From positions 1 through 39,279 of the IMG/VR virus record IMGVR_UViG_3300032278_000035: a stretch of DNA of 39,279 bases; one strand, 5' to 3'. The position numbers were made by a program, and so were the translations under genes. Positions 1 through 39,279 of this stretch are shown one piece after another. Origin of the DNA: a virus. The notes beneath the pieces are model-generated. The model was not told where the DNA came from, did no database searches, and saw only the letters and a list, made by a program, of their open reading frames with translations. Numbering within the stretch: position 1 is the first letter of the stretch; each line of letters opens with the position of its first letter.

Positions 1-127
1 CAGTTAAACCACTCACACCTATAAGACTAGATAACCTAGGGGCCAAAGGGCTTAATACTCAGGGGAGTGGTTCCACGATCCCACCTGAATGGCTCACTGA
101 AGCAAATAATGTTGCCTTTGATTTTAC
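1..127. repeat. Terminal overlap, copy 1 (identical to 39153-39279)
   Basis: The first 127 bases recur exactly at the end of the window. The repeat lies inside the coding frame of the tail hub gene, which is only complete when the two ends are joined. A length of exactly 127 equals a common largest k-mer in de Bruijn assemblers, so this looks like circular closure of the assembly rather than a packaged terminal repeat. Confidence 0.95.
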
Positions 128-1640
128 AGGGCGAATAGGACCACGTAAGGGGATCAAAGCGATCTCCAAGACTGTAGCAGCACCCATTAAGTCCATAGGA
201 GAATTTATTAAGTCGGACAGGACTACGGAATATTATGTAGCGTCAGGTGCCTTTATATACAAAAGAGACACTTCCACTACCCCGGAAACCTTAACTGCTC
301 AGACATTCTCAGGTTCCGCTCAGACCATTACGGACTCTAACTGGCAATGGATTAACTTCAATAATGAATTTTGGGGAGTACAGGCTGGTCACAAACCGAT
401 TAATTATGACGGAACTAACTGGTACGATGTGGAGGACTTGGGAGCCTACGTAGCTCCAAGTGGCGTAACGACCTTTAACCCTTCATGCGCTCTGGGGATC
501 TTCGGACGTATGTGGTACGGAGGAATTACTGAAGACCCCGGAACGATATACTATTCTGATAATCTTATTGGTGAGAAATTAAATACAGGTGCCGCTGGTT
601 CTCTGGACTTAAGGACTGTCTGGGGTGCAGACGAAATTGTAGGTCTTGCCAGTATCATGGACAAGATCATTATATTTGGTAAGAATAACATAGCTATATA
701 CAGCGGTGCTTCAAACCCGGCTTCAATGGCACTGGACGAATTAATTCAGGGTGTGGGTCTGGCTGGTAGAGATAATGTAATTTATGTTGGTGCCGAAGTT
801 TTATTTATGAGTTATGAAGGACTTCAGGCTCTGTCGCGTGTTACCAACACTGGCGGCAAGGCTCCCATAAGTGGGTTGTCGATAGCAGTTCGTAACTCTC
901 TGTCATTCTATCTCGCTCAGGCAGATCTGGACACAGTTAAGAGTGTTTTTTACCAAGAAGAGGGACTTGTCGTTACCTTTGTCCCTGAAAATAAATTAGC
1001 TTATGTATTTGACTTTGCTTCTTCCGCTGAATTGTCCATACCAAGAATAACCACTTGGCACTTTGCAGACGCACCTCTATGCGGTGTGGGTACGGTTGAC
1101 GGCTATCTTATTATGGGCCTGTCAAATTCAATAGCTCTGTACGATGGTTACTATGACGTAGTTATTACCGACACAACGGCTACTAATGCTAGCTCAGGAG
1201 CCTGTAGTACAGCAGGGGGCACATGGGACGGTTCTAAGTGCTGGAGTACCACAAATTCTCTCTACAACTACACATGGTCAACAACGTGGATGGACTTTAA
1301 GCAGCCCACAATGACCAAGATATTAAAACAGGCTTTATTTCATTACTCAGGGGGAAGAGGTTCCGCGACAACTTTACTGGTGTACGTAGACTACAACACC
1401 ATCTCTCCAATTAGAAAAGTATTTAACTTACTTCCTTCGGACGACTCTGCTTTATATGGGGCCTCTAGTTCTCAGTACGGAACGTCAAAGTTTTCTGCTC
1501 AGGTAGGACCAGCGGAATATAAAGTACCTCTGGCAAGAAGCGGAAAGGTAGTTAAAATGAAAATGATTACAGAGGTAGTAGGGGACTTCTCAAGTCTGGT
1601 TTCTACGACACTATTAACGAAACAAGGGAAAATGGGGTAA
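1..1640 (+). CDS. Tail hub/stabilisation protein (P22 gp10 / T7 gp12-like), 3' part; 5' end lies at 39149
   Basis: The reading frame is open from the first base (first whole codon at position 3) to the stop at 1640 and has no start inside its first 400 bases. Joined through the 127-bp overlap, it begins at ATG 39149 and encodes about 547 residues, starting MPVKPLTPIRLDNLGAKGLN. Repeated stretches such as GIFGRMWYGG, IIIFGKNNIAIYSG and CGVGTVDGYLIMG look like blades of a beta-propeller. That fits the podovirus tail hub proteins which sit below the portal and hold tube, fibres and needle. It directly follows the adaptor gene (11-bp overlap) and precedes the ejection proteins, which is the usual place for this protein. 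The family call rests on fold-like pattern, length and position, not on a diagnostic motif. Confidence 0.7.
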   Translation, partial: VKPLTPIRLDNLGAKGLNTQGSGSTIPPEWLTEANNVAFDFTGRIGPRKGIKAISKTVAAPIKSIGEFIKSDRTTEYYVASGAFIYKRDTSTTPETLTAQTFSGSAQTITDSNWQWINFNNEFWGVQAGHKPINYDGTNWYDVEDLGAYVAPSGVTTFNPSCALGIFGRMWYGGITEDPGTIYYSDNLIGEKLNTGAAGSLDLRTVWGADEIVGLASIMDKIIIFGKNNIAIYSGASNPASMALDELIQGVGLAGRDNVIYVGAEVLFMSYEGLQALSRVTNTGGKAPISGLSIAVRNSLSFYLAQADLDTVKSVFYQEEGLVVTFVPENKLAYVFDFASSAELSIPRITTWHFADAPLCGVGTVDGYLIMGLSNSIALYDGYYDVVITDTTATNASSGACSTAGGTWDGSKCWSTTNSLYNYTWSTTWMDFKQPTMTKILKQALFHYSGGRGSATTLLVYVDYNTISPIRKVFNLLPSDDSALYGASSSQYGTSKFSAQVGPAEYKVPLARSGKVVKMKMITEVVGDFSSLVSTTLLTKQGKMG

Positions 1641-1644
1641 TATT

Positions 1645-2544
1645 ATGGCAGGACCATTCGATTTTATAGGTGACGCAATAGGATCAGTAGGGGGACTATT
1701 CAGTGGGGACTTTGGCCCTTCAATACTTGGAGGTGGTCTGTCTTTCCTTGGTAGTCAGTTAGCCGGGAGATCCGCAACGGACGCAGCTAGAACTCAAGCT
1801 GAGAGTATTAATCAGGCAGCAGACAGGACTATTGCAGCCGGGACACCTTTTAGTGTAGGGAGCATAGGAGGTACGGCTGACTTCGACGCAGGAACCAAGA
1901 CTGCCTTGATGAACCTTTCCCCGGAACTCCAGAATATATATCAAGGCGGTTTAACCAGAAGTGGCCTTTGGGGTGAACAAATGCTTCCATTTGCCGCTGA
2001 TCCATTTGCAGCAGCGGATATATTTTACGAACAGGAACAACCTTATTACCAAAAAGAAGAAGACCGTCTAAGGAGTGCTTTGGAAACAAAACTTCTTGCT
2101 CAAGGGAGATTAGGAGGCACAGGCGGCAGAGAACAAATGGGAGCGTTAGACGAAGCTATCTTAAGAGATCAGGACAGAAGGCGTACTTCGTCCTTCAGTA
2201 AAGCTCAGGGGCTTATCGACAGTCTTCTGGGGCGCGAGAGTGGGGACATTGGTCAGGCTACTGGTCTTCTTGACGTACCTATTCAATTATCTAATGTGGG
2301 AAGAGGTGTAGGAGCAAGCTTAGGAGGAATAGCTGCATCAGGGTTAGCTTCAAGAGCTAGCGCGGCTACAAACTTAGCCAACACAATGGCTGCTTCAGGG
2401 TCACCAATGGGCAACGCTCTGAATGTTGCAGGTGGAATGTTCCCAAGCGCGGATTACATAAGAAGAAGGAATGACAGGCAACAGTACGGTGGAAATAATT
2501 ATTGGTGGCCGGGTGATGTAAATCAAAACATGTCAAGGTTTTAA
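1645..2544 (+). CDS. Probable internal/ejection virion protein, 299 aa
   Basis: The product has a glycine-rich, weakly hydrophobic N-terminus (PFDFIGDAIGSVGGLFSG, then ILGGGLSFLGSQLAG), an Ala/Gln-rich helical stretch and a second Gly/Ala/Ser-rich stretch near residues 215-260. It begins 4 bases after the tail hub gene. This composition, and its position as first gene of a block of large proteins after the tail hub, fit the small ejection or inner-core proteins of podoviruses (P22 gp7 or T7 gp14 type) that are pushed into the host envelope. I see no catalytic motif. The functional call is from context. Confidence 0.5.
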   Translation: MAGPFDFIGDAIGSVGGLFSGDFGPSILGGGLSFLGSQLAGRSATDAARTQAESINQAADRTIAAGTPFSVGSIGGTADFDAGTKTALMNLSPELQNIYQGGLTRSGLWGEQMLPFAADPFAAADIFYEQEQPYYQKEEDRLRSALETKLLAQGRLGGTGGREQMGALDEAILRDQDRRRTSSFSKAQGLIDSLLGRESGDIGQATGLLDVPIQLSNVGRGVGASLGGIAASGLASRASAATNLANTMAASGSPMGNALNVAGGMFPSADYIRRRNDRQQYGGNNYWWPGDVNQNMSRF

Positions 2545-2549
2545 TTTAA

Positions 2550-4667
2550 ATGGCTTCAACTGTAACAAATCCAGATTTACTTCGTTGGCTTCAGAGTAGA
2601 AACGCATTTGGTGGTCAATATGGTTCTCCGAATCAGGGGACACAGGTTGCGTCATTAGCCCCTTCTGCTTCTCAACAGAATAATATTAATAGTGGTTTAT
2701 TCTATAACACCCCTGAAACAAGCGGTCAGACCCGTGTGGATAATTTTGGCAGTGGTATTAATCCATATCCAGAACCGGGACCAGCTACTTTAACAGGTGG
2801 ATTTAATAGGTGGTTAGGCAGAGCAGGAGGAGAAAACCTAGACCACTTAAGACCTCCGGGGTGGGGTGATAATCCTGCCAGTAGCTTTATGGCAAAGTAC
2901 GACCCTAGATGGGAAGGAAGACCTAGAACTGGAGGTCTGAGTGGTTTTGGTGACGCAACAATGATGACATTTGGAGGCCAGATCCCCGGTGCTGGTCTTT
3001 TTTTGGGGGCATCTAAACTTTTTAATCAGCTAGGAGCGCATCACGACTACAACCCAGCTAGGGACTCTAACTTATTCTACGAAACTGACAGAGGAAGAAT
3101 AACTTATGACTCTATGGACCCCGGTGGTGGTGGGGAACAAATGGGGTCTTTAAACGCCTATAATATGCTTATGGCTATAGCTGAAAACGATCCAGACAGA
3201 GAAATACAAACAGAACACGGATGGATAAAAGTAGGAGACTTAGCTGAATTAATGAAGAATAGACCTATGGGTCAATTAGGACATGAGGGACCAGCAGGTC
3301 AATACCCAACACAAGGATTTTCTAAAACCCCTACTACCTTCGATCAACAAACTTATAAATATAGTGATAATACAGATAGCAATATGACTAATGAAGAGGC
3401 TCTTAGATCTTTGGCAACTAGGAGTGGAAACGCTTGGAACGATGTAGCTAGTCAACTTAATCCAGACGGTACTGAGATGGGGTACAATGAGCAGGTTGCC
3501 GCTGCTGCTAAAGCAGAACAGATGTTAAGAGGTCAAAGGGATTCTACAAAATTAGTACCACAGGAGACTTCTGCAATAGCCGCTACAACAGATGGTGATC
3601 AATCCGTTGTTAACACAGGGGATAAGAGCCGTAAAATGGACGCTAAAACATCACATATGGAAGCTATGGATTTAGGCTTGGATATGGGTCGGGGCTGGAG
3701 GGGCGAACTTGGTTCAGATGAACTCATGGATGCAGATATGGGTTCCGATGTTCAAACATTCTCATGGCCTGACGAACCAGTTGGTACACGAAGAGGAGGA
3801 CAGGAAGTACATGAGATTATAGGGCCTGACGCACCACTCCCAAATGTAAGACTGCCTGAAAATAGACTTCTTCAACCTATAGAAAGTCCTAAACCACTCG
3901 CTCAACCATTTGTTAGAACTGGTGGACGAGGAGGATCTTTAGGAATGCCTAGTGGTTTAAAAAGTACCTCATTTTCTGACGTGATGAAGAGAGTTAGGGG
4001 TTTGTTTTCAAGTAATACGACAGCAGTACCGCCACAAAGCATGGGTGTAGGACCAAATGCTCAACCTATGACCCTTCCACCTGAAGAGGCTAGAGCCGAC
4101 ATCCACAACACAGTTATACAGATTGAAAGTGGGGGAAATAAGGACGCAAAAGGATCTGCTACTGAACGAGGTGAATATCAAGTAAAGGAATCAACATTAA
4201 AAAAACCCGGTTATGGTATTAAACCTCTTGATCCAAAAAAAGACGTAAAAGAGGAAAGAACTCGTGTTGGAAAAGAGTATCTGGACAAAATGCTTGACAT
4301 ATTTTCTGATTATAAAAATCCTGTGGCAACGGCTCTTGTTGCGTTCAATAAAGGTCCGGGGTTTGCGAAAAACTGGGCTGATCGAGGTAGTAATCTTTTT
4401 GAATTACAGGGTCAGGCAATAGGCTATCTTCAAAAATTCCATGACGCAAATCCTGATTATATTACTATTGGGACAGGAAAAGAACTAACACCGTCAGGAA
4501 GCGAGATGTCTTTACCGGATATAGTAGAGCTACCACCACAACTAAAAAAACCTACACCTCTTTCCGTGTTTGTTGACACTACTTCTAGTGATCCGGTTGA
4601 TGATGCTTGGGATAGTGGGGACTTTGGGTTTTCTCCAGAAGAAATGAGTTTTGACGGTATAATTTAA
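2550..4667 (+). CDS. Internal virion protein with lytic transglycosylase-like domain, 705 aa
   Basis: The first 500 residues are low-complexity and rich in Gly, Asn, Pro and Gln, with no domain I recognise. Residues about 518-640 look like a soluble lytic transglycosylase: IQIESGGN with candidate catalytic Glu526, then a GEYQV segment and ALVAFNKGPGFA, which matches the usual A..YN.GPG motif with Phe for Tyr. Such domains cut peptidoglycan locally so that ejection proteins can cross the cell wall. In T7 the equivalent domain is at the N-terminus of gp16; here it is near the C-terminus of a separate protein. The gene lies 5 bases after the previous one and ends just before a GGAG ribosome site for the next. 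Confidence 0.65.
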   Translation: MASTVTNPDLLRWLQSRNAFGGQYGSPNQGTQVASLAPSASQQNNINSGLFYNTPETSGQTRVDNFGSGINPYPEPGPATLTGGFNRWLGRAGGENLDHLRPPGWGDNPASSFMAKYDPRWEGRPRTGGLSGFGDATMMTFGGQIPGAGLFLGASKLFNQLGAHHDYNPARDSNLFYETDRGRITYDSMDPGGGGEQMGSLNAYNMLMAIAENDPDREIQTEHGWIKVGDLAELMKNRPMGQLGHEGPAGQYPTQGFSKTPTTFDQQTYKYSDNTDSNMTNEEALRSLATRSGNAWNDVASQLNPDGTEMGYNEQVAAAAKAEQMLRGQRDSTKLVPQETSAIAATTDGDQSVVNTGDKSRKMDAKTSHMEAMDLGLDMGRGWRGELGSDELMDADMGSDVQTFSWPDEPVGTRRGGQEVHEIIGPDAPLPNVRLPENRLLQPIESPKPLAQPFVRTGGRGGSLGMPSGLKSTSFSDVMKRVRGLFSSNTTAVPPQSMGVGPNAQPMTLPPEEARADIHNTVIQIESGGNKDAKGSATERGEYQVKESTLKKPGYGIKPLDPKKDVKEERTRVGKEYLDKMLDIFSDYKNPVATALVAFNKGPGFAKNWADRGSNLFELQGQAIGYLQKFHDANPDYITIGTGKELTPSGSEMSLPDIVELPPQLKKPTPLSVFVDTTSSDPVDDAWDSGDFGFSPEEMSFDGII

Positions 4668-4680
4668 GGAGTAGACAGGA

Positions 4681-5928
4681 ATGGCTAATACAGCATTATC
4701 AGGTTTGTTTGGAGGTTCCTCCGAATTAGACGTATTGGATCTTATGAGGCGAGAACAGGAAGCTAAGAGTGTTCAAGCCAGAGCTTTCCCTACGTCAACT
4801 GCTTCAATAGCCGCTGCTGCTCAACAGGAAGGTAAGAATGCCCTTAAGAAAATGTTTGGTGGTGTTGCTGGTGGTCTTGGTTTAGACGTTGCAGTAGATC
4901 CTAGATTAGCTAAGGCTCGTAAGCGTGAAACGGACAAAAGGGAGATTATGGGTATTCTTCAAGAGTACGCTACAGATGGGTTCTCTCAAGATGAAGTCAA
5001 AAAGGGGTGGTCTTTGCTTACGTCAAGGGGGTATTTAAAGGAAGCAGAAGAATTTAGAAAAATGTACAAAGAGATTTCTGATGCTGATGATTCAGAATCA
5101 GGAAATGGTGGTTTAAAGTCTAGTCAGATATTAGATGCTTTTATAGATAAAGACTCAGGTGTAAGGTATAGGACTGTTTTATATAATTACAAAAATGGGA
5201 CAAACAGAAAATTTATATTAGATGATACTGGGAGAGAAGTAGACCGAAGTACGATTAAAGGAACGAAAATTCCAGTTGACAGAAAAGGAATGTCATCAAC
5301 AGGTAGAGTATTTGAACATATAGAAAAACAGGATGCTGACCTTACTGTAAAGGAAAGAGGGGAATGGAATAAGGAAAAATTTACGGAAATAGCTAAGGCT
5401 CCAACATACGCTCAAAACATGAATCAAGCCGATAGACTTTTAGGTTTATTGGAAAAAATAAACACCAGTGGGCTTCAGGCAAATATTCAAGAAGTTACAG
5501 ATTTTTTTGATCTGACACCTGCGGATGTTACGGAATTTGATTCGGAAACCAGAAGGTATGTAACTACACAATTACAAATGATGGGTAGAAATCCAACTGA
5601 TTTTGATTTAAAATTCCTTTTAAAAGTTAATCCGGGTATGTTAAAATCAAAACAAGGAAACATAAGACTTTTAACATTACTTAAGGCACATAATCAAAGG
5701 AAATATGACCTAGCTAGGGAGTTAAATGCCGGTGAATATAGCCGATCAAAATGGTACAAAAGAATATTAGTACCGTCAGAACAACGGTTGGAAAAATGGC
5801 ACAAGAGGCAGAAAAAATTATTTGGGATATCTACTGAAGCTAATCCCGACAGTGCAAAAGTTAAGCAGAAAAGATTTAAAGTAGTTTCCGATGGTCAAGG
5901 TGGTTTTAAAAGTGTATTGGATGAGTAA
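4681..5928 (+). CDS. Internal virion protein of unknown function, 415 aa
   Basis: The start ATG follows a purine-rich site (AAGGAGTAGACAGGA). The protein is mostly charged and helical, for example KARKRETDKREIMGILQEYA and the Lys/Arg-rich stretch YSRSKWYKRILVPSEQRLEKW. Residues 1-90 are richer in Ala and Gly. I recognise no family. Its place between the transglycosylase protein and two other large proteins suggests a structural role in the inner core or ejection apparatus. That role is inferred only from gene order. Confidence 0.5.
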   Translation: MANTALSGLFGGSSELDVLDLMRREQEAKSVQARAFPTSTASIAAAAQQEGKNALKKMFGGVAGGLGLDVAVDPRLAKARKRETDKREIMGILQEYATDGFSQDEVKKGWSLLTSRGYLKEAEEFRKMYKEISDADDSESGNGGLKSSQILDAFIDKDSGVRYRTVLYNYKNGTNRKFILDDTGREVDRSTIKGTKIPVDRKGMSSTGRVFEHIEKQDADLTVKERGEWNKEKFTEIAKAPTYAQNMNQADRLLGLLEKINTSGLQANIQEVTDFFDLTPADVTEFDSETRRYVTTQLQMMGRNPTDFDLKFLLKVNPGMLKSKQGNIRLLTLLKAHNQRKYDLARELNAGEYSRSKWYKRILVPSEQRLEKWHKRQKKLFGISTEANPDSAKVKQKRFKVVSDGQGGFKSVLDE

Positions 5929-5938
5929 GGATATTTAA

Positions 5939-8005
5939 ATGGCATCTATAACATTATCAAACGGAAAAGTTCTTACGATACCTTTTGGAGTGGAGCCTAC
6001 AAGTCAAACGGCAATTCAATTACTAAATGAAGCAGAGGAACAGATTAGATTACAATCTGAATCGTCATTTGGCGATACAGTTACGGGTATTGCAAGTGAT
6101 GCCGGAGAAGCTATAGCTAATTATGACTACACAAATTTACCTAGTGATGTAGGTGGGCATTTATATGAAAATAAATTTTCCTATACTTTAGGTGTCCTAG
6201 GTATGTTAGCTGGTCCTTGGACTTCCGCTGGTGCATCTGTTATTGGCACAGGACTTGATGCTATAGTAAGTGATGAGGATAGAAAAGCAGGAGAAGAAAT
6301 GCTTATTCAAGGTGGAATTGATATAGCATTATTAGCTACTTTAAAAATACCACCTGCACTTTGGAAAGGTATAACTAATAAATTAAAAAAAGGTGGTGAT
6401 CCTAAAGAAATAGTGGAAGCCTTAACTAAGGACGCAACGGAAGATATAGGGACTAAAGCAGCAGCAAAACAATCCCAACAAATATCACAATCAGTAGGCG
6501 CGACTCTTACTTTAGGACAAGCAGGGAAAAAGAGTGGTCTTGATGAAATAATGGAGGGTATTAGTTTTACTGGTATCTTATCGGCACAGACCCATAAAGA
6601 AAATTTAAGAAAAATTGCTGATTTTTCCAGAAGTGCGCTGCAAAATTTATTTAATTCAGATCGGAGAAACATAACTGCTGTTCAATTGGGGGAAATTCTA
6701 CACTCAAATTTAAATACAGCTAGGAAAGCTTTAATTGAAACTCATGGAAACTCTTTAGCTCAAATAGGTAAGGAATTTGGAAAAGATCATAATGTCGATC
6801 TTAGTAAACTTGGAGAAGCTTTAAATAAATGGGGTAATAAGAAAAAATATACTCCAGCTACAGGAAAGAAAGAAGGATCAAAAATACCAGCCGGATTCAT
6901 GTCTAGACCAACTTCTCCGAAAGAAAAAATAATAAAAGTTTCAAAATTAGAACCTCAAACTCAAAAAGTATTGAAGGAATTACAATCGGATTGGGGCAAA
7001 ATGAAAAAAGGTTCCGCAATGTCCTATGTTGATTTTTCAATAGCTTTAAATAAAAAAATAAGTTCTTTAAGTGACTTTAAACAACAAGCAACATACGCTC
7101 CGGCAGCGGTTAGGGAATTAACTCAGTTGTCAAATTATATGCGTCATGTAGCACATGAACAATTAAAAAGTATAAACCCTAAAGCAGCCGCAAAATTTAG
7201 GGCAGCACAAAAAACTTATTCTACCGCAACTACTAGATTATTCCCTGAAATAAACGATACTTTTATTCAAAGTATGGATAAAAACGGAGCTTACCAATTA
7301 GGGGAAATGGTCACACAAATGCACAATGTGGAGAATGTTAAGGCATTATATAAATCTTTAGACGCAGCATATAAAGCAACTTCTAAATCCCTAAGAGCTT
7401 CTTTAGCGGTTAAAAGTCCAGAAGGAGTTAAACAGTTAATCCGTAGAAGATACTTAGAGCAAACTTTTCCTAAGTCTAAAAATCTTGAGGAATTAGATTT
7501 TGGAGAATTTCAAAAAATGGCTTTACGTTTATCTAACCCAGATGAAGCAGCCTTAGCTAAGGAAGTCTTAGGGGCAAAGGAATTTAACGGGTTTAAAGCC
7601 ATAGTTAATACATTAGCTAAGGCATCAGAAACTCCGGGGTCTAATTTTGCTTCCTTAGCAATACGAGGAAAGGAAATTGGAGCGGCTACGATTTTAGGGA
7701 GTGCCGTTGTTGGTGGTGGACTTTTAACTGGGGGATTACCAGCTATTCTTGGAGGTATCGGGATATTGTACACCCCTAAAATATTATCCTATATTGTTGC
7801 TAATCCTAGAAGAGTAAATAAATTTTTAGGATTAAAAGCTAAAAGAAATAAGAAGGAATTAATGGAAGGTGCGTCTGTTCTTCTTAGTAATATATGGAAG
7901 GAAATGCCAGAGGAAGAAAGGGAAGAATTACTAAAGAAAGCTGGAGAAGCTATGCCCAAACCTGTTCAAGATGCTTTTAGTAATGTACAACTAAGTAGGA
8001 AATAA
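5939..8005 (+). CDS. Large internal virion protein with membrane-active segments, 688 aa
   Basis: Two hydrophobic zones are visible. One spans about residues 78-105 (FSYTLGVLGMLAGPWTSAGA) and a longer one spans about 575-622 (GAATILGSAVVGGGLLTGGL, then PAILGGIGILYTPKILSYIV). The middle is a long helical, Lys-rich region. Glycine-rich hydrophobic segments inside a large virion protein fit an ejection protein that enters the host membrane, like T7 gp15/gp16 or P22 gp16/gp20, although I see no clear sequence match. The gene starts 10 bases after the previous stop and its stop shares a base with the next start. Confidence 0.5.
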   Translation: MASITLSNGKVLTIPFGVEPTSQTAIQLLNEAEEQIRLQSESSFGDTVTGIASDAGEAIANYDYTNLPSDVGGHLYENKFSYTLGVLGMLAGPWTSAGASVIGTGLDAIVSDEDRKAGEEMLIQGGIDIALLATLKIPPALWKGITNKLKKGGDPKEIVEALTKDATEDIGTKAAAKQSQQISQSVGATLTLGQAGKKSGLDEIMEGISFTGILSAQTHKENLRKIADFSRSALQNLFNSDRRNITAVQLGEILHSNLNTARKALIETHGNSLAQIGKEFGKDHNVDLSKLGEALNKWGNKKKYTPATGKKEGSKIPAGFMSRPTSPKEKIIKVSKLEPQTQKVLKELQSDWGKMKKGSAMSYVDFSIALNKKISSLSDFKQQATYAPAAVRELTQLSNYMRHVAHEQLKSINPKAAAKFRAAQKTYSTATTRLFPEINDTFIQSMDKNGAYQLGEMVTQMHNVENVKALYKSLDAAYKATSKSLRASLAVKSPEGVKQLIRRRYLEQTFPKSKNLEELDFGEFQKMALRLSNPDEAALAKEVLGAKEFNGFKAIVNTLAKASETPGSNFASLAIRGKEIGAATILGSAVVGGGLLTGGLPAILGGIGILYTPKILSYIVANPRRVNKFLGLKAKRNKKELMEGASVLLSNIWKEMPEEEREELLKKAGEAMPKPVQDAFSNVQLSRK

Positions 8006-10047
8006 TGGCTGAAAAACAGGGGATGCTTTCGTATCGGGGAGATCAACTTTCTAAATCTTTGAGTAGAGATTTTGATGACCCCAGATTATACTTAAGATCA
8101 GCAGGAGCAGGAGCAGGTCTTTTCGGAGATGCGCTGGCTTACCCTATTGAAGCTGCTGTTGGTGCTATAACTCCCGATGTTGTTAAAGATGCGTTTAAAA
8201 AGGGTGTAAATTGGGTTGTTAATGAAAGTTCTGCTGGTAAAGCAGTAATGAAATTAGCTAAAGATAACCCTGAATACGCTAAAGACATTATGGACGGTTT
8301 AAATATAGCAGGAGCTATCCCTGTATTAAAAATCTTTTCTAAAGCAGGAATTATGGGGATACAGGCGGCTGTAGGAGGAAAATCAGTTGCTTCCGCTGCT
8401 ATAGGATCGTCAACCCTCCCCAGAACTGTTGTAAGAAATATGCCTACGTTACAAACAGGAGGTATGTTTGGAACGGGTGTTGATTTATATAAAAATTTGA
8501 GAAACAGGTTAAAACCGTATGATTCAAAAACTCAGGAATCTATAAGGTCATTAGACGAAATAAGATCAGGGACGGGAAAAACTTCACAAACAGGTTTACC
8601 TTTTTATGCCAAGGGACCTGTTTCTAAAATATTGTCAACTAGCGGAGAACTTCTTTCTGCTTTACCGTCTGCTTTAAGAAATCTTACTAGTCCTAAAAAA
8701 TTAGCATCATATGGTGCTACAGGAATGTCTGCAAGGGCTATTGCACATGAACTTAAGGATACGGATAGCCCCTTGGCTAAGACTGGGACGGTTACGATGC
8801 AAGCCCAAATGCGTGAACAACATGGGTTTCCAACACCCAAACTTATGAAAGATAATAGCCCCTATATGATGAATGCTAGATTGGCTAAATTTGATTTACA
8901 TAACGAAAAACTTATACCTGAGATTAACAAAGTAATGTTTAAAGACGTACCGGAGGACATAGCCGCTCGTCACCTAAATCATATAAAAGCTATTCACAAT
9001 ATTAACCCCGATAGCCCTGCAATCTTATCAATTAAACCTCCTAAAACTAACGCTGTAGCTAGAGAAGCAGTAGGGGCTGAAAGAGGTCACCATTTTATAA
9101 GGAGTTTAACTCAGGGAGATTTAATGGATGTGTACCGAAAGGCTCATGGAGTTAAAGAAATAGACCCTAGAGGAATGGTTGAATTAACTCAAATATCTAT
9201 GGGCATGAGTAAACAAGTTGTTAAAGACATGTCTAAGATATTAAATGTAAAATCACTTAATCAGAAAAAATTGATTGATACGGTTATTAATGCTAGAGCA
9301 AAAATAAATACACGTAGTAATGTTCCTTTGTCCAAAAGAGAAGCCAGTGTTTTACAAGCTTGGCAAAAACTAGGAAGTCCTATAGGAAGGGTAAAGGACG
9401 CTAATGGTAGAATTGTGTCAAATAAAAAATTTTCGGACATACCAGAAATAGAAGGAAATACTTTAACAACCAGCGGAAGCTATTTATCTAAAAGTAAGGA
9501 AATGGGAGGAGTTAACTTTGTACTAACACATGATTTAAAACGTAACAGATCGTATACAACTACTAGCGATGGATCAGATTTAGCTGGAATAGGAGGTGGT
9601 CCTAAAAATTCTCCTACTTTAATAGTTGCCGTACCTACTCAAGAAATAATACACGGATCTAAGAATACAGTTACTCTTAAAAGTGGTAAAGAATTAAATA
9701 TGAGAGTAAACAAAGAAAGGCTAGACCAGAAAAGACCTAATCAAGAAAAACAAGCACAGGAAGGTTTAAAGGATTTACAAAAAGAAACTGGTATGCCAAT
9801 AAAAAAAGGTGAGTCCCCTTTAGCTTATCATACTAGAGTTATTAAGACATACAGAGCAAGACCAGAATCAAAACATTATAAACAGGCCTTAGCTAACTAT
9901 CATAAATTATTAACTGCTTCTACCCAAAGTGATTTAAGAAATAATGAAGGTTTATTTTTAAATGACCCGGCAATAGCTAAAAATAAATCAGCAAGAAATA
10001 ACCCCATGTTTAGTATGAATTTTCAAGAATTTCAAAATTTCCAGTGA
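8005..10047 (+). CDS. Large internal virion protein, 680 aa, function unknown
   Basis: The ATG overlaps the preceding stop (TAATG), a sign of translational coupling. The N-terminal 130 residues are Ala/Gly-rich (GAGAGLFGDALAYPIEAAVG). The middle is basic and helical. Residues about 490-560 (VNFVLTHDLKRNRSYTTTSD, later PTLIVAVPTQEIIHGSKNTV) look like a small beta-rich globular domain that I cannot name. It is the last gene of the rightward block before the convergence point, consistent with the final member of an ejection-protein set. Role inferred from position. Confidence 0.45.
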   Translation: MAEKQGMLSYRGDQLSKSLSRDFDDPRLYLRSAGAGAGLFGDALAYPIEAAVGAITPDVVKDAFKKGVNWVVNESSAGKAVMKLAKDNPEYAKDIMDGLNIAGAIPVLKIFSKAGIMGIQAAVGGKSVASAAIGSSTLPRTVVRNMPTLQTGGMFGTGVDLYKNLRNRLKPYDSKTQESIRSLDEIRSGTGKTSQTGLPFYAKGPVSKILSTSGELLSALPSALRNLTSPKKLASYGATGMSARAIAHELKDTDSPLAKTGTVTMQAQMREQHGFPTPKLMKDNSPYMMNARLAKFDLHNEKLIPEINKVMFKDVPEDIAARHLNHIKAIHNINPDSPAILSIKPPKTNAVAREAVGAERGHHFIRSLTQGDLMDVYRKAHGVKEIDPRGMVELTQISMGMSKQVVKDMSKILNVKSLNQKKLIDTVINARAKINTRSNVPLSKREASVLQAWQKLGSPIGRVKDANGRIVSNKKFSDIPEIEGNTLTTSGSYLSKSKEMGGVNFVLTHDLKRNRSYTTTSDGSDLAGIGGGPKNSPTLIVAVPTQEIIHGSKNTVTLKSGKELNMRVNKERLDQKRPNQEKQAQEGLKDLQKETGMPIKKGESPLAYHTRVIKTYRARPESKHYKQALANYHKLLTASTQSDLRNNEGLFLNDPAIAKNKSARNNPMFSMNFQEFQNFQ

Positions 10048-10085
10048 TTAAAAAATTTCTACAGTGGTTAGAAAGAAAAATAAAA

Positions 10086-10100
10086 GGGGCTTCGGTCCCT
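10086..10100 (-). terminator. Intrinsic terminator of the leftward (early) transcript
   Basis: GGGGC (10086-10090) pairs with GTCCC (10095-10099) around a TTCG loop, and a flanking A-T pair extends the stem to 10085/10100. Read leftward, the hairpin is followed by a T-rich tract (complement of 10071-10085). Read rightward, no T tract follows. It therefore stops transcription from the nrdJ side, after the last minus-strand gene, and should do little to rightward transcription. Confidence 0.8.
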
Positions 10101-10132
10101 AAATACTTATCGGGTAGAGGGAGGTGACTAGT

Positions 10133-10210
10133 ATGATCGAGTGGAGAGAACTGCTTTACGGTATGCTATTTATATTCTTCTTTTTAATTATAGTCTTTGC
10201 AGCTTTCTAA
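10133..10210 (+). CDS. 25-residue membrane microprotein
   Basis: A strong ribosome site, GGGAGGTG, lies about 6 bases before ATG 10133. The peptide is MIEWRELLYGMLFIFFFLII followed by VFAAF: a short charged head and one transmembrane helix. The next gene starts immediately after the stop. The near-consensus ribosome site makes it a believable gene in spite of its size. Function unknown; a small holin-like or antiholin-like role is conceivable but not shown. Confidence 0.6.
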   Translation: MIEWRELLYGMLFIFFFLIIVFAAF

Positions 10211-10318
10211 ATGAAGCAGTTCTTAAAGCTTCTTGTGTGTGCTATTGTTGGTCATAACTTAAAGACCGATACTAGGTTGTGCAAAAGATGCCTCAGGGTT
10301 GTGTACTCTATCCGTTAA
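10211..10318 (+). CDS. 35-residue putative zinc-binding microprotein
   Basis: ATG follows the stop of the 25-residue gene with no gap. The peptide is MKQFLKLLVCAIVGHNLKTD followed by TRLCKRCLRVVYSIR. Cys10, His15, Cys24 and Cys27 form a C-x4-H-x8-C-x2-C pattern like that of short CxxxxGH...CxxC zinc knuckles seen in small phage proteins. Its 3' end overlaps the 3' end of the convergent membrane-protein gene by 11 bases. Function unknown. Confidence 0.5.
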   Translation: MKQFLKLLVCAIVGHNLKTDTRLCKRCLRVVYSIR

Positions 10319-10553
10319 CTTTCACTAAGTAAGCCACTATTCCGTTAATAAATATACACAGAGATACACTGTTTATAACAATGAGTGCCCTGTCATTCCA
10401 CACAATAGACACATAGGTCCACCCTGTTATCCCTACAACATGAAACATAAGGTTGTAGGGGTACAGATTTTGGCTAGTGAGGATCATACCGAACATTAGT
10501 ATAACAGTTGCTGTCCATTTAATTTTCCACGTTAAGTCCTTTTCTTTATTCAC
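10308..10553 (-). CDS. Small membrane protein, 81 aa
   Basis: GTG start at 10553, overlapping the 3' end of nrdJ by 8 bases. Three hydrophobic segments are visible: WTATVILMFGMILTSQNLYP, LMFHVVGITGWTYVSIVW and ALIVINSVSLCIFINGIVAY. Their spacing resembles a family of small three-helix proteins common in marine phages and bacteria (possibly DUF6552, from memory). It is the last gene of the leftward unit. Function unknown. Confidence 0.6.
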   Translation of the reverse strand: MNKEKDLTWKIKWTATVILMFGMILTSQNLYPYNLMFHVVGITGWTYVSIVWNDRALIVINSVSLCIFINGIVAYLVKVNG

Positions 10554-12246
10554 AGGACTTCTGTCCAGTTTGAGGATCTATAAAACATGCTTCTGAGCCT
10601 TCTTCTATTTCTTCTGTTTTAACTTCATTCAGGATACCGTAGCGTTTCCCTGCTGCTCTGAATGTAGTTATCCCTTTACACCCTAATTTCCAAGCATCGT
10701 AGTACAGCTTCTTGAAGTCATCGTACTGAACGTTGTCTCCTACATTACAGGTCTTTGATACTGAGCTGTCTATGTACTGAGACACCATCGCCAAGACGCT
10801 TAGGTGGTCCTCTGCGCTTATGTCATTGGCGGTCCTGCCCTTGACACCCTTCCTGAAGGCATAGTCCTCCACACGCTGTATCTGGTGTCCGTCGAACCCC
10901 TGTATGGTACGATCATAAAACAAACTATAGGGAGGTTCCACCCCGGAACTCACGTTGTCTGCCGTCAGGCTTATGGTTCCTGTGGGTGCTATGGAAGTCA
11001 GGTGAGAGTTACGGATACCGTTCTTCTTGATCTTACGTTTTACCCATGAAGAAAGGGTAGCGTAAAACTTCCCTTTAGTGTAGTGGTGTTCGTCGTAAAA
11101 AGGGAACGATCCCTTCTCTGCCGCCAAGTCTGCACTGGTAGCATAACAGTGGTCCCTCAGGACCGTCAGGATCTCTTTGGAGAACTCCATAAACTCTTCG
11201 GACGCATAGGGCTTACCACACATTTCAGCGGCGTTAGCTAGTCCGGTAACTCCCAGACCTATCCTCCGTTTGTTCTTCGCTTCCTGCTTCTGTTCCGGTA
11301 GAGGATATATTGTTCGATCTATAACATTGTCCATAGCCCTCACTACGGTAGCAATGTCCCCGGTAAACAAACCAAAGTCAAACTTCCCGGCCCCTACGTA
11401 CCTCGTTAAGTTAAAACTCCCCAGTAAACAGGCACCATAAGGAGGGAGTGGCTGCTCGCCACAGGGGTTCGTAGCGTCTATTGTTTCGCAGTAGTACAAA
11501 TTGTTCATCCTGTTTATTGTGTCTATGAACAACACTCCGGGTTCAGCCCAGTCCCATGTGCTTCTCATTATCATGTCCCACAGGGCTACCGGATCAACCT
11601 CATCGTAAATCTCCCCACCAAACTTTAGAGGGAATGGTTTCTTTTCCTCAAGGCACTTCATAAACTCATCAGTCACACCAACGGAAATATTAAAACCAGT
11701 AAGAGAAGTACCATTGTTTTTAGAGGTAATAAACTGTTCGATGTCTGGATGGTCTACCCGGAGAACACCCATCTGTGCCCCTCTACGGTGCCCACTAGAG
11801 GCTATTGTCTGACAAACGGCATCATATATCTGCATAAAGCTTACTGCTCCAGACGCTTTAGAGTCTAAAGAAGTGATCCTGTTTCCTCTGGGTCTGAGCT
11901 TACTGAAGTCGTACCCTATACCCCCACCTCTACGCATGGTTTCTGCGGCCTCTGTAGCTCTCCCCATGATAGAAGCCATGCTGTCCTCTACTGTACCACT
12001 CACGAAACAATTAAAGGCTGTAGTCTGCCTAGCAGCACCCATAGCGTTCTGAACTCTCCCAGCAGGGAGGAAGCGGAGGTGTCTCAACGCATCCTTGAAC
12101 GCTTCAAAGTGGTGTGGAGAGTCTTTTAAAGAACCAGCTATCCTGACTACCTTACCGTAGAAGTCCTCCCCGGTTTGCCTGTACTTCATTGCGTCGATCT
12201 CTTCTGAAACAGGAACAACCATTCCGTAGTTTACTTCAGTGTCCAT
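10546..12246 (-). CDS. nrdJ: Class II (adenosylcobalamin-dependent) ribonucleotide reductase
   Basis: This enzyme reduces ribonucleotides to deoxyribonucleotides for phage DNA synthesis. The active-site string NPCGEQPLPPYGACLLGSFN is visible: Asn260, thiyl-radical Cys262 and Glu264, with Cys80 and Cys273 as the likely redox pair. ASSGHRRGAQMGVL (149-162) and APTGTISL (420-427) are also typical of the class II alpha subunit. At 566 residues it is compact, with no N-terminal ATP-cone. The C-terminal cysteines are Cys554 and Cys565, wider apart than the usual CxxC that reloads the active site. No nrdB-like radical subunit gene is present, as expected for class II, so activity depends on host or imported B12. 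Confidence 0.95.
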   Translation of the reverse strand: MDTEVNYGMVVPVSEEIDAMKYRQTGEDFYGKVVRIAGSLKDSPHHFEAFKDALRHLRFLPAGRVQNAMGAARQTTAFNCFVSGTVEDSMASIMGRATEAAETMRRGGGIGYDFSKLRPRGNRITSLDSKASGAVSFMQIYDAVCQTIASSGHRRGAQMGVLRVDHPDIEQFITSKNNGTSLTGFNISVGVTDEFMKCLEEKKPFPLKFGGEIYDEVDPVALWDMIMRSTWDWAEPGVLFIDTINRMNNLYYCETIDATNPCGEQPLPPYGACLLGSFNLTRYVGAGKFDFGLFTGDIATVVRAMDNVIDRTIYPLPEQKQEAKNKRRIGLGVTGLANAAEMCGKPYASEEFMEFSKEILTVLRDHCYATSADLAAEKGSFPFYDEHHYTKGKFYATLSSWVKRKIKKNGIRNSHLTSIAPTGTISLTADNVSSGVEPPYSLFYDRTIQGFDGHQIQRVEDYAFRKGVKGRTANDISAEDHLSVLAMVSQYIDSSVSKTCNVGDNVQYDDFKKLYYDAWKLGCKGITTFRAAGKRYGILNEVKTEEIEEGSEACFIDPQTGQKSCE

Positions 12247-12251
12247 ATTTA

Positions 12252-12683
12252 TTACCCTTTCTTTTTTTTATAGTACAGGTGACTGCCTATCTTGATTGTA
12301 AAAGTTTTAGTAGTCCTCCACTCTGGACTGACGTAGTGTGCGTGATAGTGTGTAGCTCCCCCGGTAACGTCCTCAAGCAAACCACTGACAACCAAACGGG
12401 CTATCTGTTGTGACCACTTCCAAGCTTTCTTGTCCCTTGGTTTGTCACTCTTGCCGTCACAAAACCAACTGAACTGGCACTGGTTTTTAATTGGGTGCCC
12501 CTCCCAAATTTTAGATTGTTTAACAACTTCACATATGGTGTTAGGGTACTCAGGAGACTTGACTCTGTTCATCACCACAAGAGCAGGAGCGGCCATAGCA
12601 ATAAAACCGTAGTCTTTATCTTCGCTTCTAGCTTCCCAGAATATATTTAAAGCAAGGCAAATAAGAGCCGCTTTACTTATCAT
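12252..12683 (-). CDS. Cell wall hydrolase, SleB/CwlJ-like (Hydrolase_2), 143 aa
   Basis: The protein is the whole of a SleB-type domain: NIFWEARSE with candidate catalytic Glu18, then ALVVMNRVKSPEYPNTICEV, QCQFSWFCDG and TGGATHYHA. These match the peptidoglycan amidase/transglycosylase family first known from spore germination and frequent in marine phages. There is no separate signal peptide, so it would act at lysis or after membrane damage. It sits among early replication genes, not beside the holin. Its start overlaps the DUF3310 gene by 11 bases. Confidence 0.85.
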   Translation of the reverse strand: MISKAALICLALNIFWEARSEDKDYGFIAMAAPALVVMNRVKSPEYPNTICEVVKQSKIWEGHPIKNQCQFSWFCDGKSDKPRDKKAWKWSQQIARLVVSGLLEDVTGGATHYHAHYVSPEWRTTKTFTIKIGSHLYYKKKKG

Positions 12684-12894
12684 AGTACAACTTTTTAGCT
12701 AACTGAGCGTAGTGTATAACCTTGTCTAAATCGGAAACTTGCCCTTTGCACTGGTGTCTGGTTATGTACTTAATTATATTACCTTCACACCAGCCTAGTT
12801 TATTCTTGTGGATGTATTCCGAAGGACCGATCTCCAACTCTTTATAATGAGTACCACCAACTTGGTCTTCAAAGGGGTTATCCATATTGTCCAT
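12673..12894 (-). CDS. DUF3310 family protein, 73 aa
   Basis: The sequence follows the DUF3310 pattern closely: QVGGTHYKELEIGPSEYIHK, then LGWCEGNIIKYITRHQCKG, then DLDKVIHYAQLAKKLY. This domain is widespread in phages and often annotated as a nucleotide-kinase-like protein. Its biochemical role is not settled. Its position beside nrdJ and the nucleases suggests nucleotide metabolism. A second ATG three codons downstream is a possible alternative start. Confidence 0.85.
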   Translation of the reverse strand: MDNMDNPFEDQVGGTHYKELEIGPSEYIHKNKLGWCEGNIIKYITRHQCKGQVSDLDKVIHYAQLAKKLYYDK

Positions 12895-12900
12895 GAACTC

Positions 12901-13146
12901 CTAATTTATTGGGGTTACGTTGTCGCCTCTTGGTATGTTTAGTTTGGCGTACCTAACGTCACAACTGTCAATCAAAAGCCTAGCTGCCTGAACTAGAAAC
13001 TCACGTTGTTGTACGTCTGCATTTTTCATGTCCCAGATGATCCTACGTGCTTCCTCCATCCGGGCAACTAATATATCTGGCACCATAAACATCATCCCAT
13101 CATTGTTGTTATCATCGCCGCCTTCGCCTTCGTTGTCTTCACTCAT
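12901..13146 (-). CDS. Hypothetical acidic protein, 81 aa
   Basis: The N-terminus is strongly acidic (MSEDNEGEGGDDNNNDG), followed by a helical region (VARMEEARRIIWDMKNADVQ). I recognise no family. Its start overlaps the end of the upstream gene by 8 bases, so it belongs to the same leftward unit. Confidence 0.6.
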   Translation of the reverse strand: MSEDNEGEGGDDNNNDGMMFMVPDILVARMEEARRIIWDMKNADVQQREFLVQAARLLIDSCDVRYAKLNIPRGDNVTPIN

Positions 13147-13336
13147 CAGGATCTCCTTCTTGTTCTATTTCCAAATCAACATCGAATATTTCCCTGAGTA
13201 CGTCTGTTTTCTGTTCAACTAAATCTGAAAATCTTTCCAATATGTCCTCAGAAGTTATCTCCAGAACCTCACATAAATAAGGTGGGTCAGTTAGATCTGC
13301 TACTCGTTGGAGAAACTGTTCAAGACTTAAAGGCAT
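13139..13336 (-). CDS. Hypothetical acidic protein, 65 aa
   Basis: A small, acidic, probably helical protein (LEQFLQRVADLTDPPYLCEV, and VLREIFDVDLEIEQEGDPDE at the C-terminus). It overlaps the endonuclease I gene by 17 bases at its start and the next gene by 8 at its end. No family recognised. Confidence 0.6.
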   Translation of the reverse strand: MPLSLEQFLQRVADLTDPPYLCEVLEITSEDILERFSDLVEQKTDVLREIFDVDLEIEQEGDPDE

Positions 13337-13682
13337 TTTTAATGTCCCATAAAGTGTACCATTTTAAACCTTCCTTGTCACACCATTCCGACATGGTCAT
13401 CTTAGCCCCCTTCCTAATTTTTTTGTCAGGGTTATAAAGAAGAAAAACTAATTGTTGAGAAAATTTTAAACAGTCCCTTACGGCCTTGTACTTTTGTGTG
13501 TCACCAACCCTGAAGAACCCTTTGGCTTCCACAAATACCTCTACGTTACCTCGCTTGCCTATAAAGTCAGGGATGTACTTACGGTGTACCGTGTAGGGGA
13601 CTTTGTGTGTTTCGTAGGTACAAAGCCCCTTCAGGACTAATGCCGCATCCTGCTCAAACTTACTCCGGTACTTATTTTTCAA
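13320..13682 (-). CDS. T7 endonuclease I-like Holliday junction resolvase, 120 aa
   Basis: The PD-(D/E)XK core matches T7 gp3: Glu10 in SKFEQDAALVL, KVPYTVHRKYIPDF with Asp39, then VEVFVEAKG with Glu52 and Lys54. The tail MTMSEWCDKEGLKWYTLWDI resembles the T7 SYGEFCEKHGIKF region. The enzyme cuts branched DNA, resolving recombination and replication junctions before packaging. It overlaps neighbouring small genes at both ends. Confidence 0.88.
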   Translation of the reverse strand: MKNKYRSKFEQDAALVLKGLCTYETHKVPYTVHRKYIPDFIGKRGNVEVFVEAKGFFRVGDTQKYKAVRDCLKFSQQLVFLLYNPDKKIRKGAKMTMSEWCDKEGLKWYTLWDIKNAFKS

Positions 13683-13866
13683 CTGACTTAGCAGACTTTT
13701 TAACAGTAGAAGGTTTAACTTCTCTGGTCATCGCCTGTGTCATCGCTCCGGTCTGGGATATAAAAGGGTTCCCATGAAGTGACCATCCTTCATTAAGCAA
13801 CTTCGTTACAATTTCTTCAAACCTGTCGTGTCGTGGTGTGTTGACTACTTTAAATTCTATAGACAT
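13672..13866 (-). CDS. DUF1737-like protein, 64 aa
   Basis: The first 50 residues follow the DUF1737 pattern: FKVVNTPRHDRFEEIVTKLL, then NEGWSLHGNP and a final MTQAM strand. The C-terminal tail is Lys/Ser-rich. Such proteins are short and of unknown role. It starts 22 bases after the preceding stop and overlaps the endonuclease I gene by 11. Confidence 0.7.
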   Translation of the reverse strand: MSIEFKVVNTPRHDRFEEIVTKLLNEGWSLHGNPFISQTGAMTQAMTREVKPSTVKKSAKSVEK

Positions 13867-13888
13867 AGTGTTGTACCCCTTCCTTTTT

Positions 13889-14134
13889 TTAGTGACCTAG
13901 TTTCGTGTTAAGTTCTACGGCTTCGTCGTAAGTAAGACAGCGAAATTCCTTAATGGACTTCACTACCCCCTTCTTCATAGAAGCTCTAGCAGCCGCTTCT
14001 ATGGATTGATAGTTATTTCCTATGGTTTCCAAACATACTTCTTGGTTAGCGTAGGACTGTGACCACTGTATCCACCCCTCCGCTGGTGTTCTGGAAGTCA
14101 CAACGAGTAAGGAAATAAAAAATACCTTTAACAT
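13889..14134 (-). CDS. Putative exported protein, 81 aa
   Basis: The N-terminus MLKVFFISLLVVTSRTPAEG looks like a signal peptide with cleavage near Ala/Glu 18-20. The rest is soluble, with Cys34 and Cys67 that could form a disulfide outside the cytoplasm. It overlaps the upstream gene by 7 bases. Role unknown; an early exported protein could act at the envelope, for example in exclusion of other phages, but that is speculation. Confidence 0.6.
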   Translation of the reverse strand: MLKVFFISLLVVTSRTPAEGWIQWSQSYANQEVCLETIGNNYQSIEAAARASMKKGVVKSIKEFRCLTYDEAVELNTKLGH

Positions 14135-14316
14135 GATTTGTCCCCTTGTTTATAATTTTTCTGTAGCTGTCCGTAAGTCATAATCCCCAACATATAAAGT
14201 TCGTCCCACGTTGGTTGTTGTTTATCGGACAATACGTGACACGCTATAAGTGCCTGTTTCATACACTCTAAAGTCCAGTAGGGGAGAAGTCTAGCGTGAG
14301 ATACCCGATCACTCAT
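14128..14316 (-). CDS. Hypothetical protein, 62 aa
   Basis: A short protein with sequence SHARLLPYWTLECMKQALIA and a helical C-terminal half. It overlaps both neighbours by 4 to 7 bases, so it is part of the leftward operon. No family recognised. Confidence 0.55.
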   Translation of the reverse strand: MSDRVSHARLLPYWTLECMKQALIACHVLSDKQQPTWDELYMLGIMTYGQLQKNYKQGDKSC

Positions 14317-14534
14317 AACTTTCTAACTTCCTCCCTGATTTCCCCTACCTTTGACTTTAGTTCCTCCAATATGTACTCAGCCGTCTTGATCTGAGAAACA
14401 ATCTCTTTAAACATCTCGTTGACGGTCTGCCTTTTCCCAGTGACGTACTCAGTATTAATGTCTACAAACTTGTCACTGGCTTCGTACATCTTCACCATCT
14501 TATCGTACTCTTTCTTGCTGTACGGAGGCGACAT
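14313..14534 (-). CDS. Hypothetical coiled-coil protein, 73 aa
   Basis: The C-terminal half (MFKEIVSQIKTAEYILEELK, then SKVGEIREEVRKL) has regular hydrophobic spacing typical of a coiled coil. The N-terminus is Lys/Tyr-rich. It shares bases with both neighbours. No function can be assigned. Confidence 0.55.
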   Translation of the reverse strand: MSPPYSKKEYDKMVKMYEASDKFVDINTEYVTGKRQTVNEMFKEIVSQIKTAEYILEELKSKVGEIREEVRKL

Positions 14535-14725
14535 TAGTAACGAGTACCCTTAGCTATATCGGCAGCTATCCATTTGGCTACCATGCCAGCTAACTTCGGC
14601 TTGATAAACTTGGGATCAACCAGATAACTAATCATACCACCTTGAAAAGAAGTCTGTGGTACTCTAGAGAGATGCGGTACGGAAGCCAGATTTATTTCTG
14701 TGTCCTCTACAAAACTTTTTCTCAT
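14534..14725 (-). CDS. Hypothetical protein, 63 aa
   Basis: A GGAG ribosome site lies about 9 bases before the ATG at 14725. The product has no motif I know (SRVPQTSFQGGMISYLVDPK, then a helical end). It is directly downstream of the exonuclease gene. Confidence 0.6.
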   Translation of the reverse strand: MRKSFVEDTEINLASVPHLSRVPQTSFQGGMISYLVDPKFIKPKLAGMVAKWIAADIAKGTRY

Positions 14726-14741
14726 AAAATTATACTCCGGT

Positions 14742-15623
14742 TTATAGGTTGAGGTTAAGTTCCTGAACGTTAGGTCTTTTGTTTACTTCGGTTAAGAATT
14801 TTGGCCCACTTGAATAAAGGAAAGCTCTTAATGTTGGGTAACAATGTTTTTTGTACTGACAATAAGAACACATAGTAGACAGTTTTACATTTCCAGATCG
14901 CCCATCTGGTACTGGGTATGAACATGGAGAAGGTACGTCTTCCTGATCTACGGACTTTTTTACGTGTGTAATACGCTCCTCTATGTCACCTGAGTAGTGC
15001 TTGTACATAGGGTGTTTAGTGTCGTCCAGATCGTACTGGAGGACTGCTAGGTGTCCGTTCTGCTTGTCCATAGCCAGCCATGCAAACTTCCTGTCACCTT
15101 CCGCATGAGCATACGCCTTCAACTGATCCACATAACCGAAGTCGTCGTCAGCGGCAAGCGTACCGTCCTTAAACTTTTTAATTCCATAGGAGGTGGTGCT
15201 TTTAACGTCAACCACAGTGCCGTCGATCTTGCAGTCCATGTGCCCCTTGACACCACAGACTGTAACTTGTTTCTGCTCGTCCGTGACCTCATGCCCGGAC
15301 AGACGCACCAGCATCAAAAGAAACTCTTCTATAAGATGACCGTACATGAACTTGATTAAGGTGTGGGGCTGTATCTTTTCCCCTGTATAATTATGGGCAC
15401 TGTACCACTGTTGCCGATCCGGTTTACCGATAGCGGAGAGACGAAGATTACGACCATTGTAACCTTTATGGGGTAAGAACTCTTTCTTCATCATGCTTTT
15501 CATAGCTTCCCCGAACTTCTCTATCTCTGCTTCCGGGTCAACGTCTTTAGGAGTGTTCTTGTCCTTCATAAATTTATAGATGTCGTCAACTAAAGTGTCT
15601 ATTGTTTTACTATCTGTGGCCAT
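14742..15623 (-). CDS. PD-(D/E)XK exonuclease, RecB/Cas4-like, 293 aa
   Basis: The nuclease core shows GHMD (Asp130), VVDVKST (Asp139, Lys141) and QLKAYA (Gln167), the order found in RecB/Cas4 nucleases. Cys252, Cys255 and Cys261, perhaps with Cys234, form a C-terminal cluster like the iron-sulfur site of Cas4/AddB-type enzymes. In this class of podovirus it probably replaces T7 gp6 exonuclease in recombination and host DNA breakdown. It has a good ribosome site (AGGAGGT), overlaps the gene before it by 14 bases and lies downstream of the polymerase. Exact polarity cannot be told from sequence. Confidence 0.8.
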   Translation of the reverse strand: MATDSKTIDTLVDDIYKFMKDKNTPKDVDPEAEIEKFGEAMKSMMKKEFLPHKGYNGRNLRLSAIGKPDRQQWYSAHNYTGEKIQPHTLIKFMYGHLIEEFLLMLVRLSGHEVTDEQKQVTVCGVKGHMDCKIDGTVVDVKSTTSYGIKKFKDGTLAADDDFGYVDQLKAYAHAEGDRKFAWLAMDKQNGHLAVLQYDLDDTKHPMYKHYSGDIEERITHVKKSVDQEDVPSPCSYPVPDGRSGNVKLSTMCSYCQYKKHCYPTLRAFLYSSGPKFLTEVNKRPNVQELNLNL

Positions 15624-15921
15624 AAGTCTCTACCTCCTCACCCATTCTTACTACACATCCCATAGGTCCATCATCACAACAAGGATAACTGAAACAACCA
15701 ATATGAGGATCAAGATCACATAACTTAAGTATTTCCTCTAAGGTTTCGTCTTCAAAGTCATACCAATGTTGTTCTGAACCTAACCAACACCATCTATCTT
15801 TAGTGGGCGCAATCCTTAATGTATCGTCCACTATAAAATTAGAATGATCCCATTTAAAAGGGTATCCTGTCCTTTTAAGTTGTTTTGCTCTAATCTCTTT
15901 TGTTAATGTGTTTCTGCCCAT
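15610..15921 (-). CDS. Hypothetical protein between polymerase and exonuclease, 103 aa
   Basis: A basic N-terminus (TLTKEIRAKQLKRTGYPFKW) is followed by an acidic middle and a Cys-containing end (CFSYPCCDDGPMGCVVRMGE). The clustered cysteines could bind a metal, but the spacing does not match a family I know. It overlaps the polymerase end by 19 bases and the exonuclease start by 14, so it is probably made together with them. Confidence 0.6.
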   Translation of the reverse strand: MGRNTLTKEIRAKQLKRTGYPFKWDHSNFIVDDTLRIAPTKDRWCWLGSEQHWYDFEDETLEEILKLCDLDPHIGCFSYPCCDDGPMGCVVRMGEEVETYGHR

Positions 15922-17648
15922 GTATCACCTATTTTAAATTCACCGTCCAAAGGACAATTCAAGTTAAACTTTACACCAGAGGCTTTAATACACTCCACTG
16001 CTAACCAACCGAACTTATCTGCCTGTGTGTCCTTAACTTCGACCTGAAACTCATCGTGTATATTCCCTACAAATTTAAAGTCTATATTATATATCTTAGC
16101 ATACTTATTCAACAAGGTCAAAGCCTTCTTCATTACGATTGCCCCAGCAGACTGAAGAAGAGTATTTAAGGCAGCGTGATCAGACCTGATAATTAACTTT
16201 CTTCCGTCGAGTCCGGTGAGGTATCCTTTGCCACAGGAGCGGCCAACTCTTTGTCGTAGATCTCTAAGAGAAGGTGTATTGTGGAGAAATAACTCTTTAA
16301 GTTTTGCCCCATCTCTTCTATTGCCCCCAATAATGTTTCCGATTTTTGCATCTCCTGCGCCGTAGAGGAAAGCGTAGATGAAAGTCTTAGCATCGTCTCT
16401 TGTTGTGATGCCTGTAGCTTTCTGATTAACTGTATGGATGTCTCCATTGATGATCTCATTGGTGTACTCCTTATCATTCATATAGTGTGCTAACATTCTC
16501 AGTTCCAGACCGGAAGCGTCTACCCCTACCAGTTTGTAACCCTTCGGTACAGTCCAGCAACTTCGACATTCATCTCCATAAGGAGAGTAGCTGGCCGGGA
16601 CTTGTGCCACATTAGGATTACTATGTGTCATCCGACCAGTTACCGCTCCTATGGGATTAACCTGACCATGAACCCTACCGTCTTCGGACTTGTCCACTTC
16701 AATAATCCATGAGTTAACCTGAGCCATTCTCTTTGTAAGCATAAGGTACTCTGCAATCAGGGAAGCTTCGGGTATCCCTTTAACTTTACTCAGAACTGCT
16801 TCGTCTACAATGATGTTACCTTTGTCTGTGTAAGTCTTGGGTTTCCATCCGAAGAACTGTAGGTGTCTGGCTATCTGTTGCCTAGATCCCAAGTTAAACT
16901 CAGGCCAATCTATACGGCTGAAATCACCCCATACATCAACCCAGTTATCACCAAGAAACTTAAGACCCACGTTGCTAAGTCTACCGTCCTTATTGAACTT
17001 AGGCGTGACTTCTTTAACGCCCACAGGTAACGCTTTAAACCTCTTGTGTACCTCATCTTCAACCTCCATCTTCTGTTGTTTAAGTTTCGCCAATAGATCA
17101 AAACATTTACGCTGATCCAGCAACCATCCGTTTTGTGTCTGCTCAGTGATGGCCGTCTGAACCTCATGCTCAAGATCTACACTTGTCTCCCCGAATTTCT
17201 TTAACTTCAAATTCAACACATCGAAAACCTTATGCGTTAAATCTAAGTCATTCTCACAGTAAGCAGCCATTTCCGGTGATGGGCCTGACCAATCATTAAA
17301 GTCCCCCTTCGGAAAACCTAACCGCTCACCCCATGACTTAAGGGAGTGTCCCTTTTCCAACTGTGGATTATACAACCGGGACATAACCAAGGTATCTACA
17401 ATCTTGTGATTATCAAAAGAGATGCCTAGGAATTTCTTTAAAACAGGGGTATCGAAGTCAATAATATTGTGACCCAGTAAAGTATCATATCCATTTATAA
17501 ACTCCTGTAGTTCATTATTACCAGAGTGGAGGAAAGGAGGTAGGAATACCCTTTTCTTTAGAGTCGTTAAGTCCTTTGTCCCCACCATCCACACTTCCGT
17601 CACCGGAAAATCTGTGGTTTCGATATCTACTATAAGCTTCTTTGTCAT
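15903..17648 (-). CDS. Family A (T7-type) replicative DNA polymerase with 3'-5' exonuclease, 581 aa
   Basis: Exonuclease motifs: DIET (Asp8, Glu10), LGHNIIDFD (Asp66) and YCEND (Tyr130, Asp134). Polymerase motifs: A, VDASGLELR with Asp377; B, RDDAKTFIYAFLYG with Lys421 and Tyr425; C, NIHDEF with Asp532. Tyr425 aligns with E. coli Pol I Phe762 and T7 Tyr526, the form tied to lytic phages. T7 polymerase has 704 residues, so this one is about 120 shorter. I see no obvious thioredoxin-binding insertion in the thumb, so the processivity factor may differ. The start is preceded by AGAGGTG about 11 bases upstream, inside the end of the HNH gene, with which it overlaps by 131 bases. Confidence 0.95.
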   Translation of the reverse strand: MTKKLIVDIETTDFPVTEVWMVGTKDLTTLKKRVFLPPFLHSGNNELQEFINGYDTLLGHNIIDFDTPVLKKFLGISFDNHKIVDTLVMSRLYNPQLEKGHSLKSWGERLGFPKGDFNDWSGPSPEMAAYCENDLDLTHKVFDVLNLKLKKFGETSVDLEHEVQTAITEQTQNGWLLDQRKCFDLLAKLKQQKMEVEDEVHKRFKALPVGVKEVTPKFNKDGRLSNVGLKFLGDNWVDVWGDFSRIDWPEFNLGSRQQIARHLQFFGWKPKTYTDKGNIIVDEAVLSKVKGIPEASLIAEYLMLTKRMAQVNSWIIEVDKSEDGRVHGQVNPIGAVTGRMTHSNPNVAQVPASYSPYGDECRSCWTVPKGYKLVGVDASGLELRMLAHYMNDKEYTNEIINGDIHTVNQKATGITTRDDAKTFIYAFLYGAGDAKIGNIIGGNRRDGAKLKELFLHNTPSLRDLRQRVGRSCGKGYLTGLDGRKLIIRSDHAALNTLLQSAGAIVMKKALTLLNKYAKIYNIDFKFVGNIHDEFQVEVKDTQADKFGWLAVECIKASGVKFNLNCPLDGEFKIGDTWAETH

Positions 17649-17958
17649 TGATTAATGTTTCACCTCTTTTAAGAGCTATGTGTTCAAACTTATGACACGT
17701 AGGGCATATAATGACACACTTTTTCACTTCGTTTAAAGTTTTATCGGGTATTTGATTAATTCCTCTCCAGTCTATCCCATTTGGGTCTTTTTCAGATGGA
17801 TCTATATGGTGAAATTCAAGAACGTCTGAACAAAACTTTTCACCACATATTTCACAAGCATGACCGCACCTCTGTTCTATGTATTCAGACTTATTTTTTT
17901 TACCGGACTCTATCTGTCTCCTTCTCGAAGCAGAGTTAAACTGATTAGAAGGGGGCAT
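17518..17958 (-). CDS. HNH endonuclease, free-standing, 146 aa
   Basis: The HNH core is complete: CEICGE (Cys36, Cys39), the LEFHHIDP box (His52, His53) and CVIICPTCHKFEH with the second zinc pair. Ribosome site GGAGG lies 8 bases before ATG 17958. The gene overlaps the helicase end by 14 bases and the polymerase start by 131 bases in another frame. It is therefore squeezed between two replication genes, a favoured site for homing endonucleases. No intron or split gene is visible: both neighbours look intact. The last 40 residues lie over the polymerase exonuclease coding region and have odd composition (DGSVDGGDKGLNDSKEKG), as expected for a tail gained by frame overprinting. Confidence 0.85.
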   Translation of the reverse strand: MPPSNQFNSASRRRQIESGKKNKSEYIEQRCGHACEICGEKFCSDVLEFHHIDPSEKDPNGIDWRGINQIPDKTLNEVKKCVIICPTCHKFEHIALKRGETLINDKEAYSRYRNHRFSGDGSVDGGDKGLNDSKEKGIPTSFPPLW

Positions 17959-19609
17959 CGTTAGAACCTCCTCCAGAAGCGTCAGGGGCAGACACCGAAG
18001 ACATACGGCCTGTGTCCTGATCGTAAAACAAGTAACACGCTGGCCCTGTCAAACCTGTGAACCTGTTCTTAAGAACCCTCACGGTTGTTGTGTGCCTGAT
18101 GTCCTCATCCTCATGTTGCTGGTTACGCTCCAGACCCAGAACGATGTCACTCAACTGTGCTATAGAAGCAGACCCCCTTAACTCAGCGAGGGATATCTGA
18201 CCACCGTCTTCATGTGCCTTACCAGTAGGACGCTTTAAATGAGACACCAGAAACAAACCTATGTTTAACTCCTGAACAAGTGACCGTAACTTGGTCATAA
18301 TGCTGTCTATGGCTTTCCTCTCGTCGTCTATGTCCTGATCAGAAACTATGATACTCAGGTGATCCAGTACGAACCACTTACAGTCAAACGCCTTAGCCAT
18401 GTACCTGATACGACTGAACAGGTTGTCCTCATTAGTGGAACCCCAGTGCTTCCAGAAGCTAAACCGTGTGTCGTCCAGTTGCCGTAACCACTTAAGCTTT
18501 TCTTCCTTTATTAGATCCTTATTCATGTCGCGTGGTAAACGGTGAAGGGGTTTGTTCGCTAGGATACTTGCGACACCTAACCCGGACATCTTCGGAACTT
18601 CCTCAAGGGCTATGATCCCTATAACGTCCTTAGTTACTTGATATAAGTGGAACTCTACTTCACGCATAAACTGTGACTTCCCCATCCCGGCACCGGAAGT
18701 AATCGTAACTAACTCCCCTGCCCTGAAGCCGTGTGTCTTTTCGTTGAGACATTCCCACGGATAGTCCACACTCTCAACTTCCTCTTCCTCTTCGATTTCC
18801 TTTATTATGTCCTTCAGAGTAACGATGCCGTCAGGTTTGTGTTCCTTAGCGTCCCACCAGTTCCTTACGAACTCCTGAACCTTACCTTGCTGTAGCATTT
18901 CCCCTGCGTCCTTAAGGGGGAGACTAACTGACTTTGCTTTACTGGGGGAGAATAGCGGAAGAACTTCCTTAGTTGCTTTTTTACCAGCCGCGTCCATGTC
19001 GAAGCATATAACAACTTTATCAAAAGTCTCCAGCCATTCTAAAGACCCTTTGATGTCCCTAGCTGCCCCGGCAGAGCCTGTCTTTAGAGAAACCACAGGC
19101 CACTTGCCGTCGAACATCTCCGACACCGCCATAGCGTCAAGCTCGCCTTCGGTAACCGTAACGAACTTTCCACCTCCCGGCCATAACTGTTGACCGAATA
19201 GCATGGTGTTCTCAAGTGTTCCTGTGACGTAGAACGACTTCTCTGCACAACACCGCGCCTTAGTGCCCACTGCGTCTCCTGTGTCTGCATTGTAATAAGG
19301 GTAATGGTGCTTACTTATAGAGCCGTCCTTATTGTACTCAAGAGTAACACCAAACTTACTGACTATACTTTCCGATATCCTTCTGTCCTTTATAGGACCG
19401 CTGACACCCATCATTTCTAAACTCCTGATAATCTTTCTCTGAGGAACTATTGTTTGTTCGTTGCCCTTACCTTGATCCAGATAATGACAAGCGTAGCAAT
19501 ACTTGTGACCGTCATCGTAAACTGCGAGGTTATCCCCCTTCGTATCGTTGCCGTTCCTACGGCACTCTGGACACGCTTCGGTAGAAATAACATTTGAACC
19601 CTTTGCCAT
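17945..19609 (-). CDS. Primase-helicase, T7 gp4-like, 554 aa
   Basis: Primase part: zinc-binding Cys13, Cys16, Cys38 and Cys41 read the template priming site; the TOPRIM domain shows VTEGELDAM (Glu154) and CFDMDAAG (Asp204, Asp206). Helicase part: Walker A SGAGMGKS (Lys311), LEE at 335-337, Walker B VLDH (Asp416), a SHLKRP strand end at 456-461 and basic residues Arg511/Arg516 in the position of arginine fingers. The ring helicase unwinds the fork and makes primers for the polymerase encoded two genes on. The C-terminus NDAPF ends in Phe, like the T7 tail that contacts polymerase. Close in length to T7 gp4 (566). Confidence 0.95.
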   Translation of the reverse strand: MAKGSNVISTEACPECRRNGNDTKGDNLAVYDDGHKYCYACHYLDQGKGNEQTIVPQRKIIRSLEMMGVSGPIKDRRISESIVSKFGVTLEYNKDGSISKHHYPYYNADTGDAVGTKARCCAEKSFYVTGTLENTMLFGQQLWPGGGKFVTVTEGELDAMAVSEMFDGKWPVVSLKTGSAGAARDIKGSLEWLETFDKVVICFDMDAAGKKATKEVLPLFSPSKAKSVSLPLKDAGEMLQQGKVQEFVRNWWDAKEHKPDGIVTLKDIIKEIEEEEEVESVDYPWECLNEKTHGFRAGELVTITSGAGMGKSQFMREVEFHLYQVTKDVIGIIALEEVPKMSGLGVASILANKPLHRLPRDMNKDLIKEEKLKWLRQLDDTRFSFWKHWGSTNEDNLFSRIRYMAKAFDCKWFVLDHLSIIVSDQDIDDERKAIDSIMTKLRSLVQELNIGLFLVSHLKRPTGKAHEDGGQISLAELRGSASIAQLSDIVLGLERNQQHEDEDIRHTTTVRVLKNRFTGLTGPACYLFYDQDTGRMSSVSAPDASGGGSNDAPF

Positions 19610-19619
19610 TCTAAAACCC

Positions 19620-19844
19620 TCAGTAATTTTGTGACTTCCACTTTACTGCAACCTCTACTGGGTCATGTTCAAAACAACCCTCAATCGCCTCGACCAACTC
19701 GCCTACTTTATCGATCGGGATACCACAACTATATATTTTTAACCCTCCCCATTTTTCAATTTGAGTTTCAAATTTCTTCTTACCCTTCTTTTTAATCTGG
19801 TAACTGCTACTCAATTCCATTTCTAGATCATTAACGTAAAGCAT
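19620..19844 (-). CDS. Hypothetical protein, 74 aa
   Basis: A basic stretch SYQIKKKGKKKFETQIEKWG is followed by an acidic end. Ribosome site AGGAGAA lies just before ATG 19844, inside the upstream 52-codon gene. No family recognised. Confidence 0.6.
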   Translation of the reverse strand: MLYVNDLEMELSSSYQIKKKGKKKFETQIEKWGGLKIYSCGIPIDKVGELVEAIEGCFEHDPVEVAVKWKSQNY

Positions 19845-19989
19845 TTATTTCTCCTTCAAACCAATCCCACATAGACTCATAGGCATGATCAAAATTTAAG
19901 AAGTCACCAGCTTTGACTGCTTCTGTTGCCATAATCTTTACTTGATTATTATCAGCTTCAGAGCAATCTAAATTTAATACAAACTGCAT
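19831..19989 (-). CDS. Small acidic protein, 52 aa
   Basis: ATG 19989 has a clear ribosome site (AGGAGAAG, 4 bases upstream). The product begins MQFVLNLDCSEADNNQVKIM and ends FDHAYESMWDWFEGEINALR. It overlaps the next gene by 14 bases. It is too short for most ORF cut-offs. No family recognised. Confidence 0.6.
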   Translation of the reverse strand: MQFVLNLDCSEADNNQVKIMATEAVKAGDFLNFDHAYESMWDWFEGEINALR

Positions 19990-20007
19990 TTACTTCTCCT
20001 ACAATCT

Positions 20008-20046
20008 AAAAAAAAGAGGAGCCAGACCATTAAAGTCTAACCCCTC
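20008..20046 (-). terminator. Intrinsic terminator downstream of the SSB gene
   Basis: Arms 20035-20046 and 20016-20027 form a 12-bp stem (with G-U pairs) around a 7-base loop, followed leftward by eight T (complement of 20008-20015). It lies 16 bases after the SSB stop. Stopping here would limit transcription into the primase-helicase group unless read-through occurs, which lets SSB be made in excess of the genes downstream. Confidence 0.85.
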
Positions 20047-20062
20047 AAGTTTCCCCATTAAG

Positions 20063-20440
20063 TTAAAAATCAGGATCGTCCTCACCCTGCGTTTCGTTCT
20101 CAGCCATCTCAAGAACCTTTATTTTCTTGAAGTAACTGGACACACCGTAGGTGGGATGAGGCTTGCCCGGTTCCCACATGATCCGAACCTTAGAACCATA
20201 TGGAATGTGCTTACCGATTGTTTCCCCTTCTGCGTCCAAAACTGGAAAGCCGGGAAACTTGGTGACGAACTTACGCTGCGGCTGATCCTTATAAGTCTTA
20301 TAAAGAACACCAACGTCCGAAAGCTTGTCAGCCTCGTCCTGTTCCATAGTCACAACGATTGAAAACTTTCCGGTGTCCTGACCGTTATAAAGTTCCGTTG
20401 TGGCTAAATTGGAAAATGCTACTGTACCTTCTGTGATCAT
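20063..20440 (-). CDS. Single-stranded DNA-binding protein, T7 gp2.5-like, 125 aa
   Basis: A compact beta-rich protein (GKFSIVVTMEQDEADKLSD, FVTKFPGFPVLDAEG, YGSKVRIMWEPGKPH, FKKIKVLEM) with an acidic tail ending EDDPDF. A terminal acidic-Phe tail is the hallmark of phage SSBs such as T7 gp2.5, which use it to contact polymerase and helicase. Start ATG follows AGGAG by 6 bases. It is a single gene with its own downstream terminator. Sequence similarity to gp2.5 itself is low, so the call rests on size, tail and context. Confidence 0.75.
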   Translation of the reverse strand: MITEGTVAFSNLATTELYNGQDTGKFSIVVTMEQDEADKLSDVGVLYKTYKDQPQRKFVTKFPGFPVLDAEGETIGKHIPYGSKVRIMWEPGKPHPTYGVSSYFKKIKVLEMAENETQGEDDPDF

Positions 20441-20500
20441 ACTAACTCCTATATCTAAATTAAAACTACTACTACAGTCTAATTCAAGAAAATTTACGTG

Positions 20501-20719
20501 TCAAACACTTTTTTTAACTTCAAACTCTTTTAGGTAATGAGAGTGCAACAGCCCATCTTTACTTTTTGTCTTCAACTCAACTAACTTTATTGCCGCTGGC
20601 CTATTATTGAACACCCCAACAACCTTATTCAACTCGAAACCATCGTACTGGAACACGATAAAAACAGAGTCCAAACGAGATTTACTCAGATTTAGATCTA
20701 ACTGTGTCTTTTTACCCAT
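20501..20719 (-). CDS. Hypothetical basic protein, 72 aa
   Basis: ATG 20719 follows AGGAGG by 4 bases. The product (DSVFIVFQYDGFELNKVVGV, then FNNRPAAIKLVELKTKSK) looks like a small alpha/beta protein. It is the first gene after a terminator. No promoter of its own is obvious. Function unknown. Confidence 0.65.
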   Translation of the reverse strand: MGKKTQLDLNLSKSRLDSVFIVFQYDGFELNKVVGVFNNRPAAIKLVELKTKSKDGLLHSHYLKEFEVKKSV

Positions 20720-20745
20720 TTTACCTCCTTTTAGGCTAAATTAAC

Positions 20746-20778
20746 AAAAAAGCACCCCTGAGGATCGCTCAGGAGTGC
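20746..20778 (-). terminator. Intrinsic terminator in the early region
   Basis: Arms 20768-20778 and 20752-20762 make an 11-bp stem with one G-T pair around a 5-base loop, followed leftward by six T (complement of 20746-20751). It closes the small-gene group read from 21045. Confidence 0.85.
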
Positions 20779-20823
20779 CTTGTTCTACATGCTCTGGTGG
20801 GTTACTACCCCTAAAAACAGACA

Positions 20824-21045
20824 TCAACCACACGGCTCGTCTGAGATCGTAGACAGAGAAACCAGTTTATTAAGGCGTTCCTCCGTCCGTAACTTGAACT
20901 TGAAGGTGTCCACCGTTCCGAAACCCTCACTTTCTACTTTCCACAGTGAATAATCCCTCGCCTGTAAATTATTCAAGCCGCCTTTTTTACCTTCGGCAAA
21001 CCAATCGCACAAAGTTCCAACTTCCTGATAAGATAAACTAGACAT
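20824..21045 (-). CDS. Hypothetical protein, 73 aa
   Basis: Product begins MSSLSYQEVGTLCDWFAEGK and is basic in the second half. It is the last of a run of three tightly packed small genes (gap of 3 bases to the previous one) ended by the terminator at 20746-20778. No family recognised. Confidence 0.6.
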   Translation of the reverse strand: MSSLSYQEVGTLCDWFAEGKKGGLNNLQARDYSLWKVESEGFGTVDTFKFKLRTEERLNKLVSLSTISDEPCG

Positions 21046-21048
21046 ACT

Positions 21049-21234
21049 CTACTCGCCTCCTTTTTTATAGTCGTGTATTTGCTGTAGAGCTTCTTTATCC
21101 CGAAGCTGGGTGACTTTGCTTTTAAAAGTTTTAGGGGGATAATAACCGTCCATAACTACCTTCTCAGGGTTACGCGGTTTAGGGGGGCCACCCTTCCGAT
21201 ACAATGAAACTGTGTGTTTGTCTTTACGAACCAT
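21049..21234 (-). CDS. Hypothetical basic protein, 61 aa
   Basis: Very basic and Pro-rich (SLYRKGGPPKPRNPEKVVMD), with a helical C-terminus. AGGAGG lies 7 bases before the ATG. Such charge could suit nucleic-acid binding. No family recognised. Confidence 0.6.
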   Translation of the reverse strand: MVRKDKHTVSLYRKGGPPKPRNPEKVVMDGYYPPKTFKSKVTQLRDKEALQQIHDYKKGGE

Positions 21235-21236
21235 AA

Positions 21237-21467
21237 CTAGTCCTCCTCCTCATCCTGAGGGACAAAAAGCATGTCTTTACCCATGCAGTTTTCCCACTCC
21301 TCAGGTGTAATACCAGTTTTAACGAACTCGCGCTGGTCTGCGTCGAGGTTAGGCATGGCAGCTTGTATTAACATGCCGTCGAGCCACACCTGAATTTGAT
21401 CCTCCGTAACTGGAAGATCAAGGGTGCGAGTAACTCCGGTTAACTCTGAAGTTTTGGTAATTTTCAT
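21237..21467 (-). CDS. Hypothetical early protein, 76 aa
   Basis: The product (MKITKTSELTGVTRTLDLPV, then TEDQIQVWLDGMLIQAAMPN) ends in an acidic tail DEEED. It reads GITPEEWENCMGKDMLFVPQ near the end, a pattern common among small phage proteins. It is the first gene behind the strong leftward promoter at 21576-21604, with a leader of about 100 bases that contains an inverted repeat. Function unknown; likely highly expressed. Confidence 0.65.
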   Translation of the reverse strand: MKITKTSELTGVTRTLDLPVTEDQIQVWLDGMLIQAAMPNLDADQREFVKTGITPEEWENCMGKDMLFVPQDEEED

Positions 21468-21500
21468 AACTAGGTACTCTCTTTCTCTTTAGGGTTTCTT

Positions 21501-21574
21501 CTTAAGAAGTCTTTAGAAATTTCTTTAATTATTTTTTAAAGTAACTTACTAAAGATAACTAAAGACCTCTTAAG
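21501..21574. repeat. 16-bp inverted repeat next to an early promoter
   Basis: Arms 21501-21516 and 21559-21574 are inverted copies matching at 15 of 16 positions, separated by 42 A/T-rich bases. Both contain CTTAAGA and TCTTTAG. The right arm lies just inside the -10 box of the leftward promoter, so it covers the start of the transcript. It may be a regulator binding pair or a 5' leader hairpin. Confidence 0.8.
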
Positions 21575-21575
21575 T

Positions 21576-21604
21576 ATTCTATAGTAGGGGTTATTCTCTG
21601 TCAA
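21576..21604 (-). promoter_or_regulatory. Strong sigma70-type promoter, leftward
   Basis: Read leftward: TTGACA (21604-21599), 17-base spacer, TAGAAT (21581-21576). The -35 box is a perfect consensus and the -10 matches four of six. It starts inside the end of the 52-codon Cys-rich gene and drives the 21467 group. Confidence 0.85.
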
Positions 21605-21749
21605 ACAGATTATCTCCGTAGAAATCCCCATTCGTTTCGTAAACTGAAGCCATGCAGTTTTTGCATGTCTCTAGGTACTCTCCTTTTCTGTCTTTTTTTG
21701 ATAACTCAGAGGTTTCTAACCTCCTGTCGCAACATCTACATCTAGACAT
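21591..21749 (-). CDS. Small Cys-rich (zinc-finger-like) protein, 52 aa
   Basis: ATG 21749 with ribosome site AGGAGAG. The product begins MSRCRCCDRRLETSELSKKD and contains CKNCMASVYE. Cys4, Cys7, Cys29 and Cys32 form a C-x2-C-x21-C-x2-C zinc site. The layout resembles short phage proteins that read like half of a zinc ribbon. The promoter of the next group lies over its last codons. Confidence 0.65.
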   Translation of the reverse strand: MSRCRCCDRRLETSELSKKDRKGEYLETCKNCMASVYETNGDFYGDNLFDRE

Positions 21750-21751
21750 AA

Positions 21752-21943
21752 CTAACTCTCCTTTTCATTTTCGGTTAAAAGTTTACAGCCTACTAGACGA
21801 CCACCGTACTCGATGGCCGCTTCCGGTAAACTGTCTATGTAAATATCGGTGTGACTAACTACTCCAGTGTCGTCACAAAACGGACAAGGTGTAACTAAAG
21901 ACCGTTCACAGTCTAAACACTTTAACTCTACTAGTGCTGCCAT
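21752..21943 (-). CDS. Small zinc-ribbon protein, 63 aa
   Basis: Two CxxC pairs, CLDC (residues 9-12) and CPFC (20-23), give C-x2-C-x7-C-x2-C. Then comes CDDTGVV, like half of a DnaJ-type zinc module. Its stop is 2 bases from the next gene, itself a Cys-rich protein. It overlaps the upstream 33-codon gene by 13 bases. Function unknown. Confidence 0.65.
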   Translation of the reverse strand: MAALVELKCLDCERSLVTPCPFCDDTGVVSHTDIYIDSLPEAAIEYGGRLVGCKLLTENEKES

Positions 21944-22032
21944 GATAAAAATCCCGTTACTATTTTATAAAGTAACCATATTGCAAAAACTATATGGAAT
22001 AAGTCGAACAAACTATACCAATCTAACTTCAT
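21931..22032 (-). CDS. 33-residue membrane microprotein
   Basis: ATG 22032 follows AGGAG by 6 bases. The peptide is MKLDWYSLFDLFHIVFAIWL followed by LYKIVTGFLSWQH, with one hydrophobic helix. It overlaps the zinc-ribbon gene start. Function unknown. Confidence 0.55.
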   Translation of the reverse strand: MKLDWYSLFDLFHIVFAIWLLYKIVTGFLSWQH

Positions 22033-22034
22033 AA

Positions 22035-22208
22035 CTACTCCTGATTTCCGAACATTAAAAAATATTTTTTGTCTAACTCAACTCGCGGTAACTTAGTTAA
22101 CTCTAACTTGTACTGTTTTTCGGCTAGTCGCATTACCTCGTTAGTGGGCATTTTGAAGAAATCAAACTCCCACATATCGTGTATTATTTCTTTTTTAGAT
22201 TTTGGCAT
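22035..22208 (-). CDS. Small basic protein, 57 aa
   Basis: ATG 22208 follows AAGGAG. The product begins MPKSKKEIIHDMWEFDFFKM and is rich in Lys and Glu. It ends 2 bases before the 33-codon gene. No family recognised. Confidence 0.6.
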   Translation of the reverse strand: MPKSKKEIIHDMWEFDFFKMPTNEVMRLAEKQYKLELTKLPRVELDKKYFLMFGNQE

Positions 22209-22254
22209 TTTAAAACTCCTTAAGTTATTGATTTACCTGGGAAAATCCACTTGT

Positions 22255-22503
22255 CTAATTTTTACTGATATATTCCCAATTATCAGTTTTTTTATTGTAT
22301 CCCCATTTTGACGCTAGTCTAACATTTTTCGGGGAAAAATAAGGGTTAGCAATCTTACCCATCGCATACCCTTCTATGGTTTTGACTTGAACACGCTTTG
22401 CAGTGGTCTTTATAACAGTGGTTTCTAACCACATATCGTAATGATCACCGATCGGTATTTTTACGAACACCTCGTCACCTTTTTTAAATTCTAGATTTTT
22501 CAT
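22255..22503 (-). CDS. Hypothetical protein with SH3-like character, 82 aa
   Basis: The first half, FKKGDEVFVKIPIGDHYDMW and LETTVIKTTAKRVQV, reads like a small beta-barrel (KOW/SH3-type: G-D-x-V, then alternating strands). The C-terminus is Asn/Lys-rich. A GGAG site precedes ATG 22503. Domain call is tentative. Confidence 0.6.
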   Translation of the reverse strand: MKNLEFKKGDEVFVKIPIGDHYDMWLETTVIKTTAKRVQVKTIEGYAMGKIANPYFSPKNVRLASKWGYNKKTDNWEYISKN

Positions 22504-22521
22504 TATAACTCTACTCCATTG

Positions 22522-22629
22522 TTAAATGTTAAAGTAACTAACGACTATCAACCACATAACTTGTGTGTATGCAAACGTCATAACACCACACAGGAACGAA
22601 ACGCCTAGATAAAATGTAGATTTTTTCAT
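22522..22629 (-). CDS. 35-residue membrane/signal microprotein
   Basis: ATG 22629 with AGGA close upstream. The peptide is MKKSTFYLGVSFLCGVMTFA followed by YTQVMWLIVVSYFNI: a positive start and two hydrophobic stretches. Its last codons form part of an 18-base sequence (TTAACATTTAACAATGGA) that recurs upstream of its own start near 22641-22658. Function unknown. Confidence 0.5.
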   Translation of the reverse strand: MKKSTFYLGVSFLCGVMTFAYTQVMWLIVVSYFNI

Positions 22630-22661
22630 AGTCCTAAAACTCCATTGTTAAATGTTAATGC

Positions 22662-22708
22662 TTTCACCACTAAAGCCCCACAGACCGTTTTAAGGGTCAT
22701 ATGGGGCT
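22662..22708 (-). terminator. Hairpin downstream of the Gp88-like gene
   Basis: AGCCCCA (22674-22680) pairs with TGGGGCT (22702-22708), with an inner GACC/GGTC pairing. There is no long T tract, so termination strength is uncertain. Bases 22662-22681 are a near copy (19 of 20) of 23457-23476. Confidence 0.55.
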
Positions 22709-22726
22709 GGTGTGGGCTAGTGTGGG

Positions 22727-23434
22727 CTAGTGCGTCATGAACACCACATTCTTTTGTGCGGTCCAGCATAAGCCACACGTACCACAGTTATCGGTCTTAC
22801 CAGTCTGTACGGGGCATATAAACGCCTGTTTAGTGGCAATCTGTTTTATAGCCCTAGGGTCATCAAAAGATAACGCGGTCATTGTGTGGCTCTTAAAATC
22901 TCCAGACGTACGTACCATGAAACGTGGTCCATATGTTTTACGCACTATTTTTAATGCCCTACCTATAGGCGTATTAGATTTCCTTTCGGAATAACCATAA
23001 ACAAATAAATTAGGAAATCGATTTAACCACATAGCCCACTTTTTTACATAATCGACGCTATAGAAATCACCTAAAATATGTAGGCGAACAAGAAATCCGT
23101 TTTTATGTTTACGGTTTAAGATTTCCAATTCATTTCCTATGGTGGTTTCTAGTGCGTCATTAGCGGAGTAGCGTGTAGCAAATGGCATGTTATTTCCGTA
23201 GCATGTGCGCCAGTGGGCACACGTACTAGAGCAGGTTGCACGTTCCTCTAGAGTTAACGTGAAAATTGGCATACCCTTAAACACACCCATTTTTACAGTT
23301 TTACCCAGTTTAATATTTGTAGATTTCTTAATAACATTTTCAGTTTTACCCATTCCGTCTAGAACAGATTTAACCTTATGATTATGAAATAAAGAAATCC
23401 CGTTTTGAATTGCGATTTCTGTCTTAGTGGTCAT
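22727..23434 (-). CDS. Gp88-family protein, 235 aa
   Basis: It fits the phage Gene-product-88 family: a first Cys cluster (Cys68, Cys72, Cys78 in TCSSTCAHWRTCYG), a central RLHILGDFYSVDYVKKW motif and a final Cys cluster (Cys207, Cys217, Cys220, Cys223 in FICPVQ...CGTCGLCW). The two clusters suggest bound metal or an iron-sulfur centre. The biochemical role of the family is not known to me. It is by far the largest protein of the far-early region, has its own ribosome site (GAAGGAAA), and is bounded on both sides by related hairpins, so it looks like a self-contained cassette. Confidence 0.8.
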   Translation of the reverse strand: MTTKTEIAIQNGISLFHNHKVKSVLDGMGKTENVIKKSTNIKLGKTVKMGVFKGMPIFTLTLEERATCSSTCAHWRTCYGNNMPFATRYSANDALETTIGNELEILNRKHKNGFLVRLHILGDFYSVDYVKKWAMWLNRFPNLFVYGYSERKSNTPIGRALKIVRKTYGPRFMVRTSGDFKSHTMTALSFDDPRAIKQIATKQAFICPVQTGKTDNCGTCGLCWTAQKNVVFMTH

Positions 23435-23456
23435 TAGATTATTTCCTTCTTTCAGT

Positions 23457-23500
23457 TTTCACCACTTAAGCCCCACGGTCTATGTAGACCTATGGGGCTT
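23457..23500. terminator. Long hairpin upstream of the Gp88-like gene
   Basis: AAGCCCCA (23468-23475) pairs with TGGGGCTT (23493-23500), and inside it GGTCTA (23477-23482) pairs with TAGACC (23485-23490). The stem is strong in both directions and lies between two genes, but T runs are short. It could be a terminator or an RNA-processing site. Flanks hold CACCAC on the left and GTGGTGGTG on the right, able to extend the pairing. Confidence 0.6.
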
Positions 23501-23520
23501 TTGTGGTGGTGGTGAAGATA

Positions 23521-23736
23521 TTAGTCTAATTGTGCGTCCCTTAAACAATGAAGTTTGTACGCTGTAGCTAAGTCCTTATCCTTATCGGATAAGTTAGAAA
23601 ATATCTTTTTTCCTTTAGCTATATTCTTTTCGGAATAGCATGCCATAAGCCAGCCAGCCCTAAGAATATTATAGTGGGCGAAATTACCCGGCGACAAGGT
23701 GACGTTATGGTCGTTAAATTTTATGTGTACGGTCAT
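23521..23736 (-). CDS. Hypothetical early protein, 71 aa
   Basis: AAGGAG lies before ATG 23736. The product begins MTVHIKFNDHNVTLSPGNFA and has a helical second half. It starts 2 bases after the previous gene ends. No family recognised. Confidence 0.65.
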   Translation of the reverse strand: MTVHIKFNDHNVTLSPGNFAHYNILRAGWLMACYSEKNIAKGKKIFSNLSDKDKDLATAYKLHCLRDAQLD

Positions 23737-23738
23737 AA

Positions 23739-24200
23739 TTAAATCTCCTTTTCTATATCGATAAGTGGGATTAAATCTTCAATGTCGTCTAGGGACTTTG
23801 AAGCTTGTGGGTCTACATTGCTAGGCTCATATTTCCTAGCAAATTTTATGGCCTTATCCGGGGACCACGCCTTTACATCGCTAGGCGTTCTTATGTTGTC
23901 CCAGTTATCGGGCTGGTGTAGCTCCCCGGCGTTCCTAGTGACCGCTATGGGCCATGTGTGGACCACACCTACAACATTTTCAGAAGGGATATACAAGATA
24001 TCCCCGTCTTCTGCTTCATCGCTACATTGACAGAAATTGTAAGCTTGTCCGGTGTCTGAACATACCCACACGTTTACGTCTTTAAATGTGTGTGGGGTTA
24101 CGCTCTGGTATTTGTCGTTATAGGAATATTTAGTCCACACCGGATTATTGTCGTCGGTGTCTTCAATTACACCGATTATTTCTTCTGTTAAATTAGTCAT
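23739..24200 (-). CDS. Hypothetical acidic early protein, 153 aa
   Basis: I chose ATG 24200, with AAGGAAA upstream, over the TTG two codons earlier. The protein is acidic, with Cys residues in VWVCSDTGQAYNFCQCSDEA and an ILYIPSENVVGVVHTWPIAV stretch of beta character. The upstream leader (AAAAGGAAAyTTGAAAATGAC) is almost the same as that of the previous gene. No family recognised. Confidence 0.65.
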   Translation of the reverse strand: MTNLTEEIIGVIEDTDDNNPVWTKYSYNDKYQSVTPHTFKDVNVWVCSDTGQAYNFCQCSDEAEDGDILYIPSENVVGVVHTWPIAVTRNAGELHQPDNWDNIRTPSDVKAWSPDKAIKFARKYEPSNVDPQASKSLDDIEDLIPLIDIEKEI

Positions 24201-24202
24201 TT

Positions 24203-24433
24203 TCAAATTTCCTTTTCATTAAAAGCGTAAATTTCTTTTTCAGTTTCGTGTACCAATACATTGAAGCCTAATTTTTTAGCTATCAATAATGCTTCTTTAG
24301 TTAGTGTCTTATGACCAGATAGTTCAGCGAATAGTTTCGCGTATTTATTTATCGGGTACACCAGATCATTTCCGTATACGTTTCTGAATTCTACAAAAAG
24401 AGTTCCTTTAATGTCGTATAGTTTGTCTGTCAT
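24203..24433 (-). CDS. First gene of the leftward early unit, 76 aa
   Basis: I chose ATG 24433 because it has a ribosome site (AAGGAAA) and lies about 40 bases after the predicted transcript start. A longer frame from TTG 24529 would run through the promoter. The product begins MTDKLYDIKGTLFVEFRNVY and ends with a helix-strand pattern (KLGFNVLVHETEKEIYAFNE). As the first gene expressed after infection it may act on the host, but no family is recognised. Confidence 0.65.
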   Translation of the reverse strand: MTDKLYDIKGTLFVEFRNVYGNDLVYPINKYAKLFAELSGHKTLTKEALLIAKKLGFNVLVHETEKEIYAFNEKEI

Positions 24434-24479
24434 TTTCAAGTTTCCTTTTTTTCCATAGTTATTGTCTGTCCTGTCCCCG

Positions 24480-24507
24480 ATTTTATGCATTTTTGCACAC
24501 CCGTCAA
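24480..24507 (-). promoter_or_regulatory. Main leftward early promoter (sigma70-type)
   Basis: Read leftward: TTGACG (24507-24502), 16-base spacer, TAAAAT (24485-24480). Transcription would start near 24473, before the first early gene. An A/T-rich alternating stretch (24517-24526) lies just upstream of the -35 and may act as an UP element. Confidence 0.75.
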
Positions 24508-24549
24508 GCATTGATACATATATATACAAAAATAGTTTGTTAGTCTGGT

Positions 24550-24705
24550 GTGGTCCGTGGTGGTCTTAAGTGGTCCCTAAAATACCATAATCGTAAACAT
24601 ACTTCTCTTGCATTTCTCTGGACCACACAGGACCACTTCGGAATAGCTAAATCTGCGTTAGCGTGTTTTAGGTAGTAACACACCACAAGTGGTCCGAAGT
24701 GGTCC
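24550..24705. repeat. Phased GTGGTCC / GGACCAC heptamers
   Basis: GTGGTCC occurs at 24550, 24570, 24689 and 24699. Its complement GGACCAC occurs at 24620 and 24630, and once more at 25004. Pairs are spaced 10 or 20 bp, so they face the same side of the helix. Within them, 24629-24642 and 24693-24706 form a perfect 14-bp inverted repeat around 50 bases. This pattern fits binding sites for a multimeric protein. Confidence 0.85.
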
Positions 24706-24735
24706 TATGAGGCTTAAAATGCCCATATGGACCTG

Positions 24736-24898
24736 TGTGACATTTATGCAACACTGTGGTATTAATGCCACATGTGACACTTAGGTAACACTGTGGTATT
24801 TATGCAACACCTGTGATATTACTGCCACACTGTGACACTTAGGTAACACCTGTGACATTTATGTCACTGTCGATCCCCTTTGTGGTATTTTTGCAACA
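24736..24898. repeat. Iteron-like array, eight dyad units of about 19 bp
   Basis: Units start at 24736, 24755, 24773, 24792, 24812, 24831, 24851 and 24881, with consensus TGTGRYAYTTATGYMACA. Most are imperfect palindromes; the seventh contains the perfect GTGACA-TTTA-TGTCAC. Units 1-3 repeat as units 4-6 (period 56-58 bp), so the array grew by copying a triplet. Non-coding on both strands. Candidate replication-initiator or regulator sites. Confidence 0.9.
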
Positions 24899-24969
24899 TT
24901 TCCTTGGGTGTCGCAAATATCCCCTTGGGTGTCCGAAGCGATCCCCTTGGGTCCGAAGGGGGGGGACCC
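24873..24969. repeat. CCTTGGG direct repeats and a G-rich tract
   Basis: CCTTGGGTGTC begins at 24902 and 24923, with CCTTGGGTCC at 24945, spaced 21-22 bp; a related ATCCCCTTTG is at 24873. The set ends in a run of G (24958-24965) flanked by GGGTCC and GGACCC. The last base pairs can form a hairpin. This lies between the iterons and the rightward promoter. Confidence 0.8.
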
Positions 24970-25073
24970 TTAGAGAATCGGGATAATTATTGCAACACTC
25001 TCAGGACCACATCAGAAGCAATTTGGACCCTCTAAAATTACATAAATATTACAAATAAAGTTAAAAATAGTGC

Positions 25074-25120
25074 TTGACAGGCCCTTAAGAGTTGACTAAA
25101 GAGCTAAAATATGATAGAAT
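25074..25120 (+). promoter_or_regulatory. Rightward promoter(s) for the late genes
   Basis: The best is TTGACT (25092-25097), 17-base spacer, TAGAAT (25115-25120). A second -35, TTGACA at 25074-25079, has a poor -10 (TAAAGA) at 17 bases. The -10 box TAGAAT is the same as that of the 21576 promoter. The leader to the first gene is about 160 bases and carries the CTTAAG sites. Confidence 0.8.
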
Positions 25121-25233
25121 ATAGTATATTCAGTAGTTATCTACTTAAGAACACTTAAGAACCCAAAGTGGAAAACTTTAAGTGTTTATCTTTAAGTTAA
25201 TTACTTTTTCCTCGACCCTTAAGAACTCTTAAG
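25084..25233. repeat. Phased CTTAAG sites around the rightward promoter
   Basis: CTTAAG lies at 25084, 25144, 25154, 25218 and 25228. The last four form two pairs, each spaced exactly 10 bp. CTTTAAG is at 25176 and 25190. AACACTTAA (25150-25158) and TTAAGTGTT (25178-25186) form a perfect 9-bp inverted repeat with a 19-base loop. Likely operator sites or leader RNA structure. Confidence 0.75.
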
Positions 25234-25287
25234 TAGAGGATTTGTCTCCCTAAGTTGTCAGGGCAAAGTCAAAAAGGAATAATATTG

Positions 25288-25671
25288 ATGGTTTCTCTAA
25301 AAGATCCTCCGGTTGCTGTAAAAAAGAAAAGAGGTAATCCAAATTTATACAAAGGAATGCCCCCTTTAAATCCAGCAGGAAGAACAAAAGGGTCTTTAAA
25401 TAAGTACACTAAACTATCCAGAGAACTCATGTCCAATAAAGGGCCTGAAATAGTTCAAAAAGTGATAGATTTAGCTCTGGAAGGGGACCGCCACTGTCTT
25501 AAGATGTGTATGGACAGGATTATTCCAACAAGTAAGGCAGTAGAAATTACACACGACCATCAGGACTTGGGTATTAATATAATAGTAGAGTCCGTGAAGG
25601 CAATAGAGAGAATAGAAGAAGAAGAATTTAAGACCATAGAGGCTGAGTACACAGAAGAAACAAAAGAGTGA
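25288..25671 (+). CDS. Terminase small subunit-like protein, 127 aa
   Basis: I chose ATG 25288, with AGGA 9 bases upstream; a TTG at 25255 would add 11 residues. The segment PPLNPAGRTKGSLNKYTKLS matches the N-terminal signature of many phage small terminase/DUF5681 proteins, followed by a helical DNA-binding body and a very acidic C-terminus (EEEEFKTIEAEYTEETKE). The protein recognises phage DNA and loads the large subunit, whose gene overlaps its stop by 4 bases (GTGA). Confidence 0.8.
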   Translation: MVSLKDPPVAVKKKRGNPNLYKGMPPLNPAGRTKGSLNKYTKLSRELMSNKGPEIVQKVIDLALEGDRHCLKMCMDRIIPTSKAVEITHDHQDLGINIIVESVKAIERIEEEEFKTIEAEYTEETKE

Positions 25672-26948
25672 CGGATTTAAATGTTACTCTCCACGATGCC
25701 CAGATGGAGATCTTCACTTCTAAAAAAAGATTCAAGATTGCCTCATGTGGTCGAAGGTTCGGAAAGAGTTACTTAGCAGCGTGGGTGTTAATAATCAATG
25801 CACTCCAAAGTACCTCTAAAGATGTTTTTTATGTAGCACCTACTTTCCAGCAAGCTAAGGACATTCTCTGGTCCATACTTAAAACTATTGGAAAGGACGT
25901 AATAAAAGCTGCACATGAAAACACCGCTACCCTGACCCTGATAAATGATCGAAAGATCTACCTGAAGGGGTCAGACAGACCGGACACTTTAAGGGGTGTA
26001 GGTCTAGCTTACGTAGTGATGGACGAATACGCTTCGATGAAGCAGGAAGTGTGGGAGATGATCTTAAGACCCACATTGGCAGACATAAAGGGTGGTGCGT
26101 TATTCATAGGAACCCCGGCTGGAAAGAACCACTTTTATCAGTTGTGGCTGGACGCACAAAAAAAAGAATACGAGAAAGAGTGGGAAGCTTTTCAGTTTAA
26201 TTCTACTGATAATCCCTTTTTAGACCCTCTGGAAATAGAAGCCGCTAGAAGTACAATGTCTACTCAGGCATTTCGGCAGGAGTTTGAGGCCACATTTGAA
26301 ACCTTTTCAGGTGGGATATTTAAGGAGGAATGGTTACAATATGTGGACGATGATGAGTTCGACGATAAAAAAGCTAAAGCTCAAGGTCATTTCGTTATAT
26401 CGGTGGACCCGGCTGGCTTTGAAAAAGCTCAGAAAGAAAGGGGTCTAAAGTCATCCAAACTGGACGAAACGGCAATATCGGTTGTAAAGATTGCTCAGGA
26501 CGAATGGTTAGTTAAGGACATTCTACACGGTAGGTGGGGTATAAAAGAAACCGCTACAAAAATATTGGACGCAGCGGAGGACGTACAGGCCACTACAGTA
26601 GGGATTGAATCCGGGGCACTTAAAAATGCTATAATGCCGTACATAGAAGACGAAATGAGAATGAGGGGTCGTTGGGTTAATATAACGGACGTAACCCACG
26701 GAGGTAAGAGGAAACAGGACAGAATAGTCTGGGCTTTACAGGGGAGAATGGAACACGGTAAGATAAAGTTCAGGAAAGCGGATTGGAACAAATACTTCAT
26801 AGGTCAGATGCTTGACTTCCCCAGCCCACTTGCACATGATGATCTTCTGGACTCTCTGGCGTACATAGACCAAGTTTCAGTTTCGGACTTTGCACAATCG
26901 ATAGAATTAGAGGAATGGAAACCATTGGATAACCTTTCCGGGTACTAG
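25668..26948 (+). CDS. terL: Terminase large subunit, 426 aa
   Basis: GTG start overlapping the previous stop. The ATPase domain shows Walker A SCGRRFGKS (Lys33), Walker B YVVMDE (Asp119, Glu120) and the coupling segment IGTPAGK. The RNase H-like nuclease domain shows SVDPAG (Asp247), GIESGALKNAI and AHDDLLDSLAYI with late Asp residues. The protein powers DNA into the prohead and cuts the concatemer. Both domains appear intact. Confidence 0.95.
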   Translation: MTDLNVTLHDAQMEIFTSKKRFKIASCGRRFGKSYLAAWVLIINALQSTSKDVFYVAPTFQQAKDILWSILKTIGKDVIKAAHENTATLTLINDRKIYLKGSDRPDTLRGVGLAYVVMDEYASMKQEVWEMILRPTLADIKGGALFIGTPAGKNHFYQLWLDAQKKEYEKEWEAFQFNSTDNPFLDPLEIEAARSTMSTQAFRQEFEATFETFSGGIFKEEWLQYVDDDEFDDKKAKAQGHFVISVDPAGFEKAQKERGLKSSKLDETAISVVKIAQDEWLVKDILHGRWGIKETATKILDAAEDVQATTVGIESGALKNAIMPYIEDEMRMRGRWVNITDVTHGGKRKQDRIVWALQGRMEHGKIKFRKADWNKYFIGQMLDFPSPLAHDDLLDSLAYIDQVSVSDFAQSIELEEWKPLDNLSGY

Positions 26949-26971
26949 AAAATGAGGAATATAAAATAAAT

Positions 26972-28936
26972 ATGGCTGTTGCTGGTAATAAAGACATTGC
27001 GTATAATGATCCCCAAGCGTCCCTCGGTTCTTGGGTTTCAAACAAGGTTACCCAATGGGAAGACCATCGTAATACAAATTACCTGAATAAATGGGACGAG
27101 TATTACCGTATATGGAGAGGGATATGGTCCGGGGAAGACAAAACAAGAGCTTCAGAAAACTCAAGACTTATTGCACCTGCAACACAACAGGCCGTAGAAG
27201 CAACTGTATCTGAGCTTGAGGAAGCTATCTTCGGTAAGGAACAGTGGTTTGATCTTCGGGACGATGTAGGGGATCAAGATCCAACGGACGTTAAAGTAGT
27301 CCGTATGAACCTGCAAGAAGATCTTGAGAGAGCTAAAGTAAAGGACGCTATAGTTGAGTCACTTTTAAATGCAGCCATATTCGGAACAGGTATAGCTAAA
27401 ATAAATGTAGACGAAGAGAAAATAAAAACACCAAAAGAATCTCCAATACCCGATACTTATACTACAGATACTGTTGTCTATGAAGAAGACATGACGACAG
27501 TACGAATTAATTCTCTCACTCCCAAGGAATTTGTAATTGATCCCTCCGCTACCACTATAGACGAAGCATTAGGTGTTGCACAGGTTGTCATTAAACCTAA
27601 GTACGAAATTATAGAGGGGATCAAGAACGGAATATACCAAGATAAACCAATAGGTAGTTACGACAAGGCCGATTTAGGATTCAACGAAGAGAACGGTTCT
27701 ATTTCTTCGGACGACGACAAAGTAAAAATAACAGAATACTGGGGTAGAGTTCCCAAGAAGTTCTTGGACGGACAATCGGGGATGAGCGAACAGTTTGATT
27801 ACGACGAGGACGAGTTAGTTGAAGCAGTTGTCGTGATTGCTAACGACTACACAGTTTTAAAGGCAAGCGAAAATCCATATCTTATGGGTGACAGACCCTT
27901 CGTAGCCTTTCAGTTGGACAGAGTCCCTAATAAGTTTTGGGGCAGGGGCATAGCGGAAAAGGGGTATAACCCACAAAAAGCTCTTGACGCTGAGTTACGT
28001 GCGAGAATAGACGCACTGGCTCTTACAACTCATCCAATGATGGGCGTGGACGCAACAAGGTTGCCAAGAGGGGTTAAATTCGAGGTAAAAGCAGGGAAGA
28101 CCATCTTGACAAATGGTGATCCAAGGCAGACCTTAATGCCTTTGAATTTCGGTCAGGTAGCTCAGTCTACGTTTACAGAAGCATCAGAACTGGAAAGAAT
28201 GGTTCAGATGGGTACTGGAGCAATGGACAGTGCCACAGGAGGTGCTTCAAACCCAAGAAACAATACTGCTTCCGGTATGTCTATGATTCAGGCAGCGTCG
28301 ATTAAAAGGCAGAAGCGTACCATTATGAATTTTCAGGAAAACTTTCTGATCCCTCTAATCAAGAAATCTGCTTGGCGTTACATCCAGTTTGCTCCAGATC
28401 GTTACCCGGCAGGGGACTATAAATTTGTAGCACATTCTACAATGGGGATCATGGCTAAGGAACTGGAGATGACCCAGATGATCCAGTTGTTGTCCATGAC
28501 ACAACAGGGATCAACGCCTTTTGGTTTACTTCTTATGTCCATCTTTGAAAATAGTTCCTTGGCAAACAGGGAAGACATGAAGATGGCGATAGCCCAGACA
28601 ATGCAGCCAGATCCACAACAGGCACAGTTGCAGCAGATGGTTCAACAGTTGGAACTTATGAAACTCCAGATGGAGATAGAGGAAATGAAGGCTGGAGCAG
28701 CTAAGGAAATGGCTCAGGCAGCTAAGATACAGTCTGAAATTCAGGGGACTCAATCGGAGGACGCTTTAGTGGAAAAACAAATAGAGTTGGCTGAGAAGAT
28801 GGCTAAGATAGAAAAACTCCGTACAGAAGCCCAGAATATACAATCTGAAACTCAACGTAACGTCCCCGAAGTAGAACATCTACAGTCGGAGACAATACTT
28901 AATCTTGCCAAGGCACGTATGGAACGTGCTAAGTGA
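26972..28936 (+). CDS. Portal protein, 654 aa
   Basis: Located between terminase and scaffold, of fitting length. Features include an N-terminal helical part (WEDHRNTNYLNKWDEYYRIW), the segment RPFVAFQLDRVPNKFWGRGI followed by helices, and the long Asn/Thr/Met region SGMSMIQAASIKRQKRTIMN, typical of podovirus portals. The C-terminus (about 540-654) is a Gln/Glu/Lys-rich coiled coil like the barrel helix of P22-type portals. Forms the ring at the head vertex through which DNA passes. Confidence 0.88.
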   Translation: MAVAGNKDIAYNDPQASLGSWVSNKVTQWEDHRNTNYLNKWDEYYRIWRGIWSGEDKTRASENSRLIAPATQQAVEATVSELEEAIFGKEQWFDLRDDVGDQDPTDVKVVRMNLQEDLERAKVKDAIVESLLNAAIFGTGIAKINVDEEKIKTPKESPIPDTYTTDTVVYEEDMTTVRINSLTPKEFVIDPSATTIDEALGVAQVVIKPKYEIIEGIKNGIYQDKPIGSYDKADLGFNEENGSISSDDDKVKITEYWGRVPKKFLDGQSGMSEQFDYDEDELVEAVVVIANDYTVLKASENPYLMGDRPFVAFQLDRVPNKFWGRGIAEKGYNPQKALDAELRARIDALALTTHPMMGVDATRLPRGVKFEVKAGKTILTNGDPRQTLMPLNFGQVAQSTFTEASELERMVQMGTGAMDSATGGASNPRNNTASGMSMIQAASIKRQKRTIMNFQENFLIPLIKKSAWRYIQFAPDRYPAGDYKFVAHSTMGIMAKELEMTQMIQLLSMTQQGSTPFGLLLMSIFENSSLANREDMKMAIAQTMQPDPQQAQLQQMVQQLELMKLQMEIEEMKAGAAKEMAQAAKIQSEIQGTQSEDALVEKQIELAEKMAKIEKLRTEAQNIQSETQRNVPEVEHLQSETILNLAKARMERAK

Positions 28937-29157
28937 TCGACGACAGAGAATTTTTAGAGAAGCGTCTTGATCTTTTCTCAACGGAAGCATGGGATCTCTT
29001 TACTGAAGAGCTAACCTCGATGGCTCAATCTCTTGAGAAAATTCAGACGATAGACGACGAAAAGACCCTCTACTTAAGAAGGGGTCAGGTGGACATGCTA
29101 AATATGGTTATTAATTTAGAGGAAACCACCAAATTAGCGTTGGATCAATTAGATTAA
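28933..29157 (+). CDS. Hypothetical protein between portal and scaffold, 74 aa
   Basis: GTG start overlapping the portal stop as GTGA. A small acidic, helical protein (DDREFLEKRLDLFSTEAWDL, then RGQVDMLNMVINLEETTKLA). Small genes at this place are common in related phages. Role unknown. Confidence 0.65.
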   Translation: MIDDREFLEKRLDLFSTEAWDLFTEELTSMAQSLEKIQTIDDEKTLYLRRGQVDMLNMVINLEETTKLALDQLD

Positions 29158-29228
29158 CAGGTGACCTAACTCCAACATTTTGTTTAACTCCATAATCTTT
29201 AATATAGGGACGGAGGAGGATTAGTAAT

Positions 29229-30035
29229 ATGGCTGATAGTGTAGTTGTTGAAGAAGCCGTAGAAACGCCACAAGAAGCGGCACAGTTTACGGACATAAAC
29301 CAAGAGGCTCCACCTCCGGTGGAACAACCTGAATTAGAAACGGAACAGTCTTTTGAAGTACCGGATAAGTTCCAAGGAAAATCAATGGAAGACGTTATTT
29401 CTTCCTACGAAAATCTTGAAAAAGAACTTGGTCGGAAAGGTCAGGAGATTGGAGAACTAAGGAAGTTGACTGACGGTATTTTACAGCAACAACTTACCAC
29501 TACCAAAAGCGGAACAGAGGCGCAAGAAGAAGAGGAGACAGATTTCTTCGATGACCCTGACAAGGCAGTCAGTAAAGCCATCGAAAATCATCCGAAGTTC
29601 CGCGAGTTTGAAGAGCAGCAGAAAGTCCAAGCGGCCTCTGCGACAACTCAGCAACTCCAAACAGCGCATCCTGATTATCTTGAGGTTGTAGGTAACCCCA
29701 AGTTTCAGGAGTGGGTCCAAGAAAGCCCGATACGTACAGAGCTATATGTTTCTGCTCATAATTATGATCTTAATTCAGCTATGGAACTCATAGGCAACTG
29801 GAAAGAAAGATCACTCATTAGTAACACAAGTGAAGCGGAAGCAAATAAAGCAGTTAAACGAGATCAAGCACTTAAAGCTGGCAGAGGCGTATCTAGGACT
29901 TCTTCGGAGTCACAAGCAGGTAAGAAAATCTACCGTAGGGCTGATCTAATCAGACTTCGTACTAACAATCCTGAGCGTTATGAGAGTCTACAGGACGAAA
30001 TTCTTCAGGCTTATTCAGACGGCAGGGTTAAATAA
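29229..30035 (+). CDS. Capsid scaffolding protein, 268 aa
   Basis: Acidic, Pro/Glu-rich N-terminus, a coiled-coil stretch (SYENLEKELGRKGQEIGELR) and a basic C-terminus (KIYRRADLIRLRTNNPERYE). This layout and its place just before the coat gene fit T7 gp9-type scaffolds, whose basic end binds coat protein during prohead assembly. A strong GGAGGAGG ribosome site precedes it. Confidence 0.82.
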   Translation: MADSVVVEEAVETPQEAAQFTDINQEAPPPVEQPELETEQSFEVPDKFQGKSMEDVISSYENLEKELGRKGQEIGELRKLTDGILQQQLTTTKSGTEAQEEEETDFFDDPDKAVSKAIENHPKFREFEEQQKVQAASATTQQLQTAHPDYLEVVGNPKFQEWVQESPIRTELYVSAHNYDLNSAMELIGNWKERSLISNTSEAEANKAVKRDQALKAGRGVSRTSSESQAGKKIYRRADLIRLRTNNPERYESLQDEILQAYSDGRVK

Positions 30036-30064
30036 GAACCTATAAAAGCTGAAGGAGAAATAAT

Positions 30065-30988
30065 ATGGCTTTAGGTACTGCCCAACAGACGACTACAACC
30101 GCTGCGAATTTTATTCCAGAACTGTGGTCGGATGAAGTGATTGCCGGGTACAAGAAAAATCTTGTTCTTGGTAATCTTGTAACTAAAATAAACCACAGTG
30201 GCAAGAAAGGGGACACTATTCATATCCCTGCTCCTGTCCGTGGTTCGGCTAACGCCAAAGCAGCAAATACTCAGGTTGTCTTGCAGGGTGATACCCACTC
30301 TGTAGTTAACTTGAGTATTGATAAGCATTATGAGTATTCTGTAGTAATTGAAGACATTACGGAAACTCAGGCACTTTCCTCGCTTCGTCGTTTCTACACT
30401 GACGATGCTGGTTATGCTCTTGCGACTCAGGTCGATACTGATCTATTTACCCTCATGGAAGGACTCCAAGGTGGTACAGTAGGCGGTTCCGGTGCTGCTC
30501 TATGGGAAAAAGCGGTTATTGGTGGACACGGTGCAACTCTATACACCGGAAACTCAACAAACGCTACGGACATTGCAGACGCAGGTATCCGAAGAATGAT
30601 CCTGACTCTGGACAATGCAGACGTTCCTATGGACGGCAGGTCTTTAGTAGTACCACCGATAGCAATGAACGACATGCTTGGTATAAACAGGTTTACTGAG
30701 CAACAGTACATTGGTGACGGTGCTGCAATCAAGACAGGTAAAATTGGAAGTATTTACGGCATGGACGTATATATTTCTTCTAACTGCCCGTCTATTAACA
30801 GTGACGCACAGAGAGTTGGACTTATGCTACACAAAGACGCTATAGCATTGGTCGAGCAACTCAGTGTTCGTTCACAAACTCAGTATAAACAAGAATATTT
30901 AGGTGACTTGTTTACTTCTGATACAATCTATGGCGTAGGTGAACTCCGTAATGACGGTGGTGTAGCCTTCGTTGTACCAGCTACCTAA
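30065..30988 (+). CDS. Major capsid protein, 307 aa
   Basis: Begins MALGTAQQTTTTAANFIPEL, with WSDEVIAGYKKNLVLGNLVT and a later VVNLSIDKHYEYSVVIEDIT, patterns shared by HK97-fold coat proteins of this phage group (P22 coat-like N-terminus with E-loop). Ribosome site AAGGAG. Placed right after the scaffold gene and followed by a terminator, as expected for the most abundant protein. Confidence 0.9.
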   Translation: MALGTAQQTTTTAANFIPELWSDEVIAGYKKNLVLGNLVTKINHSGKKGDTIHIPAPVRGSANAKAANTQVVLQGDTHSVVNLSIDKHYEYSVVIEDITETQALSSLRRFYTDDAGYALATQVDTDLFTLMEGLQGGTVGGSGAALWEKAVIGGHGATLYTGNSTNATDIADAGIRRMILTLDNADVPMDGRSLVVPPIAMNDMLGINRFTEQQYIGDGAAIKTGKIGSIYGMDVYISSNCPSINSDAQRVGLMLHKDAIALVEQLSVRSQTQYKQEYLGDLFTSDTIYGVGELRNDGGVAFVVPAT

Positions 30989-30997
30989 GTAGTCTAA

Positions 30998-31023
30998 GGA
31001 AGCCTCTGTAAAAAGGGGCTTCC
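30998..31023 (+). terminator. Terminator/hairpin after the capsid gene
   Basis: GGAAGCCTC (30998-31006) pairs with GGGGCTTCC (31015-31023) over an 8-base loop, giving a 9-bp stem with one G-T pair. Only a weak T-rich tail follows (ATTCTATCATT), so it probably lowers rather than stops downstream transcription. Confidence 0.7.
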
Positions 31024-31052
31024 ATTCTATCATTAATAGATCGAGAGAATAT

Positions 31053-31265
31053 ATGCCTAATTACAACTATACGTGTAAATCTTGTGGATACATTCAGGTA
31101 GAGTTTAGACCAATGGCTAAACGTGAGAAGGACACTAATTGTAATAAGTGCAAAAGTACATCTAAACATTCCTTGTCCGTACCTTCTTTAATCTTGACAT
31201 CACCAGAGGACAGGTGGGCTAACGATCACGAAGTTAACGGAAACGGCATAAGGGCAGGTGTTTAA
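31053..31265 (+). CDS. FmdB-like zinc-ribbon protein, 70 aa
   Basis: MPNYNYTCKSCGYIQVEFRP and CNKCKS supply two CxxC pairs (Cys8/Cys11 and Cys30/Cys33), matching the FmdB/CxxC_CxxC_SSSS-type small regulatory zinc ribbons. In a late phage operon its role is unknown. Its stop shares a base with the next start (TAATG). Confidence 0.75.
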   Translation: MPNYNYTCKSCGYIQVEFRPMAKREKDTNCNKCKSTSKHSLSVPSLILTSPEDRWANDHEVNGNGIRAGV

Positions 31266-31387
31266 TGAAACCAGTTAAGATGCGTACAGCAGGTAGATTT
31301 GTCCGTAAGAAAAAGAAAAAGAAAATTACAGAAGAAGCCAGACGAAAGAATGCGTTTAGGTGGAAACAGGAACTCCGTGGAATATAG
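31265..31387 (+). CDS. Very basic 40-residue protein
   Basis: ATG overlaps the preceding stop. The peptide starts MKPVKMRTAGRFVRKKKKKK and continues with another basic helix, ending WKQELRGI. Such charge suggests DNA or RNA binding, perhaps packaged with the genome. It overlaps the next gene by 28 bases. Not recognised. Confidence 0.55.
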   Translation: MKPVKMRTAGRFVRKKKKKKITEEARRKNAFRWKQELRGI

Positions 31388-31608
31388 TATTGTTTATTCT
31401 TACAATCTTAAGTACGCTTCTTTTTGTTGTAGATAATAATGCTTTCTTTATACAAGCTGATCTACAGACTAAAGCAGGAGCAGAGTGGAAGTACGTAGGG
31501 AAGAAAAAAGCTAATCCAAAAGCTGAACAATTATTTACCTTCCCTTCTGAAAAGGGACTGAAGACAATACTTTTTAAACTTAAAATGCCTGTTAAGGGGA
31601 AGAACTAA
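31360..31608 (+). CDS. Membrane-anchored small protein, 82 aa
   Basis: GTG start with weak ribosome site. One transmembrane segment near the N-terminus (WNIVLFILTILSTLLFVVDN), then a basic soluble part ending LFKLKMPVKGKN. Function unknown. Confidence 0.55.
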   Translation: METGTPWNIVLFILTILSTLLFVVDNNAFFIQADLQTKAGAEWKYVGKKKANPKAEQLFTFPSEKGLKTILFKLKMPVKGKN

Positions 31609-32769
31609 ATGAGTAATTATACACCACAAGTTACATGGTCTGGAAAAGACGCACTTCTTAGCACTGACCCCGAAAAGATAATCAGCGGTGCAGACTTCAA
31701 TACTGAGGTTTTAGCTCTACAGACAGCCATTAACTCTAAAATGGACATAACAAGTGGTACGTTAACCGGACCTACCTTGAACAGTCCAGTTATAAATACA
31801 GCCGTTACGGGTTCCGCTGTCCTAGACGAAGACGACATGGCTTCCAACAGCGCAACTAAAATTTCCACACAACAGGCGTTAAAGGCTTACGTAGACTCAG
31901 GAACAGTAACTTTAACAAACAAAACTTTAACTGCCCCTACAATCAATGGTGTCGTAGGTGGGACAGCTACCTCCCAGACAATAACGACTTTAACCACAAC
32001 CAACGTAGACGGTATTCTGGGGGCAAATACACCAGCGGCAGTCACCGGGACTACCATTACAGCCAATACAAACTTCGCAGGGAATATTACTGGTAATGTT
32101 ACTGGTAATATCACCGGGAATGTAACTGGTAATGTAACAGGTAACGTAACTGGTAATATAGACGGTACTGTGGGGGCAGCTACCCCGGCAACCGTAGCAG
32201 GGACTACAGGGGCATTCTCAGGTCTTGTAACAGCTTCTACGGCCCCTACCAATGCAAGTCATCTGGTCAATAAAACTTACGTAGACGACTTGTTTGCAGG
32301 GATGTCCAAAAGGACAATCGTGAGGGCAGCAACTACTGCAAACGTTACGATTGCTACGGCTTTAAATAATGCGGATACACTTGACGGTGTAACATTAGCC
32401 ACTAACGATCTTGTCTTGGTTAAAAATCAAACGGCTGCTGAAGAAAACGGTATTTACATCGTACAGGCTTCCCCGGCCAGAGACGATCTTTTTGATACTT
32501 ATGAAGAGTACCCCGGTTCCTTGATTATTGTATCGGAAGGAACGACAAATGCTGATACTATTTATATCTGTACGGCAGACAAAGGGGGTACATTAGACAC
32601 AACTGCACTGGCATGGTCGAAAGTAGAACCAGCGGCGACTGCTTTTAATGGGTTATCTGACGTTACAATTACGAGTCCAACGGCAGGTCAAGGGATTACT
32701 TATAGTGGATCTGCTTGGACAAACAGTTCCATAGTCGGTGTTGGATTAGTATTAGCTCTAGGAGGTTAA
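31609..32769 (+). CDS. Tail fibre-like protein with GN[IV]T repeats, 386 aa
   Basis: Starts right after the previous stop. It has a helical N-terminal part (ISGADFNTEVLALQTAINSK), then Thr/Gly-rich beta repeats, including seven tandem GNxT units at 158-184. The part around HLVNKTYVDDLFAGMSKRTI, then TTANVTIATALNNADTLDGV, is common to fibre domains of marine phages. Ends in a Gly-rich tail (GVGLVLALGG). Likely a trimeric fibre shaft. Confidence 0.75.
   Translation: MSNYTPQVTWSGKDALLSTDPEKIISGADFNTEVLALQTAINSKMDITSGTLTGPTLNSPVINTAVTGSAVLDEDDMASNSATKISTQQALKAYVDSGTVTLTNKTLTAPTINGVVGGTATSQTITTLTTTNVDGILGANTPAAVTGTTITANTNFAGNITGNVTGNITGNVTGNVTGNVTGNIDGTVGAATPATVAGTTGAFSGLVTASTAPTNASHLVNKTYVDDLFAGMSKRTIVRAATTANVTIATALNNADTLDGVTLATNDLVLVKNQTAAEENGIYIVQASPARDDLFDTYEEYPGSLIIVSEGTTNADTIYICTADKGGTLDTTALAWSKVEPAATAFNGLSDVTITSPTAGQGITYSGSAWTNSSIVGVGLVLALGG
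32080..32163 (+). repeat. Short coding repeat: seven GN[IV]T/D units of 12 bases
   Basis: The DNA repeats GGTAATRTTACT-like units seven times in the fibre gene. The four-residue period suggests a regular beta-helix or triple-stranded spiral. Copy number changes by slippage could alter fibre length. Confidence 0.9.
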
Positions 32770-32772
32770 AAA

Positions 32773-33096
32773 ATGGCTGATGTTTTAGTGGGGAAAGGGT
32801 ATGCGATTACGACTACAGACGCGGCTGCACTTACGGCAGCGAGTGGGCAAACAATTACACTCATTGGTGTTACAGTGGCTAATATCCATGCCACAACTAA
32901 CAGTTGGGTTACGGTAAACGTAGTCAGATCGGGAGGTGTAGACAGTGAGTTAGCTCACCAAGTAAACATACCCATTAACGATTCGCTTGATATTCTTCAG
33001 GGTAAGGTTGTCTTGAATACAGCAGACGCACTGTGGTTTGACGCAGAAAACGCAAGTTCATTAGAAGCAAGCATCAGTTATCTGGTACAAACCTAA
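32773..33096 (+). CDS. Small structural protein, 107 aa
   Basis: A beta-rich protein (TITLIGVTVANIHATTNSWV, VTVNVVRSGGVDSELAHQVN) with a VLVGKGYAITTTDAAALTAA start. It lies between two fibre genes and shares TAATG with the next. Probably a tail/fibre accessory or decoration protein. Family not recognised. Confidence 0.6.
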   Translation: MADVLVGKGYAITTTDAAALTAASGQTITLIGVTVANIHATTNSWVTVNVVRSGGVDSELAHQVNIPINDSLDILQGKVVLNTADALWFDAENASSLEASISYLVQT

Positions 33097-34055
33097 TGGG
33101 CGGTTTTCTCACAGGGGTTGATCCCGGCATAAGAAAGACCAAGACACCAACGGTCAATACCTTTGTGGCTGGAGTAGGTTTTACGGCTGGATCAAGTACG
33201 ACTGTAGCCTTGACAGATGCTCCGGGTACTGAGGAACACCTTACGATTTTCTTTGACGGCGTTGGTCAGCACAGATCAACGTATTCGTTAAGTGGTTCCA
33301 CGGTGACCTTTGACACTGCGATACCTACAGGAGTTGCGGAGGTTGAAGCTACATATGCTCCAGCGGTGTACGCTCAGTTATCTACTGTTGGTGATGATGC
33401 CGTAGTTACGGCAAAGATTTTAGATGATGCAGTTACACTTGCTAAGATGGCAGCAGGGACTGATGGTAATATAATTTCTTACGATACTAGCGGCAATCCA
33501 GTAGCAGTTGCTACGGGTAGTGATGGACAAGTCTTAACTTCTTCAGGTGCTGGAGCAGTCTGTGCTTTTGAAGACGCTGGTGGTGCTGGTCTAACATTAG
33601 CAACGGAACAAGCCACTACATCAGGAGCTACAATTACATTTTCCAGTATTCCAGCTGACACATCATTAATTATTATGGGTTTGGATAAAGTTAGTGTTGC
33701 ATCAGCCACAGCCGTATACGTACAAATCGGCGATAGTGGTGGCCTTGAAACAACTGGATATAACAGTGGTATTTCGCAGACGGGTTCGTCTGTTCAAAGT
33801 ACCCTTTCAACCTCTAGCTTTCAGGTAATTTATTCGTTTGCTTCCTACGCCGATTTACATTCTGGTTCTGTTATTCTTACAAAGCAGGACGCAACTAATA
33901 ATACTTGGGTTTACAACTCAAGTATTGTTTCTGATGGAACCGTCTACATACAATCAGGTGGAGGGGTAAAATCTTTATCGGCAGAATTAGATCGGGTTGC
34001 TCTTGTTTCGGCTGGTGCCTTTGATGCTGGTGCTGTTAACATAGCGTATATGTAG
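33096..34055 (+). CDS. Tail fibre/receptor-binding protein paralogue 1, 319 aa
   Basis: N-terminal domain (VGFTAGSSTTVALTDAPGTE, HLTIFFDGVGQHRSTYSLSG) followed by a linker (LDDAVTLAKMAAGTDGNIIS) and a beta-rich C-terminal domain. The N-terminal domain and linker recur in the fibre at 34438. The repeated fold and position in the fibre block suggest host-range function. Confidence 0.72.
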   Translation: MGGFLTGVDPGIRKTKTPTVNTFVAGVGFTAGSSTTVALTDAPGTEEHLTIFFDGVGQHRSTYSLSGSTVTFDTAIPTGVAEVEATYAPAVYAQLSTVGDDAVVTAKILDDAVTLAKMAAGTDGNIISYDTSGNPVAVATGSDGQVLTSSGAGAVCAFEDAGGAGLTLATEQATTSGATITFSSIPADTSLIIMGLDKVSVASATAVYVQIGDSGGLETTGYNSGISQTGSSVQSTLSTSSFQVIYSFASYADLHSGSVILTKQDATNNTWVYNSSIVSDGTVYIQSGGGVKSLSAELDRVALVSAGAFDAGAVNIAYM

Positions 34056-34064
34056 GAGGTTGAA

Positions 34065-34427
34065 TTGGAGAAATATATAGCAATCGTCAAAAACGAAAAT
34101 AACAAAGTTACTAAATATGCAGACTTTTCGTCCAAGTCGGATGCTGATGCTCATGTAGTAACGTATGGTGGGTTTGTTGTAGATAAACCTGATAGTCATA
34201 GAATGAATTACTGGGTTGTTGATGCTGACAAGAAGACTGTCACTTACGACAAATCTACAGCAGATAGTGATGATGCAGCAATAGTTGCAACGCAATATCA
34301 ACGAATACGTCAGCCACTGTATCCACCTATTGGTGATCAACTCGACGCTCTCTGGAAAGGTGGCGATGCAGAAGCAGCAATGAAGGTATTGGTAGATAAG
34401 GTCAAGTCTGACAATCCAAAGCCGTGA
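34065..34427 (+). CDS. Fibre-associated protein, 120 aa
   Basis: TTG start, 4 bases after AGGAGG. The C-terminal YPPIGDQLDALWKGGDAEAA is a motif I know from small phage tail/fibre accessory proteins (XkdW-like). Placed between two fibre genes; may act in fibre assembly. Confidence 0.6.
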   Translation: MEKYIAIVKNENNKVTKYADFSSKSDADAHVVTYGGFVVDKPDSHRMNYWVVDADKKTVTYDKSTADSDDAAIVATQYQRIRQPLYPPIGDQLDALWKGGDAEAAMKVLVDKVKSDNPKP

Positions 34428-34437
34428 GGAGTAAACA

Positions 34438-35400
34438 ATGAGCGGATTCTTAGTAAACAAATCTCTGTTAGACCCCACGGTAACTCAATACTCTGGCGGT
34501 ACAACCAGCTTCACCTTACCACAGTCAGGCTCAACCAACGCGACTGAGGTGTTTGTCGGTGGTGTGCCACAAGTTGCTGGTGTCGATTTTAATATTGCTG
34601 GTACTGCGCTTACCCTCACTACATCTGCACCAGCAGGGAGTAATATGGTCTGTGCGAGGCAGTATTTCTCTGATGGCATCACCGGGACACCAGCCGCAAA
34701 CAGCGTAGCAACAGCAGCCATTCAGAATGACTCAGTAACAGGAGGTAAACTCAACCCAGCTTTGGTTGCTGGTGATCTTATATATGCAGACGGCACGGAT
34801 ACTATTAACAGACTAGCTAAAGGAACCGCGCTTCAGACACTTCAGATGAATGCTGGAGCTACCGCACCTAACTGGGTGACGGCTGGTTCCGATATGGTAC
34901 TGATAACAAAAACGGTTGTTACTGGTACACCTTCAACTGTGGAATTTACAAGCCTCGACAATTCGACTTACGCCACTCACTTGTTTTTTATACACGCTGC
35001 TATGGCTTCGAGTAGCTCAATGCACATGCGTGTAATGACCAGTGGGACACCCGATACAGGAGCATCTAATTATAGATGGACAACGTATGGCGGGCTTATC
35101 TATTCGTCTGGCCTTACTGCTCAAGCTCTTGGCGATTGGGAAGATAGTCAATGGGATCTGGGCCAAGCGGGGGGCGGTGGGAATTATAGTAGCAACCATC
35201 AAGTATCTCTGCACGGTGCAGGGTTAACAGAATACACCAGTATAGTTCATAGTTCTGGAATGGGTAATGCGACTTACGGTTGGAGTCAACAAGGATGGGG
35301 TCAAATGTTAGTAACTGGAGCGCATGACGGTGTTCAGTTTTATTCATCCTCTGGGAATTTTGTAGCTGACGATGTATTCCAGCACTATGGAGTAAAATAG
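34438..35400 (+). CDS. Tail fibre/receptor-binding protein paralogue 2, 320 aa
   Basis: N-terminal FTLPQSGSTNATEVFVGGVP, linker (NSVATAAIQNDSVTGGKLNP) and C-terminal beta domain with STVEFTSLDNSTYATHLFFI, a segment also found in the next two genes. Ribosome site GAGGAG. The stop is directly followed by the next start. Confidence 0.72.
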   Translation: MSGFLVNKSLLDPTVTQYSGGTTSFTLPQSGSTNATEVFVGGVPQVAGVDFNIAGTALTLTTSAPAGSNMVCARQYFSDGITGTPAANSVATAAIQNDSVTGGKLNPALVAGDLIYADGTDTINRLAKGTALQTLQMNAGATAPNWVTAGSDMVLITKTVVTGTPSTVEFTSLDNSTYATHLFFIHAAMASSSSMHMRVMTSGTPDTGASNYRWTTYGGLIYSSGLTAQALGDWEDSQWDLGQAGGGGNYSSNHQVSLHGAGLTEYTSIVHSSGMGNATYGWSQQGWGQMLVTGAHDGVQFYSSSGNFVADDVFQHYGVK

Positions 35401-36027
35401 ATGGCAACAACAAAAGTAGACGTTAATCTAATTGGGGCTACTGGTACTCCGGGGTCAGGGAATTTCCTGAGAGGCGATGGAACTTGGAGTACCCCTGCCG
35501 CTGGTGCAATGACGTTTATCAACACCACAGATATCTCTTCTGCTGCAACGTATAATTTTACAGCGGTAGATGCTTCAAGTTATGACGGTTACGGATTTTT
35601 TCTTCAGAACATAGTCCCAGTAACGGATGACGTTAAATTTAATGGGCGAACCAGTACGGACGGTGGTAGTAGCTATGATACTAGTGGTTATTCGTGGGTC
35701 GCAGAAAACTGGGGGGCTTACACAACTTCTAAATCAGATGGGGAAATTGAATTTTTGGGGAGTACTGCGGCCACATCATATCGAGTTGGCTCTGCGGCCG
35801 ATGAACCTGGAGTTTCTGGATGGATTTGGCTGATTGGCCCACATTTAACTGGGTACACGATGATTAACAGTAGTTTGTCTGGCTGGTCTGCGGATGATTA
35901 TACAGTATGTTTTGATTGTGCTGCGTCTAGAACATCAGCGGCAAATGTAGATGCGTTTCAGCTCTATTTTTCCAGCGGAAATATCGAGAGTGGTACTATA
36001 AATTCATACGGCCTAGCGAATTCATAG
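35401..36027 (+). CDS. Fibre tip/receptor-binding paralogue 3, 208 aa
   Basis: A short protein: a 30-residue start, then a beta-rich domain with TFINTTDISSAATYNFTAVD and a final FSSGNIESGTINSYGLANS. The last part is nearly copied in the next gene. It lacks the N-terminal anchoring domain of the longer fibres, so it may add to them or be an exchangeable tip. Confidence 0.7.
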   Translation: MATTKVDVNLIGATGTPGSGNFLRGDGTWSTPAAGAMTFINTTDISSAATYNFTAVDASSYDGYGFFLQNIVPVTDDVKFNGRTSTDGGSSYDTSGYSWVAENWGAYTTSKSDGEIEFLGSTAATSYRVGSAADEPGVSGWIWLIGPHLTGYTMINSSLSGWSADDYTVCFDCAASRTSAANVDAFQLYFSSGNIESGTINSYGLANS

Positions 36028-36035
36028 GAGATAAT

Positions 36036-36665
36036 ATGTCACAAACAAAAGTAAACGTAGGAATGATCGATGCCAGTAGTATCGGGGACGCGAAGGTATT
36101 GCAAGGCAATGGGGCTTGGATTACTCCTAGTGCTGGTGCGTTAACCTTTATCAATACCTCAGACATCTCCGCTGCTGCAACTTACGATTTTACAGCATTC
36201 AATTCGTCAAGCTATGACAGCTATGTACTTAATGTAATGAATTTGATACCAGCAACGGATGACGTATCGCTCGATTTATTAACATCGACAGATGGGGGAT
36301 CGAGCTATGATAGTAGCAGCGGTAACTATGCGTGGATGGGTTTCGGTGGTGAAACAAATACGCAAAGTGGATCAGATAATTCAATCTGGATGAATGGTTC
36401 AACTGCCAGCAACAGCTACAGATTTGGGAGTGCAGCGAACGAAGATGGAGGCTCTTTTGCACTGCACATAATGTCACCACACTTAACTAAAAGGACAATG
36501 TTTCACTGGGAAGGTTCCTTTTTCTCAGCAAACGACACAACTGCACATCTGCTTGGGTGTGGGGCAAGACTATCTTCGGCAGACGTTGATGCTATCAGGC
36601 TCGTATTTTCCAGCGGAAATATTGAGAGTGGGACGATTACGGCTTACGGTTATGCCAATGCCTAA
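36036..36665 (+). CDS. Fibre tip/receptor-binding paralogue 4, 209 aa
   Basis: Tandem duplicate of the preceding gene: same start type, TFINTSDISAAATYDFTAFN, TDDV then TSTDGGSSYDSSS, and FSSGNIESGTITAYGYANA at the end. The middle differs strongly. Both ends conserved with a varied middle suggests diversification of a binding surface. Confidence 0.7.
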   Translation: MSQTKVNVGMIDASSIGDAKVLQGNGAWITPSAGALTFINTSDISAAATYDFTAFNSSSYDSYVLNVMNLIPATDDVSLDLLTSTDGGSSYDSSSGNYAWMGFGGETNTQSGSDNSIWMNGSTASNSYRFGSAANEDGGSFALHIMSPHLTKRTMFHWEGSFFSANDTTAHLLGCGARLSSADVDAIRLVFSSGNIESGTITAYGYANA

Positions 36666-36687
36666 TTTTAACAAAGGAGTACAATAG

Positions 36688-36978
36688 ATGGCAAACTACA
36701 TGAAGAACGTAAACGGTGTTAACATCGAGATGAGTGACGATGAGCATGCGGCTCGCGTTGCAGAAGAAAAAGTCTGGGAAGACGCAAAACCAGCAAGAGC
36801 CTTCTCTGGACTACGACAGGAGCGTGATCAGAAGCTGGCAGAGACAGACTATCTTGCATTGGATGACGTTACGTTGTCTAATGACATGAAAATCTACAGA
36901 CAGGCTCTTAGGGATCTTCCAGCACAGTACAATAACTCTAGTGTCGTTGGTTCGATTACTTGGCCCAGCAAACCTTGA
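36688..36978 (+). CDS. Tail assembly chaperone-like protein (Phage_tail_APC), 96 aa
   Basis: The second half, FSGLRQERDQKLAETDYLAL, then DMKIYRQALRDLPAQ and ITWPSKP at the end, follows the tail assembly chaperone family (R.ERD..LAETDW...YRQALRD.P......WP.KP). A good ribosome site, AAAGGAG, precedes it. In phages this protein often sits after fibre genes and helps fibre maturation. Confidence 0.85.
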   Translation: MANYMKNVNGVNIEMSDDEHAARVAEEKVWEDAKPARAFSGLRQERDQKLAETDYLALDDVTLSNDMKIYRQALRDLPAQYNNSSVVGSITWPSKP

Positions 36979-36984
36979 TCTATT

Positions 36985-37365
36985 GTGGAAATAGACCTTC
37001 GATTAATATTTCAAATAGTCAGTATAGCGGTTGCTATAGCTGGAGCATTGGCAGTCGCAAAGCAGCAACTAAAGACTGTCATTGAATCTCAAACGAAGGA
37101 CCAACGAAGAGTATCAAATATAGCTAATGCTGTAGATAAACTAGAAACTGGTTCCGCTGCATTTGAAGCAGTGATACAAAGTAAGATGAAGATTATAAGC
37201 AAGATCTTAAGTGTTGAAGCTCTTGAGAGTAGAAATAGGGAATTGGAAAATATGCAGGTGAGACTAGACGGTTTGAGAAGGGACGTAGACAGACAGAAAG
37301 CAGAGTATCAGTCTGCACACAATGGTAGACACCCTCCGATACCTAAGTACGAAGACATGGGCTGA
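36985..37365 (+). CDS. Membrane-anchored coiled-coil protein, 126 aa
   Basis: GTG start. One N-terminal transmembrane helix (LIFQIVSIAVAIAGALAVAK) and a long charged coiled coil (LESRNRELENMQVRLDGLRR, DVDRQKAEYQSAHNG). This resembles an inner-membrane spanin, next to holin and endolysin. The final HPPIPKYEDMG is soluble. Confidence 0.6.
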   Translation: MEIDLRLIFQIVSIAVAIAGALAVAKQQLKTVIESQTKDQRRVSNIANAVDKLETGSAAFEAVIQSKMKIISKILSVEALESRNRELENMQVRLDGLRRDVDRQKAEYQSAHNGRHPPIPKYEDMG

Positions 37366-37611
37366 ATGTGGTACTCTATAGTAATATTTACAGCGTTTGG
37401 TTTACCGGGGTTAGTTCAGTTAGACGACAAACGAGGACCGTACCCTGTAGTTCAACAATGTTATATTCGTGGAAGTGAGATGATAAAGGACATAGTTTCC
37501 AGTGGTAAGTTTCCTCCAATTATTCATACACAGGCTCTCTGTATAAATGCTAAAAATATTAAAGACGAACCGAAGAAACCAAAGAAAGTTGAAAAGGGAC
37601 ACGGCGTGTGA
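37366..37611 (+). CDS. Small secreted/membrane protein near the lysis genes, 81 aa
   Basis: Hydrophobic N-terminus (MWYSIVIFTAFGLPGLVQLD), soluble body with two cysteines (Cys32, Cys59), Lys/Pro-rich end (KDEPKKPKKVEKGHGV). Could be a partner of the previous gene in lysis (spanin pair), but no lipobox is visible. ATG follows the TGA stop directly. Confidence 0.5.
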   Translation: MWYSIVIFTAFGLPGLVQLDDKRGPYPVVQQCYIRGSEMIKDIVSSGKFPPIIHTQALCINAKNIKDEPKKPKKVEKGHGV

Positions 37612-38042
37612 TTTCATTACTGGGTAGTCTTCTGGGTTTTGTAACTTCTACTGGTCCGGGTATCTTTAAAACTTACATGGACTCTAAACAGGACGTAAGG
37701 GACAAGGAACACGAACTTAAAATAATGTCTCAGCAGTCTCAAGACAGAAGAGACGAGGCGGTTATTACCAGTGTAGGGGAAGCAAACATTGCGGTTCATA
37801 AGAGTTCCGATGCACAAACAAAAAGAGCAAGCGTTTGGGTAGTGAACTTATCGGCTACAGTCAGGCCAGTAATTACGTACTTCTTCTTCTTGGAATTTGT
37901 TCTTCTTACTTTTCTTTCTGCCTTCGACATGATAACTCCAGAAGTATTCAAGTATTTATGGTCAGATGAAATTATAAGTATTTTCTCAGTCATCATAAGT
38001 TTCTGGTTTGGTCAAAGGTTAGTGAGTAAGTGGTCAAAGTAA
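37608..38042 (+). CDS. Holin, GTA-type three-TM family, 144 aa
   Basis: GTG start overlapping the previous stop (GTGA). An N-terminal GSLLGFVTSTGPGIFKTYMD, a charged helical part, then SVWVVNLSATVRPVITYFFF with a following helix (VLLTFLSAFDMITPEVFKYL) and IISIFSVIISFWFGQRLVSK. These match the holin family named from gene transfer agents. It forms membrane lesions that release the endolysin encoded next. Confidence 0.85.
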   Translation: MISLLGSLLGFVTSTGPGIFKTYMDSKQDVRDKEHELKIMSQQSQDRRDEAVITSVGEANIAVHKSSDAQTKRASVWVVNLSATVRPVITYFFFLEFVLLTFLSAFDMITPEVFKYLWSDEIISIFSVIISFWFGQRLVSKWSK

Positions 38043-38503
38043 AGAACTACTACATAAACGATAAGGGGCTTGACTTAATAAAAGACTTTGAGGGATTTTC
38101 TGCTGAACCCTATAAATGTGTAGCAGGTGTGTGGACAATAGGATTTGGTTCTATATACGGAAAGGACGGCAATCTCGTTACAAAGGACCACAAAAGAATT
38201 ACAAAGGAACAGGCGACTGACTTAATGAAAAGGGACATAAGAGCAACTGAATATAAAATCTGTAATTTAATAAAAGTCCCCGTAACGTCCAATCAGTTTT
38301 CTTCATTATGTAGTTTCGTTTACAATATAGGTTCCGGGGCATTCCAGAGATCCACGGCAAGAATGAAACTCAATAGAGCAAACTACGAAGGGTGTGCAGA
38401 CGAATTTTTAAACTGGAAGTACGCAAATAAAAAACCAATACCCGGACTTCTTAGGAGAAGAGAAGCGGAAAGAAAATTATTTCTAAGTGAGGACGCAGCA
38501 TAA
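38030..38503 (+). CDS. Endolysin, GH24 lysozyme, 157 aa
   Basis: GTG start overlapping the holin by 13 bases. Catalytic segment DFEGFSAEPYKCVAGVWTIG: Glu21, Cys30 and Thr36 form the E-8-C-5-T triad as in P22-type lysozymes. No N-terminal signal anchor, so it depends on the holin. It hydrolyses peptidoglycan at the end of infection. Confidence 0.93.
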   Translation: MVKVKNYYINDKGLDLIKDFEGFSAEPYKCVAGVWTIGFGSIYGKDGNLVTKDHKRITKEQATDLMKRDIRATEYKICNLIKVPVTSNQFSSLCSFVYNIGSGAFQRSTARMKLNRANYEGCADEFLNWKYANKKPIPGLLRRREAERKLFLSEDAA

Positions 38504-39159
38504 TGGCATACAGAACAATCATTAATAAAGTTTTACGTAGACTTAGGGAAGCTACAATAACTGCTGATTGGATTGGAGATTTAAATGATTCGTCTGACGT
38601 AGATGACTATCAGAAGTTAATTGGTGATTTGGTTAATGAATCTAAACAGGCAGTAGAGGACGCTTGGCACTGGAGTTTCTTAAGGTCACTTGCGACAGTT
38701 ACGACCAGCGCATCTACAGCAACTTACGCAATACCTTCGGGTACTAATCGTATGTCTATCCTACAGGTTATTAACGATACGTCTAACTTTATTATTCCCC
38801 AGATGTCCGATGCGTCCTTTTATAATTATACTTTTGTAGGGTCAGCCACTAACGGTCCCCCAATATCCTACAGATTAAATGGGACTAATATTGCATTCTA
38901 TCCTACACCGGATCAAGCGTACACAATTAAATTACATATTGTTTTACCTCAAAATGACTTAACTGAAGCAGCAACTACCCTGACTATACCTGAGCAGCCT
39001 GTGGTCTTAGGGGCTTACGCTCTTGCTTTATCGGAACGAGGTGAAGACGGAGGTACAGGTCAGTCATTAGCTACCAATAGATTTGATGCAGTATTGGCTG
39101 ACTTTATCGGTAAGGACTCCGCTAGAACTTTAAACGAGACTTTATGGTATGCCAGTTAA
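38503..39159 (+). CDS. Head-tail adaptor/tail tube protein (gp4/gp11-like), 218 aa
   Basis: ATG overlaps the endolysin stop (TAATG). Features: N-terminal helices with VNESKQAVEDAWHWSFLRSL, a beta part with TYAIPSGTNRMSILQVINDT and IAFYPTPDQAYTIKLHIVLP, and a C-terminal helix with LALSERGEDGGTGQSLATNR. This pattern is found in podovirus adaptor/tail tubular A proteins, which seal the portal and join the tail hub. It is followed by the hub gene with an 11-bp overlap. Confidence 0.85.
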   Translation: MAYRTIINKVLRRLREATITADWIGDLNDSSDVDDYQKLIGDLVNESKQAVEDAWHWSFLRSLATVTTSASTATYAIPSGTNRMSILQVINDTSNFIIPQMSDASFYNYTFVGSATNGPPISYRLNGTNIAFYPTPDQAYTIKLHIVLPQNDLTEAATTLTIPEQPVVLGAYALALSERGEDGGTGQSLATNRFDAVLADFIGKDSARTLNETLWYAS

Positions 39160-39279
39160 ACCACTCACACCTATAAGACTAGATAACCTAGGGGCCAAAG
39201 GGCTTAATACTCAGGGGAGTGGTTCCACGATCCCACCTGAATGGCTCACTGAAGCAAATAATGTTGCCTTTGATTTTAC
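39149..39279 (+). CDS. Tail hub protein, 5' part (continues at position 1)
   Basis: ATG 39149 opens the frame that runs off the window end and continues at the window start after the shared 127 bases. N-terminus MPVKPLTPIRLDNLGAKGLN. See the entry at 1-1640 for function. Confidence 0.85.
   Translation, partial: MPVKPLTPIRLDNLGAKGLNTQGSGSTIPPEWLTEANNVAFDF
39153..39279. repeat. Terminal overlap, copy 2 (identical to 1-127)
   Basis: Exact copy of the first 127 bases. Remove one copy to obtain the 39152-bp circular map. Confidence 0.95.

Follow-up and report, generated by a model that had tools for sequence, protein, structure and literature searches.

The window (the whole stretch of DNA analysed here, a virus record of 39,279 bases from a marine uncultivated tailed phage) carries CTTAAG boxes phased at 10 bp around its early and late promoters, and these boxes are a real and conserved feature that is very probably regulatory. 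The arrays are of a known general kind, the operator array. The reading that they are cooperative operators of one factor and serve as an early-to-late switch is given a probability of about 0.6; that a protein binds them, in which direction it regulates and that a switch results are inferred from the sequence.

The genes of the phage are divided between two long operons, whose labels as early and late are assumed from gene content. The leftward genes (10.5-24.5 kb) encode ribonucleotide reductase, endonuclease I, DNA polymerase, primase-helicase and a T7 gp2.5-like single-stranded DNA-binding protein (SSB), and the terminase, portal and virion genes run rightward from 25.3 kb. The late operon opens with a probable terS (25255..25671, plus strand), which precedes terL, is present in all A-group relatives and has a weak match to the Pfam family DUF5681 that falls under the cut-off; its frame opens at a TTG (25255), and the ATG at 25288 is the likelier start. 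The gene for the large terminase subunit, terL (25668..26948, plus strand), has a PHROG match at 4.8e-47. Named phages are distant matches only (primase-helicase below 50% identity, portal about 26%, terL mostly over half its length); no near DNA match to the window is present in the annotated phage collection, and a terL search of genome contigs for host identification gives no match. The Autographiviridae CRP-804 and HTVC031P have a related primase-helicase, DNA polymerase and endonuclease I but, unlike the window, possess a phage RNA polymerase and no CTTAAG pairs. A search for a T7-type RNA polymerase (PF00940) gives no match in the window or in 22 relatives, while it recovers the enzyme in the positive controls CRP-804 and HTVC031P. 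Transcription should therefore depend on the host polymerase.

The late promoter is of the sigma70 type and leads into terS and terL. It is recognized by sequence on the plus strand (-35 TTGACT at 25092-25097, a 17-bp spacer, -10 TAGAAT at 25115-25120, predicted start near 25127), and its position is conserved in relatives. The CTTAAG sites of the cluster lie at 25084, 25144, 25154, 25218 and 25228, forming two 10-bp pairs and one single site. The single box (25084..25089, plus strand) is immediately 5' of the -35 and is the one exact box on the upstream side of this promoter; a variant box, CTAAAG (25096-25101), overlaps the -35. The two pairs, CTTAAG-AACA-CTTAAG (25144..25159, plus strand, about +18 to +33) and CTTAAG-AACT-CTTAAG (25218..25233, plus strand, about +92 to +107), are both kept in relatives.

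The early promoter lies 3.6 kb away and points leftward on the minus strand, with a -35 TTGACA (21604-21599), a 17-bp spacer, a -10 TAGAAT (21581-21576) and a predicted start near 21569; it too is conserved in relatives. An array of four boxes in unbroken 10-bp steps (21549..21584, minus strand) lies over the -10 and the start site and reaches into the earliest transcribed bases. In plus-strand letters the boxes are CTAAAG at 21549, CTAAAG at 21559, CTTAAG at 21569 and CTATAG at 21579. A second early pair, CTTAAG at 21501 and CTTTAG at 21511 (21501..21516, minus strand), lies about 55-70 bp inside the early transcript, and the CTTAAG that the earlier note had placed beside the early promoter is thus present at both 21501 and 21569. 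The early leader also contains a dyad (21501..21574, minus strand) whose arms co-vary among relatives, and its transcribed part can fold as a 5'-terminal hairpin (AGAGGTCTTTAG ... CTAAAGACTTCT). Close 3' of the early leader, a small basic protein with the motif PKxFRSRK (21049-21234) is kept in many relatives.

A factor shared by three promoters had been proposed in the earlier note, the third being marked by a CTTAAG at 24565. The site exists, but it belongs not to the promoter system and instead to a GTGGTCC repeat, of which it is probably a chance variant; it is rejected as a third regulated promoter, so that three promoters become two. For these two the proposal is supported: both carry arrays, the arrays are conserved and boxes in relatives also lie 5' of the late -35, making a factor shared by the early and late promoters the best-supported reading. 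The region between the operons that contains 24565 (24540-25020) is dense in repeats, with GTGGTCC in 10-bp steps and TGTGACATTTATGCAACAC repeats, and carries a G-run (GGGGGGGGACCC) at 24958 and, after it, a box like GGACCACATCAGAAGCAATTTGGACC; part of this is kept by relatives, including sister phages that have no boxes. The block is a candidate cos/pac site or origin. Sites of the pac or cos type often lie directly upstream of terS/terL, as the late cluster does, and the boxes might be part of a DNA packaging or replication site beside terS and unrelated to transcription. This is very improbable, as the same phased boxes occur 3.6 kb off at the early promoter in fixed register to its -10, and the conserved G-run and repeat block, partly retained by the box-less sister phages, is a better cos-like candidate.

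Five CTTAAG sites within 150 bp, two pairs of them at exact 10-bp spacing, were the core of the earlier note. The positions are confirmed and the arrangement is far beyond chance: five sites in 150 bp are reached in 0 of 300 whole-window dinucleotide shuffles (maximum three) and 0 of 20,000 local shuffles, and among the 64 palindromic hexamers CTTAAG alone exceeds three per 150 bp in the window. Over the whole window there are 29 CTTAAG sites against 15.8 expected, a number reached in 1 of 100 shuffles. With CCTAAG, CTTAGG, CTATAG, CTAAAG and CTTTAG admitted as variants, the window holds 109 boxes and six exact 10-bp pairs, compared with a mean of 0.115 and a maximum of 2 in 200 block shuffles. 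All six pairs sit at the early and late promoters and none occurs elsewhere in the window, so the genome-wide count and the check for promoter clustering that had been proposed both bear the observation out. Coding regions are mildly enriched in CTTAAG (15 against 8.3 under synonymous shuffling) and show no 10-bp phasing there; the genome-wide coding excess counts against the operator model.

Conservation was followed in 80 terL relatives, 78-91% identical to the window. In most relatives above 80% that have enough upstream DNA, the terS leader retains CTTAAG boxes, mostly paired 9 or 10 bp apart and in some cases as single sites only; some relatives carry single or diverged boxes. Relatives at 78-79%, in which the late leader is very short, have zero boxes, and four near-complete sister genomes contain no CTTAAG pair. 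Since the boxes were found at related promoters, the objection that they might be absent from relatives fails. In a wider viral collection the early-promoter signature is found in 39 stretches, some of them by chance, and TATAAT followed by CTTAAG-N4-CTTAAG is found in at least 120 stretches. Among the latter matches listed, many belong to the terS leaders of a second marine phage group, which is more distant. These leaders have two pairs set 58-85 bp apart, and in the same group the promoter before the ssb gene has CTTAAG or drifted forms directly after the -10. In both phage groups none of the other 64 palindromic hexamers is as over-represented as CTTAAG. In 37 genomes its pairs are spaced at 10 bp in 38 cases, at 9 bp in 13 and at 11 bp in none. 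Distances between exact and variant boxes are most frequent at 10 and 20 bp, and the flanks prefer TA-CTTAAG-TA. Chance, base composition or restriction-site statistics could be invoked, since this genome is rich in CTTAAG overall, but such an origin is scarcely credible: it is refuted by the shuffles, by the conserved fixed spacing and by a backwards-pattern control, which yields 52 stretches where the TATAAT-pair pattern itself yields its 120 or more.

Several observations in the relatives stand beside this pattern. The late promoters of L032, L049 and others have a conserved GCGGGGTA and an upstream TTGAC just before a phased CCTAAG array that lies 5' of the promoter; the GCGGGGTA box is absent from the late promoter of the window and may be a second promoter or the site of another factor. 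In the early leader of L197 a box variant has grown into a CTTAGGACC tandem array with a 9-bp period and at least five copies. The sister phages (L490-L497, G041-G044), whose terL is about 79% identical to that of the window, avoid many palindromic hexamers, which suggests hosts with strong restriction pressure. They contain 3 CTTAAG sites against about 48 expected, and an avoidance specific to CTTAAG is rejected because 22 other palindromic hexamers rank lower, which makes the avoidance general.

The placement of the boxes is informative about how they could act. In 14 non-redundant late promoters, the interval from -55 to -25, counted from the end of the -10, contains 14 boxes where 0.7 are expected, the interval from +6 to +36 contains 16 where 0.7 are expected, and zero boxes lie on the -10. 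The phased boxes of relatives 5' of the late -35 are outside the transcript, so a role in the DNA is best supported. One sequence-specific DNA-binding factor would recognize CTTAAG as its putative box. Boxes one turn apart face the same side of the helix, an arrangement that suits cooperative binding, and molecules bound in 10-bp steps could share that face and bind cooperatively. Because the early array covers the -10 and the start site, binding there should stop early transcription: the factor would exclude polymerase and switch early transcription off. The late boxes, positioned 5' of or over the -35 and then near +20/+30 and +90/+100, flank the core promoter and leave the -10 free, so that activation, looping and a roadblock are all possible; the factor might be an upstream activator, a downstream repressor or roadblock, or part of a short loop. 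The switch would work on the host sigma70 polymerase in a phage that lacks an RNA polymerase of its own. The most economical interpretation is a single switch that shuts down early transcription and sets that of the late genes.

The early hairpin makes an RNA role the main rival, since its arms co-vary. The element might work as RNA, through antitermination like that of the HK022 put sites, protection of the mRNA 5' end, RNase III cleavage or control of first-gene translation. The early leader opens at about +1 with a stem of 10-18 bp whose arms vary by lineage and remain complementary; arms match their own partners better than those of other leaders (8.8 compared with 7.9 of 14), a difference reached in 0 of 20,000 permutations of the arms. 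A smaller set of early leaders gives 7 of 20,000; in both cases the relatedness of the leaders is uncorrected. Mean folding z-scores are -2.1 (dinucleotide shuffles) and -2.9 (hexamer-keeping shuffles) for early leaders and -3.6 and -2.0, respectively, for late leaders; folding beyond the hexamer-keeping shuffles, together with the co-varying early arms, argues against operators alone. The late leader of the window and several early leaders, though not all leaders, can form two stem-loops.

Other observations count against a role as RNA. The boxes 5' of and over the late -35 stay untranscribed in the late transcript, and the early CTTAAG at about -5 to +1 is mostly untranscribed. Compensatory stem changes are seen in the early leader and not in the late one: no co-variation is detected around the paired boxes or in the two late arms and their linkers, and local hairpins that use the 4-base linker as a loop are on this ground rejected as the reason for the pairs. 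Where two copies of one non-palindromic variant lie 9-10 bp apart, they form direct repeats in six cases and compensated inverted pairs in none, and direct repeats of CCTAAG or CTAAAG cannot pair together. Template-switch correction of imperfect palindromes could also keep the early arms matched. No Rfam match is found in the window. An element that works as RNA is considered unlikely, and the co-varying early hairpin, which the first reading of the sequence had overlooked, leaves a partly RNA-based mechanism open. We conclude that the boxes act in the DNA and that the early leader adds an RNA (or cruciform) feature.

Both sides of this conclusion can be set against HK022, in which put leaders of about 70 nt lie just 3' of the promoters of long operons (PMC9378689). 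Both long operons of the window likewise begin with a leader right after the promoter, like the two put sites of HK022, and several early leaders have two stem-loops. Unlike the put sites, the boxes also lie outside the transcript and show DNA phasing, and the late arms lack co-variation. A closer parallel in regulatory logic is offered by phi29, where p4 and p6 handle the early and late promoters together, with early repression and late activation of transcription by the host polymerase (PMC3100819). The window resembles phi29 p4 in that its early and late promoters share their sites, a likeness of logic and not of kinship. Here, however, the promoters are 3.6 kb apart rather than adjacent and carry CTTAAG arrays in place of the p4 inverted repeats, and no p4 relative is seen among the small proteins scanned. 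By analogy, the box positions allow early repression and late activation in the style of p4. CTTAAG boxes at phage promoters or operators are not described in the papers searched.

The architecture of the arrays recalls the operators of ribbon-helix-helix (RHH) proteins. MetJ (at met boxes) and Arc bind short symmetric boxes, about one turn or less apart, cooperatively over a promoter. The tandem symmetric boxes with a fixed 10-bp step at both promoters are similar, but the box sequence and step differ, and in 23 phages there is no match to PF01402 (RHH_1) and none over the cut-off to PF03869 (Arc). A divergent or host-encoded RHH protein may be the factor. The small early proteins scanned include no clear DNA-binding regulator. 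In a comparison of gene profiles the sole perfect match to the distribution of the boxes is the gene at 20063-20440, which is rejected as the regulator as its fold is that of a T7 gp2.5-like SSB, not an obvious regulator.

A protein from outside the known DNA-binding families might also read the boxes. One such protein is a Zn-ribbon protein of 52 amino acids with four cysteines (CxxC...CxxC; 21591..21749, minus strand). Its gene runs as far as the early promoter and, in nearly all related genomes, is located always just 5' of that promoter. The structure model of the protein is of modest confidence, with no clear structural match and no confident family match. By gene profile it is rejected as the factor, being present in all four box-less sister genomes; a regulatory role for it is possible. 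The fuller proposal, in which such a factor reads the boxes and the leader dyad belongs to the same switch, with one element that serves initially as an operator and later as RNA, is improbable; if true, it would mean an operator-then-RNA element across a wide marine phage group. The factor might instead come from the host, as a regulator that is used by the phages or keeps them silent, and not be a switch made by the phage. No phage gene of a recognized DNA-binding family follows the box distribution, which favours a host factor, but the functions of many small phage proteins are unassigned, and a constantly present host factor would block the early start from the outset. A host regulator is considered improbable.

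In their sequence, spacing and position the boxes give a specific regulatory signature that is conserved over a wide marine phage group. These phages are mostly known from sequence only, and the timing of early and late transcription in those without their own RNA polymerase is largely untested. The signature makes the early-to-late switch of marine phages directly testable and helps to locate the starts of operons in metagenomic phage genomes.
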